Shown piece after piece: positions 1 to 64,000 of a DNA stretch of 64,000 nt. The notes under the pieces are model-generated. The model was given only the letters and a program-made list of their open reading frames with translations. It did no database searches and had not been told where the DNA came from. Position 1 is the stretch's first letter. Each line of letters starts with the position of its first letter. Origin of the DNA: Desulforamulus ferrireducens (GTDB lineage Bacteria > Bacillota > Desulfotomaculia > Desulfotomaculales > Desulfotomaculaceae). Location of the stretch: the NCBI RefSeq assembly GCF_002005145.1, contig NZ_CP019698.1, positions 1,922,001 through 1,986,000 on the forward strand, written 5' to 3'. The position numbers and the translations under genes were made by a program.

Positions 1-805
1 CACCTGCCACCACCTCAATTAGTCTGTCATCAAAATCCCGGGGATGGGAGGTCATAAACCTGATACGTTCAAGACCTTCAATCTTATCTAAGTCTAAAAG
101 CAAATCGGCAAAACGGTAGTTTTGTTCCAAATCTTTACCATAGGAATTAACGTTCTGTCCCAGCAGGGTAACCTCTTTATAGCCTTCCTGGACCAGTTCT
201 TTAATTTCCCGCATGATATCCTCCGGGGTACGACTACGTTCACGTCCCCTGACGTAGGGCACAATACAATAGGTACAAAAGTTATTGCAACCATACATAA
301 TGGTGACCCAGGCCTTTAGCTTATCCTTCCGACGGACAGGAATATTTTCAGCAATACCCTTTTCGCTGGCCCAAACCTCCAGCACTGCCTCTTGGTTCTC
401 TTGCACCTGGTGAATCATGCGCGGCAGCTCATGGATGTTATGGGTGCCAAAAATAAGATCCACAAAGGGAAAGCTATGCCTGATCCTTTTAGCCACATCC
501 TCCTGTTGGGGCATACAACCACAAACCCCCAGGATCAGGTCGGGCTTAGCTGTTTTGAGCTTCCGTAAGCGTCCCAGCAAGCCAAACACTTTACTTTCGG
601 CAGTTTCCCGCACACAGCAGGTATTAAGCAAAATAATGTCGGCTTCACTTTGAGAGTCTGTTGGTTGGTAGCCCATGTCCTCCAACATGCCAGACAAAGA
701 CTCGGCATCCCTTTCATTCATTTGACAACCAAAACTGGTTAGCATGTATTTTTTAGTGCCATTAACGTTATGAACTGGAGATTTGTATTGTATTTTTTCA
801 GCCAT
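1..805 (-). CDS. miaB: tRNA-2-methylthio-N6-dimethylallyladenosine synthase MiaB (partial, C-terminus outside window)
   Basis: MiaB is a radical-SAM iron-sulfur enzyme that adds a methylthio group to i6A37 of tRNAs reading UNN codons. Only the first 268 residues lie in the window; the C-terminal TRAM part is cut off by the left edge. The N-terminal methylthiotransferase domain shows the cluster cysteines in SFGCQMN (Cys27), NTCC (near 63) and GVCGC (near 97), followed by the radical-SAM motif CNNFCTYC (C-x3-C-x2-C). The ATG at 805 has a GGAGG seven bases upstream. In spore-formers miaB commonly lies downstream of recA, rny and spoVS; here an acquired or rearranged stretch of about 27 kb separates them. 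RimO, its paralogue at 40.8-42.1 kb, lacks the NTCC and YGCNN signatures, so the assignment is firm. Confidence 0.96.
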   Translation of the reverse strand, partial: MAEKIQYKSPVHNVNGTKKYMLTSFGCQMNERDAESLSGMLEDMGYQPTDSQSEADIILLNTCCVRETAESKVFGLLGRLRKLKTAKPDLILGVCGCMPQQEDVAKRIRHSFPFVDLIFGTHNIHELPRMIHQVQENQEAVLEVWASEKGIAENIPVRRKDKLKAWVTIMYGCNNFCTYCIVPYVRGRERSRTPEDIMREIKELVQEGYKEVTLLGQNVNSYGKDLEQNYRFADLLLDLDKIEGLERIRFMTSHPRDFDDRLIEVVAG

Positions 806-987
806 CACTCTGCCTCCAGAATAGAACATTGAAAATTTTAACATAAGCACTAACATTTTCCCATATTTATAGCGAGAATGCAAACCATTCTATTTAGTTT
901 TAGGTTTTTGTAAGATAAACATACGATTATTTATGTAAACATTGGGGACAAGTAATCTACCATGTGGGAGGGCAAAATCACAATATG

Positions 988-1018
988 ACTAAAATTTCGC
1001 CAGCCTAATTCGGCTGGC
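988..1018 (-). terminator. Rho-independent terminator after the HMCES/YedK gene
   Basis: A GCCAGCC/GGCTGGC stem (999-1005 with 1012-1018) lies just downstream of the minus-strand gene that stops at 1028, and on that strand it is followed by a T-rich stretch (AAATTTTAG). Confidence 0.6.
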
Positions 1019-1027
1019 ACTTGACCT

Positions 1028-1717
1028 TTAAAAGAAAGAAATTTGTTCCGCAACTGGAACCCTGTCTATCAGATTGGGGCTATCATACTGTGTAGAGTTG
1101 AGCAAATTGGAAACGGGGTAAGAAATCATTTCCCCTTTGTAAGGAACTAATAACTCTTTTAATTTGTCAAGGTTGTCTAATTCAAGCCAGAGCTGTTGAG
1201 CTTCTTTTTCAGCCAGAATTACCGGCATTCTATGGTGTACGGCTTTCACATCCTCGTTCGCTTCGGTTGTAATTATGCTACAACTTACAATATCTATACC
1301 CTGAGGTGAAATCCACCTGTCCCAAATGCCCGCAAAGGCAAAAACTTTCTCGTTTGGTAGCACAAATCTAAGGGGTTGCTTCTTGTTCCCTTCCTTCTTC
1401 CATTCAAAGAAACTATCTGCTGGAATCAAGCATCTTCTTTGCTGGAAGGAACTTTTGTAGGCTAGCTTTTCAGACAAGGTCTCAGCCCTTGCATTTATCA
1501 TTTTGTTCCCAACGCCAGGGTCTTTAGCCCAGCTTGGTATCAGTCCCCATTTCATCCATTGTGCCATCCTTTTACCCTTTTCGAAAGTAACAACAGGTAT
1601 TAGCTGAGATGGGGCAACATTGTAACGGGGCTGATGTTCATCAACTTTTAAAATATCTACACCAAATATCTCGACCAAGTCAGATAAACTAATTGTAATT
1701 GTAAATCTCCCACACAA
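1028..1717 (-). CDS. SOS response-associated peptidase family protein (HMCES/YedK-like abasic-site shield)
   Basis: A 229-residue member of the SRAP family, which covalently crosslinks through Cys2 to abasic sites in single-stranded DNA and shields them. The protein begins MCGRF, so the family's catalytic cysteine follows the initiator directly. This fixes the start at the TTG at 1717, which has GAGGG about eight bases upstream. Other family marks are the YNVAPSQ segment, the glutamate in FFEWK and the histidine in HHRMPVIL near residue 165. It is monocistronic, with its own hairpin terminator, and lies between miaB and an insertion sequence. No LexA-type site was seen directly upstream. Full length, no damage visible. 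Confidence 0.93.
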   Translation of the reverse strand: MCGRFTITISLSDLVEIFGVDILKVDEHQPRYNVAPSQLIPVVTFEKGKRMAQWMKWGLIPSWAKDPGVGNKMINARAETLSEKLAYKSSFQQRRCLIPADSFFEWKKEGNKKQPLRFVLPNEKVFAFAGIWDRWISPQGIDIVSCSIITTEANEDVKAVHHRMPVILAEKEAQQLWLELDNLDKLKELLVPYKGEMISYPVSNLLNSTQYDSPNLIDRVPVAEQISFF

Positions 1718-1927
1718 TGTTATCGCCCTCTATTTCCTAACAAAATAGTATACCGCTTGAATCAAACTTACACTCTGCTCTCTAACATGATATTAAAAAG
1801 TCCATTTCTCCTTTTTTTATTTTTCAACACTATTAATTATCTACATTTCAATTCATTTCATTTATATTTCTAATATTCCTTCTTTATTTAAAGTAAACAT
1901 TAAATTGTAATAGTGTCAAATTTATTT

Positions 1928-1948
1928 ATATAGAGCATTTTGCATAAT
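1928..1948. repeat. Left terminal inverted repeat with flanking ATATA duplication
   Basis: Positions 1933-1948 match the reverse complement of 3417-3432 at 15 of 16 positions. The five bases before it (ATATA) equal the five bases after the right end. Confidence 0.8.
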
Positions 1949-1992
1949 GAACACATCCAGAATTCTCAAGGGTTTATTTTAGGATAAAAAAG

Positions 1993-2058
1993 GACTTCAC
2001 CCCAACATTGGAGAAAAATTCAAGTGACTAAACAAGAATTTCCCAAAGGAGTGAAGTC
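1993..2058 (+). promoter_or_regulatory. Inverted repeat able to mask the transposase ribosome binding site
   Basis: Bases 1993-2003 (GACTTCACCCC) pair with 2048-2058 (GGAGTGAAGTC) at 10 of 11 positions. The second arm contains most of the AAAGGAG Shine-Dalgarno sequence (2045-2051) in front of the TTG start at 2062. A transcript entering from outside would carry both arms and could hide the site. Comparable protection is known from IS10 and IS50. Whether the native transcript starts inside the first arm cannot be told from sequence. Confidence 0.5.
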
Positions 2059-2061
2059 ACT

Positions 2062-3261
2062 TTGTATATTCTCCAACAAACCCTATTTTCCTTCGAAGAA
2101 TTGATGGAACTTGAATTAAAAGAACGATTGCATCTATTTTTTTCAAACTTATCCCTGGAACCATATACTGTCAAACTAAGAAGTCGATTACCCCAAGGAG
2201 CTAAAGGTTTTAGAAGAGATGCCATCTTGAGGGCATTGCTGGCAGCTCCCCTTGTTGGTATTAGCACATTTACCGGCTTGGTAGACCGTTTGAAATCTGA
2301 TATACGGTTTCGTTATCAATGCGGATTTGGCGTAGGCAGTGTACCTTCCATAGCCACATTCAGCCGGGTATTTCAGAAGATAACAACCTTAAATTTGGCA
2401 GAAGAACTTTTCCTGGCCTTGGTGAAAGAGTGCCGCGAAAAAGGCGTTATCAGCGGCGAAGTGATTGCTATAGATAGTACGGCTATTAACGCTTACGAAC
2501 AAAAACAAGCACGCCATAAAAGCAAGAATACAGGCAATGGCGATTGGGGAGCTAAAAAAGACTCCTTTGGCAATACCGTAACCTGGTTTGGCTACAAACT
2601 TCATCTGGCTGTGGATACCGAAAGCGAATTGCCTATAGCATTTGAAGTTACTCCTGCTAATGTGAATGATGGTGATCTTGGCCCGGTATTAATAGAAAAA
2701 GTTAGTTCATCTGTTCCTGAGAATGAAAAACCCAAGTTTTATGTTATGGACGCAGGCTATGACCAACTAAAGAACTATGAAGCAGCTCACAAAAATTCAG
2801 CCCAGGCCATTATTCCCTTAAACCTTCGTAACGAGAAAGAACCCCCTGCTGGAATGACATCCAATGGCACTCCGGTTTGCTCCATGGGTTATGAGATGGT
2901 CTACTGGGGAGCAGATAAGAACATTTTAAAATTTCGTTGCCCCCACATTCTCGGCAAGGTAGACTGTCCATTTGGTTCTGCCTGGTGTTCCGCTTCAAAT
3001 TACGGGCTGGTCAAAAAAGTCAATATTAAAGAAGATCTGCGTCGTTACTCCAGTCCTCATCGAAACACCAGAAAATGGGAAGAGTTGTATGACCAGAGAA
3101 CAGCCGTCGAGAGAGTAAATTCAAGACTAAAAGTTCATCTTACAGCCAATCGGTTGCATGTTTGGGGAATCAAAAAAGTTAAAACTCATCTGTTGCTAAA
3201 CATGATTGTTTTATTGGTCGGCGCTTTGGCTTGTAAGCAATCACTACAAAAAGCAGCATAA
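2062..3261 (+). CDS. DDE transposase, IS4/IS5 superfamily (possibly IS1182-like)
   Basis: A 399-residue transposase that cuts and joins the ends of the surrounding element. The likely catalytic acids are the aspartate in IDSTA (about residue 139), the aspartate in MDAGYD (about 231) and the glutamate in the Y-x2-R-x3-E-x6-K signature (YDQRTAVERVNSRLK, about 350). A cysteine-bearing insertion (RCPHILGKVDCPFG) lies between the second D and the E. The start is the TTG at 2062, preceded by AAAGGAG; the ATGs further in are not preceded by a site. No frameshift or internal stop is visible, so the enzyme may be active. Assignment below superfamily level is uncertain. Confidence 0.88.
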   Translation: MYILQQTLFSFEELMELELKERLHLFFSNLSLEPYTVKLRSRLPQGAKGFRRDAILRALLAAPLVGISTFTGLVDRLKSDIRFRYQCGFGVGSVPSIATFSRVFQKITTLNLAEELFLALVKECREKGVISGEVIAIDSTAINAYEQKQARHKSKNTGNGDWGAKKDSFGNTVTWFGYKLHLAVDTESELPIAFEVTPANVNDGDLGPVLIEKVSSSVPENEKPKFYVMDAGYDQLKNYEAAHKNSAQAIIPLNLRNEKEPPAGMTSNGTPVCSMGYEMVYWGADKNILKFRCPHILGKVDCPFGSAWCSASNYGLVKKVNIKEDLRRYSSPHRNTRKWEELYDQRTAVERVNSRLKVHLTANRLHVWGIKKVKTHLLLNMIVLLVGALACKQSLQKAA

Positions 3262-3416
3262 GGTCTCTTGCTTTTAAGCACTATCGTATTTTTTAGGCAA
3301 CGCTAAAAATTCTGCCCTTGTCTTCTTTTTTAGTAATTAAGCTGTCAAAAGTGTGGTTTTTTTAAAATTTACCAATTGGATGCTTTGAGTAATCTGTTGA
3401 TCTTTCAAAAAAACTT

Positions 3417-3437
3417 ATTTTGCAAAATGCTCATATA
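3417..3437. repeat. Right terminal inverted repeat with flanking ATATA duplication
   Basis: Right end of the insertion sequence (ATTTTGCAAAATGCTC, 3417-3432) followed by ATATA at 3433-3437. The rest of the gap up to 3597 is AT-rich and shows nothing else I can identify. Confidence 0.8.
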
Positions 3438-3597
3438 AAGAAAAACCAGTAATTTGCATGTGTATATTCCAATGTAACAAGAACATACAATTACATTTTG
3501 TGTTTGTTTTGAAAAACATTACACTGCTAGATTTGCCCCTCCTTGTGCAAAATAAGAGTAATGTCGATGCAACAATGAAAACATGGAGGTGGCTAAT

Positions 3598-4014
3598 TTG
3601 CTAAAAAGAAAATTTGCCCAAGGGTTTCTCAGTGCTGTGCTTTTCGGTAGCACCCTGCTCGGTTTCGGACCCAGTGCCGCTGCCAATATTGAGGTGACAA
3701 CCCCGCCCACGCAAGTCTACGACCAGGCCTGTCATGGTAAGCATCACTTTCAGGAAATGATGCGGGAATTAGTAGAGCAAAAAATTATTACCCAGGAACA
3801 AGCAGACCAGTGGGTAAAGTTTCGCAGCAGCAAAATGGCTGAGAGAAAAGCGGAACGAGAGAAAATAAAAAACATGTCCCCGGAAGAACGTCGAGCATAC
3901 TGGCAGAAAGAAAGGCCTAAAAGATTGGACGAAGTGGTTAAAGAAGGCATAATCACCAAGGAGCAGGCAGAGCAAATAAAAGAACTGTGGTCAAAGAAAT
4001 GTAAACAACAGTAA
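3598..4014 (+). CDS. Predicted secreted helical protein with two repeated ITxEQAxQ segments
   Basis: A protein of about 138 residues with an N-terminal signal peptide (basic LKRKF, hydrophobic core, likely cleavage after SAAA) followed by a charged, helical mature part. The segment LVEQKIITQEQADQW recurs as VVKEGIITKEQAEQI about 60 residues later; such repeats occur in secreted DUF2680/YckD-like proteins of spore-formers, but I cannot confirm membership. The TTG at 3598 is chosen because GGAGGTGG (3585-3592) sits at the right distance; the ATG at 3583 is in frame but overlaps that site and has none of its own. A single cysteine (QACHG) follows the signal region. Function unknown. Confidence 0.75.
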   Translation: MLKRKFAQGFLSAVLFGSTLLGFGPSAAANIEVTTPPTQVYDQACHGKHHFQEMMRELVEQKIITQEQADQWVKFRSSKMAERKAEREKIKNMSPEERRAYWQKERPKRLDEVVKEGIITKEQAEQIKELWSKKCKQQ

Positions 4015-4020
4015 AAGGTA

Positions 4021-4074
4021 AAACCCCGTATCCTTATGCTCCTAATAGTTAGGATACCGGGGTTTCTTGTTTTT
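4021..4074 (+). terminator. Rho-independent terminator after the secreted protein gene
   Basis: AAACCCCGTATCC (4021-4033) pairs with GGATACCGGGGTTT (4052-4065) with one bulged base, followed by CTTGTTTTT. Confidence 0.9.
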
Positions 4075-4173
4075 CCACAAAAGATATTAATCCTACTCTG
4101 TAAGTAAAGGATTATCCTAAGGTTTTGTTTAATCAACTTAAAAATGTTATAAATACAATCGGGAGGTGAAGTC

Positions 4174-5184
4174 TTGTTAAGACCCTTCAAGATTAACGGT
4201 ATTGTGCTGAATCACGAACTGACTAAAGGTAACATGAAGCGTAAAATCATTATGATACTACTTTCCATTCTACTCCTTTGGGCCTTAGTCACCTTATATT
4301 TTTATTGTCAACATTTACACAAAGTAAAAAGAATTCCCTTATATGAAAATTATCAAATTGGCGATACAACGGTTTGTCTCCGTGAGTTAAGACTGATAAA
4401 TTATGAGCAGATACCCCTCGAGTACGATAATCTGCCCTGGTATATCGAGCTGACAAGGCATTTGCCTCAGCCTCTAATCATGCCTTATTTCAAAATGATA
4501 ACTTTTTACCGTCACTCCTATGTATTTAATGATGAATACGGCACTGCCTATTTACAAGGGTATGCAATATCTAAGGACGAAACAAGAATATTTGGCCCGG
4601 ATAAAAAAATTGATATCTGGCTGGCCGGTCCCCATGAAGTGGGCTATCTGGGTGGTAATAGTACCATGCAAAGGTATGAATCTGATAATTTTTATTTTTT
4701 TAGTTGCGAAGGGCGTAATGTTCCCCTGAATCCGACAGAACTTACCATCATGGTAAATGATAAGATAAACAACAAAGACTACAAACTCCCCCTTAAGTTA
4801 AACTGGCAAACCAAAACCTACACCTTCTTCAATCGTCAGACCTCCCATTACCAAAACTGCAACCCGGTGGTGAAGGTGGAGGAGTTTATAGACCTGCAAG
4901 AAAAAGGGAAATCAGAAAAACTGGCCCAGTTAATTCTTGCCGAACGACTGCCCAGTATATCCTGGCAAGCTACCACACATGATTATTGGCACAAACCTAA
5001 ACAGATGAGGCTATCGTACTATGAAAAATATCAAGGTCTAGCTGATGTTATCTCTGTTAACATAACCTTCGGTGAAGTAATTGATCCCTATGAATTTCAT
5101 GGCCAAGCCCAACAAAAATTTTATTTAGTTGACCACCGGGGCACCTGGAAAATTATCCATATCGGACCATTAGAAAAGTTATGA
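4174..5184 (+). CDS. Membrane-anchored protein of unknown function
   Basis: A 336-residue protein with one N-terminal transmembrane segment (about residues 24-44, IIMILLSILLLWALVTLYF) and a large presumably extracytoplasmic part rich in tyrosine, leucine and charged residues. I do not recognise the family. The TTG at 4174 has an excellent GGGAGGTGA site; an in-frame ATG at 4234 (MKRKII), with a weaker AAAGGT, would give a more conventional signal-anchor start and is a real alternative. The C-terminal third (ADVISVNITFGEV to WKIIHIGPLEK) resembles the folds that end many DUF4829-like lipoproteins, but this is only an impression. It has its own terminator, so it is probably monocistronic. Confidence 0.72.
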   Translation: MLRPFKINGIVLNHELTKGNMKRKIIMILLSILLLWALVTLYFYCQHLHKVKRIPLYENYQIGDTTVCLRELRLINYEQIPLEYDNLPWYIELTRHLPQPLIMPYFKMITFYRHSYVFNDEYGTAYLQGYAISKDETRIFGPDKKIDIWLAGPHEVGYLGGNSTMQRYESDNFYFFSCEGRNVPLNPTELTIMVNDKINNKDYKLPLKLNWQTKTYTFFNRQTSHYQNCNPVVKVEEFIDLQEKGKSEKLAQLILAERLPSISWQATTHDYWHKPKQMRLSYYEKYQGLADVISVNITFGEVIDPYEFHGQAQQKFYLVDHRGTWKIIHIGPLEKL

Positions 5185-5194
5185 TAGCCAAAAA

Positions 5195-5232
5195 GAAACC
5201 AGACAGCGTTACTTTGCTGCCTGGTTTCTTTA
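5195..5232. terminator. Bidirectional terminator between convergent genes
   Basis: GAAACCAGACAGC (5195-5207) pairs with GCTGCCTGGTTTC with one mismatch. T-rich runs follow on both strands, serving the plus gene ending at 5184 and the small minus gene ending at 5238. Confidence 0.85.
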
Positions 5233-5237
5233 TTATG

Positions 5238-5369
5238 CTAGATTAAGTTTTTGCCATTCTTAAGAATTACTTCCATCAGGGCATTGGTATCCAGACTAAC
5301 GTTGGGTACTACCCAAAGGGCCAAAGCCACGATGGCCATGGACAACAAGGCTATCATAATTTTGCGCAT
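5238..5369 (-). CDS. Small membrane or secreted peptide (43 residues)
   Basis: The minus-strand ORF begins MRKIMIALLSMAIVALALW, a basic start followed by one hydrophobic segment, then a short polar tail ending KNGKNLI. An AAAGGA lies nine bases before the ATG at 5369, and the stop is followed at once by the bidirectional terminator, which supports a real short gene. An in-frame ATG eight bases upstream lies too close to the ribosome site. Function unknown. A plus-strand ORF overlaps it but has no ribosome binding site. Confidence 0.6.
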   Translation of the reverse strand: MRKIMIALLSMAIVALALWVVPNVSLDTNALMEVILKNGKNLI

Positions 5370-5632
5370 GGGGATCATTCCTTTCCAGGTACATAATAAA
5401 TGGGTAAACCAACGATATAGTTATAGTGAACAAATTTAATAATTAAATCAAGTCTTTTTACCTATAATGACAGAAAAATATTAATTTCGTAACACAAGAA
5501 CACTATCTTCGGATTTGCAAAATATTTTAGACTATAATCCTTAAATTTATCTATCAGCCACCTGACAAAAAGCTATCATTTTTTAGATGGAAATTTATTT
5601 TACCGAGCATACTTAAGATGAGGTGAAAGGAC

Positions 5633-5728
5633 ATGTTAGAGCTCGGTGAATTTCTACGTTATTTATTATTGGGCAGTGTTCTGCTTTTCCTATTGGCCCT
5701 GGCAGCCACAAAAATGAAGTTACGCTAG
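5633..5728 (+). CDS. Tiny single-pass membrane peptide (31 residues)
   Basis: ATG at 5633 is preceded by GAGGTGAAAGGA. The peptide is a short amphipathic start (MLELGEFLRY), one hydrophobic helix (LLLGSVLLFLLALAA) and a basic end (TKMKLR). Its last four bases overlap the 3' end of the convergent TPP-enzyme gene. It is too short for similarity to be judged by eye; support rests on the ribosome site and the membrane-protein composition. Confidence 0.5.
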   Translation: MLELGEFLRYLLLGSVLLFLLALAATKMKLR

Positions 5729-7368
5729 GCTTGTATGGTGGTACCCGGTATTGTGGTGCCATCACTGATGATATCTACTATGGCAGGTTTATTGCATTGT
5801 AGAGCCCTTGTCAGAGTGTCTTCAAGTTGCGAAGCATCATTTACCCAAAAACCTGCCCCACCGCAGGCCTGAGCAAAAGCAGCAAAATTGGGGTTATGTA
5901 AACTAACTCCCGCTGGAATAAGATTGCCAGTAAGCATGCGGTTTTTTTCTTCAATTAATCCCCCGTTATTAACAACCAAGATTACCACCGGTAAATCATA
6001 TTTAACTGCGGTGGTGAAGTCTGCCAACAGCATACCCATGCCGCCATCCCCAACCAAGGCTACAACCTGCCGTGCCGGCCGGGCCAACTTGGCTGCCAAC
6101 GCAGCCGGTAAAGCAAAACCCATGGTTCGCCATTTCCCTGAGAGTAGCACCCGCTGGTTTTGAGGTATAAAGTTTCTCCCAAACCAAATGGTATGATCAC
6201 CGGTATCAAGACATACCACAGCCTCTGCATGTAATAATTGGCTCATGACCTGAACAATGCGTGCCGGTGGTACAAAACCACCAGATTGAGCTGCTTCTTG
6301 GGCCACCTGATTGTGCCAGTCTCGATGAGCCTTGGCCAGGGTTTCTTGCCATGGCCGCCGTTCTTTTTTCGATAATAAATTAGTAAGTTCCGGCAACAAT
6401 TGAGCGGCATCCCCTACCAGGCCATAGGCAACATTTGAACCAGCGCCAATATTGGCAGCCTGGGCATCTATTTCTATTACCTGTATATGCTTAGAAATAT
6501 ATTTTTCAGGCCACCAGTTAACTCCTATCCGCAAACAAAGATCTGCTTGCTGAAGGATTTCCGCCGCTGCCCAACTGCCTGCGTGACCCAAGCCACCCAA
6601 AGCCAAAGGATGCGTGCCAGGGATTACACCGATGCCACCTAATGTATGAATAACCCCTGCCCCCCACTTTTCAGCTAATGCCCTTACCTGTTGGCCAGCT
6701 CCTCTGGCTCCCACCCCAGCCAATATTACCGGACGCTCCGCCCTCTCCAGCCAGGGGAGGACACCTTTAAGGGTATGATGATCGGAAATCATCCTGGTAA
6801 ATAGATAGGGTTCCGGCTGACGGATTTGTTCCTCGCAGGGTAACTGAAATACATCCATGGGCACTGAGATATGGGCAGGCATCCTCTGGGTGATGGCTTT
6901 TTTATAAGCCTGATTCAGTACCTTAACGGTGGCCTGGGGATCGGACAGCAGGCAGGTATAAGACACCAGTGAATGAACTAAGGACTGTTGGTCAAGGTAT
7001 TGTTTTTGGTGCGTTCCCACATCTTGCCGAGCAACCTGGCCTGTGATGGCCAGTAGCGGCACACCATCCTTTTGGGCGTCGGCCAGCCCGTTCAGCAAAT
7101 GAACTAAACCCGGGCCGCTGGTACCAGTACAAACTGCCATTTCACCGGTAAGTTTAGCATAGGCTGAGGCCATCAGGGCAGCGGTTTCTTCGTGCCGCAC
7201 GGCATAAAACTTAATTGCTGATTGTCGGGCCAGAGCATCCAGAAAATAAAAAGTACTGTCCCCCACTACGCCAAAAACATGCTTAATCCCCCAACTTATC
7301 AACTGTTGAACCATTACCTGGGCAACCGTGGCAGACAAATTAACATCCCCCCTAATTGGCATATCCAT
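5725..7368 (-). CDS. Thiamine-pyrophosphate enzyme, pyruvate oxidase/dehydrogenase (PoxB)-like
   Basis: A 547-residue member of the acetolactate synthase/pyruvate oxidase superfamily, which decarboxylates 2-oxoacids using TPP. The N-terminal PYR domain carries the conserved activating glutamate (VRHEETAAL, about residue 59) and the GTSGPG loop. A central FAD/NAD-like domain follows. The C-terminal PP domain has the TPP/Mg motif GDGGMGM to NN (about residues 436-466). The layout and the KWRTMGFALPAALAAK segment fit PoxB-like enzymes better than the biosynthetic acetolactate synthase, and no small regulatory subunit lies next to it. The ATG at 7368 has GGTGA at short spacing; a TTG at 7338 behind GGGGGG is an alternative start. 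It appears to be a single-gene unit; the exact substrate is not decidable from sequence. Confidence 0.85.
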   Translation of the reverse strand: MDMPIRGDVNLSATVAQVMVQQLISWGIKHVFGVVGDSTFYFLDALARQSAIKFYAVRHEETAALMASAYAKLTGEMAVCTGTSGPGLVHLLNGLADAQKDGVPLLAITGQVARQDVGTHQKQYLDQQSLVHSLVSYTCLLSDPQATVKVLNQAYKKAITQRMPAHISVPMDVFQLPCEEQIRQPEPYLFTRMISDHHTLKGVLPWLERAERPVILAGVGARGAGQQVRALAEKWGAGVIHTLGGIGVIPGTHPLALGGLGHAGSWAAAEILQQADLCLRIGVNWWPEKYISKHIQVIEIDAQAANIGAGSNVAYGLVGDAAQLLPELTNLLSKKERRPWQETLAKAHRDWHNQVAQEAAQSGGFVPPARIVQVMSQLLHAEAVVCLDTGDHTIWFGRNFIPQNQRVLLSGKWRTMGFALPAALAAKLARPARQVVALVGDGGMGMLLADFTTAVKYDLPVVILVVNNGGLIEEKNRMLTGNLIPAGVSLHNPNFAAFAQACGGAGFWVNDASQLEDTLTRALQCNKPAIVDIISDGTTIPGTTIQA

Positions 7369-7498
7369 ATTCTCACCAGGATTAGGCTATTCATTCACTT
7401 TCTAGCTACATTTACTAATGTTCCCATAGCTTGGCTTTCACACCTGGCTCCAGCCACCCATATATTGAACTATCTTAATACGGGGGAGGGTTTGACTT

Positions 7499-7585
7499 AT
7501 GCACCTTGCGATTTATATCTGCCTGGGCTTATTGTTATTACTAATCATAGGCTTAATAATTCTGCTTGTGTTAGGTATTATTTAG
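7499..7585 (+). CDS. Tiny hydrophobic membrane peptide (28 residues)
   Basis: ATG at 7499 is preceded by GGGGGAGGG at good spacing. The peptide is almost entirely hydrophobic (a run of L, I, G and V after MHLAIYIC). A strong terminator follows within 40 bases, which supports a separate short transcript. It sits between two minus-strand genes. Function unknown; small toxins and small regulatory membrane proteins can look like this. Confidence 0.5.
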   Translation: MHLAIYICLGLLLLLIIGLIILLVLGII

Positions 7586-7623
7586 CCTCCAATGTACCGG
7601 ACACTTGGTCTCAAAAAGTCAAA

Positions 7624-7665
7624 CAAAATGCCACCGTGTTGTTCATTTGGCACGGTGGCATTTTG
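7624..7665. terminator. Bidirectional terminator, perfect 15-bp stem
   Basis: CAAAATGCCACCGTG (7624-7638) is the exact reverse complement of 7651-7665. It lies directly downstream of the minus acyl-CoA synthetase gene and of the plus-strand tiny ORF, with T-containing tails in both directions. Confidence 0.9.
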
Positions 7666-7666
7666 C

Positions 7667-9298
7667 TTATTTCTTACCCTTTTTAGCCCATTCCATTTGA
7701 CGCAGTTGTACCCGACGGATTTTTCCGCTGACGGTTTTAGGTAGTTCCTCCACAAATTCAATTTCCCGGGGGTATTTATAGGGTGCGGTGACCTTTTTAA
7801 CATGGTCCTGCAGTTCTTTCACCAGTTGCGGTGAGGGTTGATAGCCCTCGGTGAGCACCACAAAGGCCTTAACAATTTCTCCCCGCAGCTCATCAGGGCT
7901 GGCAACCACTGCGGATTCAGCCACTGCTTCATGTTCGATGAGGGCACTCTCCACTTCAAAGGGGCCAATGCGGTAACCGGATGCTAAGATAACATCATCC
8001 GCTCGACCAACAAACCAAAAATATCCATCGGCATCCTTAACGGCACGGTCACCGGTGATGTACCATGGCCCACGGAAACAGCGTTGCGTACGTTCAGGCT
8101 CCAGCCAGTATTCCTTAAACAGACCGGCAGGACGCTCCGGTGCTACTTTAATGGCAATATCACCTTCTTTTCCGGGAGGTAGGATATTACCGGCATCGTC
8201 AATCACTTCCACCTCGAAGCCGGGGGCTGGTTTACCCATGGAACCCTGCCGTACCGGTACACCGGGAAAATTGCCAATCACAATAACCGTCTCCGTCTGA
8301 CCGTAGCCATCCCGGATAGTAATCCCGGTGGCCTTTTTCCAGGTCTCAATAACCTCTGGATTCAGTGGTTCACCCGCACCGGTGCAGCTACGCAAGGTGG
8401 GGAAACTATATTGGGATAGATCTTCCAGTACCAGCATGCGATAATTGGTGGGTGCACCACAGAAGGTGGTAATGGGATACTTCTGTAACAGTTCCAAACA
8501 ACGCTTAGTATTAAAACGACTTTCATGGTGAACAAATAAGGCTGCTCCCATATGCCAGGGGCCAAAAATGCTGCTCCAACCGGCCTTGCCCCAACCGGTA
8601 TCGGACAGATTCCAGTGCAGGTCTTCCGGCGTTAAATCCAACCAGTACTTGCCGGTGACAAAGTGAGCATAGGGGTAAGTGGCATGGGTATGTAAGGTCA
8701 TTTTAGGATTGCCCGTGGTTCCGGAAGTAAAGAAAAGGATAGCTCCATCGTCACTTTTGGTTTTGACAACGGTAAAATCAGTGCTATGTTTCTCTATTTC
8801 AGATTGATAATGCAGCCAGCCTTCTCTGGGTTCCCCTACCACTATCCTGAGCTTCAAGGTATCAATGCCCTGCTTAATTTCATCCACCTTATTAGCCGTT
8901 TTGGCATCAGAAATGATGGCCACTGCCTTAGCTGTTTCAATACGGAAGGCTAAATCCTTGGTGGTCAGTTGAACCGTACCAGGACTAACAATGGCACCAA
9001 TCTTTAAACAGGCCAAGAAGGTTTCCCACCATTCAATATAGCGGGGCATAATGAGGATCACCACATCCCCTGCCTTAATACCCTGCTGTACCAACAGATT
9101 TGCCAATTGGTTAGAGCGTTCTTTAAAATCCTTAAAGGTTCTTCTGATTTCCCGATCGTTTTCATCCACCCAAAGCATGGCTAACTTATTGGGGTTTTCT
9201 GCCCATTTATCTACAACATCCCCGGCAAAATTAAAATACTCTGGTACGTTCCATTTAAATTCCTTGCGTTCCTTTTCATAATCTAACATGTTGCTCAT
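7667..9298 (-). CDS. AMP-forming acyl-CoA synthetase, medium-chain/acetyl-CoA synthetase-like
   Basis: A 543-residue member of the ANL superfamily that activates a carboxylic acid as acyl-AMP and then forms the CoA thioester. Visible motifs are the P-loop FFTSGTTGNPKM (about residue 190), GYGQTE (about 335), YITGDR (about 415) and the C-terminal KTVSGKIRR, whose lysine performs adenylation and is the usual target of protein acetylation. The overall pattern (SDTGWGKAGWSS and the GAPTNYR segment) is that of the medium-chain acyl-CoA ligase group; the acid substrate is not predictable. The ATG at 9298 follows GGAGGGG. An acuA-type acetyltransferase gene about 10 kb away could modify it. Confidence 0.9.
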   Translation of the reverse strand: MSNMLDYEKERKEFKWNVPEYFNFAGDVVDKWAENPNKLAMLWVDENDREIRRTFKDFKERSNQLANLLVQQGIKAGDVVILIMPRYIEWWETFLACLKIGAIVSPGTVQLTTKDLAFRIETAKAVAIISDAKTANKVDEIKQGIDTLKLRIVVGEPREGWLHYQSEIEKHSTDFTVVKTKSDDGAILFFTSGTTGNPKMTLHTHATYPYAHFVTGKYWLDLTPEDLHWNLSDTGWGKAGWSSIFGPWHMGAALFVHHESRFNTKRCLELLQKYPITTFCGAPTNYRMLVLEDLSQYSFPTLRSCTGAGEPLNPEVIETWKKATGITIRDGYGQTETVIVIGNFPGVPVRQGSMGKPAPGFEVEVIDDAGNILPPGKEGDIAIKVAPERPAGLFKEYWLEPERTQRCFRGPWYITGDRAVKDADGYFWFVGRADDVILASGYRIGPFEVESALIEHEAVAESAVVASPDELRGEIVKAFVVLTEGYQPSPQLVKELQDHVKKVTAPYKYPREIEFVEELPKTVSGKIRRVQLRQMEWAKKGKK

Positions 9299-9333
9299 AC
9301 AAACCCCTCCGTTTTGTCTGTCAATACTAATAC

Positions 9334-9369
9334 TAATTATGCAAGAAAATTTACTGATTAGTTATGCAA
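9334..9369 (-). promoter_or_regulatory. Direct repeat in the acyl-CoA synthetase promoter region
   Basis: TAATTATGCAA (9334-9344) and TAGTTATGCAA (9359-9369) repeat with a period of 25 bases in the AT-rich region upstream of the start at 9298. The TATAAT on the minus strand near 9373-9378 lies just upstream. The repeat could be an operator, but no regulator can be named. Confidence 0.35.
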
Positions 9370-9404
9370 TTAATTATAGCAGATTATGTCAAGATATGGA
9401 CATG

Positions 9405-9430
9405 AAAAAGGGGCAAGCTGACCCCTTTTA
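9405..9430 (-). terminator. Terminator of the glycan cluster
   Basis: AAAAGGGG (9406-9413) and CCCCTTTT (9422-9429) form the stem, with TTTTT on the minus strand after it. It overlaps the stop of the epimerase gene. Confidence 0.8.
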
Positions 9431-10399
9431 GGAATAATTATTTTTTTTCGAACAATTTAGATACCATTCAATGGTGGCTGCCAACCCCTGTTCCAAAGTT
9501 TTTTGGGGCTGCCATTTTAACAGCTGGCGAGCCAGCGTTACATCTACACAATAGGCGAATTGTTCGTCACTTTGATAGGGCTTGGCCCCTAACTTAAGCA
9601 GATGCCGGCAACCAAGCATGCTGGCGGCTAATTCTGCCACTTCCCGCAGGGGTAAGGAGACGCCACTGCCAATATTAAATACTCCCCCGGCAGCGGCAGG
9701 GTTGCAGGCTGCCCGCCAGATGGCTTCTACCACATCGGTAATGTAAATAAAATCACGGTATTGTTCCCCCGCTGTCATGGCAAAGGTCTTGCCCGCCAAA
9801 AGACTTCTCAATAATTGGGCAATAAAAAATTGTTCCCCCTGGCCCGGTCCATAAACAACAGTGGGTCGTAAAACAGTTACTGGTAATTGAAAATAATGCC
9901 CGGCTAAAAGCCCCAGGTTGGTGGTGGCAGCTTTGGCTGCACCATAGGCAGTAAGCGGACGCAGTGCCTGGTTTTCCCGGTAAGGGGCAGCACTGCGCCC
10001 ATATTCAGCGGCGCTGCCCATCATGATGATGGCTTTACATGGGCTACCCTGCAGTGAACGCAGTAAATTCATGGTACCCCATAGATTTACCTGATAAGCC
10101 TGCTGCACTGCCGCCCAGGATCGCCCCACAGGTCGTACCCCTGCCAGATGAATGATAACCTCCGGGGCAAAACTCCGAACTTCGTGCTTTAACTTGGGGT
10201 AGTCCAAAAGATCGGCCTGAATTTTTAATCCCAAGTCTGGTTTCGCCGAGGTCTTATCACGGGTTATGGTGGCCAGGGTGACCCCTTCTTTGAGCAGCCG
10301 GTTGACCAAATGTCTCCCCACAAAGCCAGAGGCTCCAGTAACCAATACCCTAGTATTTACCCCAACATTTTCACTTCCTTTAAGTATTGACGATACCAT
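9428..10399 (-). CDS. NAD-dependent epimerase/dehydratase (extended SDR), sugar nucleotide modification
   Basis: An extended short-chain dehydrogenase acting on a nucleotide sugar, most likely the product of the RfbG reaction encoded next to it. Features are the Rossmann motif GASGFVG near the N-terminus, the catalytic YGAAK (Y-x3-K) near residue 145 and the RPTVVYGPGQ and YRDFIYITDVVEA segments typical of sugar epimerases and reductases. The start is doubtful. The ATG at 10399 overlaps the previous gene by 43 bases and an ATG at 10435 overlaps it by more; neither has a good ribosome site, so translation is probably coupled. It may be a 4-reductase or a 3,5-epimerase-like enzyme; the exact reaction is open. 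Confidence 0.82.
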   Translation of the reverse strand: MVSSILKGSENVGVNTRVLVTGASGFVGRHLVNRLLKEGVTLATITRDKTSAKPDLGLKIQADLLDYPKLKHEVRSFAPEVIIHLAGVRPVGRSWAAVQQAYQVNLWGTMNLLRSLQGSPCKAIIMMGSAAEYGRSAAPYRENQALRPLTAYGAAKAATTNLGLLAGHYFQLPVTVLRPTVVYGPGQGEQFFIAQLLRSLLAGKTFAMTAGEQYRDFIYITDVVEAIWRAACNPAAAGGVFNIGSGVSLPLREVAELAASMLGCRHLLKLGAKPYQSDEQFAYCVDVTLARQLLKWQPQKTLEQGLAATIEWYLNCSKKNNYS

Positions 10400-11346
10400 T
10401 CTATGGTTTCGCTGAGTCCTTGGGCTAACTCCCATTGAGGTGACCAGGCCAACAACTGCCTGGCTTTGCTGCTGTCGCTGTACTGGTTATCAATTTCCCC
10501 CGCCAGGGCACCTTTACCACGAATAATGGGCTGCAAATTCCGGCCTGATACCTTAATGATTTCTTCAACAATCTCCTTCACTGAGTAGGGGCGCTGGGGA
10601 GCAAAATTAAAGGCTTGACCCATGATCTCCTGACGATGCACATTCTCTGCTAAACAAAGATAAGCCGCCACGGCATCTTCCACATACATATATTCCCGCA
10701 GGGGATTGCCATCGCTGCGAATAACTGGTGGCCGCTCCTGCAGTACAGCCTTGATCGTACCAGGTACTATGCGATTAAAGTTTAAGTCTCCACCACCATA
10801 AATATTGGCCATGCGGGAAATTGCCACCGGCAGTCCATAGGTGTAGTAAAAGCTTTGCGCCAGCAGATCGCAGCAGGATTTAGAAACATCGTAGGGATGT
10901 CTGCCCACCAAAGGATGGTCTTCTCGATAGGGTAATTTCTCCTGTGGACCGTAGGCTTTATCACTGGAGGCAACTACCACCCGTTCCACCGTTGGCGATA
11001 GCCGACAGGCCTCTAATACTACCCAGGTTCCTTTGATATTGGATTCAAAGGTGGATAGGGGTGATCTGTTGGCAATGGTGACAATGGTTTGGGCTGCCAG
11101 ATGAAAGACGGTATCTATTTCGTATTCTGCCAGCACTCGGCTGACAAATTGAAAATCGGTAATATCCCCCTGGGCAGTGGCCATACCCTTGATGGTGCCC
11201 TGGCGATATAGATTGCTAAAACCCACGTAATCTCGGATGATACCCACTACCCTGGCACCGTAGCCAACCAGTTTTCTGCTTAACCAACTACCTATCATAC
11301 CGGTACAGCCGGTAATTAATACATTTTTATCCTGCCAGAGGTTCAT
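10357..11346 (-). CDS. rfbG: CDP-glucose 4,6-dehydratase-like enzyme
   Basis: A protein of 329 residues that would convert CDP-glucose to CDP-4-keto-6-deoxyglucose. It starts MNLWQDKNVLITGCTGMIGSW, with the NAD-binding GxxGxxG, and shows the S-x24-Y-x3-K pattern (VVASSDKAYG, then YDVSKS) and the NIYGGGD and REYMYVEDAV segments found in RfbG. The ATG at 11346 follows GGGAGGTGGGG and overlaps the rfbF stop in an ATGA, so the two genes are translationally coupled. Its position directly after the cytidylyltransferase supports the CDP-glucose assignment over dTDP-glucose dehydratases. Confidence 0.87.
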   Translation of the reverse strand: MNLWQDKNVLITGCTGMIGSWLSRKLVGYGARVVGIIRDYVGFSNLYRQGTIKGMATAQGDITDFQFVSRVLAEYEIDTVFHLAAQTIVTIANRSPLSTFESNIKGTWVVLEACRLSPTVERVVVASSDKAYGPQEKLPYREDHPLVGRHPYDVSKSCCDLLAQSFYYTYGLPVAISRMANIYGGGDLNFNRIVPGTIKAVLQERPPVIRSDGNPLREYMYVEDAVAAYLCLAENVHRQEIMGQAFNFAPQRPYSVKEIVEEIIKVSGRNLQPIIRGKGALAGEIDNQYSDSSKARQLLAWSPQWELAQGLSETIEWYRQYLKEVKMLG

Positions 11347-12125
11347 TTTAACCCCACCTCCCAGGGGGCCTCTCCCCTTCGCCAAAGATTATTTAGCTGT
11401 TCCATATCCCGATAGGTATCCATACATTGCCAGTAACCCCGATGCTTATATATCCTTAATTGTCCTTCCCTGGCCAATCTTTCCAGTGGTTCCCTTTCTA
11501 AAACACAATTATTTTCATTGGTCAAATAGTTAAGGAATTCCCGTCGAAAAACAAAGAAACCACCATTTATCCAACCCCTGTTAACCTGAGTTTTTTCGCT
11601 GAATTCCTTAACCACGTCCCCTTCCACCGTAAGTTCCCCAAACCGGGAAAGGGGTCGCACCCCTGTCACCGTAGCGATACAACCATGACTGCGATGAAAC
11701 TCGTACAGTTCCTTAAGGTTAACGTTACTTAGACCGTCACCATAGGTAACCATAAAATCCTGCTGATCACCCAGATAATGTTCTATCCTTTTCAACCGGC
11801 AACCGGTCATGGCTTCTACTCCCGTGTCTACCAAAGTCACTTGCCAATCTAATTGGGACCTTTGATGAACCTTTACCTGTGGTCTGGGAAAAAAACTTAT
11901 GGTTAGGTCACTGTTCATTAACTCATAATGTAGAAAATATTGTTTAATGGTTTCACCCAGATAGCCCAGGCAGAGGACAAAATCTTTAAAACCATAATGG
12001 GCATACAGTTTCATGATGTGCCAAAGGATGGGTTTTTCACCCACCATCACCAACGGTTTGGGCCTAAAGACAGTTTCCTCCTTAAGCCGGGTCCCCTTCC
12101 CGCCACACAGAATCACTACTTTCAT
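11343..12125 (-). CDS. rfbF: Glucose-1-phosphate cytidylyltransferase
   Basis: A 260-residue nucleotidyltransferase that makes CDP-glucose from CTP and glucose-1-phosphate, the first step to CDP-dideoxy- or deoxyhexoses. The N-terminal MKVVILCGGKGTRLKEET motif with FRPKPLV is the family signature, and VTYGDGLSNV carries the metal-binding aspartate. The ATG at 12125 follows AAAGGGGTG. The gene overlaps the 3' end of the GT2 gene by 44 bases and the rfbG start by four, which marks a tightly packed operon. Confidence 0.92.
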   Translation of the reverse strand: MKVVILCGGKGTRLKEETVFRPKPLVMVGEKPILWHIMKLYAHYGFKDFVLCLGYLGETIKQYFLHYELMNSDLTISFFPRPQVKVHQRSQLDWQVTLVDTGVEAMTGCRLKRIEHYLGDQQDFMVTYGDGLSNVNLKELYEFHRSHGCIATVTGVRPLSRFGELTVEGDVVKEFSEKTQVNRGWINGGFFVFRREFLNYLTNENNCVLEREPLERLAREGQLRIYKHRGYWQCMDTYRDMEQLNNLWRRGEAPWEVGLK

Positions 12126-12831
12126 TCCAAACACCCCTTTTATGGTAGGCGGCAATGTTCCTCAAAAATTCCCACAGGGTTTTGAGCCGCACACTGGAGC
12201 TACCTCCCTGACGACGCCGAAAAACCACCGGCACTTCTCCAATTTTCAGAGCCAAATCATGCGCTTTAAGCATGATCTCTGCGTCCAAAAACCAATCCTT
12301 CGAGGTCAGTCCTAATTGCTCATAGCAATACCTGGTCATAATTTTAGGTGAACCATTTATATCACCAACATTTACCTTAAATGTATATACAAATAGTTTG
12401 TTAAATATGTAAGAGACAACATTTCTCAAGGCACCATCTTCTCGCCGATAACGATTTACTTTGCAAAGATGATAATCATTATTAACAGCCTCGCGAAAAA
12501 CCCTGGTTACATCCCTGGGGTCGATTTGCCCATCGCCGCCCATAAACCCCAGATAATCCCCATTGGCCCACTTGAGGCCGTTGATAATCCCCCAACCATA
12601 ACCTTGATTTTGCATGACCTTCACCACTTTGACAGTGGGGTGTTCCTGGGATAATTGAGTTAAGATGATTCCTGTGCGGTCGGTGGAACCATTATCCACC
12701 AGCACCAGTTCATGATTAATATCTTCCTTGCTTAATTCCTGCAGCAATTCCTTCGTCACTTTAGCAGCATTGGCTTCTTCGTTGTACATAGGTAAAACCA
12801 GGGATAACAATGGTTTGCTGGAGCTTTTCAT
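12082..12831 (-). CDS. Family 2 glycosyltransferase (dolichol-phosphate mannosyltransferase-like)
   Basis: A 249-residue GT2 enzyme with the opening LSLVLPMYNEE, the nucleotide-binding LVLVDNGSTDRT (about residue 45) and GGDGQIDP (about 100, equivalent of the DxD region). No transmembrane segments follow, so it resembles the soluble GT domain of polyprenyl-phosphate sugar transferases. It is the first gene of the minus-strand glycan operon and faces away from the GT-C gene across an intergenic gap of about 125 bases. This suggests that the pair could supply and use a polyprenyl-linked sugar; this is inference from context. Confidence 0.88.
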   Translation of the reverse strand: MKSSSKPLLSLVLPMYNEEANAAKVTKELLQELSKEDINHELVLVDNGSTDRTGIILTQLSQEHPTVKVVKVMQNQGYGWGIINGLKWANGDYLGFMGGDGQIDPRDVTRVFREAVNNDYHLCKVNRYRREDGALRNVVSYIFNKLFVYTFKVNVGDINGSPKIMTRYCYEQLGLTSKDWFLDAEIMLKAHDLALKIGEVPVVFRRRQGGSSSVRLKTLWEFLRNIAAYHKRGVWNESSDSVWREGDPA

Positions 12832-12958
12832 GGCTGCACCCCTTATTACGGCTAACCCCGTTTTCTTTTTCCAGTACCGAGTTTCACCAACATTTAATCG
12901 AACTATACTGGGTATACTAAGGTATAAGTTGGATATAATAGCATTTTCAGGTGAATTT

Positions 12959-14347
12959 ATGAAACAGAGGCTTTTTCTTCCTGGCTCATTAACATTAGTG
13001 AGCTGGCTTGTCCTTTTGCTTGCCAGTTGGCCTAACTCAACTTATACACCCCAGGGTATCTTTCCGCCCTTAATCCTTGCTCTGGTCTTTGTGACGACCT
13101 TTTTCCTTTACATGAAAACCATCTCGGCTGACGCCAAAGCTGCCCGTAACCATGAAGTTATTGTTTGGACCATGGTTTTGACCTTAACTTTAGTAATTCT
13201 TTTTCCCTTCGCCTGTCAGGACGTCTATTACTATATAGCCACCGGACATCTGGCTGAGCGTTACCAAGCCAACCCCTATCTTACCACTGCTCACCAAATT
13301 AAAGACTGGCGCCTGGACCCCTTTCTCAGTGCCACCAACTGGGGTTTTCTCACCAGTGTCTATGGTCCCCTGTGGACAAAGGTTTCCCAATGGCTGGTAG
13401 CCTTAACAAACCAGCAATTTTGGTGTGCCGTTTATATCTTTAAACTTTTCGCAGGTATTATTCACCTGGTCAATACCTTAATCATTGGTTTAACCGCCCG
13501 CCGTTTAGGCTGCAACCCAACCCAGGCCATGTTCATCTATGGCTGGAATCCCCTTTTGTTATTTGAATTGCCCGGTCACGCCCATAACGATGCCTTGCTC
13601 ATTACTTTTATCATTTTAAGTGTCTATGCCCTAACGGTCCTGCGTGGCCTATTTTGCCTACCTTTCTTAACCCTGGCAGTATTAGTAAAATACACACCGG
13701 TTCTTCTGGTGCCATTTTTTTTCGGCTGGCTGATTAAAAAACGCTGGCTGACCAGCCTGCTGCTCGGTGGCTTACTAGCCCTGGCGTTAGTGGTGCTGTG
13801 GTGGTTACCCTATTGGGAAGGAATAACTACCTTGCAGGGTGTGTTAAGGCAGCAAAACTTTTATTCCATTAAATCCTTGCATTATATCCTCTATTTAACA
13901 GCGCAGGACCTGTGGCCGACCGCTGACAAAGCTCTTATATTTAAAATTTTATCCGCTGCTTTATCATTTCTTTTTGTAATGTTTTACCTATGGTTACTGG
14001 CAGGCTTTTGGCGTAGGCAATCGTCCCAGCCATGGCAAGCTCTTTTAAGCAGCGCCGTACTTGTTTTTGTACTTTATTTATTACTTGCTAACAAGTGGTT
14101 TCAACCCTGGTACCTATCCTGGTTACTGGCCTTAGCTCCTTTGTTGCCCTGGCCAAATCCGCTTTTGTCGGTAACCCTGTTTTTATCCCTAACTGCAGAG
14201 TTATCCAGATTACCACAAATGCTGTTGGGTCATTCTCAGGTGGTCATGCACATTCTCACCTTTTTAGTGGCCTGGTGTCCGTTGTTGTTATACTTTGTCC
14301 TGCAGAAAAGCGATTTTCCCGGACGTTCCGATGACAATAGACAATAA
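12959..14347 (+). CDS. Polytopic GT-C type glycosyltransferase (MptB/GT87-like)
   Basis: A 462-residue membrane protein with about eleven to thirteen hydrophobic segments. The first extracytoplasmic loop carries an acidic motif (ACQDVYYYIATG), as in GT-C enzymes that use polyprenyl-phosphate sugars. SVYGPLW and ELPGHAHNDALL resemble the actinobacterial mannosyltransferase MptB/GT87 family. The ATG at 12959 with CAGGTGA upstream is chosen over in-frame starts as far up as 12728, which would extend the protein antisense into the GT2 gene. A TATAAT lies at 12934-12939. It would act at the membrane in cell-surface glycan or glycolipid assembly; donor and acceptor are unknown. Confidence 0.83.
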   Translation: MKQRLFLPGSLTLVSWLVLLLASWPNSTYTPQGIFPPLILALVFVTTFFLYMKTISADAKAARNHEVIVWTMVLTLTLVILFPFACQDVYYYIATGHLAERYQANPYLTTAHQIKDWRLDPFLSATNWGFLTSVYGPLWTKVSQWLVALTNQQFWCAVYIFKLFAGIIHLVNTLIIGLTARRLGCNPTQAMFIYGWNPLLLFELPGHAHNDALLITFIILSVYALTVLRGLFCLPFLTLAVLVKYTPVLLVPFFFGWLIKKRWLTSLLLGGLLALALVVLWWLPYWEGITTLQGVLRQQNFYSIKSLHYILYLTAQDLWPTADKALIFKILSAALSFLFVMFYLWLLAGFWRRQSSQPWQALLSSAVLVFVLYLLLANKWFQPWYLSWLLALAPLLPWPNPLLSVTLFLSLTAELSRLPQMLLGHSQVVMHILTFLVAWCPLLLYFVLQKSDFPGRSDDNRQ

Positions 14348-14443
14348 AAACTGGCTTCATAAAATTTTTGACTTGCTTAGGCAGGATTTGTTCAGCTGCA
14401 GTCGAAATGTTATTTACCATGTAAAAATTGGTAGGTGTTAAAC

Positions 14444-15124
14444 ATGAGTGAAGCAGTGAGTATTAAAGGAACTCGTTACGGGCTGTTAATTCTCCTTGAT
14501 CAGGAAAGAGATTTTGAGGAAATCAAACAGAATTTATATAAGAAAATGAATTCAGCCAGAGGGTTTTTTAAAGGCGCCAAATTTGCCTTTTACCAGGAAC
14601 CTGAGGAGCAGGAACAAAAGCAAGCTCTGGAGCAAATATGTTTGGAGTTTGGCCTAATTCATCAGCCTGATATTCGTACGAAAATAGCCAGCACTCCTCC
14701 CCCTGTATCTTCCCAGGAAATACAGGCCAGCCAACAGAAATCTAACACCAGCAGCGGGAATACCGGTGATACTTTATTGGTCAAAAGAAGTCTGCGCTCC
14801 GGCCAGAAGATACACTACCCTGGTAATGTAGTGGTCCTGGGAGATATTCACCCCGGTGCGGAAGTGGTGGCTTATGGCAATGTACTGGTGATGGGTAGCT
14901 TACGCGGCGTTGTGCACGCCGGTGCCAATGGTAATATTAATGCCCGGGTGGTAGCCCACCGTTTTGCCCCTTCGCAACTGAGAATAGGTACTTCCATTGC
15001 CTGCGCGCCCACAGATGCTTCGGAAATGGCCAATTACCCTGAAATCGCCTATCTTTCCCCGGACAATCAAATCATTGTGGAAACTTACAATAGCAGCCGC
15101 CCCGCCGGCAGAAGCACCAATTAA
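14444..15124 (+). CDS. minC: Septum site-determining protein MinC
   Basis: A 226-residue MinC, the FtsZ-polymerisation inhibitor positioned by MinD. A divergent N-terminal domain (residues 1-75) and a polar, serine/glutamine-rich linker (about 85-110) precede the C-terminal beta-helix domain with the hallmark segments VVVLGDIHPGAEVVAYGN and MGSLRGVVHAGA. The ATG at 14444 has GTAGGTG six bases before it; a GTG at 14435 is in frame but part of that site. No minD is adjacent, unlike the mreBCD-minCD order of many Firmicutes, so it stands as a single gene here. Confidence 0.92.
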   Translation: MSEAVSIKGTRYGLLILLDQERDFEEIKQNLYKKMNSARGFFKGAKFAFYQEPEEQEQKQALEQICLEFGLIHQPDIRTKIASTPPPVSSQEIQASQQKSNTSSGNTGDTLLVKRSLRSGQKIHYPGNVVVLGDIHPGAEVVAYGNVLVMGSLRGVVHAGANGNINARVVAHRFAPSQLRIGTSIACAPTDASEMANYPEIAYLSPDNQIIVETYNSSRPAGRSTN

Positions 15125-15128
15125 AAAC

Positions 15129-15175
15129 AACCCCGGAACCAAGGTCTTAAAACCAACAGTTCCGGGGTTTTTATT
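15129..15175. terminator. Bidirectional terminator between minC and nudF
   Basis: Perfect 11-bp stem AACCCCGGAAC (15129-15139) with GTTCCGGGGTT (15159-15169) and T-rich tails both ways. Confidence 0.9.
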
Positions 15176-15176
15176 A

Positions 15177-15719
15177 TTAAACTCTTTTCAAGTGGTAATG
15201 GGCAGCCAGCAGCCCGGCAATGGATTTAGCGTCTCGTATTTTGCCTGCAAAGATCATCTCTATGGCTTCCTGGAGGGAAACAGACTCCACCTGTACAAAC
15301 TCGTCCTCGTCAGGACTTTGTTCCCCTTTGGTGAGATTTTGCGCCAGGAAAACATGCATTAGCTCATTGGTAAAACCAGGGGTGGTATAAAATTCATTTA
15401 GCTTGACCAAAGAGGCTGCGGCATAACCGGTTTCCTCTTTTAATTCCCTTAGGGCACAGACTTCGGGGGATTCCTGGGGGTCCATTTTCCCCGCCGGAAT
15501 TTCCCGTAATACTTCGCCCACTGGGTAACGATATTGGGATACCAGTAATACCTTGTCATCATCGGTCAGTGCCACCACAGCCACTGCCTGGGAAAATTCA
15601 ACCACCTCCCGGCTACCTTCTTTACCGTTGGGTAATAAAACTTGATCCACCCGTAGATTTAGTATTTTCCCTTCGTAAACCCGCCGGGAAGACAGGGTTT
15701 TTTCTTCTAAGTTCTGCAT
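15177..15719 (-). CDS. nudF: ADP-ribose pyrophosphatase, Nudix family
   Basis: A 180-residue Nudix hydrolase cleaving ADP-ribose to AMP and ribose-5-phosphate. The Nudix box G-x5-E-x7-REL-x-EE-x-G is complete (GKMDPQESPEVCALRELKEETGY begins near residue 79), and the N-terminal RVYEGKILNLRVDQVLLPNG is typical of NudF/YffH. The ATG at 15719 follows AGGAGG; longer in-frame starts up to 15800 lack a site. Single gene with a shared terminator. Confidence 0.92.
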   Translation of the reverse strand: MQNLEEKTLSSRRVYEGKILNLRVDQVLLPNGKEGSREVVEFSQAVAVVALTDDDKVLLVSQYRYPVGEVLREIPAGKMDPQESPEVCALRELKEETGYAAASLVKLNEFYTTPGFTNELMHVFLAQNLTKGEQSPDEDEFVQVESVSLQEAIEMIFAGKIRDAKSIAGLLAAHYHLKRV

Positions 15720-15929
15720 ATTTCCTACGCCTCCTATATGTTTAGTTCTTCCTTTATTCCTTGTCATTAATGATAAATCCTGCAGCCATTGTAGTGGCAA
15801 AAGCCATTGCTGTTGGTTTGCTTAATTTACTATTATGCCATTTCTCAAAAAACACTTGCACCAATTCTCACATTTAATTATTCTAAGAATTATTATATAT
15901 AATTAGTTTGCTAACCAGGGGGTGATACC

Positions 15930-17597
15930 ATGAATTGGTATCATGCAGCATTTAGTATGATCGGCGGTGTAGGATTGCTACTGTATGGTATGTCCTTAAT
16001 GAAGGATAACTTGCAGAAGGTAGCAGGCAAAAAATTAAGAGAAATTCTTATGGTACTGACCAAAAACCGGTTTGTGGGTCTGGGACTGGGATTTTTGATC
16101 ACTTTGTTATTTCAAAGCAGCACGGCAACCACTGTATTACTGATCGGCCTGACCAGTGCCTCCATCATTACCCTGCGGGAAACCCTGGCGGTACTGTTGG
16201 GCGCAGATATCGGCAGTACCGTCACAGCCCAACTTATAGCCTTAAAGGCTACCGAAATATCCTTACCGGTAATTTTTATTGCCGCCTTTATTTTGCTGTT
16301 TAGTAAAACCAGACGGAAAAAAAGATTATCCTTAGCCATCATGGGCTTTGGCTTACTGTTTCTGGGCTTAAAAATAATGTCAGATACCATGGCACCCTTA
16401 AAGTCCGATCCCTCCGTAGGAATTATTCTTACAAAAATGAGTGCCTATCCGGTGGTAGAGATGGCCATCGCAGCCATTTTTACCTTCCTGGTGTCCAGTA
16501 GTGCCGCTTCCATTGGTATTATTATGCTCCTGGCAATGCAACATTTGATTACCCTGGAGCAAGCCATTTACATGCTGCTGGGGGCAAACATCGGCACTAC
16601 CTTTACTCCTTTACTCTCCAGTATAGGCTCCTCCAGGGAATCACAAAGGGTAGCCTGGGCACATTTTTTCTTTAAGGTTACAGGGGTGTTACTCTTCCTC
16701 CCCTTCGTTAATCAAGTGGCCGGTTTAATGAGAGCTTTTGCCTCCTCTCCCGGTTTTCAGGTGGCAAATACCCACACCTTCTTTAATATCACCATAGCCC
16801 TTTTGTATCTACCCTTTATTCATTATATAGCTACCTTTTTAGAAAAGTGGATTAAGGATAAAAAGGAGGGTAGCCACTTTGGCCCTAAGTATCTGGATGA
16901 AAATCTGCTCGATAGTCCGGAACTGGCCATCGGTATGTCCCATAAGGAGACTATCCAAATTTCAGATTTAGTCACTTCTATGGTAAGTCCCATATACTCT
17001 CTCTTTGAATATTACAACCAGGATAAAGTGGATAAAATTTTAGAGAAAGAAGACCGGGTAGACCTTCTTTCCATGGCCACCAATAATTATTTGACCAAAC
17101 TGCTGAGAAATAACCTCACCCGGGATGAATTTAACCGTTCTATGGGCTTGGTGAATATTGTTAGAGAATATGAATTTATCGGGGACGTGATTGAAAGAAA
17201 TATTTTGGGTAAGGCAGAAAATATGAATATTCGCAATCTACAGTTTTCCCAAGATGGGCAACAGGAACTGAAGCTACTCCATGAGAAAACCTTAGAAATA
17301 TTGCGGATAGTAAATACCGCCTTCGCCACCAATAATCCTGCTCTGGCCGAAAAAGCAGTGAATTTACAGGAAGAACTATCCGACCTGCACTTCCGCTTAA
17401 AAATGAGCCATATAGCAAGGATGAGAAAGAACGGCCAGGAAAGTGAAAAAACCAGCTTTATTCATATAGATCTGTTAAATTGTTATTTGCAGATTAGTGA
17501 ACATGCTAAGAACATAGCCAATATTATTCTGGCTCCCCAATCATATCAATGGGAAAACTCTCTCTTCGCTAACAGAGAAGTGCCCCAAAATATCTAA
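15930..17597 (+). CDS. Na+/phosphate cotransporter family protein with PhoU-like C-terminus
   Basis: A 555-residue NptA/YjbB-type transporter. The membrane half (about residues 1-310) holds two inverted repeats with the signature QSSTATT (about 64) and SSSAASIG (about 193). The soluble half (about 340-555) is helical and PhoU-like. It is thought to move phosphate coupled to sodium. The ATG at 15930 follows GGGGGTGA. It is monocistronic, with its own terminator. Confidence 0.92.
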   Translation: MNWYHAAFSMIGGVGLLLYGMSLMKDNLQKVAGKKLREILMVLTKNRFVGLGLGFLITLLFQSSTATTVLLIGLTSASIITLRETLAVLLGADIGSTVTAQLIALKATEISLPVIFIAAFILLFSKTRRKKRLSLAIMGFGLLFLGLKIMSDTMAPLKSDPSVGIILTKMSAYPVVEMAIAAIFTFLVSSSAASIGIIMLLAMQHLITLEQAIYMLLGANIGTTFTPLLSSIGSSRESQRVAWAHFFFKVTGVLLFLPFVNQVAGLMRAFASSPGFQVANTHTFFNITIALLYLPFIHYIATFLEKWIKDKKEGSHFGPKYLDENLLDSPELAIGMSHKETIQISDLVTSMVSPIYSLFEYYNQDKVDKILEKEDRVDLLSMATNNYLTKLLRNNLTRDEFNRSMGLVNIVREYEFIGDVIERNILGKAENMNIRNLQFSQDGQQELKLLHEKTLEILRIVNTAFATNNPALAEKAVNLQEELSDLHFRLKMSHIARMRKNGQESEKTSFIHIDLLNCYLQISEHAKNIANIILAPQSYQWENSLFANREVPQNI

Positions 17598-17602
17598 ATG
17601 CC

Positions 17603-17635
17603 AAAAACTCCCACACTGGGTGGGAGTTTTTGCTA
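17603..17635. terminator. Bidirectional terminator, 12-bp stem
   Basis: AAAAACTCCCAC (17603-17614) pairs exactly with GTGGGAGTTTTT (17620-17631). It serves the plus transporter gene and the minus gene ending at 17660. Confidence 0.88.
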
Positions 17636-17659
17636 TGTCGCAGAAATGTTACCTTGAAA

Positions 17660-19039
17660 TTACAAACCAAAAAAGCTACTAAATTTGCTGGCAAGTTTAA
17701 CCAAGGGTCTGTTAAGTCTGGCTTCTAATTCCATCTTTTCAGACTGCACCCTACTTAATTCCTGTTGAGTTAAACGAAGTGTCCTTTGTAGGTCTTCCCC
17801 GTCTTCCAATGCCTCTTTTAAATCATTACTTAAGATATTGATATCCTGCTGTAATTTACGTTCTTCATACTGATGATTTTGCTGATACTTCTCTATCTTT
17901 TGTTTTAGTTCCACTATTTCTGTCTGTAGTTCAGCTACCCTGGTGCTATAACGTTCCTTTAATTCGGCTAGGCGTGCTTTATTCTCCCGATCCCGTTCCT
18001 TGTATTGCTGGAGTTTAGTAAATAATCCTTCTAAACTGGCTTGATTTTTCTCAGCCAATTCCTTAAGCTGGAGCTTAGCCTGTTCCTCTTCTTTGGCTCT
18101 ACGCACCCATAAACGACATTGATATAGAATACTGTTAGCCTTATTTTCGGCTCTTTCTAATTCATGACGATAACGCAAAATCTCCTTTTTCCTTAAATTT
18201 AATAACAGATCCTTTTCCGATAATTGAGTGGCCAAATGATTGTATTGCTCAACCATCGAAGCCCTTTGGGCTAAGGCAGCAGCCGCTTCCCGTTGCGCGG
18301 AACTTAACTCGTTGAGCTGATATACTAATTTCTCATTCTTTTGCAATAATTTTTGTCTATCATTCTGCCATTGTCTTTTTTGTTTGTTTAAGATATTTAA
18401 ATACCGCTTTACCAAATCATCGTAAAGGTTGTGAGATTGGGCATTGTAAGTCCAAACATCACTGCTAATCCTTTCAAAGTAAGGAAACTTATTGAGTACC
18501 TGCTGTACTGCCGGCTTAGTGGTGGGACGCCACTCGTTAACACATTCAAATACTTGCTGAGAGGATAGTCCCCCTTGATGCATCTTTAAGGCCTTAATAA
18601 CTAAATGTTTGAGGGAATATTGTTCTGCCTCCACATTCCATTCGGTTAAGCCCCAGTTGCCATTATCTAACTGTACAAAACGACCATCCGGCATCAAGGC
18701 TGCTTCTTCGGCCAGCTTTCGCATTCTTTTCTTACGGGACACCGGGTTACTTACCACCTGGCGTAAAGCGATGGGTTGTTGACGTTTAAGCAGCAGTTGA
18801 TAAAAATGATCGTTCTCTGGGCAACCCTGTAACTTCAAGCGATATTTACCATTTTCATCTGCATAAAAGCAGGCATGTTGTTTCAGACAGAGTCGAATTC
18901 TTTCCATGACTTTATCTGGAGAATAATCTTGCATCATCTTTTTTTGCACATAGGGAGTTATTTCTTCGATGGATAAACCGTCAAAAAAGAAAAGTGTTTT
19001 CTTTAAAACATCCGTAAGTGAGTTGAGTTTTGTGGTCAC
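17660..19039 (-). CDS. Winged-helix (HARE-HTH-like) repeats plus long coiled-coil protein
   Basis: A 459-residue protein of unknown role. Residues 1-215 look like three successive small winged-helix units: LSIEEITPYVQKKM to GKYRL, PIALRQVVSNPV to NGNWGLTEW, and GGLSSQQVFECVNEW to SDVWTYN. Each begins with a helix-initiating hydrophobic motif and ends in an aromatic beta-hairpin, as in HARE-HTH domains such as RNA polymerase delta. Residues 225-440 are a continuous heptad-type coiled coil rich in K, E, Q and L, and a short tail (LVKLASKFSSFFGL) could form an amphipathic membrane- or protein-binding helix. The GTG at 19039 has GGAAGGTGATG upstream. It may link DNA or the transcription machinery to a scaffold; that is inference. 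Confidence 0.78.
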   Translation of the reverse strand: MTTKLNSLTDVLKKTLFFFDGLSIEEITPYVQKKMMQDYSPDKVMERIRLCLKQHACFYADENGKYRLKLQGCPENDHFYQLLLKRQQPIALRQVVSNPVSRKKRMRKLAEEAALMPDGRFVQLDNGNWGLTEWNVEAEQYSLKHLVIKALKMHQGGLSSQQVFECVNEWRPTTKPAVQQVLNKFPYFERISSDVWTYNAQSHNLYDDLVKRYLNILNKQKRQWQNDRQKLLQKNEKLVYQLNELSSAQREAAAALAQRASMVEQYNHLATQLSEKDLLLNLRKKEILRYRHELERAENKANSILYQCRLWVRRAKEEEQAKLQLKELAEKNQASLEGLFTKLQQYKERDRENKARLAELKERYSTRVAELQTEIVELKQKIEKYQQNHQYEERKLQQDINILSNDLKEALEDGEDLQRTLRLTQQELSRVQSEKMELEARLNRPLVKLASKFSSFFGL

Positions 19040-19268
19040 AGACGTCCATCACCTTCCTGTAATATATTAAACGGCAAAAATGGAATTATATGCCTTTTAC
19101 CCTTGTTATATTCCCCAAATATTTCCAGTTCCCTGCAAATTATTTGTAAATTTTTTCCTACAAGATTCGTTAGCAGCCTACAACGTATTTAACTTTGTTT
19201 CGGTTTCCCTGTCGTAGGAGTATAAATAATAAAGTCTTTTGACACAAAAATTAAAGTATTTTAAATGC

Positions 19269-19298
19269 TTGTAAATTTAGGCACAAGTAACATATAAT
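19269..19298 (+). promoter_or_regulatory. Probable sigma-A promoter of acuA
   Basis: TTGTAA (19269-19274), an 18-base spacer and TATAAT (19293-19298). The 332-base gap 19040-19372 also holds a TTGACA at about 19239 without a good partner; otherwise it is AT-rich and shows no other feature. Confidence 0.6.
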
Positions 19299-19305
19299 AA
19301 GTTTA

Positions 19306-19326
19306 AAAGGTAAAATATTTACCTTT
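19306..19326 (+). promoter_or_regulatory. Palindromic operator candidate at the acuA transcription start
   Basis: AAAGGTAAA and TTTACCTTT form a perfect 9-bp inverted repeat around ATA, placed where transcription from the promoter just upstream should begin. It is not a CcpA cre site by eye. Confidence 0.4.
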
Positions 19327-19372
19327 AACGGTAAAAAATAATGTCTAAATTGTTTTGCTGAGGGGGTGTACC

Positions 19373-20035
19373 ATGAGTATTGCCTTTGGCGCTAATCACA
19401 ACGATAAAAGTGAATCAGCAACAATCAAAATAGAACATGGCATACTCCAAACGCCCCGCGGGGTTGTTCATTTGGAAGGGCCTTGCAACAGTGACTACAT
19501 TGCTCGCCTGACCATGGATGCGGGATTAAAAATTTTCCGTCCTCCTTCCCGGCAGCAAGAGGCCTTGATGTTGATTTCCAATTTGCCCGAGGGAAAGGTA
19601 TTCATTGCCCGGTTTCAAGACACCATCATTGGTTATGTAACATTCCATTACCCCGATGAGTATAGCCGCTGGAGTAAACATCCTTATATACTGGAGTTAG
19701 GGGCGGTGGAAGTCAGCCCCGAATGGCGTAAGGATAGGATTGCTCATTTTCTATTGAAAGAAGCTTTTCAAAATGGTTTCGTGGAGAATCACATCATCAT
19801 CACCATTGAATTCTGTTGGCATTGGGACTTAAAGAACAGTGGATTATCCATGATGGATTACCAAAGAATGTTAACAAGACTTTTTTCAGCAGTAGGCTTA
19901 CAAAAAAGGGCCACCGATGATCCAGACATAACAGAACACCCGGCCAATGTGATGATGGCAAGAATTGGTAAGAATGTGCCCAAAGAGGCGATTATGAGGT
20001 TTGAGGAATTGACATTTTTAAACAGAAGAATTTAA
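19373..20035 (+). CDS. acuA: Acetoin utilisation protein AcuA-like GNAT acetyltransferase
   Basis: A 220-residue GNAT protein matching AcuA, which in Bacillus acetylates the catalytic lysine of acetyl-CoA synthetase and switches it off. Shared marks are IFRPPSRQQEAL, LPEGKVFIARF, GYVTFHYPDEYSRWS, ELGAVEVSPEWR (the acetyl-CoA binding region), EFCWHWDLK and the C-terminal EHPANVMMARIGKNV. The ATG at 19373 follows GAGGGGGTG. The acuB and acuC genes found beside it in Bacillus are absent, so it is a stand-alone gene with its own promoter and terminator. Confidence 0.9.
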   Translation: MSIAFGANHNDKSESATIKIEHGILQTPRGVVHLEGPCNSDYIARLTMDAGLKIFRPPSRQQEALMLISNLPEGKVFIARFQDTIIGYVTFHYPDEYSRWSKHPYILELGAVEVSPEWRKDRIAHFLLKEAFQNGFVENHIIITIEFCWHWDLKNSGLSMMDYQRMLTRLFSAVGLQKRATDDPDITEHPANVMMARIGKNVPKEAIMRFEELTFLNRRI

Positions 20036-20071
20036 AAGGAGATGTTGTTCACTACGCAACATCTCCTTTTT
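20034..20071 (+). terminator. acuA terminator
   Basis: Perfect stem AAAAGGAGATGTTG (20034-20047) with CAACATCTCCTTTT (20057-20070). Its GGAG-TGTTG core resembles the hairpins of the composite repeats. Confidence 0.88.
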
Positions 20072-20190
20072 AACGTTGTTATAAGTTACACGCTGGCAGC
20101 CTTAAGCCATAGGCCTTTTTAGAACCTTCCCCAGTGTGGGAATTGGGCATAAAAACAACTCCCCAAGTCCGCTTCGCGCCAGCCCCCTCT

Positions 20191-20296
20191 GGGGAATATA
20201 CTACCAGTACAGGTTTAATCTATCTAAGCCGACGGCTGATGGCAGATGGCCGATGGCCAAAAAAGGAGTGTCGCAAATTTTGCGCACTCCTTTTTG
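20191..20296 (+). repeat. Composite intergenic repeat, copy 1 (conserved box, heptamer tract, hairpin)
   Basis: Box GGGGAATATACTACCAGTAC, then AGGTTTAATC and CTAAGCC (20191-20230), is followed by a heptanucleotide tract GCCGACG, GCTGATG, GCAGATG, GCCGATG (about 20228-20258) and the hairpin 20259-20296. The same parts recur near 49.9 kb and 60.1 kb in inverted orientation. The element lies between convergent acuA and guaB. A further shorter GGCC-rich patch (AAGCCATAGGCC) lies at about 20104-20115. Confidence 0.7.
20259..20296. terminator. Bidirectional terminator-like hairpin of repeat copy 1
   Basis: AAAAAGGAGTGTCGCAA pairs with TTGCGCACTCCTTTTT with one bulged base. It probably ends guaB transcripts on the minus strand. 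Confidence 0.75.
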
Positions 20297-20315
20297 GTCG
20301 TCAGCTTTAATCATA

Positions 20316-21800
<1,485 letters not shown>

Positions 21801-21894
21801 TTAATACTTAAAATTTAATATTCGTTTATTATATCACAGCAAAGTTATGGTTGCTAGAAAAATATCGTAAATATGGAAAATAAGTCATGGGCTT

Positions 21895-21941
21895 GGTATA
21901 AAAAATAAGACTCCTGCCGGTATTAAACCGCTAGGGAGTCT
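21895..21941 (-). terminator. Terminator after the small minus-strand gene
   Basis: AGACTCC and GGGAGTCT with an inner CGGT/ACCG stem, followed on the minus strand by TTATTTTTTATA. Confidence 0.75.
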
Positions 21942-21950
21942 ATATGACCT

Positions 21951-22175
21951 TTAATCCTGCCCCACAATTGAACCGATGCCATGGGTCCAAAAGTGCTCCT
22001 TTAAGTAACCAATACACTTTTCTGTAACACCAAATTCTTCAGCCATTTCTTGATCGGATTTATTGTTCTTAATACCGTCAATCAAGGCATCGAAATCGAC
22101 TCCTACTTCCTTGGCTTTGGTTTCCAGGCTTGGTTCAGTGCTCCAGGGAACCCTGGAACGAAGAAATTCTTCCAT
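21951..22175 (-). CDS. Small conserved-looking protein with helix-turn-helix-like segment
   Basis: A 74-residue protein. The stretch ALIDGIKNNKSDQEMAEEFGVTEKCIGYLKEHF looks like a small helix-turn-helix (SDQEMAEEFGVTEKCI would be the turn and recognition helix), followed by a C-terminal HGIGSIVGQD. The ATG at 22175 has GGGAGGGA at nine bases. It may be a small regulator; its target is unknown. It has its own terminator and lies between guaB and cobC. Confidence 0.7.
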   Translation of the reverse strand: MEEFLRSRVPWSTEPSLETKAKEVGVDFDALIDGIKNNKSDQEMAEEFGVTEKCIGYLKEHFWTHGIGSIVGQD

Positions 22176-22243
22176 TGCTTATTCCCTCCCTACAGGATTA
22201 CTAAACCTAGTCTGTCTCGGGAGGAAATCTCTTATCCATTGAT

Positions 22244-22873
22244 TTATATTTTGTTTTCGTTTTTAATATGGCCAGTGTCGTTATATAGTTCCAGAACCCC
22301 TTGTTCAAAACCGTGATATTCCAAGATACTCAAAGAAACATTGTCCATCTTTAGTTTCCAAAAGTGATTTAAATCCATGCCCAGTAAGGTTCCAACAATT
22401 ACCCTAATCACCCCACCGTGGGCAGCTATCACCACTGTTTCCCCCGGGTGTTTCTTAACAATTTCAGCCAGGGCTTTGTTACACCGATCTGCCACCTGCT
22501 GTAATTTTTCTCCGGCAGGTATGGCCGTGGTTAGGGGATTGGACCACCAACGCTTGCTAATCTCACCAAAGGATTCGGAAATTTCTTTATAGGTAAGGCC
22601 TTCCCACTGACCAAAATTTATTTCGCGCAGTTCAGGTAGATAATTTACGGTTAGCCGGTGAGGTTCAGCGATTATTTCTGCCGTCTCCCTGGCCCGGGAC
22701 AAATCGCTGCTATAAACGGCATCTATTTTATGCCCCTGCAACCGCTTGGCCAGTGCTTTGGCTTGCTGTCGGCCGACATCAGACAAGGGGATATCGCTAT
22801 GTCCTTGAAATTTGCCCCCAGCATTCCAGCTAGTTTCACCATGACGTACCAGATAAATCCTTGTCTTCAACAT
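22244..22873 (-). CDS. cobC: Histidine phosphatase, alpha-ribazole phosphatase (CobC)-like
   Basis: A 209-residue phosphoglycerate-mutase-like phosphatase with the RHG motif (YLVRHGETSWN, catalytic His near residue 10), the acid pocket and the second histidine in IAAHGGVIR (about 150). Its place 11 bases after cobU indicates the alpha-ribazole-5'-phosphate phosphatase of the nucleotide-loop pathway of cobalamin synthesis. The ATG at 22873 follows AAAGGA; a GTG at 22888 is in frame but overlaps the cobU stop. Confidence 0.88.
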   Translation of the reverse strand: MLKTRIYLVRHGETSWNAGGKFQGHSDIPLSDVGRQQAKALAKRLQGHKIDAVYSSDLSRARETAEIIAEPHRLTVNYLPELREINFGQWEGLTYKEISESFGEISKRWWSNPLTTAIPAGEKLQQVADRCNKALAEIVKKHPGETVVIAAHGGVIRVIVGTLLGMDLNHFWKLKMDNVSLSILEYHGFEQGVLELYNDTGHIKNENKI

Positions 22874-22884
22874 AATCAATCCTT

Positions 22885-23451
22885 TCACTTCATGGGTAGA
22901 GCCAGTGCCTTTAGCTCCACCGGTAGACCGGCAATCACCAGGTACACCGCCTTGGCATACCGGGCCATAATTTGATTAGCCGCGCCTGCCAAATCACGAA
23001 ATTGACGTCCCATGGGAGTGTCTGGCACAATCCCTAAACCCACTTCGTTACTGACGATTATAACATTAGCTGCAGTGTTTTGACATAGTTCGGCAACCTT
23101 TTCCACTTCCTGCAGTATGAAAGCTTCCTTTACCGATCCCATGTCACTTTGTGCTTCCCGCAACAGCAAATTGGTTAACCAAAGGGTTAAACAATCAATA
23201 AGAATAACCTCATATTCCTGGGCATATTTCTCTACCACCTTGGCCAGATCTATGGTTTCCTCTATGGTAACCCAGGAAGCTGGACGGCGCCGGCGATGTT
23301 CTTTCACCCTTTGGGCCATTTCCTCATCATAGACAGCAGCTGTGGCTAGATAAAGTACTCTGTCACCAAGTCCCTGGGCCAGTTTTTCGGCAAAACTGCT
23401 TTTACCGCTGCGGGTACCGCCCAATACCAGCGTTAGTTTTCCTTCTTGCAT
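22885..23451 (-). CDS. cobU: Adenosylcobinamide kinase/adenosylcobinamide-phosphate guanylyltransferase
   Basis: A 188-residue bifunctional CobU. The N-terminal P-loop GGTRSGKSSFAE, the YLATAAVYDEEM segment with the guanylylated-histidine region (RVKEHRRRRP) and DCLTLWLTNLL are family signatures. It phosphorylates adenosylcobinamide and transfers GMP to it. The ATG at 23451 follows GTAGGAGAT. No cobalamin riboswitch is visible in the 87-base gap to the divergent HD-domain gene. Confidence 0.95.
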   Translation of the reverse strand: MQEGKLTLVLGGTRSGKSSFAEKLAQGLGDRVLYLATAAVYDEEMAQRVKEHRRRRPASWVTIEETIDLAKVVEKYAQEYEVILIDCLTLWLTNLLLREAQSDMGSVKEAFILQEVEKVAELCQNTAANVIIVSNEVGLGIVPDTPMGRQFRDLAGAANQIMARYAKAVYLVIAGLPVELKALALPMK

Positions 23452-23538
23452 GGTCTTATCTCCTACATTGCATTATCAACAAAAAGCTATTATGATGGTT
23501 AATGTATGCGAAATTCTATGGTTCTGGTGGAGGTTCCC

Positions 23539-24063
23539 ATGGCAGCTATACAACGGGTAAAACAATTCTGGTATGCAATAATGTCTCAATTGGGTCCGGC
23601 AGAAATTGAATTTGTCCAAAAAATCCTGAGTCCACAGGAACAAACCCTGTTTTTTGCCATGGATAGGCCAACCCAAACCCATTGTTACAGGGTAGCCCAA
23701 ACCTGCCTGGAGCTGATTGCCAACCAAAAAAATATTAATCAGGAGTTATTGATCAAATCAGCCCTGTTGCACGATATTGGTAAACCGGCCAATTGCATTA
23801 CCACCCTGGATAAAGTTTTCATTGTCCTGCTTAATGCCCTGGCCCCCTGGATATTTAAGAAAATTCTCCGTTCCTCCAGGCGTGGTCATTTTATCCAGGC
23901 TTGTAAACATCATGTCAATCATGCTGCTCAAGGAGCAGCCTTAGCTGAAAAAGCTCATTTGCCCGGGCCAATGGTTGCTTTAATTAAAAACCATCATCAT
24001 CCACCCAGGCCCGAGGACCCACCGGAACTAGTCCTTCTGAGGCAAGCAGACGAGTTAAATTAA
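23539..24063 (+). CDS. HD-domain (HDIG-type) hydrolase
   Basis: A protein of about 174 residues with a minimal HD phosphohydrolase domain: THCYRVAQTC, then LLHDIGKP (the metal-binding HD pair) and KHHVNHAAQGA, then NHHHPP. The size and order resemble small HDIG proteins of clostridia; the substrate (a nucleotide or phosphoester) is unknown. The ATG at 23539 is favoured by TGGAGG just upstream; the ATG at 23506 has no site. It diverges from cobU. Confidence 0.82.
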   Translation: MAAIQRVKQFWYAIMSQLGPAEIEFVQKILSPQEQTLFFAMDRPTQTHCYRVAQTCLELIANQKNINQELLIKSALLHDIGKPANCITTLDKVFIVLLNALAPWIFKKILRSSRRGHFIQACKHHVNHAAQGAALAEKAHLPGPMVALIKNHHHPPRPEDPPELVLLRQADELN

Positions 24064-24125
24064 ACTGCCCCTCGGTTTCAATATTATAGCATAGTCCTTC
24101 GGGATATTTTGAAGAATTTGGGCTA

Positions 24126-24151
24126 CAAACAAAAACACCGCCCAAGGCGGT
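24126..24151 (-). terminator. Terminator of the small coiled-coil gene
   Basis: ACCGCC/GGCGGT stem (24137-24142 with 24146-24151), then GTTTTTGTTTG on the minus strand. Confidence 0.7.
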
Positions 24152-24156
24152 ATGGC

Positions 24157-24423
24157 TTATACTCCAGAAGTAAGGTTTGCCAACTGATTTTGTAGTTCTA
24201 CAATCCTTCTGTTTTGATTCAGCAGAGACTTGGCATAACGATAATTATCTTTGTGCAATTTACGATTCTCTTTTTCTAATTTCGAAACAAAACCACTTTT
24301 ATCTTTTTCAATCTTCTCAATCAAATTCATTAATACCCGGCGACTTAATCGTAATTGCTCCACTTTTTCTTCCAGCTCCTGGATACGTCTTTGCAGATAT
24401 TGAATATCCGCACTACCGTTCAA
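24157..24423 (-). CDS. Small coiled-coil protein (88 residues)
   Basis: An almost entirely helical protein with heptad repeats from residue 5 to about 85 (IQYLQRRIQELEEKVEQL and following), no transmembrane segment and no cysteine. The TTG at 24423 is behind GGGGTGGTGA. It has its own terminator and lies between the HD gene and the aminotransferase. Function unknown; small coiled coils of this kind occur in cell-division or spore proteins, but nothing here decides. Confidence 0.65.
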   Translation of the reverse strand: MNGSADIQYLQRRIQELEEKVEQLRLSRRVLMNLIEKIEKDKSGFVSKLEKENRKLHKDNYRYAKSLLNQNRRIVELQNQLANLTSGV

Positions 24424-24490
24424 ACTTCACCACCCCTTAGCTTCTGCTTATCAGTAGTATATGCTTAAGAGACGGGAAGTAGACATTTAA

Positions 24491-25666
24491 CTAACTAAAG
24501 GAAAAGGAATCAGTAACTCTGGCAATAGCTTCCAGAAGGTCTTCCTCCGGTTGCACCATGGCAATCCTCACATAGCCTTCACCCTGGGCACCGAAGGCAA
24601 CGCCAGGTACTATAAGGATACCGGTTTTGTCTAAGAACTCCAGGCAAAAGTCCACAGAGGATTGATAGCCCTTGGGTAGCGGAGCCCAGATAAACATGGA
24701 TGCCTGAGGCTTTGGCATCTGCCATCCCAGTTTTGCCAAACCATCTACCAAAATGTCACGTCTTCTCTGATAGGTGGCTGCGGTTTGCCGCACACATTCC
24801 TGATCCCCTGTGAGGGCAGCTATACCTGCTTCTTGAACAGCGGCAAAAACGCCATAATCAATATTTGACTTAATGGTACCCAGTGCCCTGAGTACATCGG
24901 CATTGCCCACGGCAAAGCCAATGCGACAGCCAGCCATATTATAGGTTTTCGAGAGGGAGTAAAACTCGATGCCCACTTCCTTAGCGCCGGGCACCTCCAG
25001 AAAACTCATGGGTTTAAAACCATCATAGGCTAATTCCGCATAGGCCACATCATGACAGACCACAATGCCATAGGTTTTAGCAAATTCAATAACCTTCTTA
25101 AAGAAATCTGCATTGGCAGAAGCAGCCACAGGATTATTGGGGTAATTAATAGTCAATAATTTTGCCCTTTGGGCCACCTCTAAGGGTATTTGCTCGAGGT
25201 TGGGAAGAAACTCATTTTCCGCCAGTAAGGGCAGGGGGTAGATTTCACCCTCTGCTAATTGAATGGAGGCTGAATAAATAGGATAACCTGGATCCGGCAC
25301 CAAGGCAATATCACCGGGATTAATAAAGGCCAGAGCAACATGGGCCAGGCCATCCTGGGAGCCCATCAAGGTTAGCACCTCGCTGGCGGGATCTAAATCC
25401 ACATTAAACCTTTGTTTGTACCACTTAGCCAGAGCCTGGTGCAGTTCTAGCTTTCCCGCCAGAGGATAGGTGTAGTTACGGGGATTTTCCACGCCCCGTC
25501 TGAGTGCCTCTATAATGTGGGGCGCCGGTGGTAAATCAGGACTACCCACGCTTAAATCTATCACCCTAATACCGGTTGCTTCCTTCTCCTTCTTAGCTTT
25601 AGCTAACTCAGAAAAGATGCCTGGGGCCAGTGACTCCATTCGTCTCGCCAATTTCTTCATACACAT
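24491..25666 (-). CDS. Class I/II aminotransferase, LL-diaminopimelate aminotransferase-like
   Basis: A 391-residue PLP enzyme of fold type I. VGSPDLPP near residue 41, INYPNNPV near 170, CHDVAYAEL near 203 and the PLP-lysine motif SLSKTYNMAGCRIGF (Lys about 239) are visible. The pattern is that of the clostridial DapL/MJ1391-type LL-diaminopimelate aminotransferases and of related MalY/AlaT-like enzymes. DapA, DapB, DapG and Asd are encoded elsewhere in the window, and no dapD/dapE/dapF genes are seen here. A DapL role would complete lysine/DAP synthesis, but that is inference. The ATG at 25666 follows AAAGGA. Confidence 0.85.
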   Translation of the reverse strand: MCMKKLARRMESLAPGIFSELAKAKKEKEATGIRVIDLSVGSPDLPPAPHIIEALRRGVENPRNYTYPLAGKLELHQALAKWYKQRFNVDLDPASEVLTLMGSQDGLAHVALAFINPGDIALVPDPGYPIYSASIQLAEGEIYPLPLLAENEFLPNLEQIPLEVAQRAKLLTINYPNNPVAASANADFFKKVIEFAKTYGIVVCHDVAYAELAYDGFKPMSFLEVPGAKEVGIEFYSLSKTYNMAGCRIGFAVGNADVLRALGTIKSNIDYGVFAAVQEAGIAALTGDQECVRQTAATYQRRRDILVDGLAKLGWQMPKPQASMFIWAPLPKGYQSSVDFCLEFLDKTGILIVPGVAFGAQGEGYVRIAMVQPEEDLLEAIARVTDSFSFS

Positions 25667-25707
25667 CTACGTTCCTTTCTAACACCTTTACCAAATGATC
25701 CGGGGGT

Positions 25708-26529
25708 TTAGATTTTCCCGGCAACTTCCTTTAATTTTTTAACCGACTCATAGGGGGCAACGGCAGCGCCAAGTTCATTACAGGTATCATGATGGGCTCC
25801 GTGGTAATCTGAGCCGCCGGTGGCTATTAAACCGTATTCCTTTGTTAGTTTGTAATAGTGCTCCACCATCAGGGGTGTATGATTTTTGTGCCATACTTCC
25901 AAGCCCTTTAAGCCTGTTTTGATGAGGTCTGGCAGCAAGCTATCCGCCTTGGATAAACCGGGATGGGCCAACACCGGAACACCCTTAGCTTTAATAATGA
26001 GTTGGATTGCTTCAGCCGGTGTTAATTTATCCCTGGGCACATAGGCTGGTTTGCCCGCGCCGATATACTGGTTAAAGGCTTCTTGCAGCGAAGAGACATA
26101 CTTTTTCTCCAACAGTGCTCTGGCAATATGCGGTCTACCCAGCGTGCCGTCACCGGACAATTCCATGACCCGTGACATCTTAATACCCAGACCCAATTCC
26201 TTAAGCTTATTAACCATTTTTTCAGCCCGGACGAGTCTCTCGTCCTGCAGGTCTCGCAGGGTAGTAATAAATTCTTCGTTGTTCGGGTCGATAAAATAAC
26301 CAAGAACATGAATTTCCATACCTTGATAGTAAGTATTAACCTCCACCCCGGAGATTACTTCCAGTCGAAAACCAGCAGCAGCCTCCATGGCTTCAGTAAC
26401 CCCGGCCAGGGTATCGTGATCGGATATGGCAATGGCACTTAGACCCTTTCTCAAGGCTTTACCTACCACTTCCTTTGGTGTATCTGCACCATCAGAAGCT
26501 GTTGTATGAACATGCAAGTCTGCATCCAT
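25708..26529 (-). CDS. PHP-domain phosphoesterase (RNase AM/YciV-like)
   Basis: A 273-residue PHP protein with metal-binding motifs DLHVHTTASDG, ISDHDTLAG, VEVNTYY, HPGLSKAD and GGSDYHG. Members of this group remove phosphate from 3',5'-nucleoside bisphosphates or trim RNA 5' ends. The ATG at 26529 follows GGTGATG. It lies 41 bases upstream of the aminotransferase gene and downstream of the dipeptidase gene, probably in one operon. Confidence 0.9.
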   Translation of the reverse strand: MDADLHVHTTASDGADTPKEVVGKALRKGLSAIAISDHDTLAGVTEAMEAAAGFRLEVISGVEVNTYYQGMEIHVLGYFIDPNNEEFITTLRDLQDERLVRAEKMVNKLKELGLGIKMSRVMELSGDGTLGRPHIARALLEKKYVSSLQEAFNQYIGAGKPAYVPRDKLTPAEAIQLIIKAKGVPVLAHPGLSKADSLLPDLIKTGLKGLEVWHKNHTPLMVEHYYKLTKEYGLIATGGSDYHGAHHDTCNELGAAVAPYESVKKLKEVAGKI

Positions 26530-26617
26530 TTGGCATCACCGCTTTTTTCTCCAGTATGCCCAGCAAATTAGTCTTAACATTCTTACTTTCTAGTTAAAGA
26601 AGAAAAATCCTTCCCTG

Positions 26618-27559
26618 CTAGCCACAAACATCCTTGAACAACCGCAGCCAGTTATCACCCAATATTTTATCTACTTCACTGGAAGAAAAGCCTCTTTTGC
26701 GCAAAAGGCTGCTGATATTAGGTACCGCCACACCGGCATGCTCCAGGCCTGCTGTGGTATCATCTATGCCGTCAAAATCTGAACCCAAACCAATACAAGC
26801 AATGCCCCCAACTTTATATAAATGCTCAATATGATCCAGTAGTCGATCTAAGGAAGCACTGTATAAGTCGATAAACTGTGGTACAAAGGTTACACCAATC
26901 ACCCCACCCCTGACAGCAATGGCTCTCACTTGCTCATCGGTGAGATTCCTGGGGTGATTACAGAGGGAAAAACAATTGGAGTGACTGGCCACCAGGGGCA
27001 CCTTGACCTCTGACATGACATCCCAAAAGCTGGGTTGTGAGATATGAGAAACATCAATAATCATACCTATTTCAGCCATGCGTTGCACCACTTGTCGGCC
27101 TAGCACTGTCAGCCCACCCGCTTCTTTTCCTAGGCCAACGCCATCGGCCAATTCATTACGACCATTCCAGGTGAGAGTTAAGGCCCTTACCCCCTGTCGA
27201 TAATATTCTTCCAGCTGTTCAATGCTGCCTCTTAAAGCCTCGCCACCCTCAATGGTTAGTACAGCACAGATCTTATTGGCACTGAGAGCCTTTTTTATCT
27301 CCTCAGAATTTTTCACATGACAAATATCTGAACTGTTAGCAAGCATCGAATCTTGGAATAAAGTTATGATTTCGTTGGTATAACTAACCGGTTGTATGCT
27401 GTTTTCCGGCCCGACAAAAATGGCAAAAAACTGGACGTCAATGCCACCCTGGCGCAAACGAGGCAGGTCTAAATGCCCACGGCTTGAACTATAACCCAGG
27501 GTTCGATTTTGTTGTGTTAAGACAGTTAAGGTATCACAATGACCATCCACCACAGGCAA
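26618..27559 (-). CDS. Membrane dipeptidase (peptidase M19) family protein
   Basis: A 313-residue zinc dipeptidase of the renal dipeptidase group. DGHCDTLT (metal-binding H-x-D near residue 7), TIEGGEAL (bridging glutamate), IDVSHISQ, VASHSNCFS and GLGSDFDGID are present in order. There is no signal peptide, so it acts in the cytoplasm, possibly on dipeptides or D-amino-acid peptides. The TTG at 27559 is chosen because GGAGGGGGG lies upstream and the frame opens MPVVDGHCD at once. Confidence 0.9.
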   Translation of the reverse strand: MPVVDGHCDTLTVLTQQNRTLGYSSSRGHLDLPRLRQGGIDVQFFAIFVGPENSIQPVSYTNEIITLFQDSMLANSSDICHVKNSEEIKKALSANKICAVLTIEGGEALRGSIEQLEEYYRQGVRALTLTWNGRNELADGVGLGKEAGGLTVLGRQVVQRMAEIGMIIDVSHISQPSFWDVMSEVKVPLVASHSNCFSLCNHPRNLTDEQVRAIAVRGGVIGVTFVPQFIDLYSASLDRLLDHIEHLYKVGGIACIGLGSDFDGIDDTTAGLEHAGVAVPNISSLLRKRGFSSSEVDKILGDNWLRLFKDVCG

Positions 27560-27591
27560 CAGACATCCCCCCTCCCTGACAAGTTCCCCTT

Positions 27592-27627
27592 AAGTAAGAA
27601 ACCTGTTTGCAAAATTGCAAACAGGTT
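27592..27627 (-). terminator. spoVS terminator
   Basis: Perfect palindrome of AACCTGTTTGCAA with its complement (27600-27627), followed on the minus strand by TTTCTTA. Confidence 0.75.
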
Positions 27628-27655
27628 GTACGAAAAATAACTAGTTAATCTATAA

Positions 27656-27916
27656 TTATCTTGGTTCAACTATTAGTTTAATGGCTGTTCTTTCATCACC
27701 ATCAATAATTACATCAGTAAAGGCAGGGATGCAAATCAAGTCTACTCCACTGGGGGCAACAAACCCTCTGGCAATGGCAATAGCCTTTACCGCCTGGTTT
27801 AAAGCACCAGCACCAATGGCTTGCATTTCGGCACAACCACGCTCCCTAAGTACTCCGGCCAGTGCCCCTGCTACAGAATTTGGGTTGGATTTTGCTGAAA
27901 CTTTTAAGACCTCCAT
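27656..27916 (-). CDS. spoVS: Stage V sporulation protein S
   Basis: An 86-residue SpoVS, an Alba-like small protein needed for normal spore coat assembly and for completing sporulation, nearly invariant among spore-formers. MEVLKVSAKSNPNSVAGALAG, GAGALNQAVKAIAIARG and CIPAFTDV are diagnostic. The ATG at 27916 follows AAGGAGG. It stands downstream of rny and ymdB as in Bacillus, with its own terminator. Confidence 0.97.
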   Translation of the reverse strand: MEVLKVSAKSNPNSVAGALAGVLRERGCAEMQAIGAGALNQAVKAIAIARGFVAPSGVDLICIPAFTDVIIDGDERTAIKLIVEPR

Positions 27917-28040
27917 GCTGAAACCTCCTTAGTAAGTTTGGACGATAGCTCTAATCCCTGTATTGATTTTATTCTGCAAAGTCCTAAAAATTCCTGCTAT
28001 TGTAAGAAATTTATAAAAACTTGTGCCATAAGCCATCTGA

Positions 28041-28820
28041 TTATTCTAAATGAAAGATTCTGTCTATTTTTAGGGCTTGTCCATTTTCCGGATTAACCTC
28101 TATCACCACGGCATTTAACTGATAGCTGGTATCTGCCACCTCAAAACGCCTGGGCAACTGGGTAATAAACTTCTCCAGAACAATTTCCTTTGTGACGCCA
28201 ATCACAGAATCTCTCGGGCCGGTCATGCCAATATCGGTTATATAGGCGGTACCGTTTGGTAAGATACGCTCATCCGCTGTTTGTACATGGGTATGAGTGC
28301 CGCAAATAGCTGTAACTTTGCCGTCTAAATACCAACCCATGGCAACCTTTTCCGAGGTAGCTTCCGCATGAAAATCCACAAAAATAAGATTGGTTTGATA
28401 TTGCAGTTCTTTTAAAATGTTGTCCATGGTGCGAAAGGGGCAGTCTAATTCCTGCATATAAATGCGACCGGAAACATTTACCACCCCAATGTTAACACCT
28501 TGTTTAGTTTGGTATAAATGATAACCCACACCGGGCGTACCCGGTGGATAGTTGGCTGGCCGTAAAAGTCTTTTTTCCTTTTCTATATAATCAAAAATCT
28601 CTTTCTTATTCCAAACATGATTACCCATGGTAAAAACATCAATACCGGCATTAAACAACTGCTTAGCAATTTCCTTGGTTATGCCATGACCTGCCGCTGC
28701 ATTTTCACCGTTGGCAATGACAAAATCTATGCTCATTTCCCTGCGCAAGGCACTAAGATTCTCTAAAATTGCCCGCCTTCCCGGACGACCAACAATATCT
28801 CCGATCATTAAGATACGCAA
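28041..28820 (-). CDS. ymdB: YmdB-family metallophosphoesterase (TIGR00282)
   Basis: A 259-residue calcineurin-like phosphoesterase. In Bacillus YmdB hydrolyses cyclic nucleotides, affects biofilm and motility decisions, and is linked to RNase Y. Motifs are GDIVGRPGR (metal), NGENAAAGHG, MGNHVWNKKE, DFHAEATSEK and GTHTHVQTAD. The TTG at 28820 is chosen because the product then begins MRILMIGDIVG like its homologues, and GGGGG lies upstream; longer in-frame starts to 28880 run into the preceding gene. It follows the 28837-29355 gene by 16 bases. Confidence 0.93.
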   Translation of the reverse strand: MRILMIGDIVGRPGRRAILENLSALRREMSIDFVIANGENAAAGHGITKEIAKQLFNAGIDVFTMGNHVWNKKEIFDYIEKEKRLLRPANYPPGTPGVGYHLYQTKQGVNIGVVNVSGRIYMQELDCPFRTMDNILKELQYQTNLIFVDFHAEATSEKVAMGWYLDGKVTAICGTHTHVQTADERILPNGTAYITDIGMTGPRDSVIGVTKEIVLEKFITQLPRRFEVADTSYQLNAVVIEVNPENGQALKIDRIFHLE

Positions 28821-28836
28821 TTGATTACAAAGCCCC

Positions 28837-29355
28837 CTATTTATTAAAAACCAAAACTCTGCCTTCTTCTCGGAAGGCATACAACCTCTTGTTTTCGGCT
28901 TTCATCTTGACACTTTCCAGCATATGCTCGATAAGTTCATCCTGTACTTCTAAATCTTCTTCCACAAGTTGCTCACTTTCCTCGGTGACGAGGTTTTTAC
29001 TTATGTATTGGCGGAAAAGTTCAACTATCAGTGCAATTTCCTCTTGTACTAGTGTATCCACATCCCTTTGAATTTCAATCATGGTAAAGCCATCGGAGAT
29101 CTTATAATCTAAATTAATAATCCGCGGGGCTTTGTATTCAAGGCTGTTATAAACTTGGATACTACTGAGGGCCTTATCCTTTAAACCGGCTATTTCTGCT
29201 TCCGTCATAACACCGGCATGGATAAAGGTAAATTTTAGTATATTCTTTTCTGGGTCAAAATTAATTTTAGCCACTTCGGGATATCTGATAAGAATAGATA
29301 TTAATAAACTAACACTATTGGTTAGGTCTTCCTTACCTTTATAACGCAAATCCAA
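28837..29355 (-). CDS. Uncharacterised protein between rny and ymdB
   Basis: A 172-residue protein I cannot place. The N-terminal part (KEDLTNSVSLLISILIRYPEVAKINFDPEKN) looks like an alpha/beta domain. The middle has an even beta pattern, and the C-terminal 60 residues are acidic and helical (EESEQLVEEDLEVQDELIE). The TTG at 29355 follows CAGGTGGTGA. Its fixed place in front of ymdB and its own ribosome site argue for a real gene, perhaps acting with YmdB or RNase Y. Confidence 0.78.
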   Translation of the reverse strand: MDLRYKGKEDLTNSVSLLISILIRYPEVAKINFDPEKNILKFTFIHAGVMTEAEIAGLKDKALSSIQVYNSLEYKAPRIINLDYKISDGFTMIEIQRDVDTLVQEEIALIVELFRQYISKNLVTEESEQLVEEDLEVQDELIEHMLESVKMKAENKRLYAFREEGRVLVFNK

Positions 29356-29474
29356 AAAAGTTCACCACCTGATGTTCTGTCCAAATAACTAAATAATTCT
29401 GTGATGAATCAAACTTTCCTGCCAAATATACATCAATAAAAAGAAAAATCTTCTTCCAAGAATGTCAACTTATG

Positions 29475-29515
29475 TATAATTACAAAACGACCCGGCGGGT
29501 CGTTTTGTAATTATA
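29475..29515. terminator. 41-bp near-perfect palindrome after rny
   Basis: The 20 bases from 29475 are the exact reverse complement of those ending at 29515, with a single G between them (core ACGACCC-G-GGGTCGT like). It lies directly after the rny stop. A stem this long with no normal loop is unusual for a terminator, and its T-tract is part of the stem; it may work both as terminator and as an mRNA end protector. Confidence 0.7.
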
Positions 29516-29534
29516 TAATCTTTAATAACTACTA

Positions 29535-31073
29535 TTATTTCGCATATTCTACATACCTGGTTTCCCGGATAATGATTACTTTAATCTGTCCTGGGTAATC
29601 CAGTTCGTTTTCAATTTTCTTAGCTATATCCCTTACTAACCTTATGGCAGCCAGGTCATCAACCTTATCTGGCTTGACCATGATACGAATCTCCCTACCG
29701 GCTTGAATAGCAAAGGATTTTTCTACCCCTTCGAAAGTGCTGGCAATCTCTTCAAGCTTTTGCAAACGCTTGATATAAGACTCCAGAGTTTCTCTTCTGG
29801 CCCCCGGACGGGCAGCAGAAATGGCATCTGCAGCTTGTACCAGGACAGCTTCAATGGTTTTGGGTTCCTCATCGCCGTGGTGGGCTGCAATGGCATGAAT
29901 AACTTCCGGATTTTCCTTATACTTTTGACACAGGTTTACACCGATGGCAACGTGAGGTCCTTCCACCTCATGATCCACCGCTTTACCAATATCATGTAGT
30001 AAACCTGCTCGCTTAGCCAGTTTTACGTCAACACCCAATTCAGCTGCCATGAGTCCTGCCAAGTGACATACCTCTATGGAGTGCTTAAGAACATTTTGTC
30101 CATAACTGGTGCGGAACTTCAAGCGTCCTAATAGCTTCACTAATTCAGGATGCAGTCCCATCACACCGGTTTCAAAGGTTGCCTGTTCACCGGCTTCCCG
30201 GATTTGCACTTCCACGTCTTTCTGGGCTTTTTCTACCATTTCCTCAATTCTGGCAGGGTGAATACGCCCATCAGAAATTAACCTTTCTAAGGCTAAACGG
30301 GCTACTTCCCGGCGAATGGGATCAAAGCCAGAAAGGATAACAGCTTCAGGGGTATCATCAATGATTAAGTCAATACCAGTTAGGGTTTCAAAAGCTCGAA
30401 TATTCCGACCTTCCCTACCGATAATACGACCCTTCATTTCATCATTAGGTAATGGTATGACGGCTACGGTAACTTCTGCTACATGGTCCGCAGCACATCT
30501 TTGAATAGCAGAGGATATTACATCCCTTGCTTTTTTCTCACATTCCTCTTTTGCCCTTTGTTCATATTCCTTAATCATCACGGCCATATCATGTTGAAGC
30601 TCTTTTTCTACATCATTTAACAAAATTTGCCGTGCTTCTTCAGAAGAAAGACCGGAAATTCGTTCAAGTTCAGCCAATTGACGGCTTAAAAGGTTAGCAA
30701 GTTCACCCCTGGTAGTCTCAATCTCTACTTCCTTGCGGCTGAGAGATTCCTCTTTCTTTTCCATGGAATCCATCTTACGATCCAGGGTTTCTTCCTTTTG
30801 TAACAGTCTTCTTTCCAAACGTTGAAGCTCATTTCTACGATCACGGATTTCTTTTTCCATCTCGTTTCGTAGTTTTAAAACCTCTTCTTTGGCCAGTACA
30901 ATGGCCTCGCGTCTTTTGCCTTCTGCTTCTTTTTCAGCATCTTCTAAAATCTTTTTAGCCTGCGTTTCCGCTGAAGCCAGTTTGCCCTCGGCAATATTTT
31001 TCCGAATAAAAAAACCAATTGCCAAACCGGCTAAAGCGGTCACGATAATAATTAAGCCTTGAGTTAGATCCAT
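29535..31073 (-). CDS. rny: Ribonuclease Y
   Basis: A 512-residue membrane-anchored endoribonuclease that starts bulk mRNA decay. An N-terminal membrane helix (about residues 4-22) is followed by a long coiled coil (about 30-200), a KH domain ([21 protein letters not shown], about 220) and an HD domain ([17 protein letters not shown], about 358). The ATG at 31073 follows AGGAGGTGA; the GTG three codons earlier is inside that site. It is preceded by a long structured leader with its own promoter, and followed by a long palindrome. Confidence 0.97.
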
Positions 31074-31127
31074 AGTTTTCACCTCCTGTTCTAAAAACTA
31101 ACTATAATGTTCAAGAGTAGTAAAGAA

Positions 31128-31158
31128 ATAAAAAAACCGAGTAAAGCTTAAACTCGGT
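31128..31158 (-). terminator. Intrinsic terminator inside the rny leader
   Basis: ACCGAGT (31158-31152) pairs with ACTCGGT (31142-31136) on the minus strand, followed by TTTTTT. It lies downstream of a consensus promoter but upstream of the rny ribosome site, so it could end recA transcripts, attenuate rny, or both. Confidence 0.8.
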
Positions 31159-31335
31159 AGAAAATAAACCGATATCTGGTTGTCCACATCATCAAAAGGT
31201 ACACAAATAACACCAAAGATACGGGAACAGAACATAAATGCCCCGAAACTCCCTTTCAAGGGGTTATGCCTTATGAATATTGGATTGTTTATATATTAAA
31301 AACTGTTGCCAGATATCAAATTCTATTTTCTCCCA
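31128..31335 (-). ncRNA. Candidate structured cis-regulatory leader of rny
   Basis: Transcription from the promoter at 31342-31370 would make a leader of about 260 bases. In it GATATCTGG (31317-31309) can pair over 130 bases with CCAGATATC (31179-31171). Inside is a CATAA/CCCC stem (31233-31268), and 12 bases after the long-range stem comes an intrinsic terminator. TCGGT (31172-31168) can instead pair with ACCGA (31158-31154), the 5' arm of that terminator. This closing stem, antiterminator and terminator order is that of a transcription attenuator. I recognise no known riboswitch class. It fills most of the 333-base gap 31074-31406. Confidence 0.45.
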
Positions 31336-31341
31336 ACAGTA

Positions 31342-31370
31342 ATTGTACATTTTTTTAATGGCACTGTCAA
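31342..31370 (-). promoter_or_regulatory. Consensus sigma-A promoter for rny
   Basis: On the minus strand TTGACA (31370-31365), a 17-base spacer and TACAAT (31347-31342). It lies between the recA stop and rny and predicts a start near 31335. Confidence 0.8.
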
Positions 31371-31406
31371 GATGCCCCCCTGGCAACCCGAGGGTACAAT
31401 GGGGAA

Positions 31407-32480
31407 TTAAATCATGTCTTCATCCATAAGATCTTGATCCAGGGCTCCTTCGGCAGAGGGTAGCTGAACATTACCCTGGTTCAACTTTTCCCGCACCAGA
31501 CGTTCAATTTCCTGGGCCAGCTCGGGCCTTGTCTTTAAGGTTTCTTTAGCATTTTCTCTGCCCTGTCCCAGCCTTTCATCACCATAGGAATACCAGGCCC
31601 CACTCTTGTTGATAATCTTTAGTTCAGTGGCCACATCCAGAAGACTTCCTTCCTTGGAGATACCCGTACCATACATAATATCGAATTCCGCCATTTTAAA
31701 AGGAGGAGCCACCTTATTCTTAACAATCTTCACCTTAGTTCTGCTACCTATGATTTCCGTGCCTTGTTTGATATTTTCACTTTTCCTAACTTCCATCCGC
31801 ACAGAAGCGTAAAATTTTAAAGCACGACCACCGGTGGTTACCTCCGGAGAACCATAGACAACGCCAACTTTTTCTCTGATTTGGTTAATAAAAATAACAA
31901 TGGCTCGAGATTTGCTGACAATACCGGTGAGTTTACGTAGAGCTTGGGACATCAGTCTGGCATGTAATCCCACATGGGAGTCGCCCATTTCTCCTTCAAT
32001 TTCTGCCCTGGGAACCAGAGCCGCCACCGAGTCCACCACCACTACATCCAGGGCTCCGCTGCGCACCAAGGCCTCACATATTTCCAAGGCTTGTTCACCG
32101 GTATCCGGTTGAGAAACCAATAGGTTTTCCGTATCTACACCTAAACGTCGGGCATAAACGGGATCTAAAGCGTGTTCCGCATCGATAAAGGCAGCCATGC
32201 CACCCCTTTTCTGGGCTTCGGCAATAACATGCAGGGCCACTGTGGTTTTACCTGAGGACTCAGGGCCGTAAATTTCTATTACCCTTCCTAAAGGCAGGCC
32301 GCCTACCCCCAGGGCAATATCCAAAGATAAGGCACCTGTGGAAATGGCTTCAATGTTCAGTTTAGTGGAAGCCCCTAATTTCATAATGGACCCTTTACCA
32401 AAGTTCCTTTCAATGTTAGCCAGGGCTAACTCCAGGGCTTTTTGTTTATCGGCAGACAGCCTATCAGTTTTATCGGCCAT
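31407..32480 (-). CDS. recA: RecA recombinase
   Basis: A 357-residue RecA, which forms filaments on single-stranded DNA, drives strand exchange and stimulates LexA cleavage. Walker A GPESSGKT (about residue 70), [10 protein letters not shown] (Walker B) and the L2 region [22 protein letters not shown] are intact; no intein is present. The ATG at 32480 follows AAAGGAG. Promoter and LexA-type site are directly upstream, so SOS induction is expected. Confidence 0.99.
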
Positions 32481-32502
32481 GGAAAAACTCCTTTCCCTAA
32501 AG

Positions 32503-32516
32503 TAAACATATGTTCG
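32503..32516 (-). promoter_or_regulatory. LexA (SOS) box of recA
   Basis: On the minus strand CGAACATATGTTTA matches the Gram-positive consensus CGAAC-N4-GTTCG at nearly all positions (GTTT instead of GTTC on one side). It lies at the expected transcription start, between promoter and ribosome site. Confidence 0.8.
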
Positions 32517-32524
32517 CTCCTTTT

Positions 32525-32554
32525 ATTATACGGTACTGGTAAATCACTCGTCAA
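32525..32554 (-). promoter_or_regulatory. recA sigma-A promoter
   Basis: On the minus strand TTGACG (32554-32549), an 18-base spacer and TATAAT (32530-32525). Confidence 0.82.
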
Positions 32555-32669
32555 TTAAAAAACTTGTCATATATTAGAAAAACTTGGCTTACGCCGATTC
32601 CTTTCAGACGCACGGAATTTGCCATCCAAAAATTGCTGCTCAGCATAATTTCCATATGTCTGAAGGCAT

Positions 32670-32740
32670 AAAAAAAGTCCGTTATTCGAGGTTGAAGATC
32701 GATTGCTTCGAACCTCAACCTCCGAACCTCGAACCTCAAG
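32670..32740 (-). repeat. GAGGTTC heptamer repeats and weak hairpin after the helicase gene
   Basis: On the minus strand four copies of GAGGTT(C) follow each other with a period of about seven (32709-32740). A fifth, inverted copy (32687-32697) allows a GAGGTTcGAAG/CTTCAACCTC stem. A run of seven Ts lies about 11 bases further on (32676-32670). This may serve as the helicase terminator, though stem and T-run are not adjacent. Confidence 0.55.
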
Positions 32741-32742
32741 AA

Positions 32743-34344
32743 TTACTTTCTGGCTCTGGCAGGTTCAACGAACAACCTGCGTCCTTTAAATTGCTGCCTA
32801 TGCAGACAGCTCATAACACAATTGGCCCAGTCCTGGGGTACTTCCACAAAGCTGAAATTTTCGTAAATGTTAATACTGCCAATTTTATTACTGGGGATGC
32901 CGGATTCATCTGCCACCAACTTAATTATTTCTGTGACAGAAGTACCATCCTTACGTCCCAAGGTAAAGAAGAGCCTCACCATGCCCGGTCTAGCCCCGGT
33001 GTTGCCAAAATCGGCGGTATTATACAGTTCCATTTCATCCCTTTCGGGTTCCAGATCCAAGGACAGCTTAAGGGCGGCGGCGGCAATGTCCATGGCATCA
33101 TATTCATCAATCAGGGAGTCCACAATGGAACGATAATAACTTAATTTTCCTTCTTGGATCAGATTCAGGAGTCTTTCCTTAATTCCTTCCTTTTGCCTTT
33201 CCACCACATCTGCTGCACTGGGCAGTTGCTCTCTTTTAATTCTGGTTTTGGTAATATTTTCTATCAACCTGAGCTGACGATATTCCCGAGGATTAATGAT
33301 GGTAATGGCTACCCCGGATCTGCCAGCCCGCCCGGTACGACCGATACGGTGAACATAAAATTCGGGGTCCTGGGGTATGTCATAGTTAATAACGTGGGAA
33401 ACCCCTTCTATATCCAGTCCGCGGGCAGCCACGTCAGTGGCCACCAACAGTTCCGCATCCCCCGAACGGAACTTCCGCATCACATTGTTTCTTTGTTGTT
33501 GGCTGAGATCGCCGTGCAAGGCAGCAGCAGTATAGCCCCTGGTTTGTAAACCTGCTACCAATTCATCTACACCACGCTTGGTGCGACAGAAGACAATGCC
33601 CTGACTAATTTCGGTTACATCCAATAACCGGCACAATGCTTCTAATTTATATTTTTCCGGTACCTCATAATAGACTTGCTCAATCTGCGGTACTGTCAAA
33701 TTGGTTTTGCTGACCGTTACATATTTGGGGTTGGTCATGTACTGACGGGATAATCTAAGTATTTCTTCGGGCATGGTAGCGGAGAAGAGCAGAGTTTGGC
33801 GTTCCGAGGGTATATGGCGCAGGATTTCTTCGATATCCTCTACAAACCCCATATCCAGCATTTCATCCGCTTCATCCAGTACCACCATCTTGACCCGGTC
33901 CACCTTGAGGGTATGCCGTCTCAAATGGTCTAACAGTCTCCCGGGAGTTCCCACCACCACTTGCACACCCTGTCGCAGGCTTCTAATTTGACGGTCGATG
34001 GATTGTCCACCATAAATGGGTATTACCCTAATACGACAGAAACGACCAATTTTACCAATTTCTTCAGCCACTTGAATAGCCAATTCCCGGGTGGGAGTAA
34101 TAATCAAGGCTTGGACATCTCTGTTCCTAAAATCCAATTTTTCAATTAAAGGAATACTAAAAGCGGCAGTTTTACCTGTTCCGGTTTGAGCCTGACCGAT
34201 AACATCGTGGCCAGCTAAAACCTGTGGTACAGCCAACTGTTGAATAGGTGTGGGTTCCTCAAAGCCCATTTCCACCAGGCCATCCACAATACGACGATTA
34301 AGTTCCAAATTACCAAATAATTTTGTTGCTTTAACGTGGTTCAT
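32743..34344 (-). CDS. DEAD-box RNA helicase with DbpA-type RNA-binding domain
   Basis: A 533-residue ATP-dependent RNA helicase, CsdA/DeaD/CshA-like, that remodels rRNA and mRNA structure. The Q motif, AQTGTGKT, PTRELA, DEAD, SAT and HRIGRTGR occur in order in residues 1-360. Residues 455-533 (MVRLFFTLGRKDG to RRLFVEPARARK) form the DbpA/CsdA RNA-recognition fold. In Firmicutes such helicases join the degradosome with RNase Y, PNPase and RNase J, all encoded in this window. The ATG at 34344 opens MNHVKATKLFGNLEL. Confidence 0.94.
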   Translation of the reverse strand: MNHVKATKLFGNLELNRRIVDGLVEMGFEEPTPIQQLAVPQVLAGHDVIGQAQTGTGKTAAFSIPLIEKLDFRNRDVQALIITPTRELAIQVAEEIGKIGRFCRIRVIPIYGGQSIDRQIRSLRQGVQVVVGTPGRLLDHLRRHTLKVDRVKMVVLDEADEMLDMGFVEDIEEILRHIPSERQTLLFSATMPEEILRLSRQYMTNPKYVTVSKTNLTVPQIEQVYYEVPEKYKLEALCRLLDVTEISQGIVFCRTKRGVDELVAGLQTRGYTAAALHGDLSQQQRNNVMRKFRSGDAELLVATDVAARGLDIEGVSHVINYDIPQDPEFYVHRIGRTGRAGRSGVAITIINPREYRQLRLIENITKTRIKREQLPSAADVVERQKEGIKERLLNLIQEGKLSYYRSIVDSLIDEYDAMDIAAAALKLSLDLEPERDEMELYNTADFGNTGARPGMVRLFFTLGRKDGTSVTEIIKLVADESGIPSNKIGSINIYENFSFVEVPQDWANCVMSCLHRQQFKGRRLFVEPARARK

Positions 34345-34371
34345 CCAGTTCCTTCTTTCACCATATATAAT

Positions 34372-35607
34372 TTATTTTCCCTGTAAGAAATGTTTAGCCA
34401 TTTTTAAAGCGGCATTCACCGTACCGTTACGAATGGCCTTTCTTTCGCCGGGAAAGCGATATTCCCTAAAACATACTCCCGTGGGGGAGGATAAGGCAAT
34501 GTAAACCAGACCGATGGGTTTACCCTCACTGCTGGTGGGGCCAGCCACACCGGTTACAGCTAACCCAATACTGCTGCCTAATTCCCGGCGTACCCCTTCA
34601 GCCATAGCAATGGCCGTCTGACGACTTACTGCACCAAACTGGGACAGCACTTCAGGGGGTACCTTTAATAGTTTTTCCTTTACCCGATTGTTATAAGCAA
34701 CAATGCCGCCCATAAGATAGCTGGAAGCACCGGGCACATCCGATAACCTGGCTTCAAGGAGTCCACCGGTGCAGGATTCAGCAACACCGATGGTTAAACC
34801 GGCATCCTGCAGTAACTGCCCCACCACTTGCTCAATCTTTTCATCGTCTTCCGCAAAAATATATTGAAATAAACGACGACGCACCTGATCTGACAGGTTT
34901 TGCACCAGGCTAGTGGCCTCCTCCAGGGTAGCACCCTGGCCGGTTACCCTCACTTCTACCACTCCCGGTCGTACCAAAAAGGCAATCTCGGGATTACCCA
35001 TGCCACATAAATCATCGATGAGCTCTTGCACCGAACTTTCATCTATACCGGTTAAATGAAAAGTCTTGGAGGTGCACAGAGTTCCTCGGTGAGGTAAACT
35101 GTTGAGGTATGAAACCACCGATTCTTCAAACATGGTTTCCAATTCCCAAGGGGGACCCGGCAAAATAATGATGGCCTTTTTGCCCACTTCAACAATAGCT
35201 CCCGGAGCAGTTCCTCTGCTATTAGGCAAGATTTTGGCACCTTCGGGAAAATAGGCTTGTTTCATGTTATTTTCAGGCATTTCCATGCCTCTACGGGCAA
35301 AAAGTTCCCGTATAGCTGACAAAGAAGCCTCGTCCAGCTTCATGTCCAATTCTAATACTTCTGCCACCGTTTCCTTGGTTAAGTCATCAATTGTGGGTCC
35401 TAAACCGCCGGTAATAAAGATTAGGTCAGACCTTTCCAGTGCTTGGAGCAGAACCAAACCCATCCGGCCCCAATAATCTCCCACTGTAGTATGCTGTATA
35501 ACTTCTATGCCCATATCAGTTAAGCGTCTGCCTAAATACTGGGCATGAGAATTTAATACCTCGCCCACCAGCAATTCTGTACCTGTAAATATTATTTCTG
35601 CTTGCAC
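34372..35607 (-). CDS. cinA: CinA family competence/damage-inducible protein (NMN amidohydrolase)
   Basis: A 411-residue CinA. The N-terminal molybdopterin-binding-like domain (AEIIFTGTELLVGE, FITGGLGPTIDDLTK) acts on ADP-ribose, and the C-terminal domain (about residues 255-411, VAESCTGGLLEARLSDVPGASS, AVTGVAGPTSSEGKPIG) deamidates nicotinamide mononucleotide. The GTG at 35607 follows AAAGGAA. It lies upstream of the helicase and recA as in many Gram-positives. Confidence 0.95.
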   Translation of the reverse strand: MQAEIIFTGTELLVGEVLNSHAQYLGRRLTDMGIEVIQHTTVGDYWGRMGLVLLQALERSDLIFITGGLGPTIDDLTKETVAEVLELDMKLDEASLSAIRELFARRGMEMPENNMKQAYFPEGAKILPNSRGTAPGAIVEVGKKAIIILPGPPWELETMFEESVVSYLNSLPHRGTLCTSKTFHLTGIDESSVQELIDDLCGMGNPEIAFLVRPGVVEVRVTGQGATLEEATSLVQNLSDQVRRRLFQYIFAEDDEKIEQVVGQLLQDAGLTIGVAESCTGGLLEARLSDVPGASSYLMGGIVAYNNRVKEKLLKVPPEVLSQFGAVSRQTAIAMAEGVRRELGSSIGLAVTGVAGPTSSEGKPIGLVYIALSSPTGVCFREYRFPGERKAIRNGTVNAALKMAKHFLQGK

Positions 35608-35689
35608 AGTAGTAAGTTCCTTTCTAACATAAATTGCTACACATTCTTTTATTCGCCGATACCGTTATTTTCCCTTTTCTTAAAAACAG

Positions 35690-35720
35690 AAAAAAGAGAC
35701 CATTTAATTAGTCTCTTTTA
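35690..35720 (-). terminator. Terminator after the FtsH-like gene
   Basis: AAAAGAGAC (35692-35700) pairs with GTCTCTTTT (35711-35719), followed by TTTTTTCTG on the minus strand. Confidence 0.85.
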
Positions 35721-35741
35721 TAGTATCTGATTTTTCACAGC

Positions 35742-37226
35742 TTATGCAGCATTTTGCTGAGAAAGATAGGCTCTAAACTCTTCACCGGAAATTTTTTCTC
35801 TTTCTATTAAAATAGTCATGGTGCTAGTTAAGAATTCTTGGTGTTTATGCATATACTCAGCCACCCGCTGCTCTTGCTCCTGAATAATTTCGGAAATTAC
35901 CCTGTGTTTCATCTCCCCGGGGAGATGTTCCAGGCTGACCACGCCCAGCTTGGACATACCGGACTTAATTATGAGTTCCGCAGTTTGTAGAGCTTTTTCA
36001 TAATCATTGGAGGCCCCTGTACTGCGGTTATGATAGACTACCTCTTCGGCCAGGGCACCGGCCAACATAATAGCAATTTGGTTTTCTAAATAATCCTTGG
36101 TGTACAAATAGGTGTCATCCTCCGGGTTTTGCCTCATATATCCCAGGGCACCGCCCCTGGAAGTAACCGTCAAGGTGGAAACCGACCCCGGACGTACCAA
36201 CTCACTAATAATGGCGTGGCCAATTTCATGCACAGCCACCCGTTTTAGCTCCTCAGGGTTGGGACGACGATCTAATTTTTCACCCATAATTACTTTATCA
36301 ATGGCCTCATGAAAATGACGGTAGTAAATTTGCTTTAGCCCCTCCCGCATAGCCAAAATCGCTGCCTCATTGGCCAGGCTTTCTAAATGAGCCCCTGAGA
36401 AGCCAAAGGTTTCTTTGGCAATCTGGCTCAGATCCACATCCTCAGCCAGGGGCTTATTTCTGGTGTGGAGCTTTAAGATCTCTAAGCGGCCCAACTTATC
36501 AGGTAAATCTACCTTCACCTGGCGATCAAAGCGTCCCGGACGTAAGAGCGCCGGATCCATCATGTCCACCCGGTTGGTGGCAGCCATAATTAACAACCGA
36601 ACATTATCATCCACCTTTAAGCCATCCATCTCTACCAACAAAGCATTGAGGGTCTGGTCATACTCCATATGGCTGGAGTTGCTACCCCGCTTGGCAGCCA
36701 ATACCTCAATTTCATCAATAAAGATAATGGCCGTTCTTTTCTTTTGTTTAGTGGCGGTTTCCCGGGCAGTTTTGAATAACTTACGCACCCTTTGGGCACC
36801 GACACCGGCATACATTTCCACAAAATCAGAACCACTGGCAGACACAAAAACCGCATCAGTGTAACTGGCAGCGGCCCTGGCCATTAAAGTTTTACCGGTA
36901 CCCGGAGGTCCCGTCATGAGAATTCCTTTCAAAGGACGTATACCTAGGTTTTGAATTTCCTTTTGGTTTTTAATAAAATCAAGTGCCTCTTTAAGCTCTT
37001 TAATGGCAGAGCCCTGTCCACCAATATCATCAAAGTCAATCTCCTGTTTTTTCGGCACCGGTGCTGCACTGCCAAAGCCGGATTTCACCATTCCCTTGGC
37101 GTTGGCCAGATAGTAGAGAGAGCCACCAAAGATGAGTAAAAAAAGCAAAGGCGTAACATCATAGCCCGCTAGGATACCAAAAACCAGAAATGCCGCCAGT
37201 AAACCTAAACTAATTTCTTTGAGCAA
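35742..37226 (-). CDS. FtsH-like AAA+ zinc metalloprotease lacking the extracytoplasmic domain
   Basis: A 494-residue membrane protease. Two hydrophobic segments (about residues 6-22 and 26-42) are joined by only a few residues (AGYDVTP), where true FtsH has an extracytoplasmic domain of about 70 residues. The AAA+ part is complete: GPPGTGKT, IIFIDEIE and the second region of homology ending RPGRFDRQ. The protease part has HEIGH (about 340) and a distal acid helix. The TTG at 37226 sits behind AAGGAGGTG and overlaps the preceding gene by 17 bases; the ATG at 37253 has no site. It probably degrades membrane or cytoplasmic proteins together with its partner. Confidence 0.87.
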   Translation of the reverse strand: MLKEISLGLLAAFLVFGILAGYDVTPLLFLLIFGGSLYYLANAKGMVKSGFGSAAPVPKKQEIDFDDIGGQGSAIKELKEALDFIKNQKEIQNLGIRPLKGILMTGPPGTGKTLMARAAASYTDAVFVSASGSDFVEMYAGVGAQRVRKLFKTARETATKQKKRTAIIFIDEIEVLAAKRGSNSSHMEYDQTLNALLVEMDGLKVDDNVRLLIMAATNRVDMMDPALLRPGRFDRQVKVDLPDKLGRLEILKLHTRNKPLAEDVDLSQIAKETFGFSGAHLESLANEAAILAMREGLKQIYYRHFHEAIDKVIMGEKLDRRPNPEELKRVAVHEIGHAIISELVRPGSVSTLTVTSRGGALGYMRQNPEDDTYLYTKDYLENQIAIMLAGALAEEVVYHNRSTGASNDYEKALQTAELIIKSGMSKLGVVSLEHLPGEMKHRVISEIIQEQEQRVAEYMHKHQEFLTSTMTILIEREKISGEEFRAYLSQQNAA

Positions 37227-37776
37227 TTTGGCCACCTCCTTGGGCGGTAGCATGAATAGAATCTTGGCGGGGAATCACTTTATACAGATAATGACCATCC
37301 GCCTTGGTTAATTGAATATAAATATTATTTTGATCTACATACACCTTTCCCTCGGCACCCTGTTGCTGAGCAGCCTGCTGTACCCTGGCAGCAACCTCGG
37401 GGAAACTACCATTGACCTGGGCTTGATAAATTACATGGTGACTGGCATAAAAAACCTCTTCCAGAGCAGTATCCGGTTTACTGACCAGCTCCAGTTGAAA
37501 TGGTTTTTTACCCATTACTTGACCAGTTAATGTTTGTAACTCTGCATAAGCTTCCATTAAATTTTTAACATCCTTGGTCAAGGTAATTTTTACCATGGCC
37601 ACAGGTTTATCCTGATCCACAGTAAATTCTTCCACCAGTTTGTTTTCAGCCAAAACCTTATTTAAGGGTTGTTGCAAGGTATATTCTTGATAAACCCACT
37701 GACCGCCAAAGGCAATAGCCAGTCCAAAAATAAAGGATAAAAAAATAACAGGCAATTTCAGGCCGTTCCATGACAT
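37210..37776 (-). CDS. Membrane-anchored protein paired with the FtsH-like protease
   Basis: A 188-residue protein with one N-terminal transmembrane segment (about residues 9-27, PVIFLSFIFGLAIAFGGQW) and an extracytoplasmic part of about 155 residues with an alternating alpha/beta pattern. No enzymatic motif and no known family were recognised. Its stop lies 17 bases inside the FtsH-like gene, so the two are translationally coupled. The ATG at 37776 follows GAGAGG; an ATG nine bases earlier is too close to that site. By context it could provide substrate selection or the missing outer domain. Confidence 0.78.
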   Translation of the reverse strand: MSWNGLKLPVIFLSFIFGLAIAFGGQWVYQEYTLQQPLNKVLAENKLVEEFTVDQDKPVAMVKITLTKDVKNLMEAYAELQTLTGQVMGKKPFQLELVSKPDTALEEVFYASHHVIYQAQVNGSFPEVAARVQQAAQQQGAEGKVYVDQNNIYIQLTKADGHYLYKVIPRQDSIHATAQGGGQIAQRN

Positions 37777-37864
37777 GGCCGTCATCCTCTCTAAACAATA
37801 TTGATTAAATGCTATATCATTATAGCACGATCGTATATACTGATTCTTTATGAAACCAATGGAA

Positions 37865-37914
37865 AAAAAGATCTGAACCTGTTACCCAGCCGGTAACCCG
37901 TTCAGATCTTTTTC
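37865..37914. terminator. Strong bidirectional terminator after the two-component operon
   Basis: AAAAAGATCTGAAC (37865-37878) pairs with GTTCAGATCTTTTT (37900-37913), with an inner GTTACC/GGTAAC stem. Confidence 0.9.
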
Positions 37915-37957
37915 ATGCTTTGGGTCTAGCAACCAAACATTGCCATGCTCTACACCT

Positions 37958-39424
37958 TTAACTGTTATGCTCCCCAGGATTTACCGGCAGCACAATATGA
38001 AAGGTGGTTCCTTCGTTCAGCTTACTTTCCACACTGATCTGACCACCGTGTCCCTCCACAATCTGCTTGACTATGGCCAAGCCTAAGCCCGTGCCGCCCT
38101 GGGTCCGGTTACGGGACTTATCACCTTTATAAAAACGCTCCCAAATCAGCGGCAAATCCTCCGGGGCAATGCCTTCACCGGTGTCTCTGATGCACAGATA
38201 CACCTGATTGTCTTTACTGGCAGCACTGAGGGTTATTTTCCCACCCTCCGGTGTATGCCTGATGGCATTGGCAAGCAGGTTAACCAGTACCCTTGCCATG
38301 CGGTCACTGTTACAAATGACCAAGGGTAAATTGTTTGCCAGGTTAATTTCCAGACGCAAACCCTTTTCCACCGCCAGCTGACCGAGCTTCTGCTGCACTT
38401 GGTGGATAATGTCCCGTAAATCACAGGGTTCCCGGTCAAAATCAAAGTACCCCTCTTCCATGCGCTTCAGGTCTAATATCTCATTAACCAACCGCTTAAG
38501 TCTATTAATTTCATCTAAAATGTTCTGCAGATATTTATCCCGTTCCTGTCTCGTCTTGGCCAACCCATCAAGCAAGGTTTCGGTAAAACCCTGCATGACC
38601 GCCAGGGGTGTTTTAATCTCGTGGGCCACATTGGTGACAAACTCCCGACGTATTTGCTCTTGCCTTTCCAGTTGGCTGATCTTTTCTTGCAAGCGGGAGG
38701 CCAGGGTATTAAGGGAGTTGGCCAGCATGCCCATTTCATCTTTGGCTTGCATATCCACCCGCTGCCGGTAATCACCCCTGGCTAAGGACAAAGCCACTTT
38801 ATTCATTTTTACCAAGGGCTTGGAAATGAGCCGGGAAAAAAACAAACTTAACAGAGAAGCCAGCAAGATACCCCCCACAGCAGTGTAAATGGTGAGCATT
38901 TGCAAACCTTTCAGTTCATCTGCCAAGGGCTCCAGGGGAGCATGGATGACCACCACCCGGTTGCTGTTGTTACTGTCTTTAAAGGGCATACCCACAGATA
39001 ACACATCAGTTTTCAGAAAGGAATTGCTGCCCTTGTGTATCACTACCTGGCCATGGTAGAGCTTCTCAAGATCCGTCATACTCATGGGGCTGTGGTGGAG
39101 ATTGTGCATACCCATCGCCATATCTTTGGTACTGAAACCCATACCTTGACAATGGGTAACCATGCCCCTTTCGTTTAATATCATCACATTGGCATTATTA
39201 AGCCAGGCAATAAGTGCTACTTTTTCATCCAGGGCAACAGGATCTTGTTCTGCCCGGGCCATTTCTGCCACCTTATTGCCCAAGTCCTTCAGTTGCTTGA
39301 CCTGTTGTTTATAATACAAACCTTCCAGAAAGCCGGTCTGGGCAACACTGGCGATGCCAATGACTAACAGCACCAAAAGGGTCATGATCACCCACAGTTT
39401 AGTGGCGATATTAATAATCTTCAT
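37958..39424 (-). CDS. Two-component sensor histidine kinase
   Basis: A 488-residue membrane sensor. TM1 (about 10-30), an extracytoplasmic region (about 31-180) with a methionine/histidine-rich patch (GMHNLHHSPMSM), TM2 (about 182-200), HAMP, HisKA with VAHEIKTP (phosphorylated His about 271) and HATPase with the N box NAIRHTPEGG, G1 DTGEGIAP and G2 GGTGLGLAI. It phosphorylates the regulator encoded just upstream, with which it overlaps by ATGA. The Met/His patch could bind a metal such as copper, which is speculation. PhoR/VicK-like architecture. Confidence 0.93.
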   Translation of the reverse strand: MKIINIATKLWVIMTLLVLLVIGIASVAQTGFLEGLYYKQQVKQLKDLGNKVAEMARAEQDPVALDEKVALIAWLNNANVMILNERGMVTHCQGMGFSTKDMAMGMHNLHHSPMSMTDLEKLYHGQVVIHKGSNSFLKTDVLSVGMPFKDSNNSNRVVVIHAPLEPLADELKGLQMLTIYTAVGGILLASLLSLFFSRLISKPLVKMNKVALSLARGDYRQRVDMQAKDEMGMLANSLNTLASRLQEKISQLERQEQIRREFVTNVAHEIKTPLAVMQGFTETLLDGLAKTRQERDKYLQNILDEINRLKRLVNEILDLKRMEEGYFDFDREPCDLRDIIHQVQQKLGQLAVEKGLRLEINLANNLPLVICNSDRMARVLVNLLANAIRHTPEGGKITLSAASKDNQVYLCIRDTGEGIAPEDLPLIWERFYKGDKSRNRTQGGTGLGLAIVKQIVEGHGGQISVESKLNEGTTFHIVLPVNPGEHNS

Positions 39425-40107
39425 GCCTCTACCTCAAACTTATAACCTACACCCCAAACGGTTTTTATATAGGAGGGGGCACCATCCACCCGTAGCTTGT
39501 CCCGCAGACGGTTGATATGGGTATCGACAGTCCTGACATCCCCGTAATAATCAAAGCCCCAGACATCTTCCAACAGCTGCTCCCGGCTGAACGAACGGCC
39601 AGCGTTGCGAGCCAACAGCGCCAACAGTTCAAACTCTTTGGGAGTGAGAGTGATGGATTTCCCCTGTACCACAACCCCCCGACTGATTAAATCGATACTC
39701 AGGCCGGGATATTTTAAGAGATGCCCTTCCTGTTTTTCGTCGGGACCTGTCCGGCGCAGCACTGCCTTGATCCGGGCCACCAATTCACGGGGACTGAAGG
39801 GTTTACCCATGTAATCATCAGCACCGAACTCCAGCCCTAAAATACGGTCCACCTCATCATTTTTAGCCGTTAGCATAATAATGGGCACCTTGGAAACTTT
39901 GCGGATTTCCCGGCACACTGCTACCCCATCCAGTTTGGGCAGCATCACGTCCAGCACGATTAAGTCCCAGTCTTCGGTGCGAAACTTATACAGGGCTTCC
40001 TCGCCATCTACCGCTTCGCCCACCTGGTAACCCTCATTGGTTAGATATATGCCAATAATCTGACGTATTTTTTCTTCGTCATCTACCACCAGTACACGCA
40101 GACCCAT
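39421..40107 (-). CDS. OmpR/PhoP-family response regulator
   Basis: A 228-residue regulator. The receiver domain has the acid pair DDEEK, the phosphoacceptor in LIVLDVMLP (about Asp53) and the lysine in MGKPFSPRE. The C-terminal winged helix shows LTPKEFELLALLARN and VRTVDTHINRLRDKL. The ATG at 40107 follows GGGAGGAGG. Target genes are unknown; none of its neighbours shows an obvious repeat operator. Confidence 0.95.
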   Translation of the reverse strand: MGLRVLVVDDEEKIRQIIGIYLTNEGYQVGEAVDGEEALYKFRTEDWDLIVLDVMLPKLDGVAVCREIRKVSKVPIIMLTAKNDEVDRILGLEFGADDYMGKPFSPRELVARIKAVLRRTGPDEKQEGHLLKYPGLSIDLISRGVVVQGKSITLTPKEFELLALLARNAGRSFSREQLLEDVWGFDYYGDVRTVDTHINRLRDKLRVDGAPSYIKTVWGVGYKFEVEA

Positions 40108-40236
40108 GTTCAAAGCCTCCTCCCTAGGACCTATAGTAAAGGGAAAGAGCCGCCCTGTCAAAACCAGTCATTAATTGTCACAAAAACGTTAAATTTACGA
40201 GTCATCTCCCGCAGATATAAAAATAACAGATCATAA

Positions 40237-40273
40237 AACAAAAAATCAGGAGTCATCGGACTTCCTGATTTTT
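40237..40273 (-). terminator. pgsA terminator
   Basis: AAATCAGGA and TCCTGATTT stem directly after the pgsA stop, followed by TTTTTTG on the minus strand. Confidence 0.85.
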
Positions 40274-40817
40274 AATGTTCTGCTTTCTTTAGTAGATGCC
40301 AACCCTTAGAGATATAATCCGCACCAGACCAGATGGTAAAGAAGACAGCTACCGCCATGGCGGCTCTGCCGATTTCAAAACCCAACAATTCAATGGTAAG
40401 ATTATGCAGGAACATAGCCACAATGGCCACAATTTGTGTGACAGTTTTCCATTTGCCCAATTTGCTGGCAGCTATCACCACGCCTTCACTGGCAGCAATG
40501 GACCTGAGACCTGTAACCATAAATTCGCGACCAATAATGATAACTGCCACCCAAGCAGAGAGTTTTCCTAGCTCCACTAGAACAATCAAAGCCGAGGAGA
40601 CCAGTAGTTTATCTGCCAGAGGGTCCATAAATTTACCCAGAGTAGTTACTTGTTTATTCTTTCTGGCAATATAGCCATCCAAGCCATCTGTACTGGCGGC
40701 CAGGATAAATACTGCTGCTGCGATAATATCTCCATATTTAATTTTTAATGTAACAACTGCCAAAAATACAGGTATTAAAAACATTCTGGCCAGTGTCAAC
40801 CGGTTGGGCAAGTTCAT
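40272..40817 (-). CDS. pgsA: CDP-diacylglycerol-glycerol-3-phosphate 3-phosphatidyltransferase
   Basis: A 181-residue membrane enzyme making phosphatidylglycerol-phosphate. It carries the CDP-alcohol phosphotransferase motif D-G-x2-A-R-x8-G-x3-D-x3-D (DGYIARKNKQVTTLGKFMDPLAD, about residues 47-70) and four to five membrane helices. The ATG at 40817 overlaps the rimO stop in ATGA, so translation is coupled. Confidence 0.95.
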   Translation of the reverse strand: MNLPNRLTLARMFLIPVFLAVVTLKIKYGDIIAAAVFILAASTDGLDGYIARKNKQVTTLGKFMDPLADKLLVSSALIVLVELGKLSAWVAVIIIGREFMVTGLRSIAASEGVVIAASKLGKWKTVTQIVAIVAMFLHNLTIELLGFEIGRAAMAVAVFFTIWSGADYISKGWHLLKKAEH

Positions 40818-42148
40818 TGGGCCAACTCTCCCATCAAATCATACTCCAAGGCCCTGTTTATTTTCACAATAACCAAGTCACCCGGTTGTAGAGTTCTTGG
40901 GCTGGTAAATTCCACAGTGCCATCAATTTCAGGGGCATCGTAGGCGGAACGACCGGCATAAACCATCTTAGCAGCATCAATTACTTCTTCCACTAAAACT
41001 TCTACCCTTTCACCAATGCGCTGCTGATTACGTTTGAGAGAAATCTCTTTTTGTAATTGCATGGCTCGGTGATAACGTTCCTGCTTAATTTCTTCCGCAA
41101 GTTGATTGTCCATGGTGGCTGCAGGAGTTCCCTCCTCCTGTGAGTAGGTAAAGACTCCTGCTCGATCAAACTGGACTTCTTCCATAAATTTGAGCAGTTC
41201 TAAAAACTGTTGTTCGGTTTCGCCGGGAAATCCCACGATAAAGGAGGTACGGATAACAATTCCCGGTATCTTACTTCTAAGAGTTCCTATCAGTTCCCGG
41301 GCTTGCTGTTGATTAACCGGACGTTTCATGGCTTTTAGTATATCATCCGAGGCATGTTGCAAGGGTAAATCAATATACTTACAAACATTAGGTGTTTGCG
41401 CTATGACGTCAATTAGTTCCTGGGTAAACCGATTGGGATAACAATACAAAAGACGAATCCACTCTAAACCTGCAATGGGACTAATTCTTTTGATCAGCTC
41501 TGCCAAACGGTATTCACCATAGAGGTCCTGGCCATAGCGAGTGGTGTCCTGGGCAATTAAAATAATTTCCTTTACTCCTTGCCCCACCAATTTCCTTACT
41601 TCCGCTTCCACTGATTCCAGCGTCCTACTGCGGAAATTACCCCGAATATCAGGAATTGCACAATAGGCACAGCGATTATCACAGCCTTCAGCAATTTTTA
41701 CATAGGCTGTATAGGGGGGAGTACTGAGTAACCTGGGGGAATGTTCATCATAAAGATAAAGGGGTTCATTGATATGAGCCTTTCTTTCCCCCTGGGACAG
41801 ACAGTCCTCGATGACATCCACAATACCAGTAATTTGCCCCGGCCCCACCAAAGCATCAATTTCCGGTATTTCTTCCATCAGCTCACGATGATAGCGTTGG
41901 GCTAAACAACCAGTGACAATTAAAGCCTGGCATTTGCCTGTTTCTTTATGTTGAGCTAATTCAAAAATATGTCGGATGGATTCTTCCTTAGCAGACTCAA
42001 TAAAACCGCAGGTATTAACAATTAATACATCTGCCTCGGTCGCTTGATTGGTAATATGGTGTTGAGCATCCCTCAGCAGGCCTAGCATAACTTCGGAATC
42101 CACCAGGTTTTTCGGGCAGCCTAAACTGATTAATCCTACTGTTGCCAT
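40814..42148 (-). CDS. rimO: Ribosomal protein S12 methylthiotransferase RimO
   Basis: A 444-residue radical-SAM methylthiotransferase modifying the aspartate of ribosomal protein S12 near the decoding centre. The N-terminal cluster cysteines lie in SLGCPKN, NTCGF and TGCLAQR, the radical-SAM motif is CDNRCAYC (about residue 147), and a TRAM domain ends the protein. The ATG at 42148 follows AAAGGGTG. It is coupled to pgsA. Confidence 0.97.
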   Translation of the reverse strand: MATVGLISLGCPKNLVDSEVMLGLLRDAQHHITNQATEADVLIVNTCGFIESAKEESIRHIFELAQHKETGKCQALIVTGCLAQRYHRELMEEIPEIDALVGPGQITGIVDVIEDCLSQGERKAHINEPLYLYDEHSPRLLSTPPYTAYVKIAEGCDNRCAYCAIPDIRGNFRSRTLESVEAEVRKLVGQGVKEIILIAQDTTRYGQDLYGEYRLAELIKRISPIAGLEWIRLLYCYPNRFTQELIDVIAQTPNVCKYIDLPLQHASDDILKAMKRPVNQQQARELIGTLRSKIPGIVIRTSFIVGFPGETEQQFLELLKFMEEVQFDRAGVFTYSQEEGTPAATMDNQLAEEIKQERYHRAMQLQKEISLKRNQQRIGERVEVLVEEVIDAAKMVYAGRSAYDAPEIDGTVEFTSPRTLQPGDLVIVKINRALEYDLMGELAQ

Positions 42149-42225
42149 TGGCGCACCCTTTCATATAGCAATTATTTTAAAATAGTATAAAACAGTGGCT
42201 AATTAGTGTCTAGAAAAATAATCAT

Positions 42226-42726
42226 TTAAAAGGTTCGGTAGTTGGTAAATTCCACCGGTATATTTAATTCCATCCCTTTAACCACAGCTATGGCTGCTTG
42301 GAGATCGTCCCTGTTTTTACCGGATACTCTCACCTGGTCTCCCTGTATTGACGCTTGTACCTTAATTTTACTGTCTTTAATTGCTTTAATAATTTTTTTG
42401 GCAATGTCTTGTTCAATACCCTGCACTATTGTAACCACCTGACGGACTGTATCCCCGGCAGCAGGTTCCACTTTACCATAGCGCAAAGCTTTTAAGTTTA
42501 CGCCACGCTTAACTAATTTACCTTCCAAGATATCTATCACGTTTTTTAGTTTGAAATCATCATCACTATGCAGGGTAATTTCCGGTTTACCGTCGAAAAC
42601 AATTTTACTCTTGCTACCTTTAAAGTCAAATCTACTCTGGATTTCCTTTTCCGCCTGGTTTACCGCATTTAATACCTCCTGCATATTCACCCGACTTACT
42701 ATATCGAAACTGTTCTCCTTGGCCAT
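42226..42726 (-). CDS. yajQ: YajQ-family nucleotide-binding protein
   Basis: A 166-residue protein of two ferredoxin-like domains; homologues bind cyclic di-GMP or nucleotides. [51 protein letters not shown] and the terminal PVEFTNYR are characteristic. The ATG at 42726 follows AGGAGGATGA. Its exact role in Firmicutes is unsettled. Confidence 0.95.
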
Positions 42727-42783
42727 CTATTAATCATCCTCCTAAACTCCTATAACAATGAAATTATACCATAATGGTTAATG

Positions 42784-42815
42784 TTGTCAAAAACTTTGCT
42801 CAGTTTTGGTATAAT
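42784..42815 (+). promoter_or_regulatory. Extended -10 promoter of the DprA-like gene
   Basis: TGGTATAAT (42807-42815) is an extended -10 element 19 bases before the ATG at 42834. TTGTCA at 42784-42789 lies at a wider than usual spacing. Confidence 0.55.
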
Positions 42816-42833
42816 AAAGCGGGAGGTAACGGC

Positions 42834-43418
42834 ATGTTACAATTTCTCGGGGAGTTTCCTGCTGCAGAACAAGAAATTATTGCCATTATTGGTCCCCGTC
42901 GGCCTAGCTGTGCTCCCCATAGCGAAGAAATGCAGCAGCACCGACGGGATTGTACCATGGCTTATACTTTAGCCAAACAGGCAGCCCAAAGGGGTATCGT
43001 AGTTCTCTCCGGCCTGGCCACAGGTATTGATACCGCTGCTCATTTAGGTTGCCTCGACGGAGGCGGCAAGACTGTTGCCGTGGTTCCCTTTGGGCTGGCA
43101 GCTGCCATCTATCCTCCGGAAAACATACCCTTATACCAAAGGATACTAAGCAGTGGTGGCTGTATTGTCAGTCAATTTAAACCGGAACAACCGGCTGTAA
43201 AATGGACCTTTGTGGCCCGGGATAAAACCCAAGCCCTCTTAGCCCATAAGATATTAGTTGTAGCTACCTTTCCGCACCCGGGAGTTATTACCGGCGGTAC
43301 CAAACACTGCGCTTATTGGGCCAGAAAAATGGGCAAACCTCTCTACCATTACCGTCAGGTAATGGGACGATATCAGGTGTTTAAGGATGATGAAGTTTTA
43401 ATAGAGCCAATTAGGTAG
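42834..43418 (+). CDS. Short DprA/Smf-like Rossmann-fold protein
   Basis: A 194-residue protein holding only the Rossmann core of DprA: AIIGPRRPS, the diagnostic GIVVLSGLATGIDTAAH, IYPPENIPLYQRIL and PHPGVITGGTKHCAYWARKMGKPLY. Classical DprA (about 360 residues) has an N-terminal SAM-like domain and a C-terminal winged helix; both are missing, and the single-stranded-DNA-binding GGT motif is in the form ITGGT. The ATG at 42834 follows GGGAGGTAA. It may be a stand-alone DprA relative with a different ligand; no competence genes are adjacent. Confidence 0.82.
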   Translation: MLQFLGEFPAAEQEIIAIIGPRRPSCAPHSEEMQQHRRDCTMAYTLAKQAAQRGIVVLSGLATGIDTAAHLGCLDGGGKTVAVVPFGLAAAIYPPENIPLYQRILSSGGCIVSQFKPEQPAVKWTFVARDKTQALLAHKILVVATFPHPGVITGGTKHCAYWARKMGKPLYHYRQVMGRYQVFKDDEVLIEPIR

Positions 43419-43420
43419 TC

Positions 43421-43452
43421 AACCCGCTTCGCGTGAAGTGGGTTATTTTTAT
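43421..43452 (+). terminator. Terminator of the DprA-like gene
   Basis: AACCCGCTTC pairs with GAAGTGGGTT (one G-T), followed by ATTTTTATAT. Confidence 0.85.
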
Positions 43453-43554
43453 ATAAAAAAACCAATACTAAAATAACCAATTGTTTTTTTGCGAAAGTTG
43501 TTGCAATCATAATTTATCTTTTATATGATAGCAAAAATTGAAAGGAGCATGTTG

Positions 43555-43818
43555 ATGATCAAGGTACGGAGATTGTCTTTGGAAGAAATCATTGACCTGG
43601 AATGGCTGGCCATGTTGGTGGATCAGGTATTAGAGTATAATCAATATACTGTCCCCCTGGAGGAAAAACATCTGAAAATGATCCAAATAGCCATTAATGG
43701 GTCTCTGGACATTGAAACCATCGCCAGCTATATTGTAGATTATCTCTCGCCGGAAGCCATTAATTTTAAATATGAGTATAGTTTGGCAGTTGATGATGAA
43801 GAGGAATGGGCCATTTAG
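43555..43818 (+). CDS. Small acidic protein of unknown function
   Basis: An 87-residue protein, helical and acidic toward the C-terminus (VDDEEEWAI), with no transmembrane segment. Of the clustered ATGs the one at 43555 (MIKVRRLSLEE) stands at the best distance from AAAGGAG; 43549 and 43525 are in frame. No family recognised. Confidence 0.65.
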   Translation: MIKVRRLSLEEIIDLEWLAMLVDQVLEYNQYTVPLEEKHLKMIQIAINGSLDIETIASYIVDYLSPEAINFKYEYSLAVDDEEEWAI

Positions 43819-43902
43819 ACTTTTGCTCATTATGTAAAGACCTTGGCCTAACTAGATAAATATGGTATACTGTGCAAAAAAGATAGGTGGTTGTGGTTAG
43901 GC

Positions 43903-44058
43903 ATGAAGAAATTTGACTGGCGGATCTATGCAAGTGGTGCCGGCTTTCTATTGATTGGTCTTAGTATGTTCTTTCCTGAGCAAACTTGGCTCATTATTGT
44001 AGGTGCCCTATTTTTTGCCCTGGGCATGATTCGTAAACCTAAAAAACGCAGAGGTTAA
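43903..44058 (+). CDS. Small two-helix membrane protein (51 residues)
   Basis: ORF with two hydrophobic segments (IYASGAGFLLIGLSMFF and TWLIIVGALFFALGMI) joined by PEQ and a basic tail KPKKRRG, so both ends probably face the cytoplasm. AGGTGG lies upstream, and a terminator follows within ten bases. An upstream in-frame TTG at 43891 is a possible start. Function unknown. Confidence 0.65.
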   Translation: MKKFDWRIYASGAGFLLIGLSMFFPEQTWLIIVGALFFALGMIRKPKKRRG

Positions 44059-44065
44059 GGTGCTA

Positions 44066-44095
44066 ATACTCGGACTGCCGAGTATTTTTGTTTTT
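44066..44095 (+). terminator. Terminator of the 51-residue membrane protein gene
   Basis: ATACTCGG/CCGAGTAT stem followed by TTTTGTTTTT. Confidence 0.9.
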
Positions 44096-44174
44096 CTATG
44101 GCAGATGGCTAGCAATCCCTGGAGTAAAAATAATAGTATTTTGGCACAATAAAATAAAAAAGGGGTGGACTAAT

Positions 44175-44342
44175 TTGCGAGACAGCACTTGGCGATATCC
44201 TAATGTAGGCTTTTGGGTAGTACATGCTGCTTCCTTAGCCGCTATGGGTTACCTAGCCTTTAAGGCCATGGATCAAAGATGTGGCGATAGGGAAGAAAAT
44301 CAAACTATTGCCGATCAGATGCCCCAAATGAAAGAACCTTAA
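44175..44342 (+). CDS. Small membrane protein (55 residues)
   Basis: The TTG at 44175 follows AAAGGGGTGG. The product has a short N-terminal part (MRDSTWRYPNVG), one hydrophobic helix (FWVVHAASLAAMGYLAF) and a polar C-terminus. In-frame ATG further up (44088) lies inside the previous terminator, so it is rejected as start. Followed directly by a strong terminator. Function unknown. Confidence 0.62.
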   Translation: MRDSTWRYPNVGFWVVHAASLAAMGYLAFKAMDQRCGDREENQTIADQMPQMKEP

Positions 44343-44354
44343 GCTAATTTTTAG

Positions 44355-44388
44355 ATGAAAAACCCGACCAATCGGTCGGGTTTTTCAT
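44355..44388 (+). terminator. Terminator, 15-bp stem
   Basis: ATGAAAAACCCGACC pairs exactly with GGTCGGGTTTTTCAT. A TATAAT (44391-44396) for the next gene follows at once. Confidence 0.9.
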
Positions 44389-44428
44389 GTATAATAGTAC
44401 TAGAGCTTATCAATGAGGTGATGCAAGA

Positions 44429-44734
44429 GTGCACATTCTTTGGCTTGTTATGGGGCTGCTAGGAGCTTTGTGGATATTTTGGGATACGAGAAAACAAGGT
44501 TATTCCCTGGAATCCAGTGTTCGTTGGGCAATCGGTACCTTTCTGGTACCGGCTGCGGTCATCCCCTTCTATTTAATGCAAAGTACCATTAAAAACAAGT
44601 TTCGGAAATCATATCCCAGGGATCCCCGTGATGTCACCTCACACATTCTTTTAAGATGTCCCTGGTGTGGCGAGTTTTATCAAGGAAATCCGGAACATTG
44701 TCCCTTCTGTCAAAGGGAGCTAAAAATAGATTAA
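44429..44734 (+). CDS. Membrane protein with C-terminal zinc ribbon
   Basis: A 101-residue protein with two N-terminal hydrophobic segments (about 3-19 and 33-50) and a C-terminal C-x2-C-x10-C-x2-C ribbon (CPWCGEFYQGNPEHCPFC). The GTG at 44429 follows GAGGTGATG. Zinc-ribbon plus membrane anchor suggests a small scaffold or chaperone-like protein; no family was recognised. It is the last of four small plus-strand genes, each with its own terminator. Confidence 0.72.
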   Translation: MHILWLVMGLLGALWIFWDTRKQGYSLESSVRWAIGTFLVPAAVIPFYLMQSTIKNKFRKSYPRDPRDVTSHILLRCPWCGEFYQGNPEHCPFCQRELKID

Positions 44735-44740
44735 ATAATA

Positions 44741-44800
44741 ACGCGGTAGTTAGCACTGCTCCCTGATTGCACAGAGAGCGGTGCTAACTACCGCGTTTTT
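44741..44800. terminator. Terminator with perfect 16-bp stem between convergent genes
   Basis: ACGCGGTAGTTAGCAC (44741-44756) and its exact complement (44781-44796), then TTTTT on the plus strand. Confidence 0.9.
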
Positions 44801-44806
44801 GGTCTA

Positions 44807-45550
44807 CTATCCTCGGGTCATGTTGGGATCATCATCCACGGTGAAGGTTTTCTTTTCTACCTTACCCAATGCTCCCATGCGTCCTAAATTCTTGCCGTTG
44901 ACATTGACTTCCACCGCTCCGGCATTGCCAACATGCAGGAATATTTTTTCCTCTGCTTGAAAATCCTTCATTTCACCCGGTGCCACAGTGCCACTAAAAA
45001 TGGTGTTACCATCTGCCACCACTTGCATCCAACTGGGGTTGTCATTAACCTTTAGCACCACCCTAACACCTTGCACCGGTTGGGGTGTAGACAATTGAGG
45101 TGAATTGTTGCTATTCCCCTTTTGTTCAACCGTGTTTTCCTGTACAGTTTGGGGAAGTTCCGGTTTATTATCCTCCGCACGTTTATTGCTGTCATAAAAA
45201 GCATTAAAGGCCAGTAGGGCTACCACTGCGGCACCAGCAGCCAAATACCGCCATTTCTTACTGCCACCAGATATACTTACCGGTTCTATTTCCTTAGTTT
45301 CCACCGCTGGCGCTGGATTATTATTAGTCAGCATATTATATTCTTGCATAATTTCTTCGGTATCCAGTTCCAGAAACTTGGCATAGGTTCTCAAAAAAGC
45401 CTTAGCATAAACAGGACCAGGCAGGACATCAAATTTTTCCTCTTCCAATGCCTTAAGATACTTGGTTCTAATCTTGGTGGACTCTTCCAAGTACTCAAAA
45501 GAATAGTCCTTCTTCAAGCGCGCATTCCTCAGGGCTTCCCCTATTGGCAT
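44807..45550 (-). CDS. RodZ/YmfM-like helix-turn-helix membrane protein
   Basis: A 247-residue protein. An Xre-type helix-turn-helix (about residues 1-70, IGEALRNARLKKDYSFEYLEEST) is followed by a polar linker, one transmembrane helix (about 95-112), a low-complexity proline/asparagine stretch and a DUF4115-type beta domain (about 155-240). RodZ links the MreB cytoskeleton to the membrane. Of the tandem ATGs 45553 and 45550 after GGAGGTGAGG, the second has better spacing. The start region lies inside the end of mnmH (56-base overlap). Confidence 0.87.
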   Translation of the reverse strand: MPIGEALRNARLKKDYSFEYLEESTKIRTKYLKALEEEKFDVLPGPVYAKAFLRTYAKFLELDTEEIMQEYNMLTNNNPAPAVETKEIEPVSISGGSKKWRYLAAGAAVVALLAFNAFYDSNKRAEDNKPELPQTVQENTVEQKGNSNNSPQLSTPQPVQGVRVVLKVNDNPSWMQVVADGNTIFSGTVAPGEMKDFQAEEKIFLHVGNAGAVEVNVNGKNLGRMGALGKVEKKTFTVDDDPNMTRG

Positions 45551-46622
45551 CATCCTCACCTCCGCTGTCCACAGGTATACCATATTCCGGTAATGCTTTA
45601 ACCCATTGAGCGATTTCCGCAGATGCCTGATCAAGGTTATTACAATTTACAGATAAGTCGTAATCCTCGCTGGGTCCATCGGGATATTTATAAAGTGGGT
45701 CATAGTAATGATGTAGTAAATAGGGTATTACTTCGTCAAATCTTTTCTCGGCAATTTTTTGATTAAGTTCTTCCACTGTCTTATTACCCAGGGATTTTTT
45801 TAGCAGCTTAGTACTGAATTGCAATTTTTCAACGTTACAATCAGGGCCGGAGGTATAATCTTCAATGATACGTTCAACCCGATGTTCCATGGATGCATAA
45901 AGCAAAATACGATATCCTTTAGCCATGGAAGCAATCAGCGCTGGAGGTACAATTAGTTTACCCACCCGGCGGCTTTCGCACTCTACCAGAATAATACCTT
46001 TTCTTTCCGCTGCTGATAATACGTCTACAATCTGAGCCTCGAAATCTTTCTGACTGGGAGAAGGCGGCAAACCAATTTTTCCATAAGCCGAACCCCGATG
46101 CTTGGCAATCCCCTCCAGGTCAAGGGCCGGTAAACCAAGCTGTTGTAACTTTTTTAAGATCATTGTCTTACCTACGCCGGTTAATCCGTGCAAAACAATG
46201 CTTTTATGGGGTATGCATTCTCTGTCCAAGTAACGATTAACATAGCGCCGGTAGGCTTTATAACCCCCCTGTATTCTCATAACCTTAAGTCCCAGGGTAT
46301 TTAAAATTGAGGTGGCGTATTTGCTGCGCATACCACCACGCCAGCAGTAAAGCACTATGTCTTTATTTTGACTAAGGTTACTGATTTTTTCATATAATGC
46401 AGACAGCTTGGGGCCGGCAATTTCTAAACCCAAGCGTTTTGCTTCCTCAGCACCAATTTGTTTATAGGTTGTACCTATTTTAGCTCTTTCTTCGTTAGTA
46501 AATAGTGGTACATTGACGGCTCCCGGAATGGAACCATCTTCATATTCTGCCTCAGAACGAACATCAACAATACAAACGTCTTTTAATTTCAGTGCCTCAT
46601 CAATAGTTATAAATCTATCCAT
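45495..46622 (-). CDS. mnmH: tRNA 2-selenouridine synthase
   Basis: A 375-residue SelU/MnmH, which replaces sulfur by selenium at U34 of certain tRNAs through a geranylated intermediate. The N-terminal rhodanese domain has the active cysteine in LYCWRGGMRSK (about residue 93). The P-loop domain has HGLTGVGKT (about 145). The last about 28 residues (acidic, no obvious fold) extend 56 bases over the rodZ-like gene. Presence of this enzyme implies that the organism makes selenophosphate; selD is not in the window. Confidence 0.94.
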   Translation of the reverse strand: MDRFITIDEALKLKDVCIVDVRSEAEYEDGSIPGAVNVPLFTNEERAKIGTTYKQIGAEEAKRLGLEIAGPKLSALYEKISNLSQNKDIVLYCWRGGMRSKYATSILNTLGLKVMRIQGGYKAYRRYVNRYLDRECIPHKSIVLHGLTGVGKTMILKKLQQLGLPALDLEGIAKHRGSAYGKIGLPPSPSQKDFEAQIVDVLSAAERKGIILVECESRRVGKLIVPPALIASMAKGYRILLYASMEHRVERIIEDYTSGPDCNVEKLQFSTKLLKKSLGNKTVEELNQKIAEKRFDEVIPYLLHHYYDPLYKYPDGPSEDYDLSVNCNNLDQASAEIAQWVKALPEYGIPVDSGGEDDANRGSPEECALEEGLFF

Positions 46623-46795
46623 TTATACTTCCCTGCTGCCTTCTATTCTCGACTTGTCTTATTTTTCCTGCCTGTATTTAAGCAAAATCCAAATATTTAG
46701 GAATAATAACCTTGTACGGCCATATTCTTACATTTTCTGTGACTTTCTGGATTGTCAAATACTAATAATCAATTGCACCGTCAGTATAGCATGAA

Positions 46796-46828
46796 GAATA
46801 AAAACGGTCAACTTATGTAAGTTTGACC
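46796..46828 (-). terminator. ftsK terminator
   Basis: Imperfect GGTCAAACTT/AAGTTGACC stem followed by GTTTTTATT on the minus strand. Confidence 0.65.
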
Positions 46829-46849
46829 ATTATATTGTAAAAATATAAC

Positions 46850-49129
46850 CTATTTTCCCTTAAAGGTTTGTAAATATTGTTCCATGGTCATTAATATTGC
46901 CCGGGGCTTACTGCCCTCATAACCACCGACAATTCCTTTCTTTTCCATGATGTCAATCAGACGGGCTGCTCGGGCATAGCCAATATGCAAACGCCTTTGT
47001 AGCATGGAAATTGAGGCATGGCCTGTCTCGATCAATATCCTTACCGCTTCCGGTAATAGTTCATCCTCTGCCTCTGGTTCTTCCTGTTCCTTAGGCTCTT
47101 CCTTAGCCACAGTATCATCATAAACCGGTTCCGCCTGTTTCTTCAGATAGCTTACTAAATCTTCCACCTCACGGTCCGATAAGAAAGCCCCCTGTACCCG
47201 CAAGGGTTTAGAAGCTCCCACCGGGAAGTAGAGCATGTCGCCTTTACCCAGTAATTTCTCCGCACCTGCCATGTCGAGAATGGTGCGAGAATCAACCTGG
47301 GAAGATACGGCGAAGGAAATGCGGGAGGGTATATTGGCTTTAATTAAACCGGTAATTACATCCACCGATGGCCGTTGGGTTGCTACCACCAAATGTATTC
47401 CTGCTGCCCGAGCCATTTGGGCTAAACGGCAGATGGCATCTTCCACATCCGCAGGAGCCACCATCATTAAATCAGCTAACTCATCGATAATTACCACCAT
47501 GAGAGGTAATCTGCTTTGGCCTTCCCCAGGCTCTCTTTCATTAAATATACTGTTATACCTGGTAATATCCCTAACCCCGGCCTTAGCAAATAATTCATAG
47601 CGTCTTTCCATTTCCCTAACTGCCCAGCGCAAGGTAGTGGCAGCCTTTTTAGGGTTGGTGACCACCGGTGATACCAAGTGAGGAATACCGTTATAGGTGG
47701 TTAACTCCACCATTTTAGGATCGATCATTAAAAATTTGACTTCCTCTGGCGTGGCCTTAAAGAGAATAGAGGAAATGAGAGTATTTATACAAACACTTTT
47801 TCCCGCCCCCGTGGCTCCAGCAATGAGCAAGTGAGGCATTTTAGTAAGATCCGCCAGAATAGGGGTGCCGGCTATGTCTTTGCCCAGGGCTACGGTTAGA
47901 CGGGAGGGAGCAGCAGTAAATTCCTGCGACTCCAGTAAATCTCGAATATGCACCATGGAGATTTCCCGGTTGGGAACTTCGATGCCCACCGCAGCCTTAC
48001 CGGGAATAGGTGCCTCAATGCGCACATCCGGCGCAGCCATGGCCAAGGCTATATCATCCGCCAGGCTGACAATCCTGCTCACTTTTACACCCGCCGGTGG
48101 CTGTATTTCATATCTGGTGATGGCAGGTCCCCGGGAAACCTGAGTAACCTTGGCCTTAATACCAAAGCTCTCTAAAGTCTCCTCTAACTTAGCTATATTA
48201 TCTGTTATGTCCTTGGCCGTGGTTATATTTTTCGCGCTTTTCATGGGTTTTGCCAACAGAGTCAGGGGAGGCAATTTAAAATTACTTACATCATTTAATG
48301 ATAGCTGGGTAAAGGAAGTAGTATTCTCTTCCTCAAACTCCTTGCTATCAGACAAGGGCTTCTCACTTTTGCCGCTTTTAGTGCCAAAGGTTAAGTTAAT
48401 GGGTCCGGTTGCTTCTAAATCATCCTTGGCCTGGTAATCAGTAATGGGCATTTCTGCCGGGGTAAACTGCAGGTCTTCCACTGCATTATTGATGATCACC
48501 GGCGGCATTTTATCTTGCTCCTTAGCATTATGGGACGTAGTTTCTTCTACTTCTGTAAATAGAAAATCACTAAGCCGCTTGCCGGTACCGGAAAAACATG
48601 CTTTCACACGTGCAGTTGCTTTTTGTGCCAATACAGCCATGGAAACATTGGTCATTAATAAAATCGCAACCACCGCAGCGGCCGCTAACAAAATGACGGT
48701 TCCTACTTGACCAAAGGATTGCAAAAGTAAAAAAGCCAAGAGGGAACCAACCAACCCACCACCCTGACTGGCTGTTGCCTGATCAGTAACAGTCATTAGT
48801 ATTTCTAGAAAGGTTGGTTTCAAAGGCACCATTAAACTCAATACCGTCAGGGTAAGAAAAAATAATAACACCGCCCCGTAAACTTTGATATTCACCGGAG
48901 TCTTACTGCGATCCACAATGAGCTTGATGCCAAAGAGACCGAGGAAGATCATTAACACCACCCCACCCAGGGTGCCAAACAGGCTTTTTAGGACACGCCC
49001 GACAAAACCACCGATGGCCCCCAGGGGTGTGTCAGCAAAACTGATCAGTCCTAACACTGCTATGGATAATAATGCAATACCAAATATTTCATATTTCAAA
49101 TCATCCCTAATTTTTTTCAGCAAATCCAA
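46850..49129 (-). CDS. ftsK: DNA translocase FtsK/SpoIIIE
   Basis: A 759-residue DNA pump that moves chromosome through the division or sporulation septum. Four N-terminal membrane helices (to about residue 170) and a linker precede the alpha-beta motor: Walker [10 protein letters not shown] (about 440), Walker [13 protein letters not shown], then a C-terminal gamma winged helix (about 700-759) that reads oriented motifs. Operon place next to tepA and ylzJ matches Bacillus spoIIIE. The TTG at 49129 has GGGGGAGGTG at proper spacing, while the GTG at 49138 is inside that site. Confidence 0.95.
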
Positions 49130-49256
49130 ATTGGGCACCTCCCCCTAATATATACTACAGAAATTTCCAAAATCCTTTTCCGGGATACCCTGAGGTATAA
49201 AGCCTGGTCAGATAAAACATATTAAACGTAAATCAAATAAAAGGAGGTTCAGACCT

Positions 49257-49469
49257 ATGCCACATGGTACCCCTGGAATTACAGCCAGAGAACTTATTGA
49301 CTTACAAGCACATTTAATGCTGGAGAGCAATTTGGTAGGTCAACTTAACCATTTTGCCCAGGAATGCACCAACCCGCAGTTAAGTCAAATCTGCCAAAAT
49401 ATATCCCAAAGCCGCATGGACTGTATGCAAAGGCTGGCTCATTATGTCAATATTGCCCCTATGCAATAA
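49257..49469 (+). CDS. Small spore coat-like protein
   Basis: A 70-residue protein with MPHGTPGITARELIDLQAHLMLESN, a helical layout shared with CotF-like spore coat proteins, and three cysteines (ECTNPQLSQIC, MDC). The ATG at 49257 follows AAAGGAGG, and it is followed 21 bases later by the second coat gene. Probably made in the mother cell late in sporulation; the sigma-K/E promoter could not be fixed by eye. Confidence 0.8.
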   Translation: MPHGTPGITARELIDLQAHLMLESNLVGQLNHFAQECTNPQLSQICQNISQSRMDCMQRLAHYVNIAPMQ

Positions 49470-49490
49470 TTTTAGACAGGAGGTCGTTGG

Positions 49491-49877
49491 ATGTATCAGG
49501 ATCAGGTAACTGATAAAAACTTGTGTTTGGCCCTCATTAATCAGCTCAAATGGAGCGCCACCTGTCTCACCGGTAAAATCTTGGAATGCGCTGATGACCA
49601 GTTGAGACAGGAATATATGCAAATCCTTAACCGTACCTTCGCTGAACAAAAACGAGTCTTCGACTTTGCCCATCAGCAGGGTTGGTACCAACCCATGATG
49701 GCAGAACAGCAAATGATTGGTCAGGTACAAAGCGATACACAAAAACTAATGATGGAGCAGCAGCATAGCATGGGCAACATGCACCAAATAGCTCAACAGC
49801 AGAGTATACAAAGCCAGGGTATGTATAACTATCAAAATCAAAACCATTATGGTGGACAACCATATTACAGCCGGTAA
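49491..49877 (+). CDS. Spore coat protein, CotF-like
   Basis: A 128-residue protein. The first 80 residues form a four-helix, ferritin-like CotF domain (LCLALINQLKWSATCLTGKILEC, RQEYMQILNRTFAEQKRVFDFA). The C-terminal tail is rich in Q, M, N, H and Y, as in self-assembling coat proteins. The ATG at 49491 follows AGGAGG. Two-gene operon with the preceding small coat gene; ends at repeat copy 2. Confidence 0.87.
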   Translation: MYQDQVTDKNLCLALINQLKWSATCLTGKILECADDQLRQEYMQILNRTFAEQKRVFDFAHQQGWYQPMMAEQQMIGQVQSDTQKLMMEQQHSMGNMHQIAQQQSIQSQGMYNYQNQNHYGGQPYYSR

Positions 49878-49888
49878 GAAGTAATTCA

Positions 49889-49921
49889 GGGAGTGGCGCA
49901 TATTTGCGACACTCCCTTTTT
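49889..49921. terminator. Terminator hairpin of repeat copy 2
   Basis: GGGAGTGGCGCA (49889-49900) pairs with TGCGACACTCCC (49905-49916) with one mismatch, then TTTTT. Placed right after the coat gene. Confidence 0.8.
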
Positions 49922-50007
49922 AGGGCCATTGGCTTTTGGCCATTAGCCTTTAGTCGTTAGCCATTGGCTTAGTTGGATAAAACCTGGTACTGGTAGCATA
50001 TATCCCC
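49889..50007 (-). repeat. Composite intergenic repeat, copy 2
   Basis: On the minus strand the conserved box (GGGGATATATGCTACCAGTA then CCAGGTTTTATCCAACTAAGCC, 50007-49966) precedes seven heptamer units (49970-49923) and the GGAGTGTCGC-type hairpin, the same order as copy 1. It is part of a gene-free stretch of 566 bases (49878-50443); the middle (50008-50248) is GC- and AT-patchy with short inverted repeats and no gene. Confidence 0.7.
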
Positions 50008-50248
50008 GGAGAGAGGATTTAAAGAACCCCCTCGCCGAGGAGAGTAATGCAAAATATCTCTACTAAGGCATACTAGAAATTGAAGTGGTGCTTAATTTAA
50101 TTTTATCAAATTACCCCTTTTGTAATGCACTCCTGAGGGGGCAGGTTCGGGGTCGGAAGTCAAGCAAGGCGCGCAGCGCCTGGGGGAGATGCTTTTTATG
50201 CCCACTCCCTCTGACGGTTACGCCACCACCTCAGGAAGGGTTTAAAAA

Positions 50249-50393
50249 GGCCTATGGCTTATGGCTTAAGGCCCAAGGCCAATCATTTAAAGGCCAATGG
50301 CCAAAGGCTAAAGGCCAAAAGCCTGTGTCTTAAGGGCTACGGCCAATCTTTAAAGCCGATGGCCGATGGCTGATGGCCGATGGCCGACGGCCA
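50249..50393. repeat. Long GGCCRAT heptanucleotide tract
   Basis: About twenty units of a degenerate heptamer run almost without gap: GGCCTAT, GGCTTAT, GGCTTAA, GGCCCAA, GGCCAAT, further units with a few six- or eight-base slips, ending GGCCGAT, GGCTGAT, GGCCGAT, GGCCGAC, GGCCAAT. A period of seven excludes a coding repeat. A downstream patch to 50443 is unremarkable. Confidence 0.75.
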
Positions 50394-50443
50394 ATTCGCG
50401 CCATCCCTTAATTGCACGGCTTTTAGTTAATTTCGCAGGCTAA

Positions 50444-50650
50444 TTATGTGAGCAATCCTGGATAGACCCCCTGGTTAAGAAAATGAGCCGGGTCACTGCT
50501 ATTGATGCGCACCACTCTCCTTTGCCCATTCTCTGCCTTTTCCAGCAAAACAGGAATGCCGTCCACTTCCCCGGTTTCATAACTGGGATAACTATTGTCA
50601 TCAAAGCCTTGTAATACTTGTTCCGGTGCCAGTGGTGTCCAAAGAATCAT
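50444..50650 (-). CDS. ylzJ: YlzJ-like protein
   Basis: A 68-residue YlzJ-family protein of unknown function, found after tepA in spore-formers. It begins [15 protein letters not shown], as homologues do, so the ATG at 50650 is used (AGAGGTG upstream) rather than the GTG at 50662. The ATG overlaps the tepA stop in ATGA. Confidence 0.88.
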
Positions 50651-51483
50651 TGTAGCATACACCTCTCTCTACCCTTGCGTTCCTCGATGAATTGCTTCAG
50701 TTTACATAGGGCCTGGCCAATACCACCCACTTCATCAATCAAACCGTATTCCACGGCATCCTTACCAATAACCACCGTACCGATATCCCTGGCTAATTCT
50801 CCTGTGCGGAACATGAGCTCACGAAACTGTTGATCGGATATTTTAGAGTGCTCAGTAACAAAACGAATCACTCTGTCTTGCATTTTATCTAAGTAATCAT
50901 AGGTCTGGGGAACGCCAATAACCAATCCGTTTAAGCGAATGGGGTGGATGGTCATGGAGGCTGTGGGAGCAATAAAACTATAATCTCCGGAAACCGCGAT
51001 GGGTACGCCAATACTATGACCGCCCCCTAGGACCAGGGTAACCGTGGGCTTGGTCATAGTGGCCACAACTTCGGCAATAGCCAAACCAGCCTCCACATCG
51101 CCACCCACGGTATTTAAGATCAATAGTACCCCTTCTATGTTATCATCCTGTTCAATACCCACCAATTGCGGAATAATATGTTCATATTTAGTGGTTTTGT
51201 TCTGTTGCGGCAGCATAATATGGCCTTCAATTTGCCCAACAATGGTTACACAATGAATGTTACTCTTGACAGTTTCCGGCATGGTAGGGGTTCCCATTTC
51301 CTTAATATTTTCCAACGTTCCTTTTGCTTGTCCCATTACTCTTTTCGGTGCTGCGGGAGGATGGGGATTGGTTTGAGGCATGTTTGGGGCAACCGGCGGC
51401 TGCAATGGGTTGGGATTTACTGTATTAGGATTATAAGGTACGCCTCCTGGCTCATTATTATTGTAAAACCTTGGGTTCATCAT
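50647..51483 (-). CDS. tepA: ClpP-family serine protease, TepA
   Basis: A 278-residue protein. A proline/asparagine-rich N-terminus (to about residue 50) is followed by a ClpP-like domain with [21 protein letters not shown], the nucleophile region [14 protein letters not shown] and the histidine in TIHPIRL. In Bacillus TepA supports protein export and spore-protein degradation. The ATG at 51483 or the next ATG at 51480 lies after GAGGAG. It is followed by ylzJ as in Bacillus. Confidence 0.92.
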
Positions 51484-51555
51484 AGTCACTCCTCGGAATT
51501 ATTTATGCCTGTCTTTAGTATGCCTTGAAATCATTACCATAATGTATCATAAAGC

Positions 51556-51590
51556 AAAAAACTCCCTCCATTTAATTGGCGGGAGTTTTG
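51556..51590 (-). terminator. Terminator after the RNase J gene
   Basis: AAAACTCCC/GGGAGTTTT stem, then TTTTTTGC on the minus strand. Confidence 0.85.
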
Positions 51591-51596
51591 TGAGTA

Positions 51597-53261
51597 TCAT
51601 ATTTCCATGATGATCGGTAAGATCATTGGCCTTCTCCTAGTTTTTTCATAAAGAAACTTTCCTAAGTCGTCTCTAACCATAGATTTTATGGCAGCCCATT
51701 CAGAGATGCCCTTGCCACAACATTTATCCAAGGCCTGCTTCACCTTTGTTTTAGCCTCTTCCATGAGCAACTCCGATTCTCGGACATAGACAAAGCCCCG
51801 AGAAACTATGTCTGGGCCTGCCAGTATTTGATTATTTTCCTTATCCAGGGTAACCACCACAATTAAAATACCATCCTGGGACAATTGTTTCCTATCTCGT
51901 AAAACAATATTTCCCACATCGCCGACACCCAGGCCATCCACCAAGACCTTGCCAGAACTGACTCTACCGGCCATCCGTCCTGTTTTGCGGGTAAATTCGA
52001 AAACTTGTCCATTCTCACCTACAAACACATTTTCCGCCGGAATTCCCAGTTCCTTGGCCAATTCCGCATGTTTCTTTAACATACGATATTCGCCATGCAC
52101 AGGGATGAAAAATTTAGGCCGCACAAGGTTAAGCATAAGCTTTAATTCTTCTTGACTGGGGTGACCAGACACATGGATGCCTGACACCGCCTCATAGATT
52201 ACCCTTGCCCCCAGTTTAAATAGCTGGTCAATAATTCTGGCTACCAGTTTTTCATTGCCCGGTACCGGTGTGGCAGAAATAATGACAGTGTCACCGGGCA
52301 TGAGATTTACTTGACGGTGATCGTTCATAGCAATCCGGGTTAAAGCAGACATAGGCTCCCCTTGGCTGCCGGTGGTCAGTAAAACAACCTTATGCAAGGG
52401 TAGTCGGTTGGCTTCATCTAATTCAACTAGGGTACCCTCAGGTATATGCAGGTAACCCAACTCACTTGCCACCTGGACAACATTCGCCATACTCCGACCC
52501 ACCACAGCTACATGTCTGTCGTATTTATGTGCTACAGTAATGGCCTGTTGCAACCGGTGAACATTTGAGGCAAAGGTAGCAATAATAATTCTATCCCTGG
52601 CATATCGGAAGGTCTCCTCAAAGGTTTGACCTACTAAACTTTCAGACATGGTGTAGCCGGGACGCTCGACATTGGTACTATCCGAAAGCATCACCAGGAC
52701 GCCTTTTTCTCCCAGGGCAGCAAACCTGGGTAAATCAATGACTTCCCCATCCACAGGGGTTTGGTCAATTTTAAAATCTCCGGTGTGCAGCAGAGTGCCT
52801 ACCGGTGTGTGGATGGCAATAGCCATAGAATCTGGAATACTATGGGAAACACGAATAAATTCTACCTTGAAGGGTCCAATAGGTATGATTTCCCGAGGTT
52901 TGATGGTATTAAGTTTAACCTGTTCCAGCATATTATGCTCTTTTAATTTACCCTGCACCAAACCAAGGGCAAGCTTTGATCCGTACACCGGGACGTTAAT
53001 TTGCTTTAAAAAGTATGGTAACGCCCCAATATGATCTTCATGTCCATGGGTAAGTAGTATACCTAATACCTGCTCCTTATGTTCCAAGAGATAGCTGATA
53101 TCAGGAATGACAATATCAATACCCAACATTTCTTCCTCGGGAAACATTAAACCACAATCGATCACAACAATATTTTCCCCAAATCTCACCGCGGTCATGT
53201 TTTTACCGATCTCGCCTAATCCCCCCAGGGGAATTACAGCTAATTTGGGTTCTTTGGCCAA
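51597..53261 (-). CDS. rnj: Ribonuclease J
   Basis: A 554-residue beta-CASP metallo-beta-lactamase acting as 5' exo- and endoribonuclease in rRNA maturation and mRNA decay. HGHEDHIGA holds the zinc ligands (about residue 75), TGDFKIDQTP and SDSTNVERPG follow, the beta-CASP part includes ASGHPSQEELK-like GHPSQEE, and a C-terminal domain closes it. The TTG at 53261 follows AGGAGGTG. By operon position, it corresponds to RnjB of Bacillus. Confidence 0.95.
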   Translation of the reverse strand: MAKEPKLAVIPLGGLGEIGKNMTAVRFGENIVVIDCGLMFPEEEMLGIDIVIPDISYLLEHKEQVLGILLTHGHEDHIGALPYFLKQINVPVYGSKLALGLVQGKLKEHNMLEQVKLNTIKPREIIPIGPFKVEFIRVSHSIPDSMAIAIHTPVGTLLHTGDFKIDQTPVDGEVIDLPRFAALGEKGVLVMLSDSTNVERPGYTMSESLVGQTFEETFRYARDRIIIATFASNVHRLQQAITVAHKYDRHVAVVGRSMANVVQVASELGYLHIPEGTLVELDEANRLPLHKVVLLTTGSQGEPMSALTRIAMNDHRQVNLMPGDTVIISATPVPGNEKLVARIIDQLFKLGARVIYEAVSGIHVSGHPSQEELKLMLNLVRPKFFIPVHGEYRMLKKHAELAKELGIPAENVFVGENGQVFEFTRKTGRMAGRVSSGKVLVDGLGVGDVGNIVLRDRKQLSQDGILIVVVTLDKENNQILAGPDIVSRGFVYVRESELLMEEAKTKVKQALDKCCGKGISEWAAIKSMVRDDLGKFLYEKTRRRPMILPIIMEI

Positions 53262-53447
53262 AACCGCACCTCCTATATCTACATAGTCAATTCAGTAATA
53301 AGTCGTAGTCTTTTTTGTAACGGTGAGAAACTAGGAGAAGGCGGGGAAAATATGAAATTGTCCGATTTGTGGGAAACCGTTCCAGTAACCTACTCAAACA
53401 ATTATACTTAAAAAAGGCTTCAACGGCAATATAATTGCCCATAAGTA

Positions 53448-53486
53448 CCAAAATAATACAAACAGGGCCATTGACCCTGTTTGTAT
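53448..53486 (-). terminator. dapA terminator
   Basis: ATACAAACAGGG (53457-53467) and CCCTGTTTGTAT (53475-53486) stem, then TTATTTTGG on the minus strand. Confidence 0.8.
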
Positions 53487-53507
53487 GATGAGAAATTTAC
53501 ATCAAAA

Positions 53508-54398
53508 TTATAACAACTCCAGGCTTTGCATCAAGTTTTTAATTGAGTCAACTTCAGCCGCGGTGGCCTCAACCAGGGGCAACCGCACACTGCCCACCGC
53601 TATCCCCTTGAGGTTTAACGCGGTCTTAACAGGCACGGGGTTGGTGGTGATAAATAGCCCTTTAAACAGAGGGAATAATCTCTTGTGTAAATTAGCAGCT
53701 AAAGTGGTATTGCCTGAGGAAAAAGCGTCAATCATCTCCTGTATCTGCTTACCGGCTACGTGGGAGGCCACGCTGATAATACCCTTAGCCCCCAGCGACA
53801 GCATAGGCAAGGTCATGGAATCATCCCCGCTGTAAATAGCAAAATCCTCCGGTAAGAGCCTCTTGAGTTCCGAAACTTGATCGATGCTGCCTGCTGCTTC
53901 CTTAATGGCCACTATGTTAGGTACATCTTCGGCCAGTCTTTTTACCGTTGTCGGTAAAACATTAATACCGGTACGACCGGGGATGTTGTAAAGGACCACA
54001 GGCAAAGAGGTGCTTTCTGCGATGGCTTTAAAATGCCTGTACAGTCCCTCCTGGGAAGGCTTGTTGTAATAGGGTGCCACCAGCATAACCCCATCACAGC
54101 CTACTTTTTCGGCTTCCTTGGTTAAAGCAATACTGCTGGCAGTATCATAACTACCGGTACCGGCTACTACCGCTGCCTTTCCCCCTACTTCTTCCACCAC
54201 TGCCTTAAATAAGGCAATCTTTTCTTCCTTAGCCAGAGTTGGCGATTCTCCAGTGGTGCCACAAACTACCAGTCCATCTGAGCCATTTTCTACTAAATAC
54301 CGAGCTAGCTTTTTCGCTTGGTTGTAATTAACGGACAGGTCGGCATTAAATGGAGTGACCATGGCAGTTAACACTCGTCCGAAATCAACCGCTGCCAT
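53508..54398 (-). CDS. dapA: 4-hydroxy-tetrahydrodipicolinate synthase
   Basis: A 296-residue DapA condensing pyruvate with aspartate semialdehyde. GTTGESPTL, the tyrosine of YNIPGRTG (about 133) and the Schiff-base lysine of VAIKEAAG (about 161) are in place. The ATG at 54398 opens [17 protein letters not shown]. It is the last gene of the dpaA-dpaB-asd-dapG-dapA row, giving the precursor shared by lysine, peptidoglycan and dipicolinate. Confidence 0.97.
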
Positions 54399-54448
54399 TG
54401 ACTTTCACCATCCTTTTTTATTCTTCCACCGTTTATAATCAATGGAGT

Positions 54449-55672
54449 TTATCGCTGTCCCAATTTAAACTTACGATGCAAGGCTCTAATGGCCTTTTTC
54501 ATATCATCCTTCTCTACCAACACCCAGATGGTGGTATGGGAGTCTGCAGACTGCAATATTTCTACCCCTTCCTCAGTTAGAGCCTGGACAATACGTGCCA
54601 TCACACCCGGCACCCCGGTAATGCCTGCCCCCACTGTTGATACTTTAGCACAGTTAGAGCGTACCTGAGGTGTAATCCCCAAGTTTTCCAGAACAGCCAA
54701 AGCCTTTTTAGCCACTTCATCCTTTACCGTAAACATAATTAACTCAGGACTGACATTAATAAAATCCACGCTAATGTCAGCCAGAGCCAGTGCCCGGAAA
54801 ACACGTAGGGCCAGATGTTCTACATCCACTTCCTGGACCTGAATTTTGAGCTGGGTAACTCCTGCCACATGGGTAACCCCACAGGCTAACCGATCTCTGG
54901 TAATGTCTATGGTTCCATACACCCCATGGTGACTGGTTACCAGTGTACCGGTTTTGTCAGAAAAGGTAGAACGTACCCGGATGGGGATATTACTCTGCAT
55001 AGCAATTTCCACTGCCCTGGGATGAATTACTTTAGCACCTTCGTGGGCCAATTGGCAAATTTCATTGTAGGTAACTGTATCTAGTATGCGTGCATCCTCA
55101 ACAATGCGCGGATCTGCAGTCATAATACCTTCCACATCAGTATAGATATCAATGCATTCTGCGTTGAGAGCTACTCCCAGGGCAGATGCGGTGGTATCAC
55201 TACCACCTCGCCCCAGGGTAGTAACCTCGCCGTCTTCACTTATGCCCTGAAAACCAGTGACAACTACAATTTTTCCCTGTTCGGCCTGGCTAATAATATT
55301 TTTGGGGTCCACCCGGATAATCCTTGCGTCATTATGGTTATTATCGGTTATGATACCTGCCTGTGCTCCGGTGAGCAGCACTGCCTGACGACCTAGCCGG
55401 CGCAAGGTGTTGACCATGGCTACCCCGGAGATTATTTCACCGCAGGACATGAGTAAATCCATCTCCCTGGGAGGTAAATCTCGGTTGATGGCCAGGGCAA
55501 AATTTATCAGGGTATCTGTGGCATATGGTTCACCCAAGCGGCCAATGGCCGAAACCACCACCACAGGCATATAACCTTCATCTGCTGCGGCAATAATCCT
55601 GTTGGCCACATGATCTCTGGATTCCTGGGTCACTAAAGATGTACCGCCAAACTTTTGAACAAGAAATTTCAT
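54449..55672 (-). CDS. dapG: Aspartate kinase (DapG-like)
   Basis: A 407-residue aspartokinase with the N-terminal VQKFGGTSL, the catalytic domain to about 245 and two C-terminal ACT domains (about 262-330 and 343-405) that carry feedback control. In Bacillus the enzyme at this place, DapG, answers to meso-diaminopimelate. The ATG at 55672 lies one base after the asd stop, and GGAG is in the asd 3' end. Confidence 0.95.
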   Translation of the reverse strand: MKFLVQKFGGTSLVTQESRDHVANRIIAAADEGYMPVVVVSAIGRLGEPYATDTLINFALAINRDLPPREMDLLMSCGEIISGVAMVNTLRRLGRQAVLLTGAQAGIITDNNHNDARIIRVDPKNIISQAEQGKIVVVTGFQGISEDGEVTTLGRGGSDTTASALGVALNAECIDIYTDVEGIMTADPRIVEDARILDTVTYNEICQLAHEGAKVIHPRAVEIAMQSNIPIRVRSTFSDKTGTLVTSHHGVYGTIDITRDRLACGVTHVAGVTQLKIQVQEVDVEHLALRVFRALALADISVDFINVSPELIMFTVKDEVAKKALAVLENLGITPQVRSNCAKVSTVGAGITGVPGVMARIVQALTEEGVEILQSADSHTTIWVLVEKDDMKKAIRALHRKFKLGQR

Positions 55673-55673
55673 C

Positions 55674-56696
55674 TTATTTCTTCTCCATGAGGCAATCGTA
55701 TTTTAGTAATAATTCGGCAATTTGCACGGTATTGGTTGCCGCACCCTTACGAATTTGATCCCCCACTACCCACAGGTTAAGACCGTTATCGACGGTATTA
55801 TCCTCCCGAATCCGACCTACAAATACCTCATCTTTACCGGAAGTAAATAAAGGCATGGGGTAGACCTTATTGGCTACATCATCCTGGACTATTATCCCGG
55901 GAGCTTTGGCCAGGATGGCCTTGGCCTCGTCCGAGGTTAATTTGCGTTCTGTTTCAATATTGATGGATTCCGAGTGACTGCGATAAACAGGTACCCGCAC
56001 TGTGGTAGCAGTAATCTTGATCTGTTCGTCATGCATAATTTTCTGAGTTTCTTTAACCATCTTCCACTCTTCTTTAGTATAATCCATTTCTTGGAAGACA
56101 TCAATGTGAGGAATCAGGTTAAAGGCAATTTGGTGAGCAAATTTGTTAGGTGGATACTCTTGACCATCTAAAATTGCTTTCACCTGGGCTGTTAGTTCTT
56201 CGATACCTTCCTTACCTGCCCCGGAAACAGCCTGGTAGGTGGAAACCACTACCCGTTTAATACCCGCAGCATCATAAATGGGCTTTAAAGCTACCACCAT
56301 GATAATGGTAGAGCAATTGGGGTTGGCAATAATACCTTTATGCCACTTAACATCTTCTGGGTTGACCTCCGGCACCACTAAAGGAACTGCCGGATCCATC
56401 CGGTAATTACTGCTATTGTCAATAACTACACAACCACTCTCCACTGCCGCCTGGGCAAACTCCAAGCTGGCTTTACCACCGGCAAAAAGCGCGATATCCA
56501 TGCCCTTAAAGGAATCTTTGGTGGTTTCCTCTACAATATAATTACGTCCTTGAAACTGGATATTGGTTCCTGCAGACCGGGAAGTAGCACATAATTTCAA
56601 TTCATTGATGGGGAAATTACGCTCATCTAATATATTTAAAAGCTCCTGACCAACTGCTCCGGTTGCACCAACAATAACAACATTCACCTTTCTCAA
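55674..56696 (-). CDS. asd: Aspartate-semialdehyde dehydrogenase
   Basis: A 340-residue Asd reducing aspartyl phosphate. NADP-binding GATGAVGQELL, the nucleophile in NPNCSTI (about Cys129), the GAGKEGIEEL loop and VPVYRSHSESI with its histidine are visible. The TTG at 56696 follows GGAGGGGA. Operon member between dpaB and dapG. Confidence 0.97.
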   Translation of the reverse strand: MRKVNVVIVGATGAVGQELLNILDERNFPINELKLCATSRSAGTNIQFQGRNYIVEETTKDSFKGMDIALFAGGKASLEFAQAAVESGCVVIDNSSNYRMDPAVPLVVPEVNPEDVKWHKGIIANPNCSTIIMVVALKPIYDAAGIKRVVVSTYQAVSGAGKEGIEELTAQVKAILDGQEYPPNKFAHQIAFNLIPHIDVFQEMDYTKEEWKMVKETQKIMHDEQIKITATTVRVPVYRSHSESINIETERKLTSDEAKAILAKAPGIIVQDDVANKVYPMPLFTSGKDEVFVGRIREDNTVDNGLNLWVVGDQIRKGAATNTVQIAELLLKYDCLMEKK

Positions 56697-56743
56697 CTAT
56701 CTTCCCCTCCAAAAACTATTTTTTACCCCCCGGTTAGTAACCT

Positions 56744-57328
56744 TTATGGCTGGATTAAAATGGGCTGGATCTGCTTCCCTTGCAAGGCATGCAAAATGGT
56801 GTCCATTATTAAATCCATGCGACTTTTTAAAGAATTCGGTTTCCCAGTGGGGCTATCCTGACCAAATGGTACCATATAAATATTCTTGGTGTTAAGTAAT
56901 AATCCAATATTTTTTGCATTTATACCTAAACCATCATTGGTGGAGATGGCTAAAACTACCGGCCTTTGGTTTCTTAGATGTGCTTTGGCTGCCATTAACA
57001 CCGGTGAATCGGTAATGCCATTGGCCAGTTTGGCCAGGGTATTACCAGTGCAGGGGGCTATGATCACCACATCCACTAACTTCTTAGGACCCACAGGTTC
57101 TGCTCCGGTGATGGTATTAATGGGTTCCTTGCCGCAAATTTCTCTTAATTGTTGCCGCCACTTCTCGGCCGTCCCAAAATAGGTATCCATGGTATCCACA
57201 GAGTGGCTGACAATGGGGAAAACCTCTGCACCCTGATCCACTAATTCTTGAATCCTCGGCATCACTTCAGCCAGTGTACAATGGGAGCCTGTTAAAGCAA
57301 AACCAATTTTTATTCCTTGTAAACGCAT
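56744..57328 (-). CDS. dpaB: Dipicolinate synthase subunit B
   Basis: A 194-residue flavoprotein-like subunit of dipicolinate synthase, which forms the spore's dipicolinic acid from the DapA product. MRLQGIKIGFALTGSHCTL, IIAPCTGNTLAKLANGITD and LAISTNDGLG are typical. The ATG at 57328 follows GGAGGTG. It lies 14 bases after dpaA. Confidence 0.95.
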   Translation of the reverse strand: MRLQGIKIGFALTGSHCTLAEVMPRIQELVDQGAEVFPIVSHSVDTMDTYFGTAEKWRQQLREICGKEPINTITGAEPVGPKKLVDVVIIAPCTGNTLAKLANGITDSPVLMAAKAHLRNQRPVVLAISTNDGLGINAKNIGLLLNTKNIYMVPFGQDSPTGKPNSLKSRMDLIMDTILHALQGKQIQPILIQP

Positions 57329-57342
57329 ATGCCACACCTCCG

Positions 57343-58257
57343 TTAGCCATTCCGTTTTTGACCGTTCTTCTCTGCCAGTTCATTGGCTAATAGAGTAGGA
57401 ATTACCTTAGACAAAATTTGGCCGGCCGTCTTGGGAGCAACCTTACCTGGTAAGCCCGGTGCTTGCAAAGCCTTAATGCCTAATCTGGCGGCGGCTTCAA
57501 AGTCTGTACCACCCGGTGGGGAAGCAACGTCAATGATTACTGTGTCCTCTATGGCTTTACTCAAAATGCAACTGGGCAACACCAGGGCGGGGACAGTATT
57601 AAAAACTATTTCCGCTTGACCAATTTTATCCTGTAATTCTTCAAAGGTAATGGAATTCATGCCCATCTCGAAAGCTCTGGCTCGATCCGCAGCCTTTCTG
57701 GCCACCACAGTAACCCTGGCCCCCATGGCGTGTAGAAGCCTGGCAATGCTGGCACCGGTACGTCCAAAACCCAAGACAAAGGAGTTACTGTTGTGAATGG
57801 TGATGGCTGTGTTTTCCATGGCCATTTGGATAGCTCCCTCTGCTGAAGGAATAGAGTTTAAAATGGCCACCTCATCCAAGTCCAGTAATGTTATCAGCTT
57901 AACACTGCTGCGTTCAACCATCTCCCGCAGTTTGGGGCGAGCAAAACCACAAAAAACAGGCGTACCAGCAGGCAATTTTACCAGTAAAGTTTCGGACAAT
58001 ACCAAGGGCTTTTCTTCATAAACACAGTAGATGTTGCCTTTTTCCAAAATACCCGGCACAGGCAGAATGACAGCTTCCACATCAGCCAAAGCTTCTTCCA
58101 GATTTGTAAATATGGTGACATGCGGTGGATCAGACTTAACAGGTAAGCCTACCACCCGGACATGTGCCCCGAGACGAGATAAGGTGGAAGCCAGTATTAC
58201 CTCTCTGGCATCACCGCCTAGGACAGCCACCTTTATCCCTTTTAAATCTGGCTGCAT
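57343..58257 (-). CDS. dpaA: Dipicolinate synthase subunit A
   Basis: A 304-residue NAD(P)-binding subunit: an N-terminal catalytic-like domain (VAVLGGDAREVILAS) and a Rossmann domain with LGFGRTGASIARLLHAMGARV (about residues 165-185), as in SpoVFA. Made in the mother cell. The ATG at 58257 follows GGGGGAAA. It opens the dpaA-dpaB-asd-dapG-dapA series. Confidence 0.95.
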   Translation of the reverse strand: MQPDLKGIKVAVLGGDAREVILASTLSRLGAHVRVVGLPVKSDPPHVTIFTNLEEALADVEAVILPVPGILEKGNIYCVYEEKPLVLSETLLVKLPAGTPVFCGFARPKLREMVERSSVKLITLLDLDEVAILNSIPSAEGAIQMAMENTAITIHNSNSFVLGFGRTGASIARLLHAMGARVTVVARKAADRARAFEMGMNSITFEELQDKIGQAEIVFNTVPALVLPSCILSKAIEDTVIIDVASPPGGTDFEAAARLGIKALQAPGLPGKVAPKTAGQILSKVIPTLLANELAEKNGQKRNG

Positions 58258-58369
58258 ACGCTTTCCCCCTCTCTAACCCTTTACTGACACATTACATGAT
58301 ATGAGTTGGCAGAGGGGGTGGTGCTTGTCTTGTCTGGCATAACGGAGGTGTGCAAATTACCATATTCAG

Positions 58370-59167
58370 TTATTCAAAGAGCAGGTTTTCCAAACCGTAG
58401 ACCAAGTGGTTCAGGGACATGACCTTACGAACCGCCAGCAGCAAACCGGGCATATAGGATTCCCTGGAGATGGAATCATGCCTAATGGTTAAAGTTTGGC
58501 CGACACCACCCAAAATAACCTCCTGATGGGCTACAAAGCCTGGTAAGCGAACACTATGTATGCGCATGCCCTCATAGTTGCCACCCCGTGATCCTTCAAT
58601 TTTCTCAAATTCACTGGGCATACCCTGGGCCATGTTGCCTCTCACTGCAGCGATAGCTTCGGCTGTTTTAATGGCCGTGCCTGAGGGAGCATCCATCTTT
58701 TGATCATGATGTAGTTCAATAATCTCCACATGGGGAAAATACTTGGCCGCCTCAGCGGCAAATTTTATCATTAGCAAGGCGCCAATGGTAAAATTGGGAG
58801 CAATCAGGGCACCTACCTGGTTGGCAGCGGCCAACTCCCGGAACTTCTCAATTTCTTCTGAAGACATGCCAGTGGTTCCCACCACCGGTCTAACACCATT
58901 CTTGATGGCCAATTCAATATTCCCCTGTACTACACCAGGGCGAGTAAAATCTATCAATACATCAGGTTTTAGATCTTGCAAGGTCTTTTCCAGATTATCG
59001 GATACTTTAATCTCAAGATCCGCTATCCCCAGGTGAGCACCCAGAGCACTGCCAATCTCTCTGGTATCCACCGCCCCTACTAATTCCATACCCTCAGCCT
59101 TCAGTACAGCTTTACAGGATTCCTGCCCCATTCTACCGAGAGCTCCTGCCACTACTACTTTAATCAT
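58370..59167 (-). CDS. dapB: 4-hydroxy-tetrahydrodipicolinate reductase
   Basis: A 265-residue DapB. VVAGALGRMGQESC binds the nucleotide, PVVGTTGMSS and APNFTIGALL follow, and ELHHDQKMDAPSGTAIKTAEAI carries the catalytic His-His and Lys. The ATG at 59167 opens MIKVVVAG. It stands 112 bases before dpaA, so DapB and DpaAB compete for the DapA product from the same neighbourhood. Confidence 0.97.
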   Translation of the reverse strand: MIKVVVAGALGRMGQESCKAVLKAEGMELVGAVDTREIGSALGAHLGIADLEIKVSDNLEKTLQDLKPDVLIDFTRPGVVQGNIELAIKNGVRPVVGTTGMSSEEIEKFRELAAANQVGALIAPNFTIGALLMIKFAAEAAKYFPHVEIIELHHDQKMDAPSGTAIKTAEAIAAVRGNMAQGMPSEFEKIEGSRGGNYEGMRIHSVRLPGFVAHQEVILGGVGQTLTIRHDSISRESYMPGLLLAVRKVMSLNHLVYGLENLLFE

Positions 59168-59284
59168 TCTTCACACCATCCCTTTGCTAGTTTATGGCAA
59201 CAACCTATGATGCAGAATTATGCTTTATTATCCATTAACTTATTTGAACTTGTCAAGTTAATAGGAATACATATGTCCGCACAG

Positions 59285-59309
59285 GAAAAACAAAAACCCC
59301 TGCATGGGG
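59285..59309 (-). terminator. Terminator after ymxH
   Basis: CCCC(AT)GCAGGGG-type stem directly after the stop, followed by TTTTTGTTTTT on the minus strand. Confidence 0.75.
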
Positions 59310-59310
59310 G

Positions 59311-59580
59311 TCAATAGGAGTATTTATGAAGCACTGGATTACACTGATCCAACTCGACAATGATTACTTCCTCACCAATTTTTCGAATGCTATCCCAGGG
59401 TATGATCATTTGTTGTTTATCCATCCACATATTAATGAAATTAGTACGCCGGGGTAGTATGATAGAACGTATGGCTCCTGATTCTACATCAATGGTTAAA
59501 TCAGATTCACCTACCACTCCCAGACGGACTCCGTTATTGATATTAACAATTTCCTTACCAACCAGTTCACCCAGTCGCAC
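59311..59580 (-). CDS. ymxH: YlmC/YmxH-family PRC-barrel sporulation protein
   Basis: An 89-residue PRC-barrel protein (MRLGELVGKEIVNINNGVRLGVVGESDL, PWDSIRKIGEEVIIVEL). Members occur in sporulation loci of spore-formers with unknown role. The GTG at 59580 follows AGGAGGGG. It lies 11 bases after the preceding membrane protein gene. Confidence 0.87.
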   Translation of the reverse strand: MRLGELVGKEIVNINNGVRLGVVGESDLTIDVESGAIRSIILPRRTNFINMWMDKQQMIIPWDSIRKIGEEVIIVELDQCNPVLHKYSY

Positions 59581-59591
59581 GCCTTCCCCTC

Positions 59592-59939
59592 CTATCTAAA
59601 TCTATATTTTAGTCTTTTTAATCCCCGCATCAGACGATTAATAAAGGGGCTGACAATGGCCAGCACGAAGGAAATTGCCGCCATAGGCTCTACACTGACT
59701 ACCGATACACTTACCCGGGAAGGAACCTCTACTTCTAAAAAGGTGGTCAGCATCACTAAGGATAAATAAATACCCCCGGCAGTTCCTACCAACCCGGCTA
59801 AAGACTCCGAAAGGGGTGAGACTTTACTCTCGCCAATGACATCCCATTCCTTGCGGTATCTTTTTATCCTTATGCGTTCTCGTAACGATAAATAAACCAA
59901 CAAGGCCACGACAATACCTATAATAATACTGCCTACCAT
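59592..59939 (-). CDS. Small membrane protein upstream of ymxH
   Basis: A 115-residue protein with about three hydrophobic segments (residues 3-19, 47-67 and 83-101) and a basic C-terminus (LKRLKYRFR). No family recognised. The ATG at 59939 follows GGGAGGTGGG. It is probably co-transcribed with ymxH. Confidence 0.75.
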   Translation of the reverse strand: MVGSIIIGIVVALLVYLSLRERIRIKRYRKEWDVIGESKVSPLSESLAGLVGTAGGIYLSLVMLTTFLEVEVPSRVSVSVVSVEPMAAISFVLAIVSPFINRLMRGLKRLKYRFR

Positions 59940-60019
59940 TTTTACCCACCTCCCTGCTACATTTTATGAGCAAGGTGGACAAATATGCCATCAGCTTGCT
60001 TGGGAAGGCAAGGTTTTTT

Positions 60020-60246
60020 GGCTATCGGCCTTTGGTCTTAAGCCGTTGGATTATTAAATTGGCCTTCGGCCGTCGGCTTAGTTGGATTAAACCTGGCAGT
60101 GGTAGGCACTTCCCTCTGCAGTGGGGAATATAAAAAGGAGTGTTGCAACCAGCAACACTCCTTCTAAGAAGTTCAATAAGCTTAAGGCTAAAGGCCAATC
60201 ATATAAAGCCAATGGCCAAAAGCTAATGGCTAACGGCCAATAGCCT
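60020..60246 (-). repeat. Composite intergenic repeat, copy 3
   Basis: A heptamer tract (60020-60078), the conserved box in minus orientation (GGCTTAGTTGGATTAAACCTGG and CAGTGGTAGG, 60075-60107), a GGAGTGTTGC hairpin (60132-60165) and a second heptamer tract (60183-60246, units such as AGGCCAA, GGCCAAA, GGCTAAC). The hairpin lies on the other side of the box compared with copies 1 and 2. It fills the 332-base gap 59940-60271. Confidence 0.7.
60132..60165. terminator. Hairpin of repeat copy 3
   Basis: GGAGTGTTGC (60137-60146) pairs exactly with GCAACACTCC (60152-60161), with A/T flanks on both sides; it could end the M16 protease transcript. Confidence 0.65.
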
Positions 60247-60271
60247 AATACACATCAGCCTCTTTTCACAT

Positions 60272-61540
60272 CTAATCCTTCAAAGTCTCCAATACCTTCT
60301 GTAAATCGCCACAATCTGTCCAGGGGCCGATGGCCGCCATGGAGAATTTATCGGGTTGGAAGAGCATATTGGACACCCTTACGGTATCTTCTACAGTTAC
60401 TTTATTCACTTTTTCCACAATTTCTTCCGGACTGTATACCCTACCCAGGTAAAGCTCTGACTTACCTAAACGACTCATGTAAGTATTAACACTTTCCATG
60501 GACAGCAACAGGTTGCCCTTGATCTGATCCTTGGCCCGCTGCAGTTCTTCTTTGGTAACACCATTTCTTTTAATGTCCTTTATTTCCTTAAAAATCAGTT
60601 CCATGGCCCGATTAACATTTTGTTTGCTTAAGCCGGCATACACACCAAAGATACCGGTATCGTGATAGGAACTGTGGTAGGAATATACGGTATAGACCAG
60701 GCCCCGCTGTTCTCTAATCTCCTGGAACAGGCGGGAGGATAAACCTCCCCCCAGGACAGTATTTATGGTTTGGGCAATATACACATCATCATGTCCCATG
60801 GATAAACCAGGGGCGCCAATAACCATATGTACCTGTTCGGTATCCTTGCTGCGACAATTAACAAGCGCTGCAGGGGTGGGCAGGTCTGGCTGCCTTGTGA
60901 CTTGATTACCGGTTAGTTTAGCTAAAATGGGTGTTAACTTAGCCAATACCTGTTGGTGAGTAATGTTGCCGGCGACGGAAACAACTATACGATTGGGTGT
61001 ATAATGCTGTTCCATATATTTTTTGAGATCCAAGTGGTTAAAGCTGCTTACTGTTTCTGTTGTGCCTATAATTGGTCGTCCCAGGGCATGGCCGGACCAA
61101 ATTGTTTTGGCAAACATATCGTGCACCAATTCATCCGGTGCATCTTCGTACATTTTTATTTCTTCCAAAATTACATTTTTTTCTCTTTCTACATCCTGTT
61201 CGGCGATTTTAGAGTGAAACAGCATGTCTGTCAGTACATCCACTGCCAAATCGAAATGTTCATCCAACACCTTGGCATAGTAACAGGTATACTCCTTGGT
61301 GGTAAAAGCATTGAGCTGCCCACCAACAGCATCTAACTCTTCGGCAATTTGCTTGGCAGTTCTGTTTTCTGTGCCCTTAAACATCATGTGCTCTATGTAG
61401 TGGGAAATGCCTGCTGTTTCATCACTTTCATCCCGCGAGCCTACATCTACCCAAAAGCCAAGGGCGACTGAACGTACATGGGATACTTGTTGTGTTAGTA
61501 TTCTTACTCCATTTGGTAGTACTTCTTTTTGGTAAAACAT
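60272..61540 (-). CDS. M16-family zinc peptidase (MlpA/YmxG-like)
   Basis: A 422-residue pitrilysin-type peptidase with the inverted zinc motif HYIEH (about residues 46-50) and the distal glutamate near 127, and a second, inactive M16 domain (about 180-400) with GGLSSRLFQEIREQRGLVY. Homologues beside pnp process small peptides. The ATG at 61540 follows GGGGGG. Confidence 0.93.
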   Translation of the reverse strand: MFYQKEVLPNGVRILTQQVSHVRSVALGFWVDVGSRDESDETAGISHYIEHMMFKGTENRTAKQIAEELDAVGGQLNAFTTKEYTCYYAKVLDEHFDLAVDVLTDMLFHSKIAEQDVEREKNVILEEIKMYEDAPDELVHDMFAKTIWSGHALGRPIIGTTETVSSFNHLDLKKYMEQHYTPNRIVVSVAGNITHQQVLAKLTPILAKLTGNQVTRQPDLPTPAALVNCRSKDTEQVHMVIGAPGLSMGHDDVYIAQTINTVLGGGLSSRLFQEIREQRGLVYTVYSYHSSYHDTGIFGVYAGLSKQNVNRAMELIFKEIKDIKRNGVTKEELQRAKDQIKGNLLLSMESVNTYMSRLGKSELYLGRVYSPEEIVEKVNKVTVEDTVRVSNMLFQPDKFSMAAIGPWTDCGDLQKVLETLKD

Positions 61541-61679
61541 TACAACCCCCCCTGGAAACGCGATATACTATGTTTTCTCCACTGTAAAGGCAATATCCTT
61601 TTATTATACGCCTATTTATCATTATCTCGCCTAGTTTCTCTAAAATACAATGTAAGTATACCCTAATCCTGGTGATCTA

Positions 61680-62411
61680 TTATTTTTCTTTATTTTCTGG
61701 GGGCAAATCCTTAATTAGTTCACCCACTGGCACAAATTGATAGCCCTCTTGCTTAAGATGGTTGATGATTTGGGGCAAGGCTTTTACTGTCGGGGCGGTG
61801 GGGTGCATTAAAACGATGGCGCCATTGTGTGCCTTGGTAATCACTCGCTGGACAATAACTTCCGGGGCCGGTCTCTGCCAATCAATGGTATCCACACTCC
61901 ATAATATAAAGTCATAACCCTGTTCGGCAGCAGCTTTGATCACTGCGGGTCCCCTTTCTCCATAAGGAGGAGCATAGAGCTTGGGTCTTTGTTGAATACA
62001 CTCATATATTACTTGTTCAGCTTTTTGCATATCCCTTAGATTACCACTTTTGGACAGTTGGTCCGGATGGGGATGGGAGTAGCCGTGGGAGCCAATTTCA
62101 TGACCGGCAGCAAACATTTTCTTTAATAGTTCGGGAAAATCTTCCGCCCAGGTGCCCCCCACAAAGAAAGTTATCTTGATATCATTTTCCTCTAAAACCT
62201 CTAACATAGTTGGTATATATTCCTCACCCCAAAAAACATTACAGGTTAAAGCTATTTTCTTTGCTTGGTCGCTGCCTTGATAAATAGGGGCTAAAACCCG
62301 TTCATGTCTTTCCTTGGTGGCCAAGATCCCCAGGCCAATGAGGATGGCTGCTATAATGGCATAGAGAATAATCTTATACAGCGGTCCTCTGCGAATGTAC
62401 AATATTCGCAT
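61680..62411 (-). CDS. Polysaccharide deacetylase-family protein (YlxY-like) with altered first motif
   Basis: A 243-residue protein with an N-terminal transmembrane segment (about 10-30) and a NodB-homology domain. The second motif SHGYSHPH keeps both metal histidines, and APPYGERGP and DTIDWQRP are present. The first motif, normally TFDDG with the catalytic and metal-binding aspartates, reads LTCNVFWGEE, so both aspartates are missing. The start at 62411 follows AAAGGGGGA. Its place after pnp and sleB matches YlxY of Bacillus. Enzyme activity is therefore uncertain. Confidence 0.87.
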   Translation of the reverse strand: MRILYIRRGPLYKIILYAIIAAILIGLGILATKERHERVLAPIYQGSDQAKKIALTCNVFWGEEYIPTMLEVLEENDIKITFFVGGTWAEDFPELLKKMFAAGHEIGSHGYSHPHPDQLSKSGNLRDMQKAEQVIYECIQQRPKLYAPPYGERGPAVIKAAAEQGYDFILWSVDTIDWQRPAPEVIVQRVITKAHNGAIVLMHPTAPTVKALPQIINHLKQEGYQFVPVGELIKDLPPENKEK

Positions 62412-62476
62412 AATCTTTCCCCCTTTAATATTATCTTCTTTTCCCATCTCTATGCCACGGGGGAAAGAATTATTTC

Positions 62477-62517
62477 TAAAAACAGGAAAAACCCCTCATA
62501 TTGAGGAGTTTCCTGTC
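62477..62517 (-). terminator. sleB terminator
   Basis: ACAGGAAA with inner CCCCTC/GAGGAG stem and TTTCCTGT, followed by TTTTTAG on the minus strand. Confidence 0.85.
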
Positions 62518-62522
62518 AAATA

Positions 62523-63242
62523 TTAGTAAGCAAAAACGTGCTGTCCAATTTGCTTGATGATGGGCCGGCTCCAGATCCATTTACTGGTGGCAGTGCGTGG
62601 GTTCCAGTAATATAAAGCTCCGTCAGAGGGATCTGCACCACTAAGGGCAGCTTGTACAGCTTGATAAGAAGTGGCATCAGGTTCCAGATAAAATTGTTTG
62701 TCATGTACAGCCGTAAAGGCCCAGGGCTGAAAAATTACATCTTGTATAGTATTACCAAACTGCCCGGATTGCAGGCGGTTTAGTACCACGGCAGCTACCG
62801 CGACCTGCCCTAAAAAGGATTCTCCTCTGGCTTCACCGTGCACCACCCTGGCTAAATCGTAAATATCCTGTCGGGAAAGGGTTAAATTACCTCTGGAAGT
62901 TGTTACAGCCCGGGGACGTACTGCCTGTCCACCGCTGACCTGCTGTATGATCAGTGAGGCAGTTTGCCGACCAACTATGCCATCTACCTTCTGGCCATTG
63001 TTCCATTGAAAATTCTTTACAGCCTGTTGGGTTTGCCAGCCAAACTTACCATCGGCTTTTCCCACCTGATAACCAAGATAACTTAAATTCTTTTGCAGTT
63101 GTATTACATCATAACCGGATGCACCATATTTAAGGGTGCGATCCCCTAAATATGCCTCAGCATGTAAGGCAGGGACTGTCAATATTGTTAGCACTGAAAA
63201 TATCACAAGTAACCCAAGGAACCTTTTACTACTAATAGCCAT
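62523..63242 (-). CDS. Spore cortex-lytic enzyme SleB-like cell wall hydrolase
   Basis: A protein of about 239 residues with a signal peptide (cleavage near ALHA-EA), a peptidoglycan-binding domain (about 30-95, GASGYDVIQLQKNLSYLGYQVGKADGKFG) and a C-terminal Hydrolase_2/SleB domain with the catalytic glutamate in VVHGEARGE (about 140). It cleaves muramic-lactam-containing cortex during germination. The ATG at 63242 is preceded very closely by GAGGTG and a TTG at 63254 is possible, so the start is uncertain by four codons. ypeB is not adjacent. Confidence 0.9.
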   Translation of the reverse strand: MAISSKRFLGLLVIFSVLTILTVPALHAEAYLGDRTLKYGASGYDVIQLQKNLSYLGYQVGKADGKFGWQTQQAVKNFQWNNGQKVDGIVGRQTASLIIQQVSGGQAVRPRAVTTSRGNLTLSRQDIYDLARVVHGEARGESFLGQVAVAAVVLNRLQSGQFGNTIQDVIFQPWAFTAVHDKQFYLEPDATSYQAVQAALSGADPSDGALYYWNPRTATSKWIWSRPIIKQIGQHVFAY

Positions 63243-63361
63243 CACCTCATTCAAAAGTCATCTTATAGAAATACAGTATATATTTTAACTATTTTCTGAG
63301 GTTGCTGGCAAAGTGTGTCTGGCCATCTAATTATAGATAATGTAAACTGACTTTTACTAAT

Positions 63362-63417
63362 AAAAACATAGCCGGTAAATGAGATTGAAAGCTAGCGCTC
63401 ACTCCCATTTACCGGCT
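63362..63417 (-). terminator. pnp terminator
   Basis: AGCCGGTAAATG (63370-63381) pairs with CATTTACCGGCT (63406-63417); TATGTTTTTATT follows on the minus strand. Confidence 0.85.
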
Positions 63418-63426
63418 AATGTGATT

Positions 63427-64000
63427 TTATTCCTTGGTAACCCTTGGTCTAAAAGGTCTTCTTTCCTTGTTTTCCTTTTCATTTGTGGCTTCCGGCGGTG
63501 CCATGCCTAAATCCCGCATAGCTTCCTTTTTGGAAAGTTTTAGGCGACCCTGGGGATCATAGCCAATGGCTTTAACCGTAATGCTGTCTCCCTCTTTAAC
63601 AACATCCTCGGTCTTTTCAACCCTATTGAAGTCCAATTGAGAAATATGAACCAGGCCCTCCTTACCCTGTAAGCCCATAACGCCAGGGATTACCTCCACA
63701 AAGCAGCCAAAATCGGTCACTCTGGTTACCTTACCATTATATAGTTTACCAACTTCCACCTCGGCTGTAATGTTTTGGATAATTTCCAGTGCTCTCTTAC
63801 CCTTTTCACGATCAACGGCAGCAATAAAGACCCTGCCATCGTCTTCAATATCAATGTCAGCACCGGTTTCCTCCACCAGCTTCTTAATAATTTTGCCACC
63901 AGGTCCAATAACATCCCTAATTTTATCCGGATGAATATTGGTACGGAGAATACTGGGCGCATAGGGAGAAATCTCCTCTCTGGGTGCAGGCAGAACTTCC
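63427..64000 (-). CDS. pnp: Polynucleotide phosphorylase, C-terminal part (5' end outside window)
   Basis: The last about 191 residues of PNPase: the KH domain ([25 protein letters not shown]) and S1 domain ([27 protein letters not shown]) with a short basic tail ending [10 protein letters not shown]. PNPase degrades RNA 3' to 5' phosphorolytically. The reading frame runs open to the right edge of the window, so the two RNase PH-like domains lie beyond it. Confidence 0.97.

Follow-up and report, generated by a model that had tools for sequence, protein, structure and literature searches.

Dispersed nested palindromic repeats with inward-facing heptamer arms lie behind gene ends in Desulforamulus ferrireducens

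Introduction

Degenerate heptamers lying between genes are characteristic of the STRR of heterocystous cyanobacteria, a trait that these repeats share with the family described here; to our knowledge, convergent palindromic arms with an enclosed core are not known for cyanobacterial STRR. Pneumococcal BOX elements and bacterial MITEs are modular, non-autonomous, hairpin-forming and intergenic, as is the present family. The latter has inverted arms, and neither a partner transposase nor a target duplication was found for it at the loci read.

The closest known systems are the convergent GGGAATC heptamers of Xanthomonas and Nostoc. For Xanthomonas, 186 and 183 (GGGANTN)n arrays have been reported, mostly of 4 units and 89-93% intergenic, together with 70 and 75 convergent plus/minus pairs of GGGAATC-type heptamers (PMC4692102). 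The same source mentions heptanucleotides of Calothrix, gives GGGGA(C/T)T as the Nostoc repeat, whose role is not known, and recounts that seven was recognised in 2007 as a repeat length in excess among bacteria, the role of such heptamers being still open in 2015 (PMC4692102). In Geobacter metallireducens, four tandem GGGACCG heptamers occur at 49 places (PMC2700814). The arrays analysed here resemble those of Xanthomonas and Nostoc in their period of 7, their mostly intergenic position and their convergent pairing (62 of 62 and 26 of 26 pairs in this work), and the conserved positions of the latter, 1-4 and 6, match the N at position 5 and the T at position 6 of our RGCYNTY unit (PMC4692102). 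They differ in that the Xanthomonas/Nostoc unit is G-rich and quadruplex-forming whereas RGCYNTY has by inspection no G-tract, and in that no common box or core is described for the former in the parts of that source drawn on here (PMC4692102).

Palindromic intergenic repeats present in many copies and in inverted pairs are also typical of the REP/BIME/REPIN sequences associated with RAYT (PMC2817692); unlike these, the present family showed no GT(A/G)G-type head, its arms are period-7 arrays and no copy lies within the 1.5 kb read on each side of the two Y1 genes of the source genome. The passages drawn on from a survey of REP sequences (PMC12306157) hold nothing on this family. The initial annotation of the locus had named no described element of this composite form in spore-forming Clostridia, and the open-access literature that we searched contained none; six literal RGCYNTY strings occurred in no paper of it, nor did we find there, in a corpus that leaves subscription journals mostly uncovered, a description of heptamer-arm hairpins as one class in several unrelated bacterial groups.

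Results

Architecture of the copies in the window

The window, the whole 64,000-nucleotide stretch analysed (G000:C1:1922001-1986000, G000 being the source genome), belongs to a single-contig genome of 3.24 Mb. Its largest copy of the element, at 49889-50393, occupies the gap 49878-50443 between two convergent genes, a CotF-domain gene on the left (49491-49877, + strand) and a YlzJ-like gene on the right (50444-50650, - strand), the latter followed by a ClpP-family gene. This copy consists of nested palindromes, a terminator-type hairpin being followed by inverted heptamer arms around a palindromic core:

49889 to 49921, + strand: terminator-type hairpin GGGAGTGGCGC..GCGACACTCCC with a T-run, 3' of the cotF-like gene
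49924 to 49968, + strand: left heptamer arm in the RGCYNTY orientation, 5 exact units
49969 to 49996, + strand: box TTAGTTGGATAAAACCTGGTACTGGTAG, backed by an 18-mer genome search and by alignment A1 of 39 other copies
49997 to 50040, + strand: left part of the GC-rich core, placed by position relative to other copies
50041 to 50133, no strand assigned: small palindrome inside the core, 93 bp, with ends AGAGTAATGCAAAA and TTTTGTAATGCACTCC
50134 to 50245, + strand: right part of the core, with CTGGGGGAG..., CTCCCTCTGACGG...CCACCTC and GGGTTTAAAAA
50246 to 50392, - strand: right heptamer arm, oriented as RANRGCY, with 12 units exact and 18 near-exact
50393 to 50419, no strand assigned: right-end motif, a worn copy (consensus ~CGCATCATCACCTAATTGCACAAC)
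20098 to 20295, - strand: second window copy, in the convergent guaB/GNAT gap, with its box on the minus strand and a hairpin at the right end (20265 to 20295)
60017 to 60246, + strand: third window copy, with a GGAGTGTTGC hairpin inside

The two heptamer tracts turned out to be the inverted arms of one large palindrome: the left-arm stretch 49931-49965 is 83% complementary to the right-arm stretch 50289-50323. Tandem Repeats Finder returned period 7 at 50249-50272, 50289-50323 and 50355-50392. Folded as one strand, 49923-50393 reached -187.1 kcal/mol, compared with -156.0 (sd 6.1) in 100 dinucleotide shuffles, with z scores of -5.1 as RNA and -4.8 as DNA (100 dinucleotide shuffles).

As first annotated, three gaps of the window have the box in common (at about 20201-20228 in reverse, and at 49969-49996 and 60078-60105 forward), along with stretches of heptamers and a hairpin of the GGAGTG(T/G)CGC type, which in the third gap is the GGAGTGTTGC one. 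Some details needed adjustment. On the strand used by the initial annotation the box of the 49889-50393 copy reads AGGTTTTATCC, so that the form noted there, AGGTTTAATCC, was one base off; the heptamer tracts proved real, but RGCYNTY for the left one and RANRGCY for the right one describe them better than GGCCRAT; and the "about twenty units" ascribed to the right tract (about 50246-50392) came to 12 exact units, or 18 at ≤1 mismatch, slightly fewer than stated. Five tracts of at least 2.6 exact units were present in the window, all within the 49.9-kb and 60-kb gaps, and none in any of 200 first-order Markov simulations of it; the tract of the 20-kb copy is too worn for this pattern. A comparison of the window with Rfam, group II introns included, gave no match at gathering score.

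A nested palindrome with ends AGAGCACTGCAAAA and TTTTGCAGTGCTCT (≤3 mismatches per end) and a length of 93-150 bp was observed in the core of 6 of the 56 copies examined; besides the one at 50041-50133 of the window, it was seen at loci L003, L006, L015 and L033.

Copies across the source genome

The family is not confined to the window. BLAST with the element returned at least 128 matching pieces in the source genome (from the best 40 of 162 candidates), and the whole-genome search with an 18-base box at ≤3 mismatches gave 66 matches against 3 for the reversed pattern. We then considered 56 box-like places, defined by the box with ≤6 mismatches within the fetched loci and having no control of their own. 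Right-arm heptamers lay within 800 bases in 50 of the 56, and a GTGTCGC-type hairpin (≤2 mismatches per arm) upstream of the box in 39. The arrangement of the neighbouring genes, as given by a crude ORF caller, could be read for 55 copies, one place having no called left gene: 29 gaps were convergent, 23 tandem, 3 '--' and none divergent, and in 52 of the 55 the left neighbour, in the direction of the box, runs into the element. The early remark that copies sit mostly at 3' ends thus holds for those examined. Dozens of copies of one unit, made of heptamer arm, box, GC-rich palindromic core and inverted heptamer arm, are therefore found 3' of genes, in most cases with a repeated terminator hairpin nearby. 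The box is accounted for neither by an Rfam family at gathering score (window) nor by a transposase gene beside the copies read, and no transposase gene with the element ends was seen among them.

Position behind gene ends close to a terminator, together with strong folding, would fit an element selected for its effect on the upstream gene, whether in ending its transcription or in stabilising its mRNA. Other observations make such a function very improbable. The arms matched no better within than between copies of the source genome (means of 44.0 and 46.4, 46 of 56 copies usable, permutation p = 0.97), so that selection for pairing is unsupported; the same outcome is expected if whole copies spread and then drifted. 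In addition, the neighbouring T-run hairpin already looks sufficient as a terminator, and, as described below, the element is missing at both orthologous sites compared, while in a relative, G003, arm mismatches show no clear strand preference (71 G.U against 53 A.C) and heptamer hairpins occupy 16S-tRNA and 23S-5S spacers, where termination would be harmful. The consensus of the core, built from 48 of the 56 copies (8 were dropped for length, including the 49.9-kb and 60-kb copies of the window) with a mean pairwise identity of 70%, folds as a long hairpin at -87.8 kcal/mol, a value obtained without shuffle control. In alignment A1, which comprises 39 of these 48 copies, 5 of the 8 predicted pairs had changed at least once on both sides, for a total energy of only -2.95, and the core hairpin thus has little covariation support.

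Modules and orthologous sites

The hairpin GTGTCGC-AACTACGG-GCGACAC occurs in 28 exact copies in G000, 5 in G002 and 3 in G006, and in none of 7 other relatives. Thirteen hairpin loci had been picked as lacking a known element. Seven of them contained the hairpin alone (L239, L244-L248 and L251) and four had core or arms (L241, L243, L249 and L250); L242 had a short heptamer stretch, and L240 carried the hairpin, both arms and the right-end motif without a core. Conversely, L112 holds a plain heptamer hairpin that has neither a core nor the GTGTCGC hairpin. Among the 56 box-like places, 8 had the hairpin on the right and none on the left, and 4 of those 8 had the right-end motif on the left. 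The existence of a core-less copy and of cores in either orientation relative to the terminator hairpin indicates that the element is modular.

In two relatives a different palindrome, GTAGGGGCG...CGCCCCTAC, was seen between the right-end motif and the hairpin, at L150 in G006 and at another site, L257, in G002. The frame from right-end motif to hairpin that it fills there houses the heptamer element in the source genome, and such sites would accordingly be nests able to take different palindromes.

Relatives were examined at two of the window's three sites, one downstream of ylzJ (9 genomes) and one downstream of guaB (8 genomes). Neither RGCYNTY tracts (2.4 exact units) nor the core (E ≤ 1e-3) appeared downstream of ylzJ in any of the 9 or downstream of guaB in any of the 8. 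The same cotF neighbour is present in 7 of the 9 (not in G004 and G008), and the same GNAT neighbour in 7 of the 8 (not in G007); G009 gave no match for guaB. The ylzJ/cotF gap of G006 and G002 contains the hairpin, with a short heptamer-like stretch as well in G002, and the guaB gap of G002 and G006 contains a short GCC-rich stretch, so neither compared site is entirely clean. Because the flanks cannot be aligned across species, no target-site duplication is readable. Of the composite initially proposed (box, period-seven tracts and hairpin), the dispersed intergenic family was borne out, but the hairpin is not an obligatory part: as it occurs alone and at an orthologous site of relatives without the element, it is rather a neighbour or target. 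We regard it as a repeated terminator-type sequence, probably a host or target rather than a mobile part.

BLAST of the window core and 48 other cores against 18 loci of these comparisons gave nothing at E ≤ 1e-3, and the exact core pattern had no match in a species-level genome collection that may omit the source genome. In 5 of 59 other relatives the element was matched at E ≤ 1e-6, in or just beside heptamers (best 10 candidates or fewer per genome). Among the genomes searched, box and core were found only in the source genome. Since arms and core are absent at both compared orthologous sites, the composite appears to have spread within the source lineage.

Y1 transposase genes

The family could be of the REP/BIME kind and driven by a RAYT (Y1) transposase of the source genome, which has two Y1 genes, one of them RAYT-like (P0001, L032:967-1869, - strand). 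The flanks of P0001, GGGGTCAGGC..., resemble the GGGGTC foot of the heptamer hairpins of G003 and G009, and homologues of this one RAYT clade (E ≤ 1e-10) are present in 14 of 15 heptamer-rich against 9 of 13 heptamer-poor relatives, a weak lean. Yet no element lies in the 1.5 kb on each side of either Y1 gene. Homologues are also found in G004, G005, G033 and G043, all without heptamers above control, are missing from the heptamer-rich G007, and, of 13 heptamer-rich genomes in other phyla, are present in only 4 and absent in 9. RAYT as a common driver is therefore unsupported overall, the lean being limited to relatives, and we consider this origin quite improbable. The P0001 gene is flanked by inverted GGGGTCAGGCTTGCATAAGTGCATAA.

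Heptamer arms in relatives

The heptamers are not special to the source genome or to Clostridia. The pattern of three RGCYNTY units plus RGC occurred 391 times in G000, 163 in G001, 53 in G002, 99 in G003, 18 in G006, 20 in G007 and 189 in G009; G004 and G008 had none, and the 6 matches of G005 equal the 6 of its control. RGCYNTY tracts were present in 23 of 199 relatives (24 of 200 with the source genome), some genomes having only one to three. Desulforamulus putei DSM 12395 (G217) showed 85 forward and 78 reverse matches, the same counts as in G001, a relative of the same genus as the source genome. In evenly spaced samples of 20 stretches of 20 kb each, G000 yielded 29 tracts (reversed control 1), 23 outside ORFs and 6 in small called ORFs, and G003 yielded 22 (reversed control 0), all outside ORFs.

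Wherever two neighbouring tracts of opposite orientation lay within 250 bp, RGCYNTY came first (62 of 62 distinct pairs, many of whose loci were chosen for matches). These pairs came from G000 (42, not independent because they are largely copies of one element), G003 (11), G001 (4), G009 (4) and G002 (1). Facing arms were likewise seen in all 26 pairs among the matches listed for G001 (11), G009 (2), the acidobacterial G204 (8) and G220 (5), the G001 and G009 pairs overlapping between the two counts.

In G003, 6 of the 11 pairs are 6-25 bp apart and form plain long hairpins, several of them situated, by eye, between the stop codon of one gene and the ribosome site of the next. Others lie in 16S-tRNA and 23S-5S spacers, whose rRNA and tRNA Rfam confirmed. 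Arms of 27 G003 elements scored 41.0 within against 33.7 between elements (p = 0.006), a difference that we do not count as support because the choice of centre had been optimised for the within score. The strand preference hinted at by their mismatches is not convincing. At loci L189-L208 of G003, hairpin arms made of a 34-bp tandem unit, GGGTATTCCTTTGGGGTC-CTGTTGTTAGACTAAT, were seen, some of them in the 23S-5S spacer; some of the heptamer hairpins have this unit as an extra. At 11509-11721 of L128 in G000 and nearby, a GGCC heptamer stretch and TCGAAYN-type arrays were observed within and close to an rRNA operon, the 23S and 5S of which were confirmed.

Heptamer hairpins outside the phylum

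A hairpin pattern of two facing arms of about 2.5 units with a gap of 3-33, run without reversed control on the species-level collection, matched at least 119 stretches; by our own estimate, chance matches should be well below one. The 80 matches listed were mostly from Bacteroidota (52), the others belonging to Acidobacteriota, Planctomycetota, Gemmatimonadota, Myxococcales, Aggregatilineales (which we take to be Chloroflexota), Elusimicrobia, Poribacteria, Levybacteria, Proteobacteria and D. putei, about eleven phylum-level groups altogether. Of 24 matched stretches read, 22 fall outside called ORFs; L330 resembles an ordinary microsatellite. In 22 genomes chosen for a hairpin match the tandem pattern occurred 2-229 times each, with 0-5 matches of the reversed control in 20 of them and 49 and 20 in the proteobacterial G216 and G221; Proteobacteria had either such high controls or only 2 matches. 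The genomes with a clean control cover eight of the phylum-level groups, all but Proteobacteria, Planctomycetota and Myxococcales.

Motif-free autocorrelation of non-coding DNA gave period 7 as the dominant basic period among those compared (5 to 13; 14 is a harmonic), block-shuffled sequence giving 0-1. Period-7 arrays numbered 24 in G000, against at most 1 for any other basic period, and 29 in G003, against at most 4. The loci of other phyla, which are neighbourhoods of selected matches, contained 254 against at most 22 with the selected seeds included; with seeds masked, there remained 134 against 0-21 for periods 5, 6 and 8-12, and 27 of these 134 fit RGCYNTY. The arrays were non-coding in 24 of 27 cases in G000, 29 of 30 in G003 and 254 of 328 in the other-phyla loci.

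Facing pairs were also formed by other heptamer words, among them GGTTATT, CGTTTTC, AGTGATT and TCGAACT. Of 94 non-RGCYNTY arrays, 32 had an inverted partner within 160 bp and 12 a direct one, against 4 in the other-locus control, and T exceeded A in the 5' arm in 24 of the 32 (the reverse in 7, a tie in 1, arms of one hairpin being counted separately). The 26 seed-masked RGCYNTY-like arrays showed no mean excess of inverted over direct partners (20.7 and 21.8); at threshold 30 they gave 6 inverted, 2 direct and 3 control. Profile comparison of neighbouring period-7 arrays was mixed (in G000, 5 direct, 4 inverted and 5 ties of 14), partly because successive tracts within a single arm are scored as direct neighbours. 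Self-pairing of RGCY, with a 4-base stem and a 3-base loop, was considered as the cause of period 7 and discarded, as it misses many non-palindromic heptamer words.

The predominance of period 7 over every other basic period in non-coding DNA, the variety of heptamer words and their excess of inverted partners are what would be expected of repeats born locally, slippage making the arrays in place and fold-back or template-switch copying making the inverted arm, with no movement involved. In-place slippage cannot, however, yield dozens of copies with the same box, core and heptamer order, and the single polarity of the pairs is not expected from symmetric copying. Slippage may thus explain the heptamer class but not the composite, and we judge this purely local reading unlikely.

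Discussion

Dispersal, modular nesting, position at gene ends and facing arms, taken together with arms that are unmatched within copies and with the lack of a link to Y1 genes, favour a passive palindromic element copied in trans. We consider it probable that the family is a dispersed, non-autonomous, nested palindromic repeat that has spread in this passive manner. The unit would have multiplied in a REP- or MITE-like fashion, through an enzyme acting in trans on the palindrome in its folded, probably single-stranded DNA form, and may be tolerated because its insertion falls downstream of terminators.

The heptamer arms, for their part, may be members of a much broader class of hairpins built from convergent heptamer arrays, which accumulate between bacterial genes and are possibly made by slippage and fold-back (template-switch) synthesis, with a shared mobiliser as the alternative source of the arms. 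Put in its broadest form, RGCYNTY hairpins would be part of a domain-wide, unrecognised class of facing period-seven degenerate arrays, with the NTY side towards the centre, produced in many phyla in the same way, through either a mobiliser or a replication error that they share, and the window element would be such a hairpin that has acquired a core and is now a dispersing composite; we advance this proposal only tentatively.

Such a wider class raises the interest of the element found in the window. One degenerate code and one polarity in unrelated phyla would pose testable questions: why seven, why inward-facing, and is there a common enzyme? For annotation, heptamer hairpins explain some of the spurious small ORFs as well as a share of the intergenic DNA. 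The genome of D. ferrireducens would be a good place to catch the process, since a heptamer hairpin is here a multi-copy composite that is missing from relatives.
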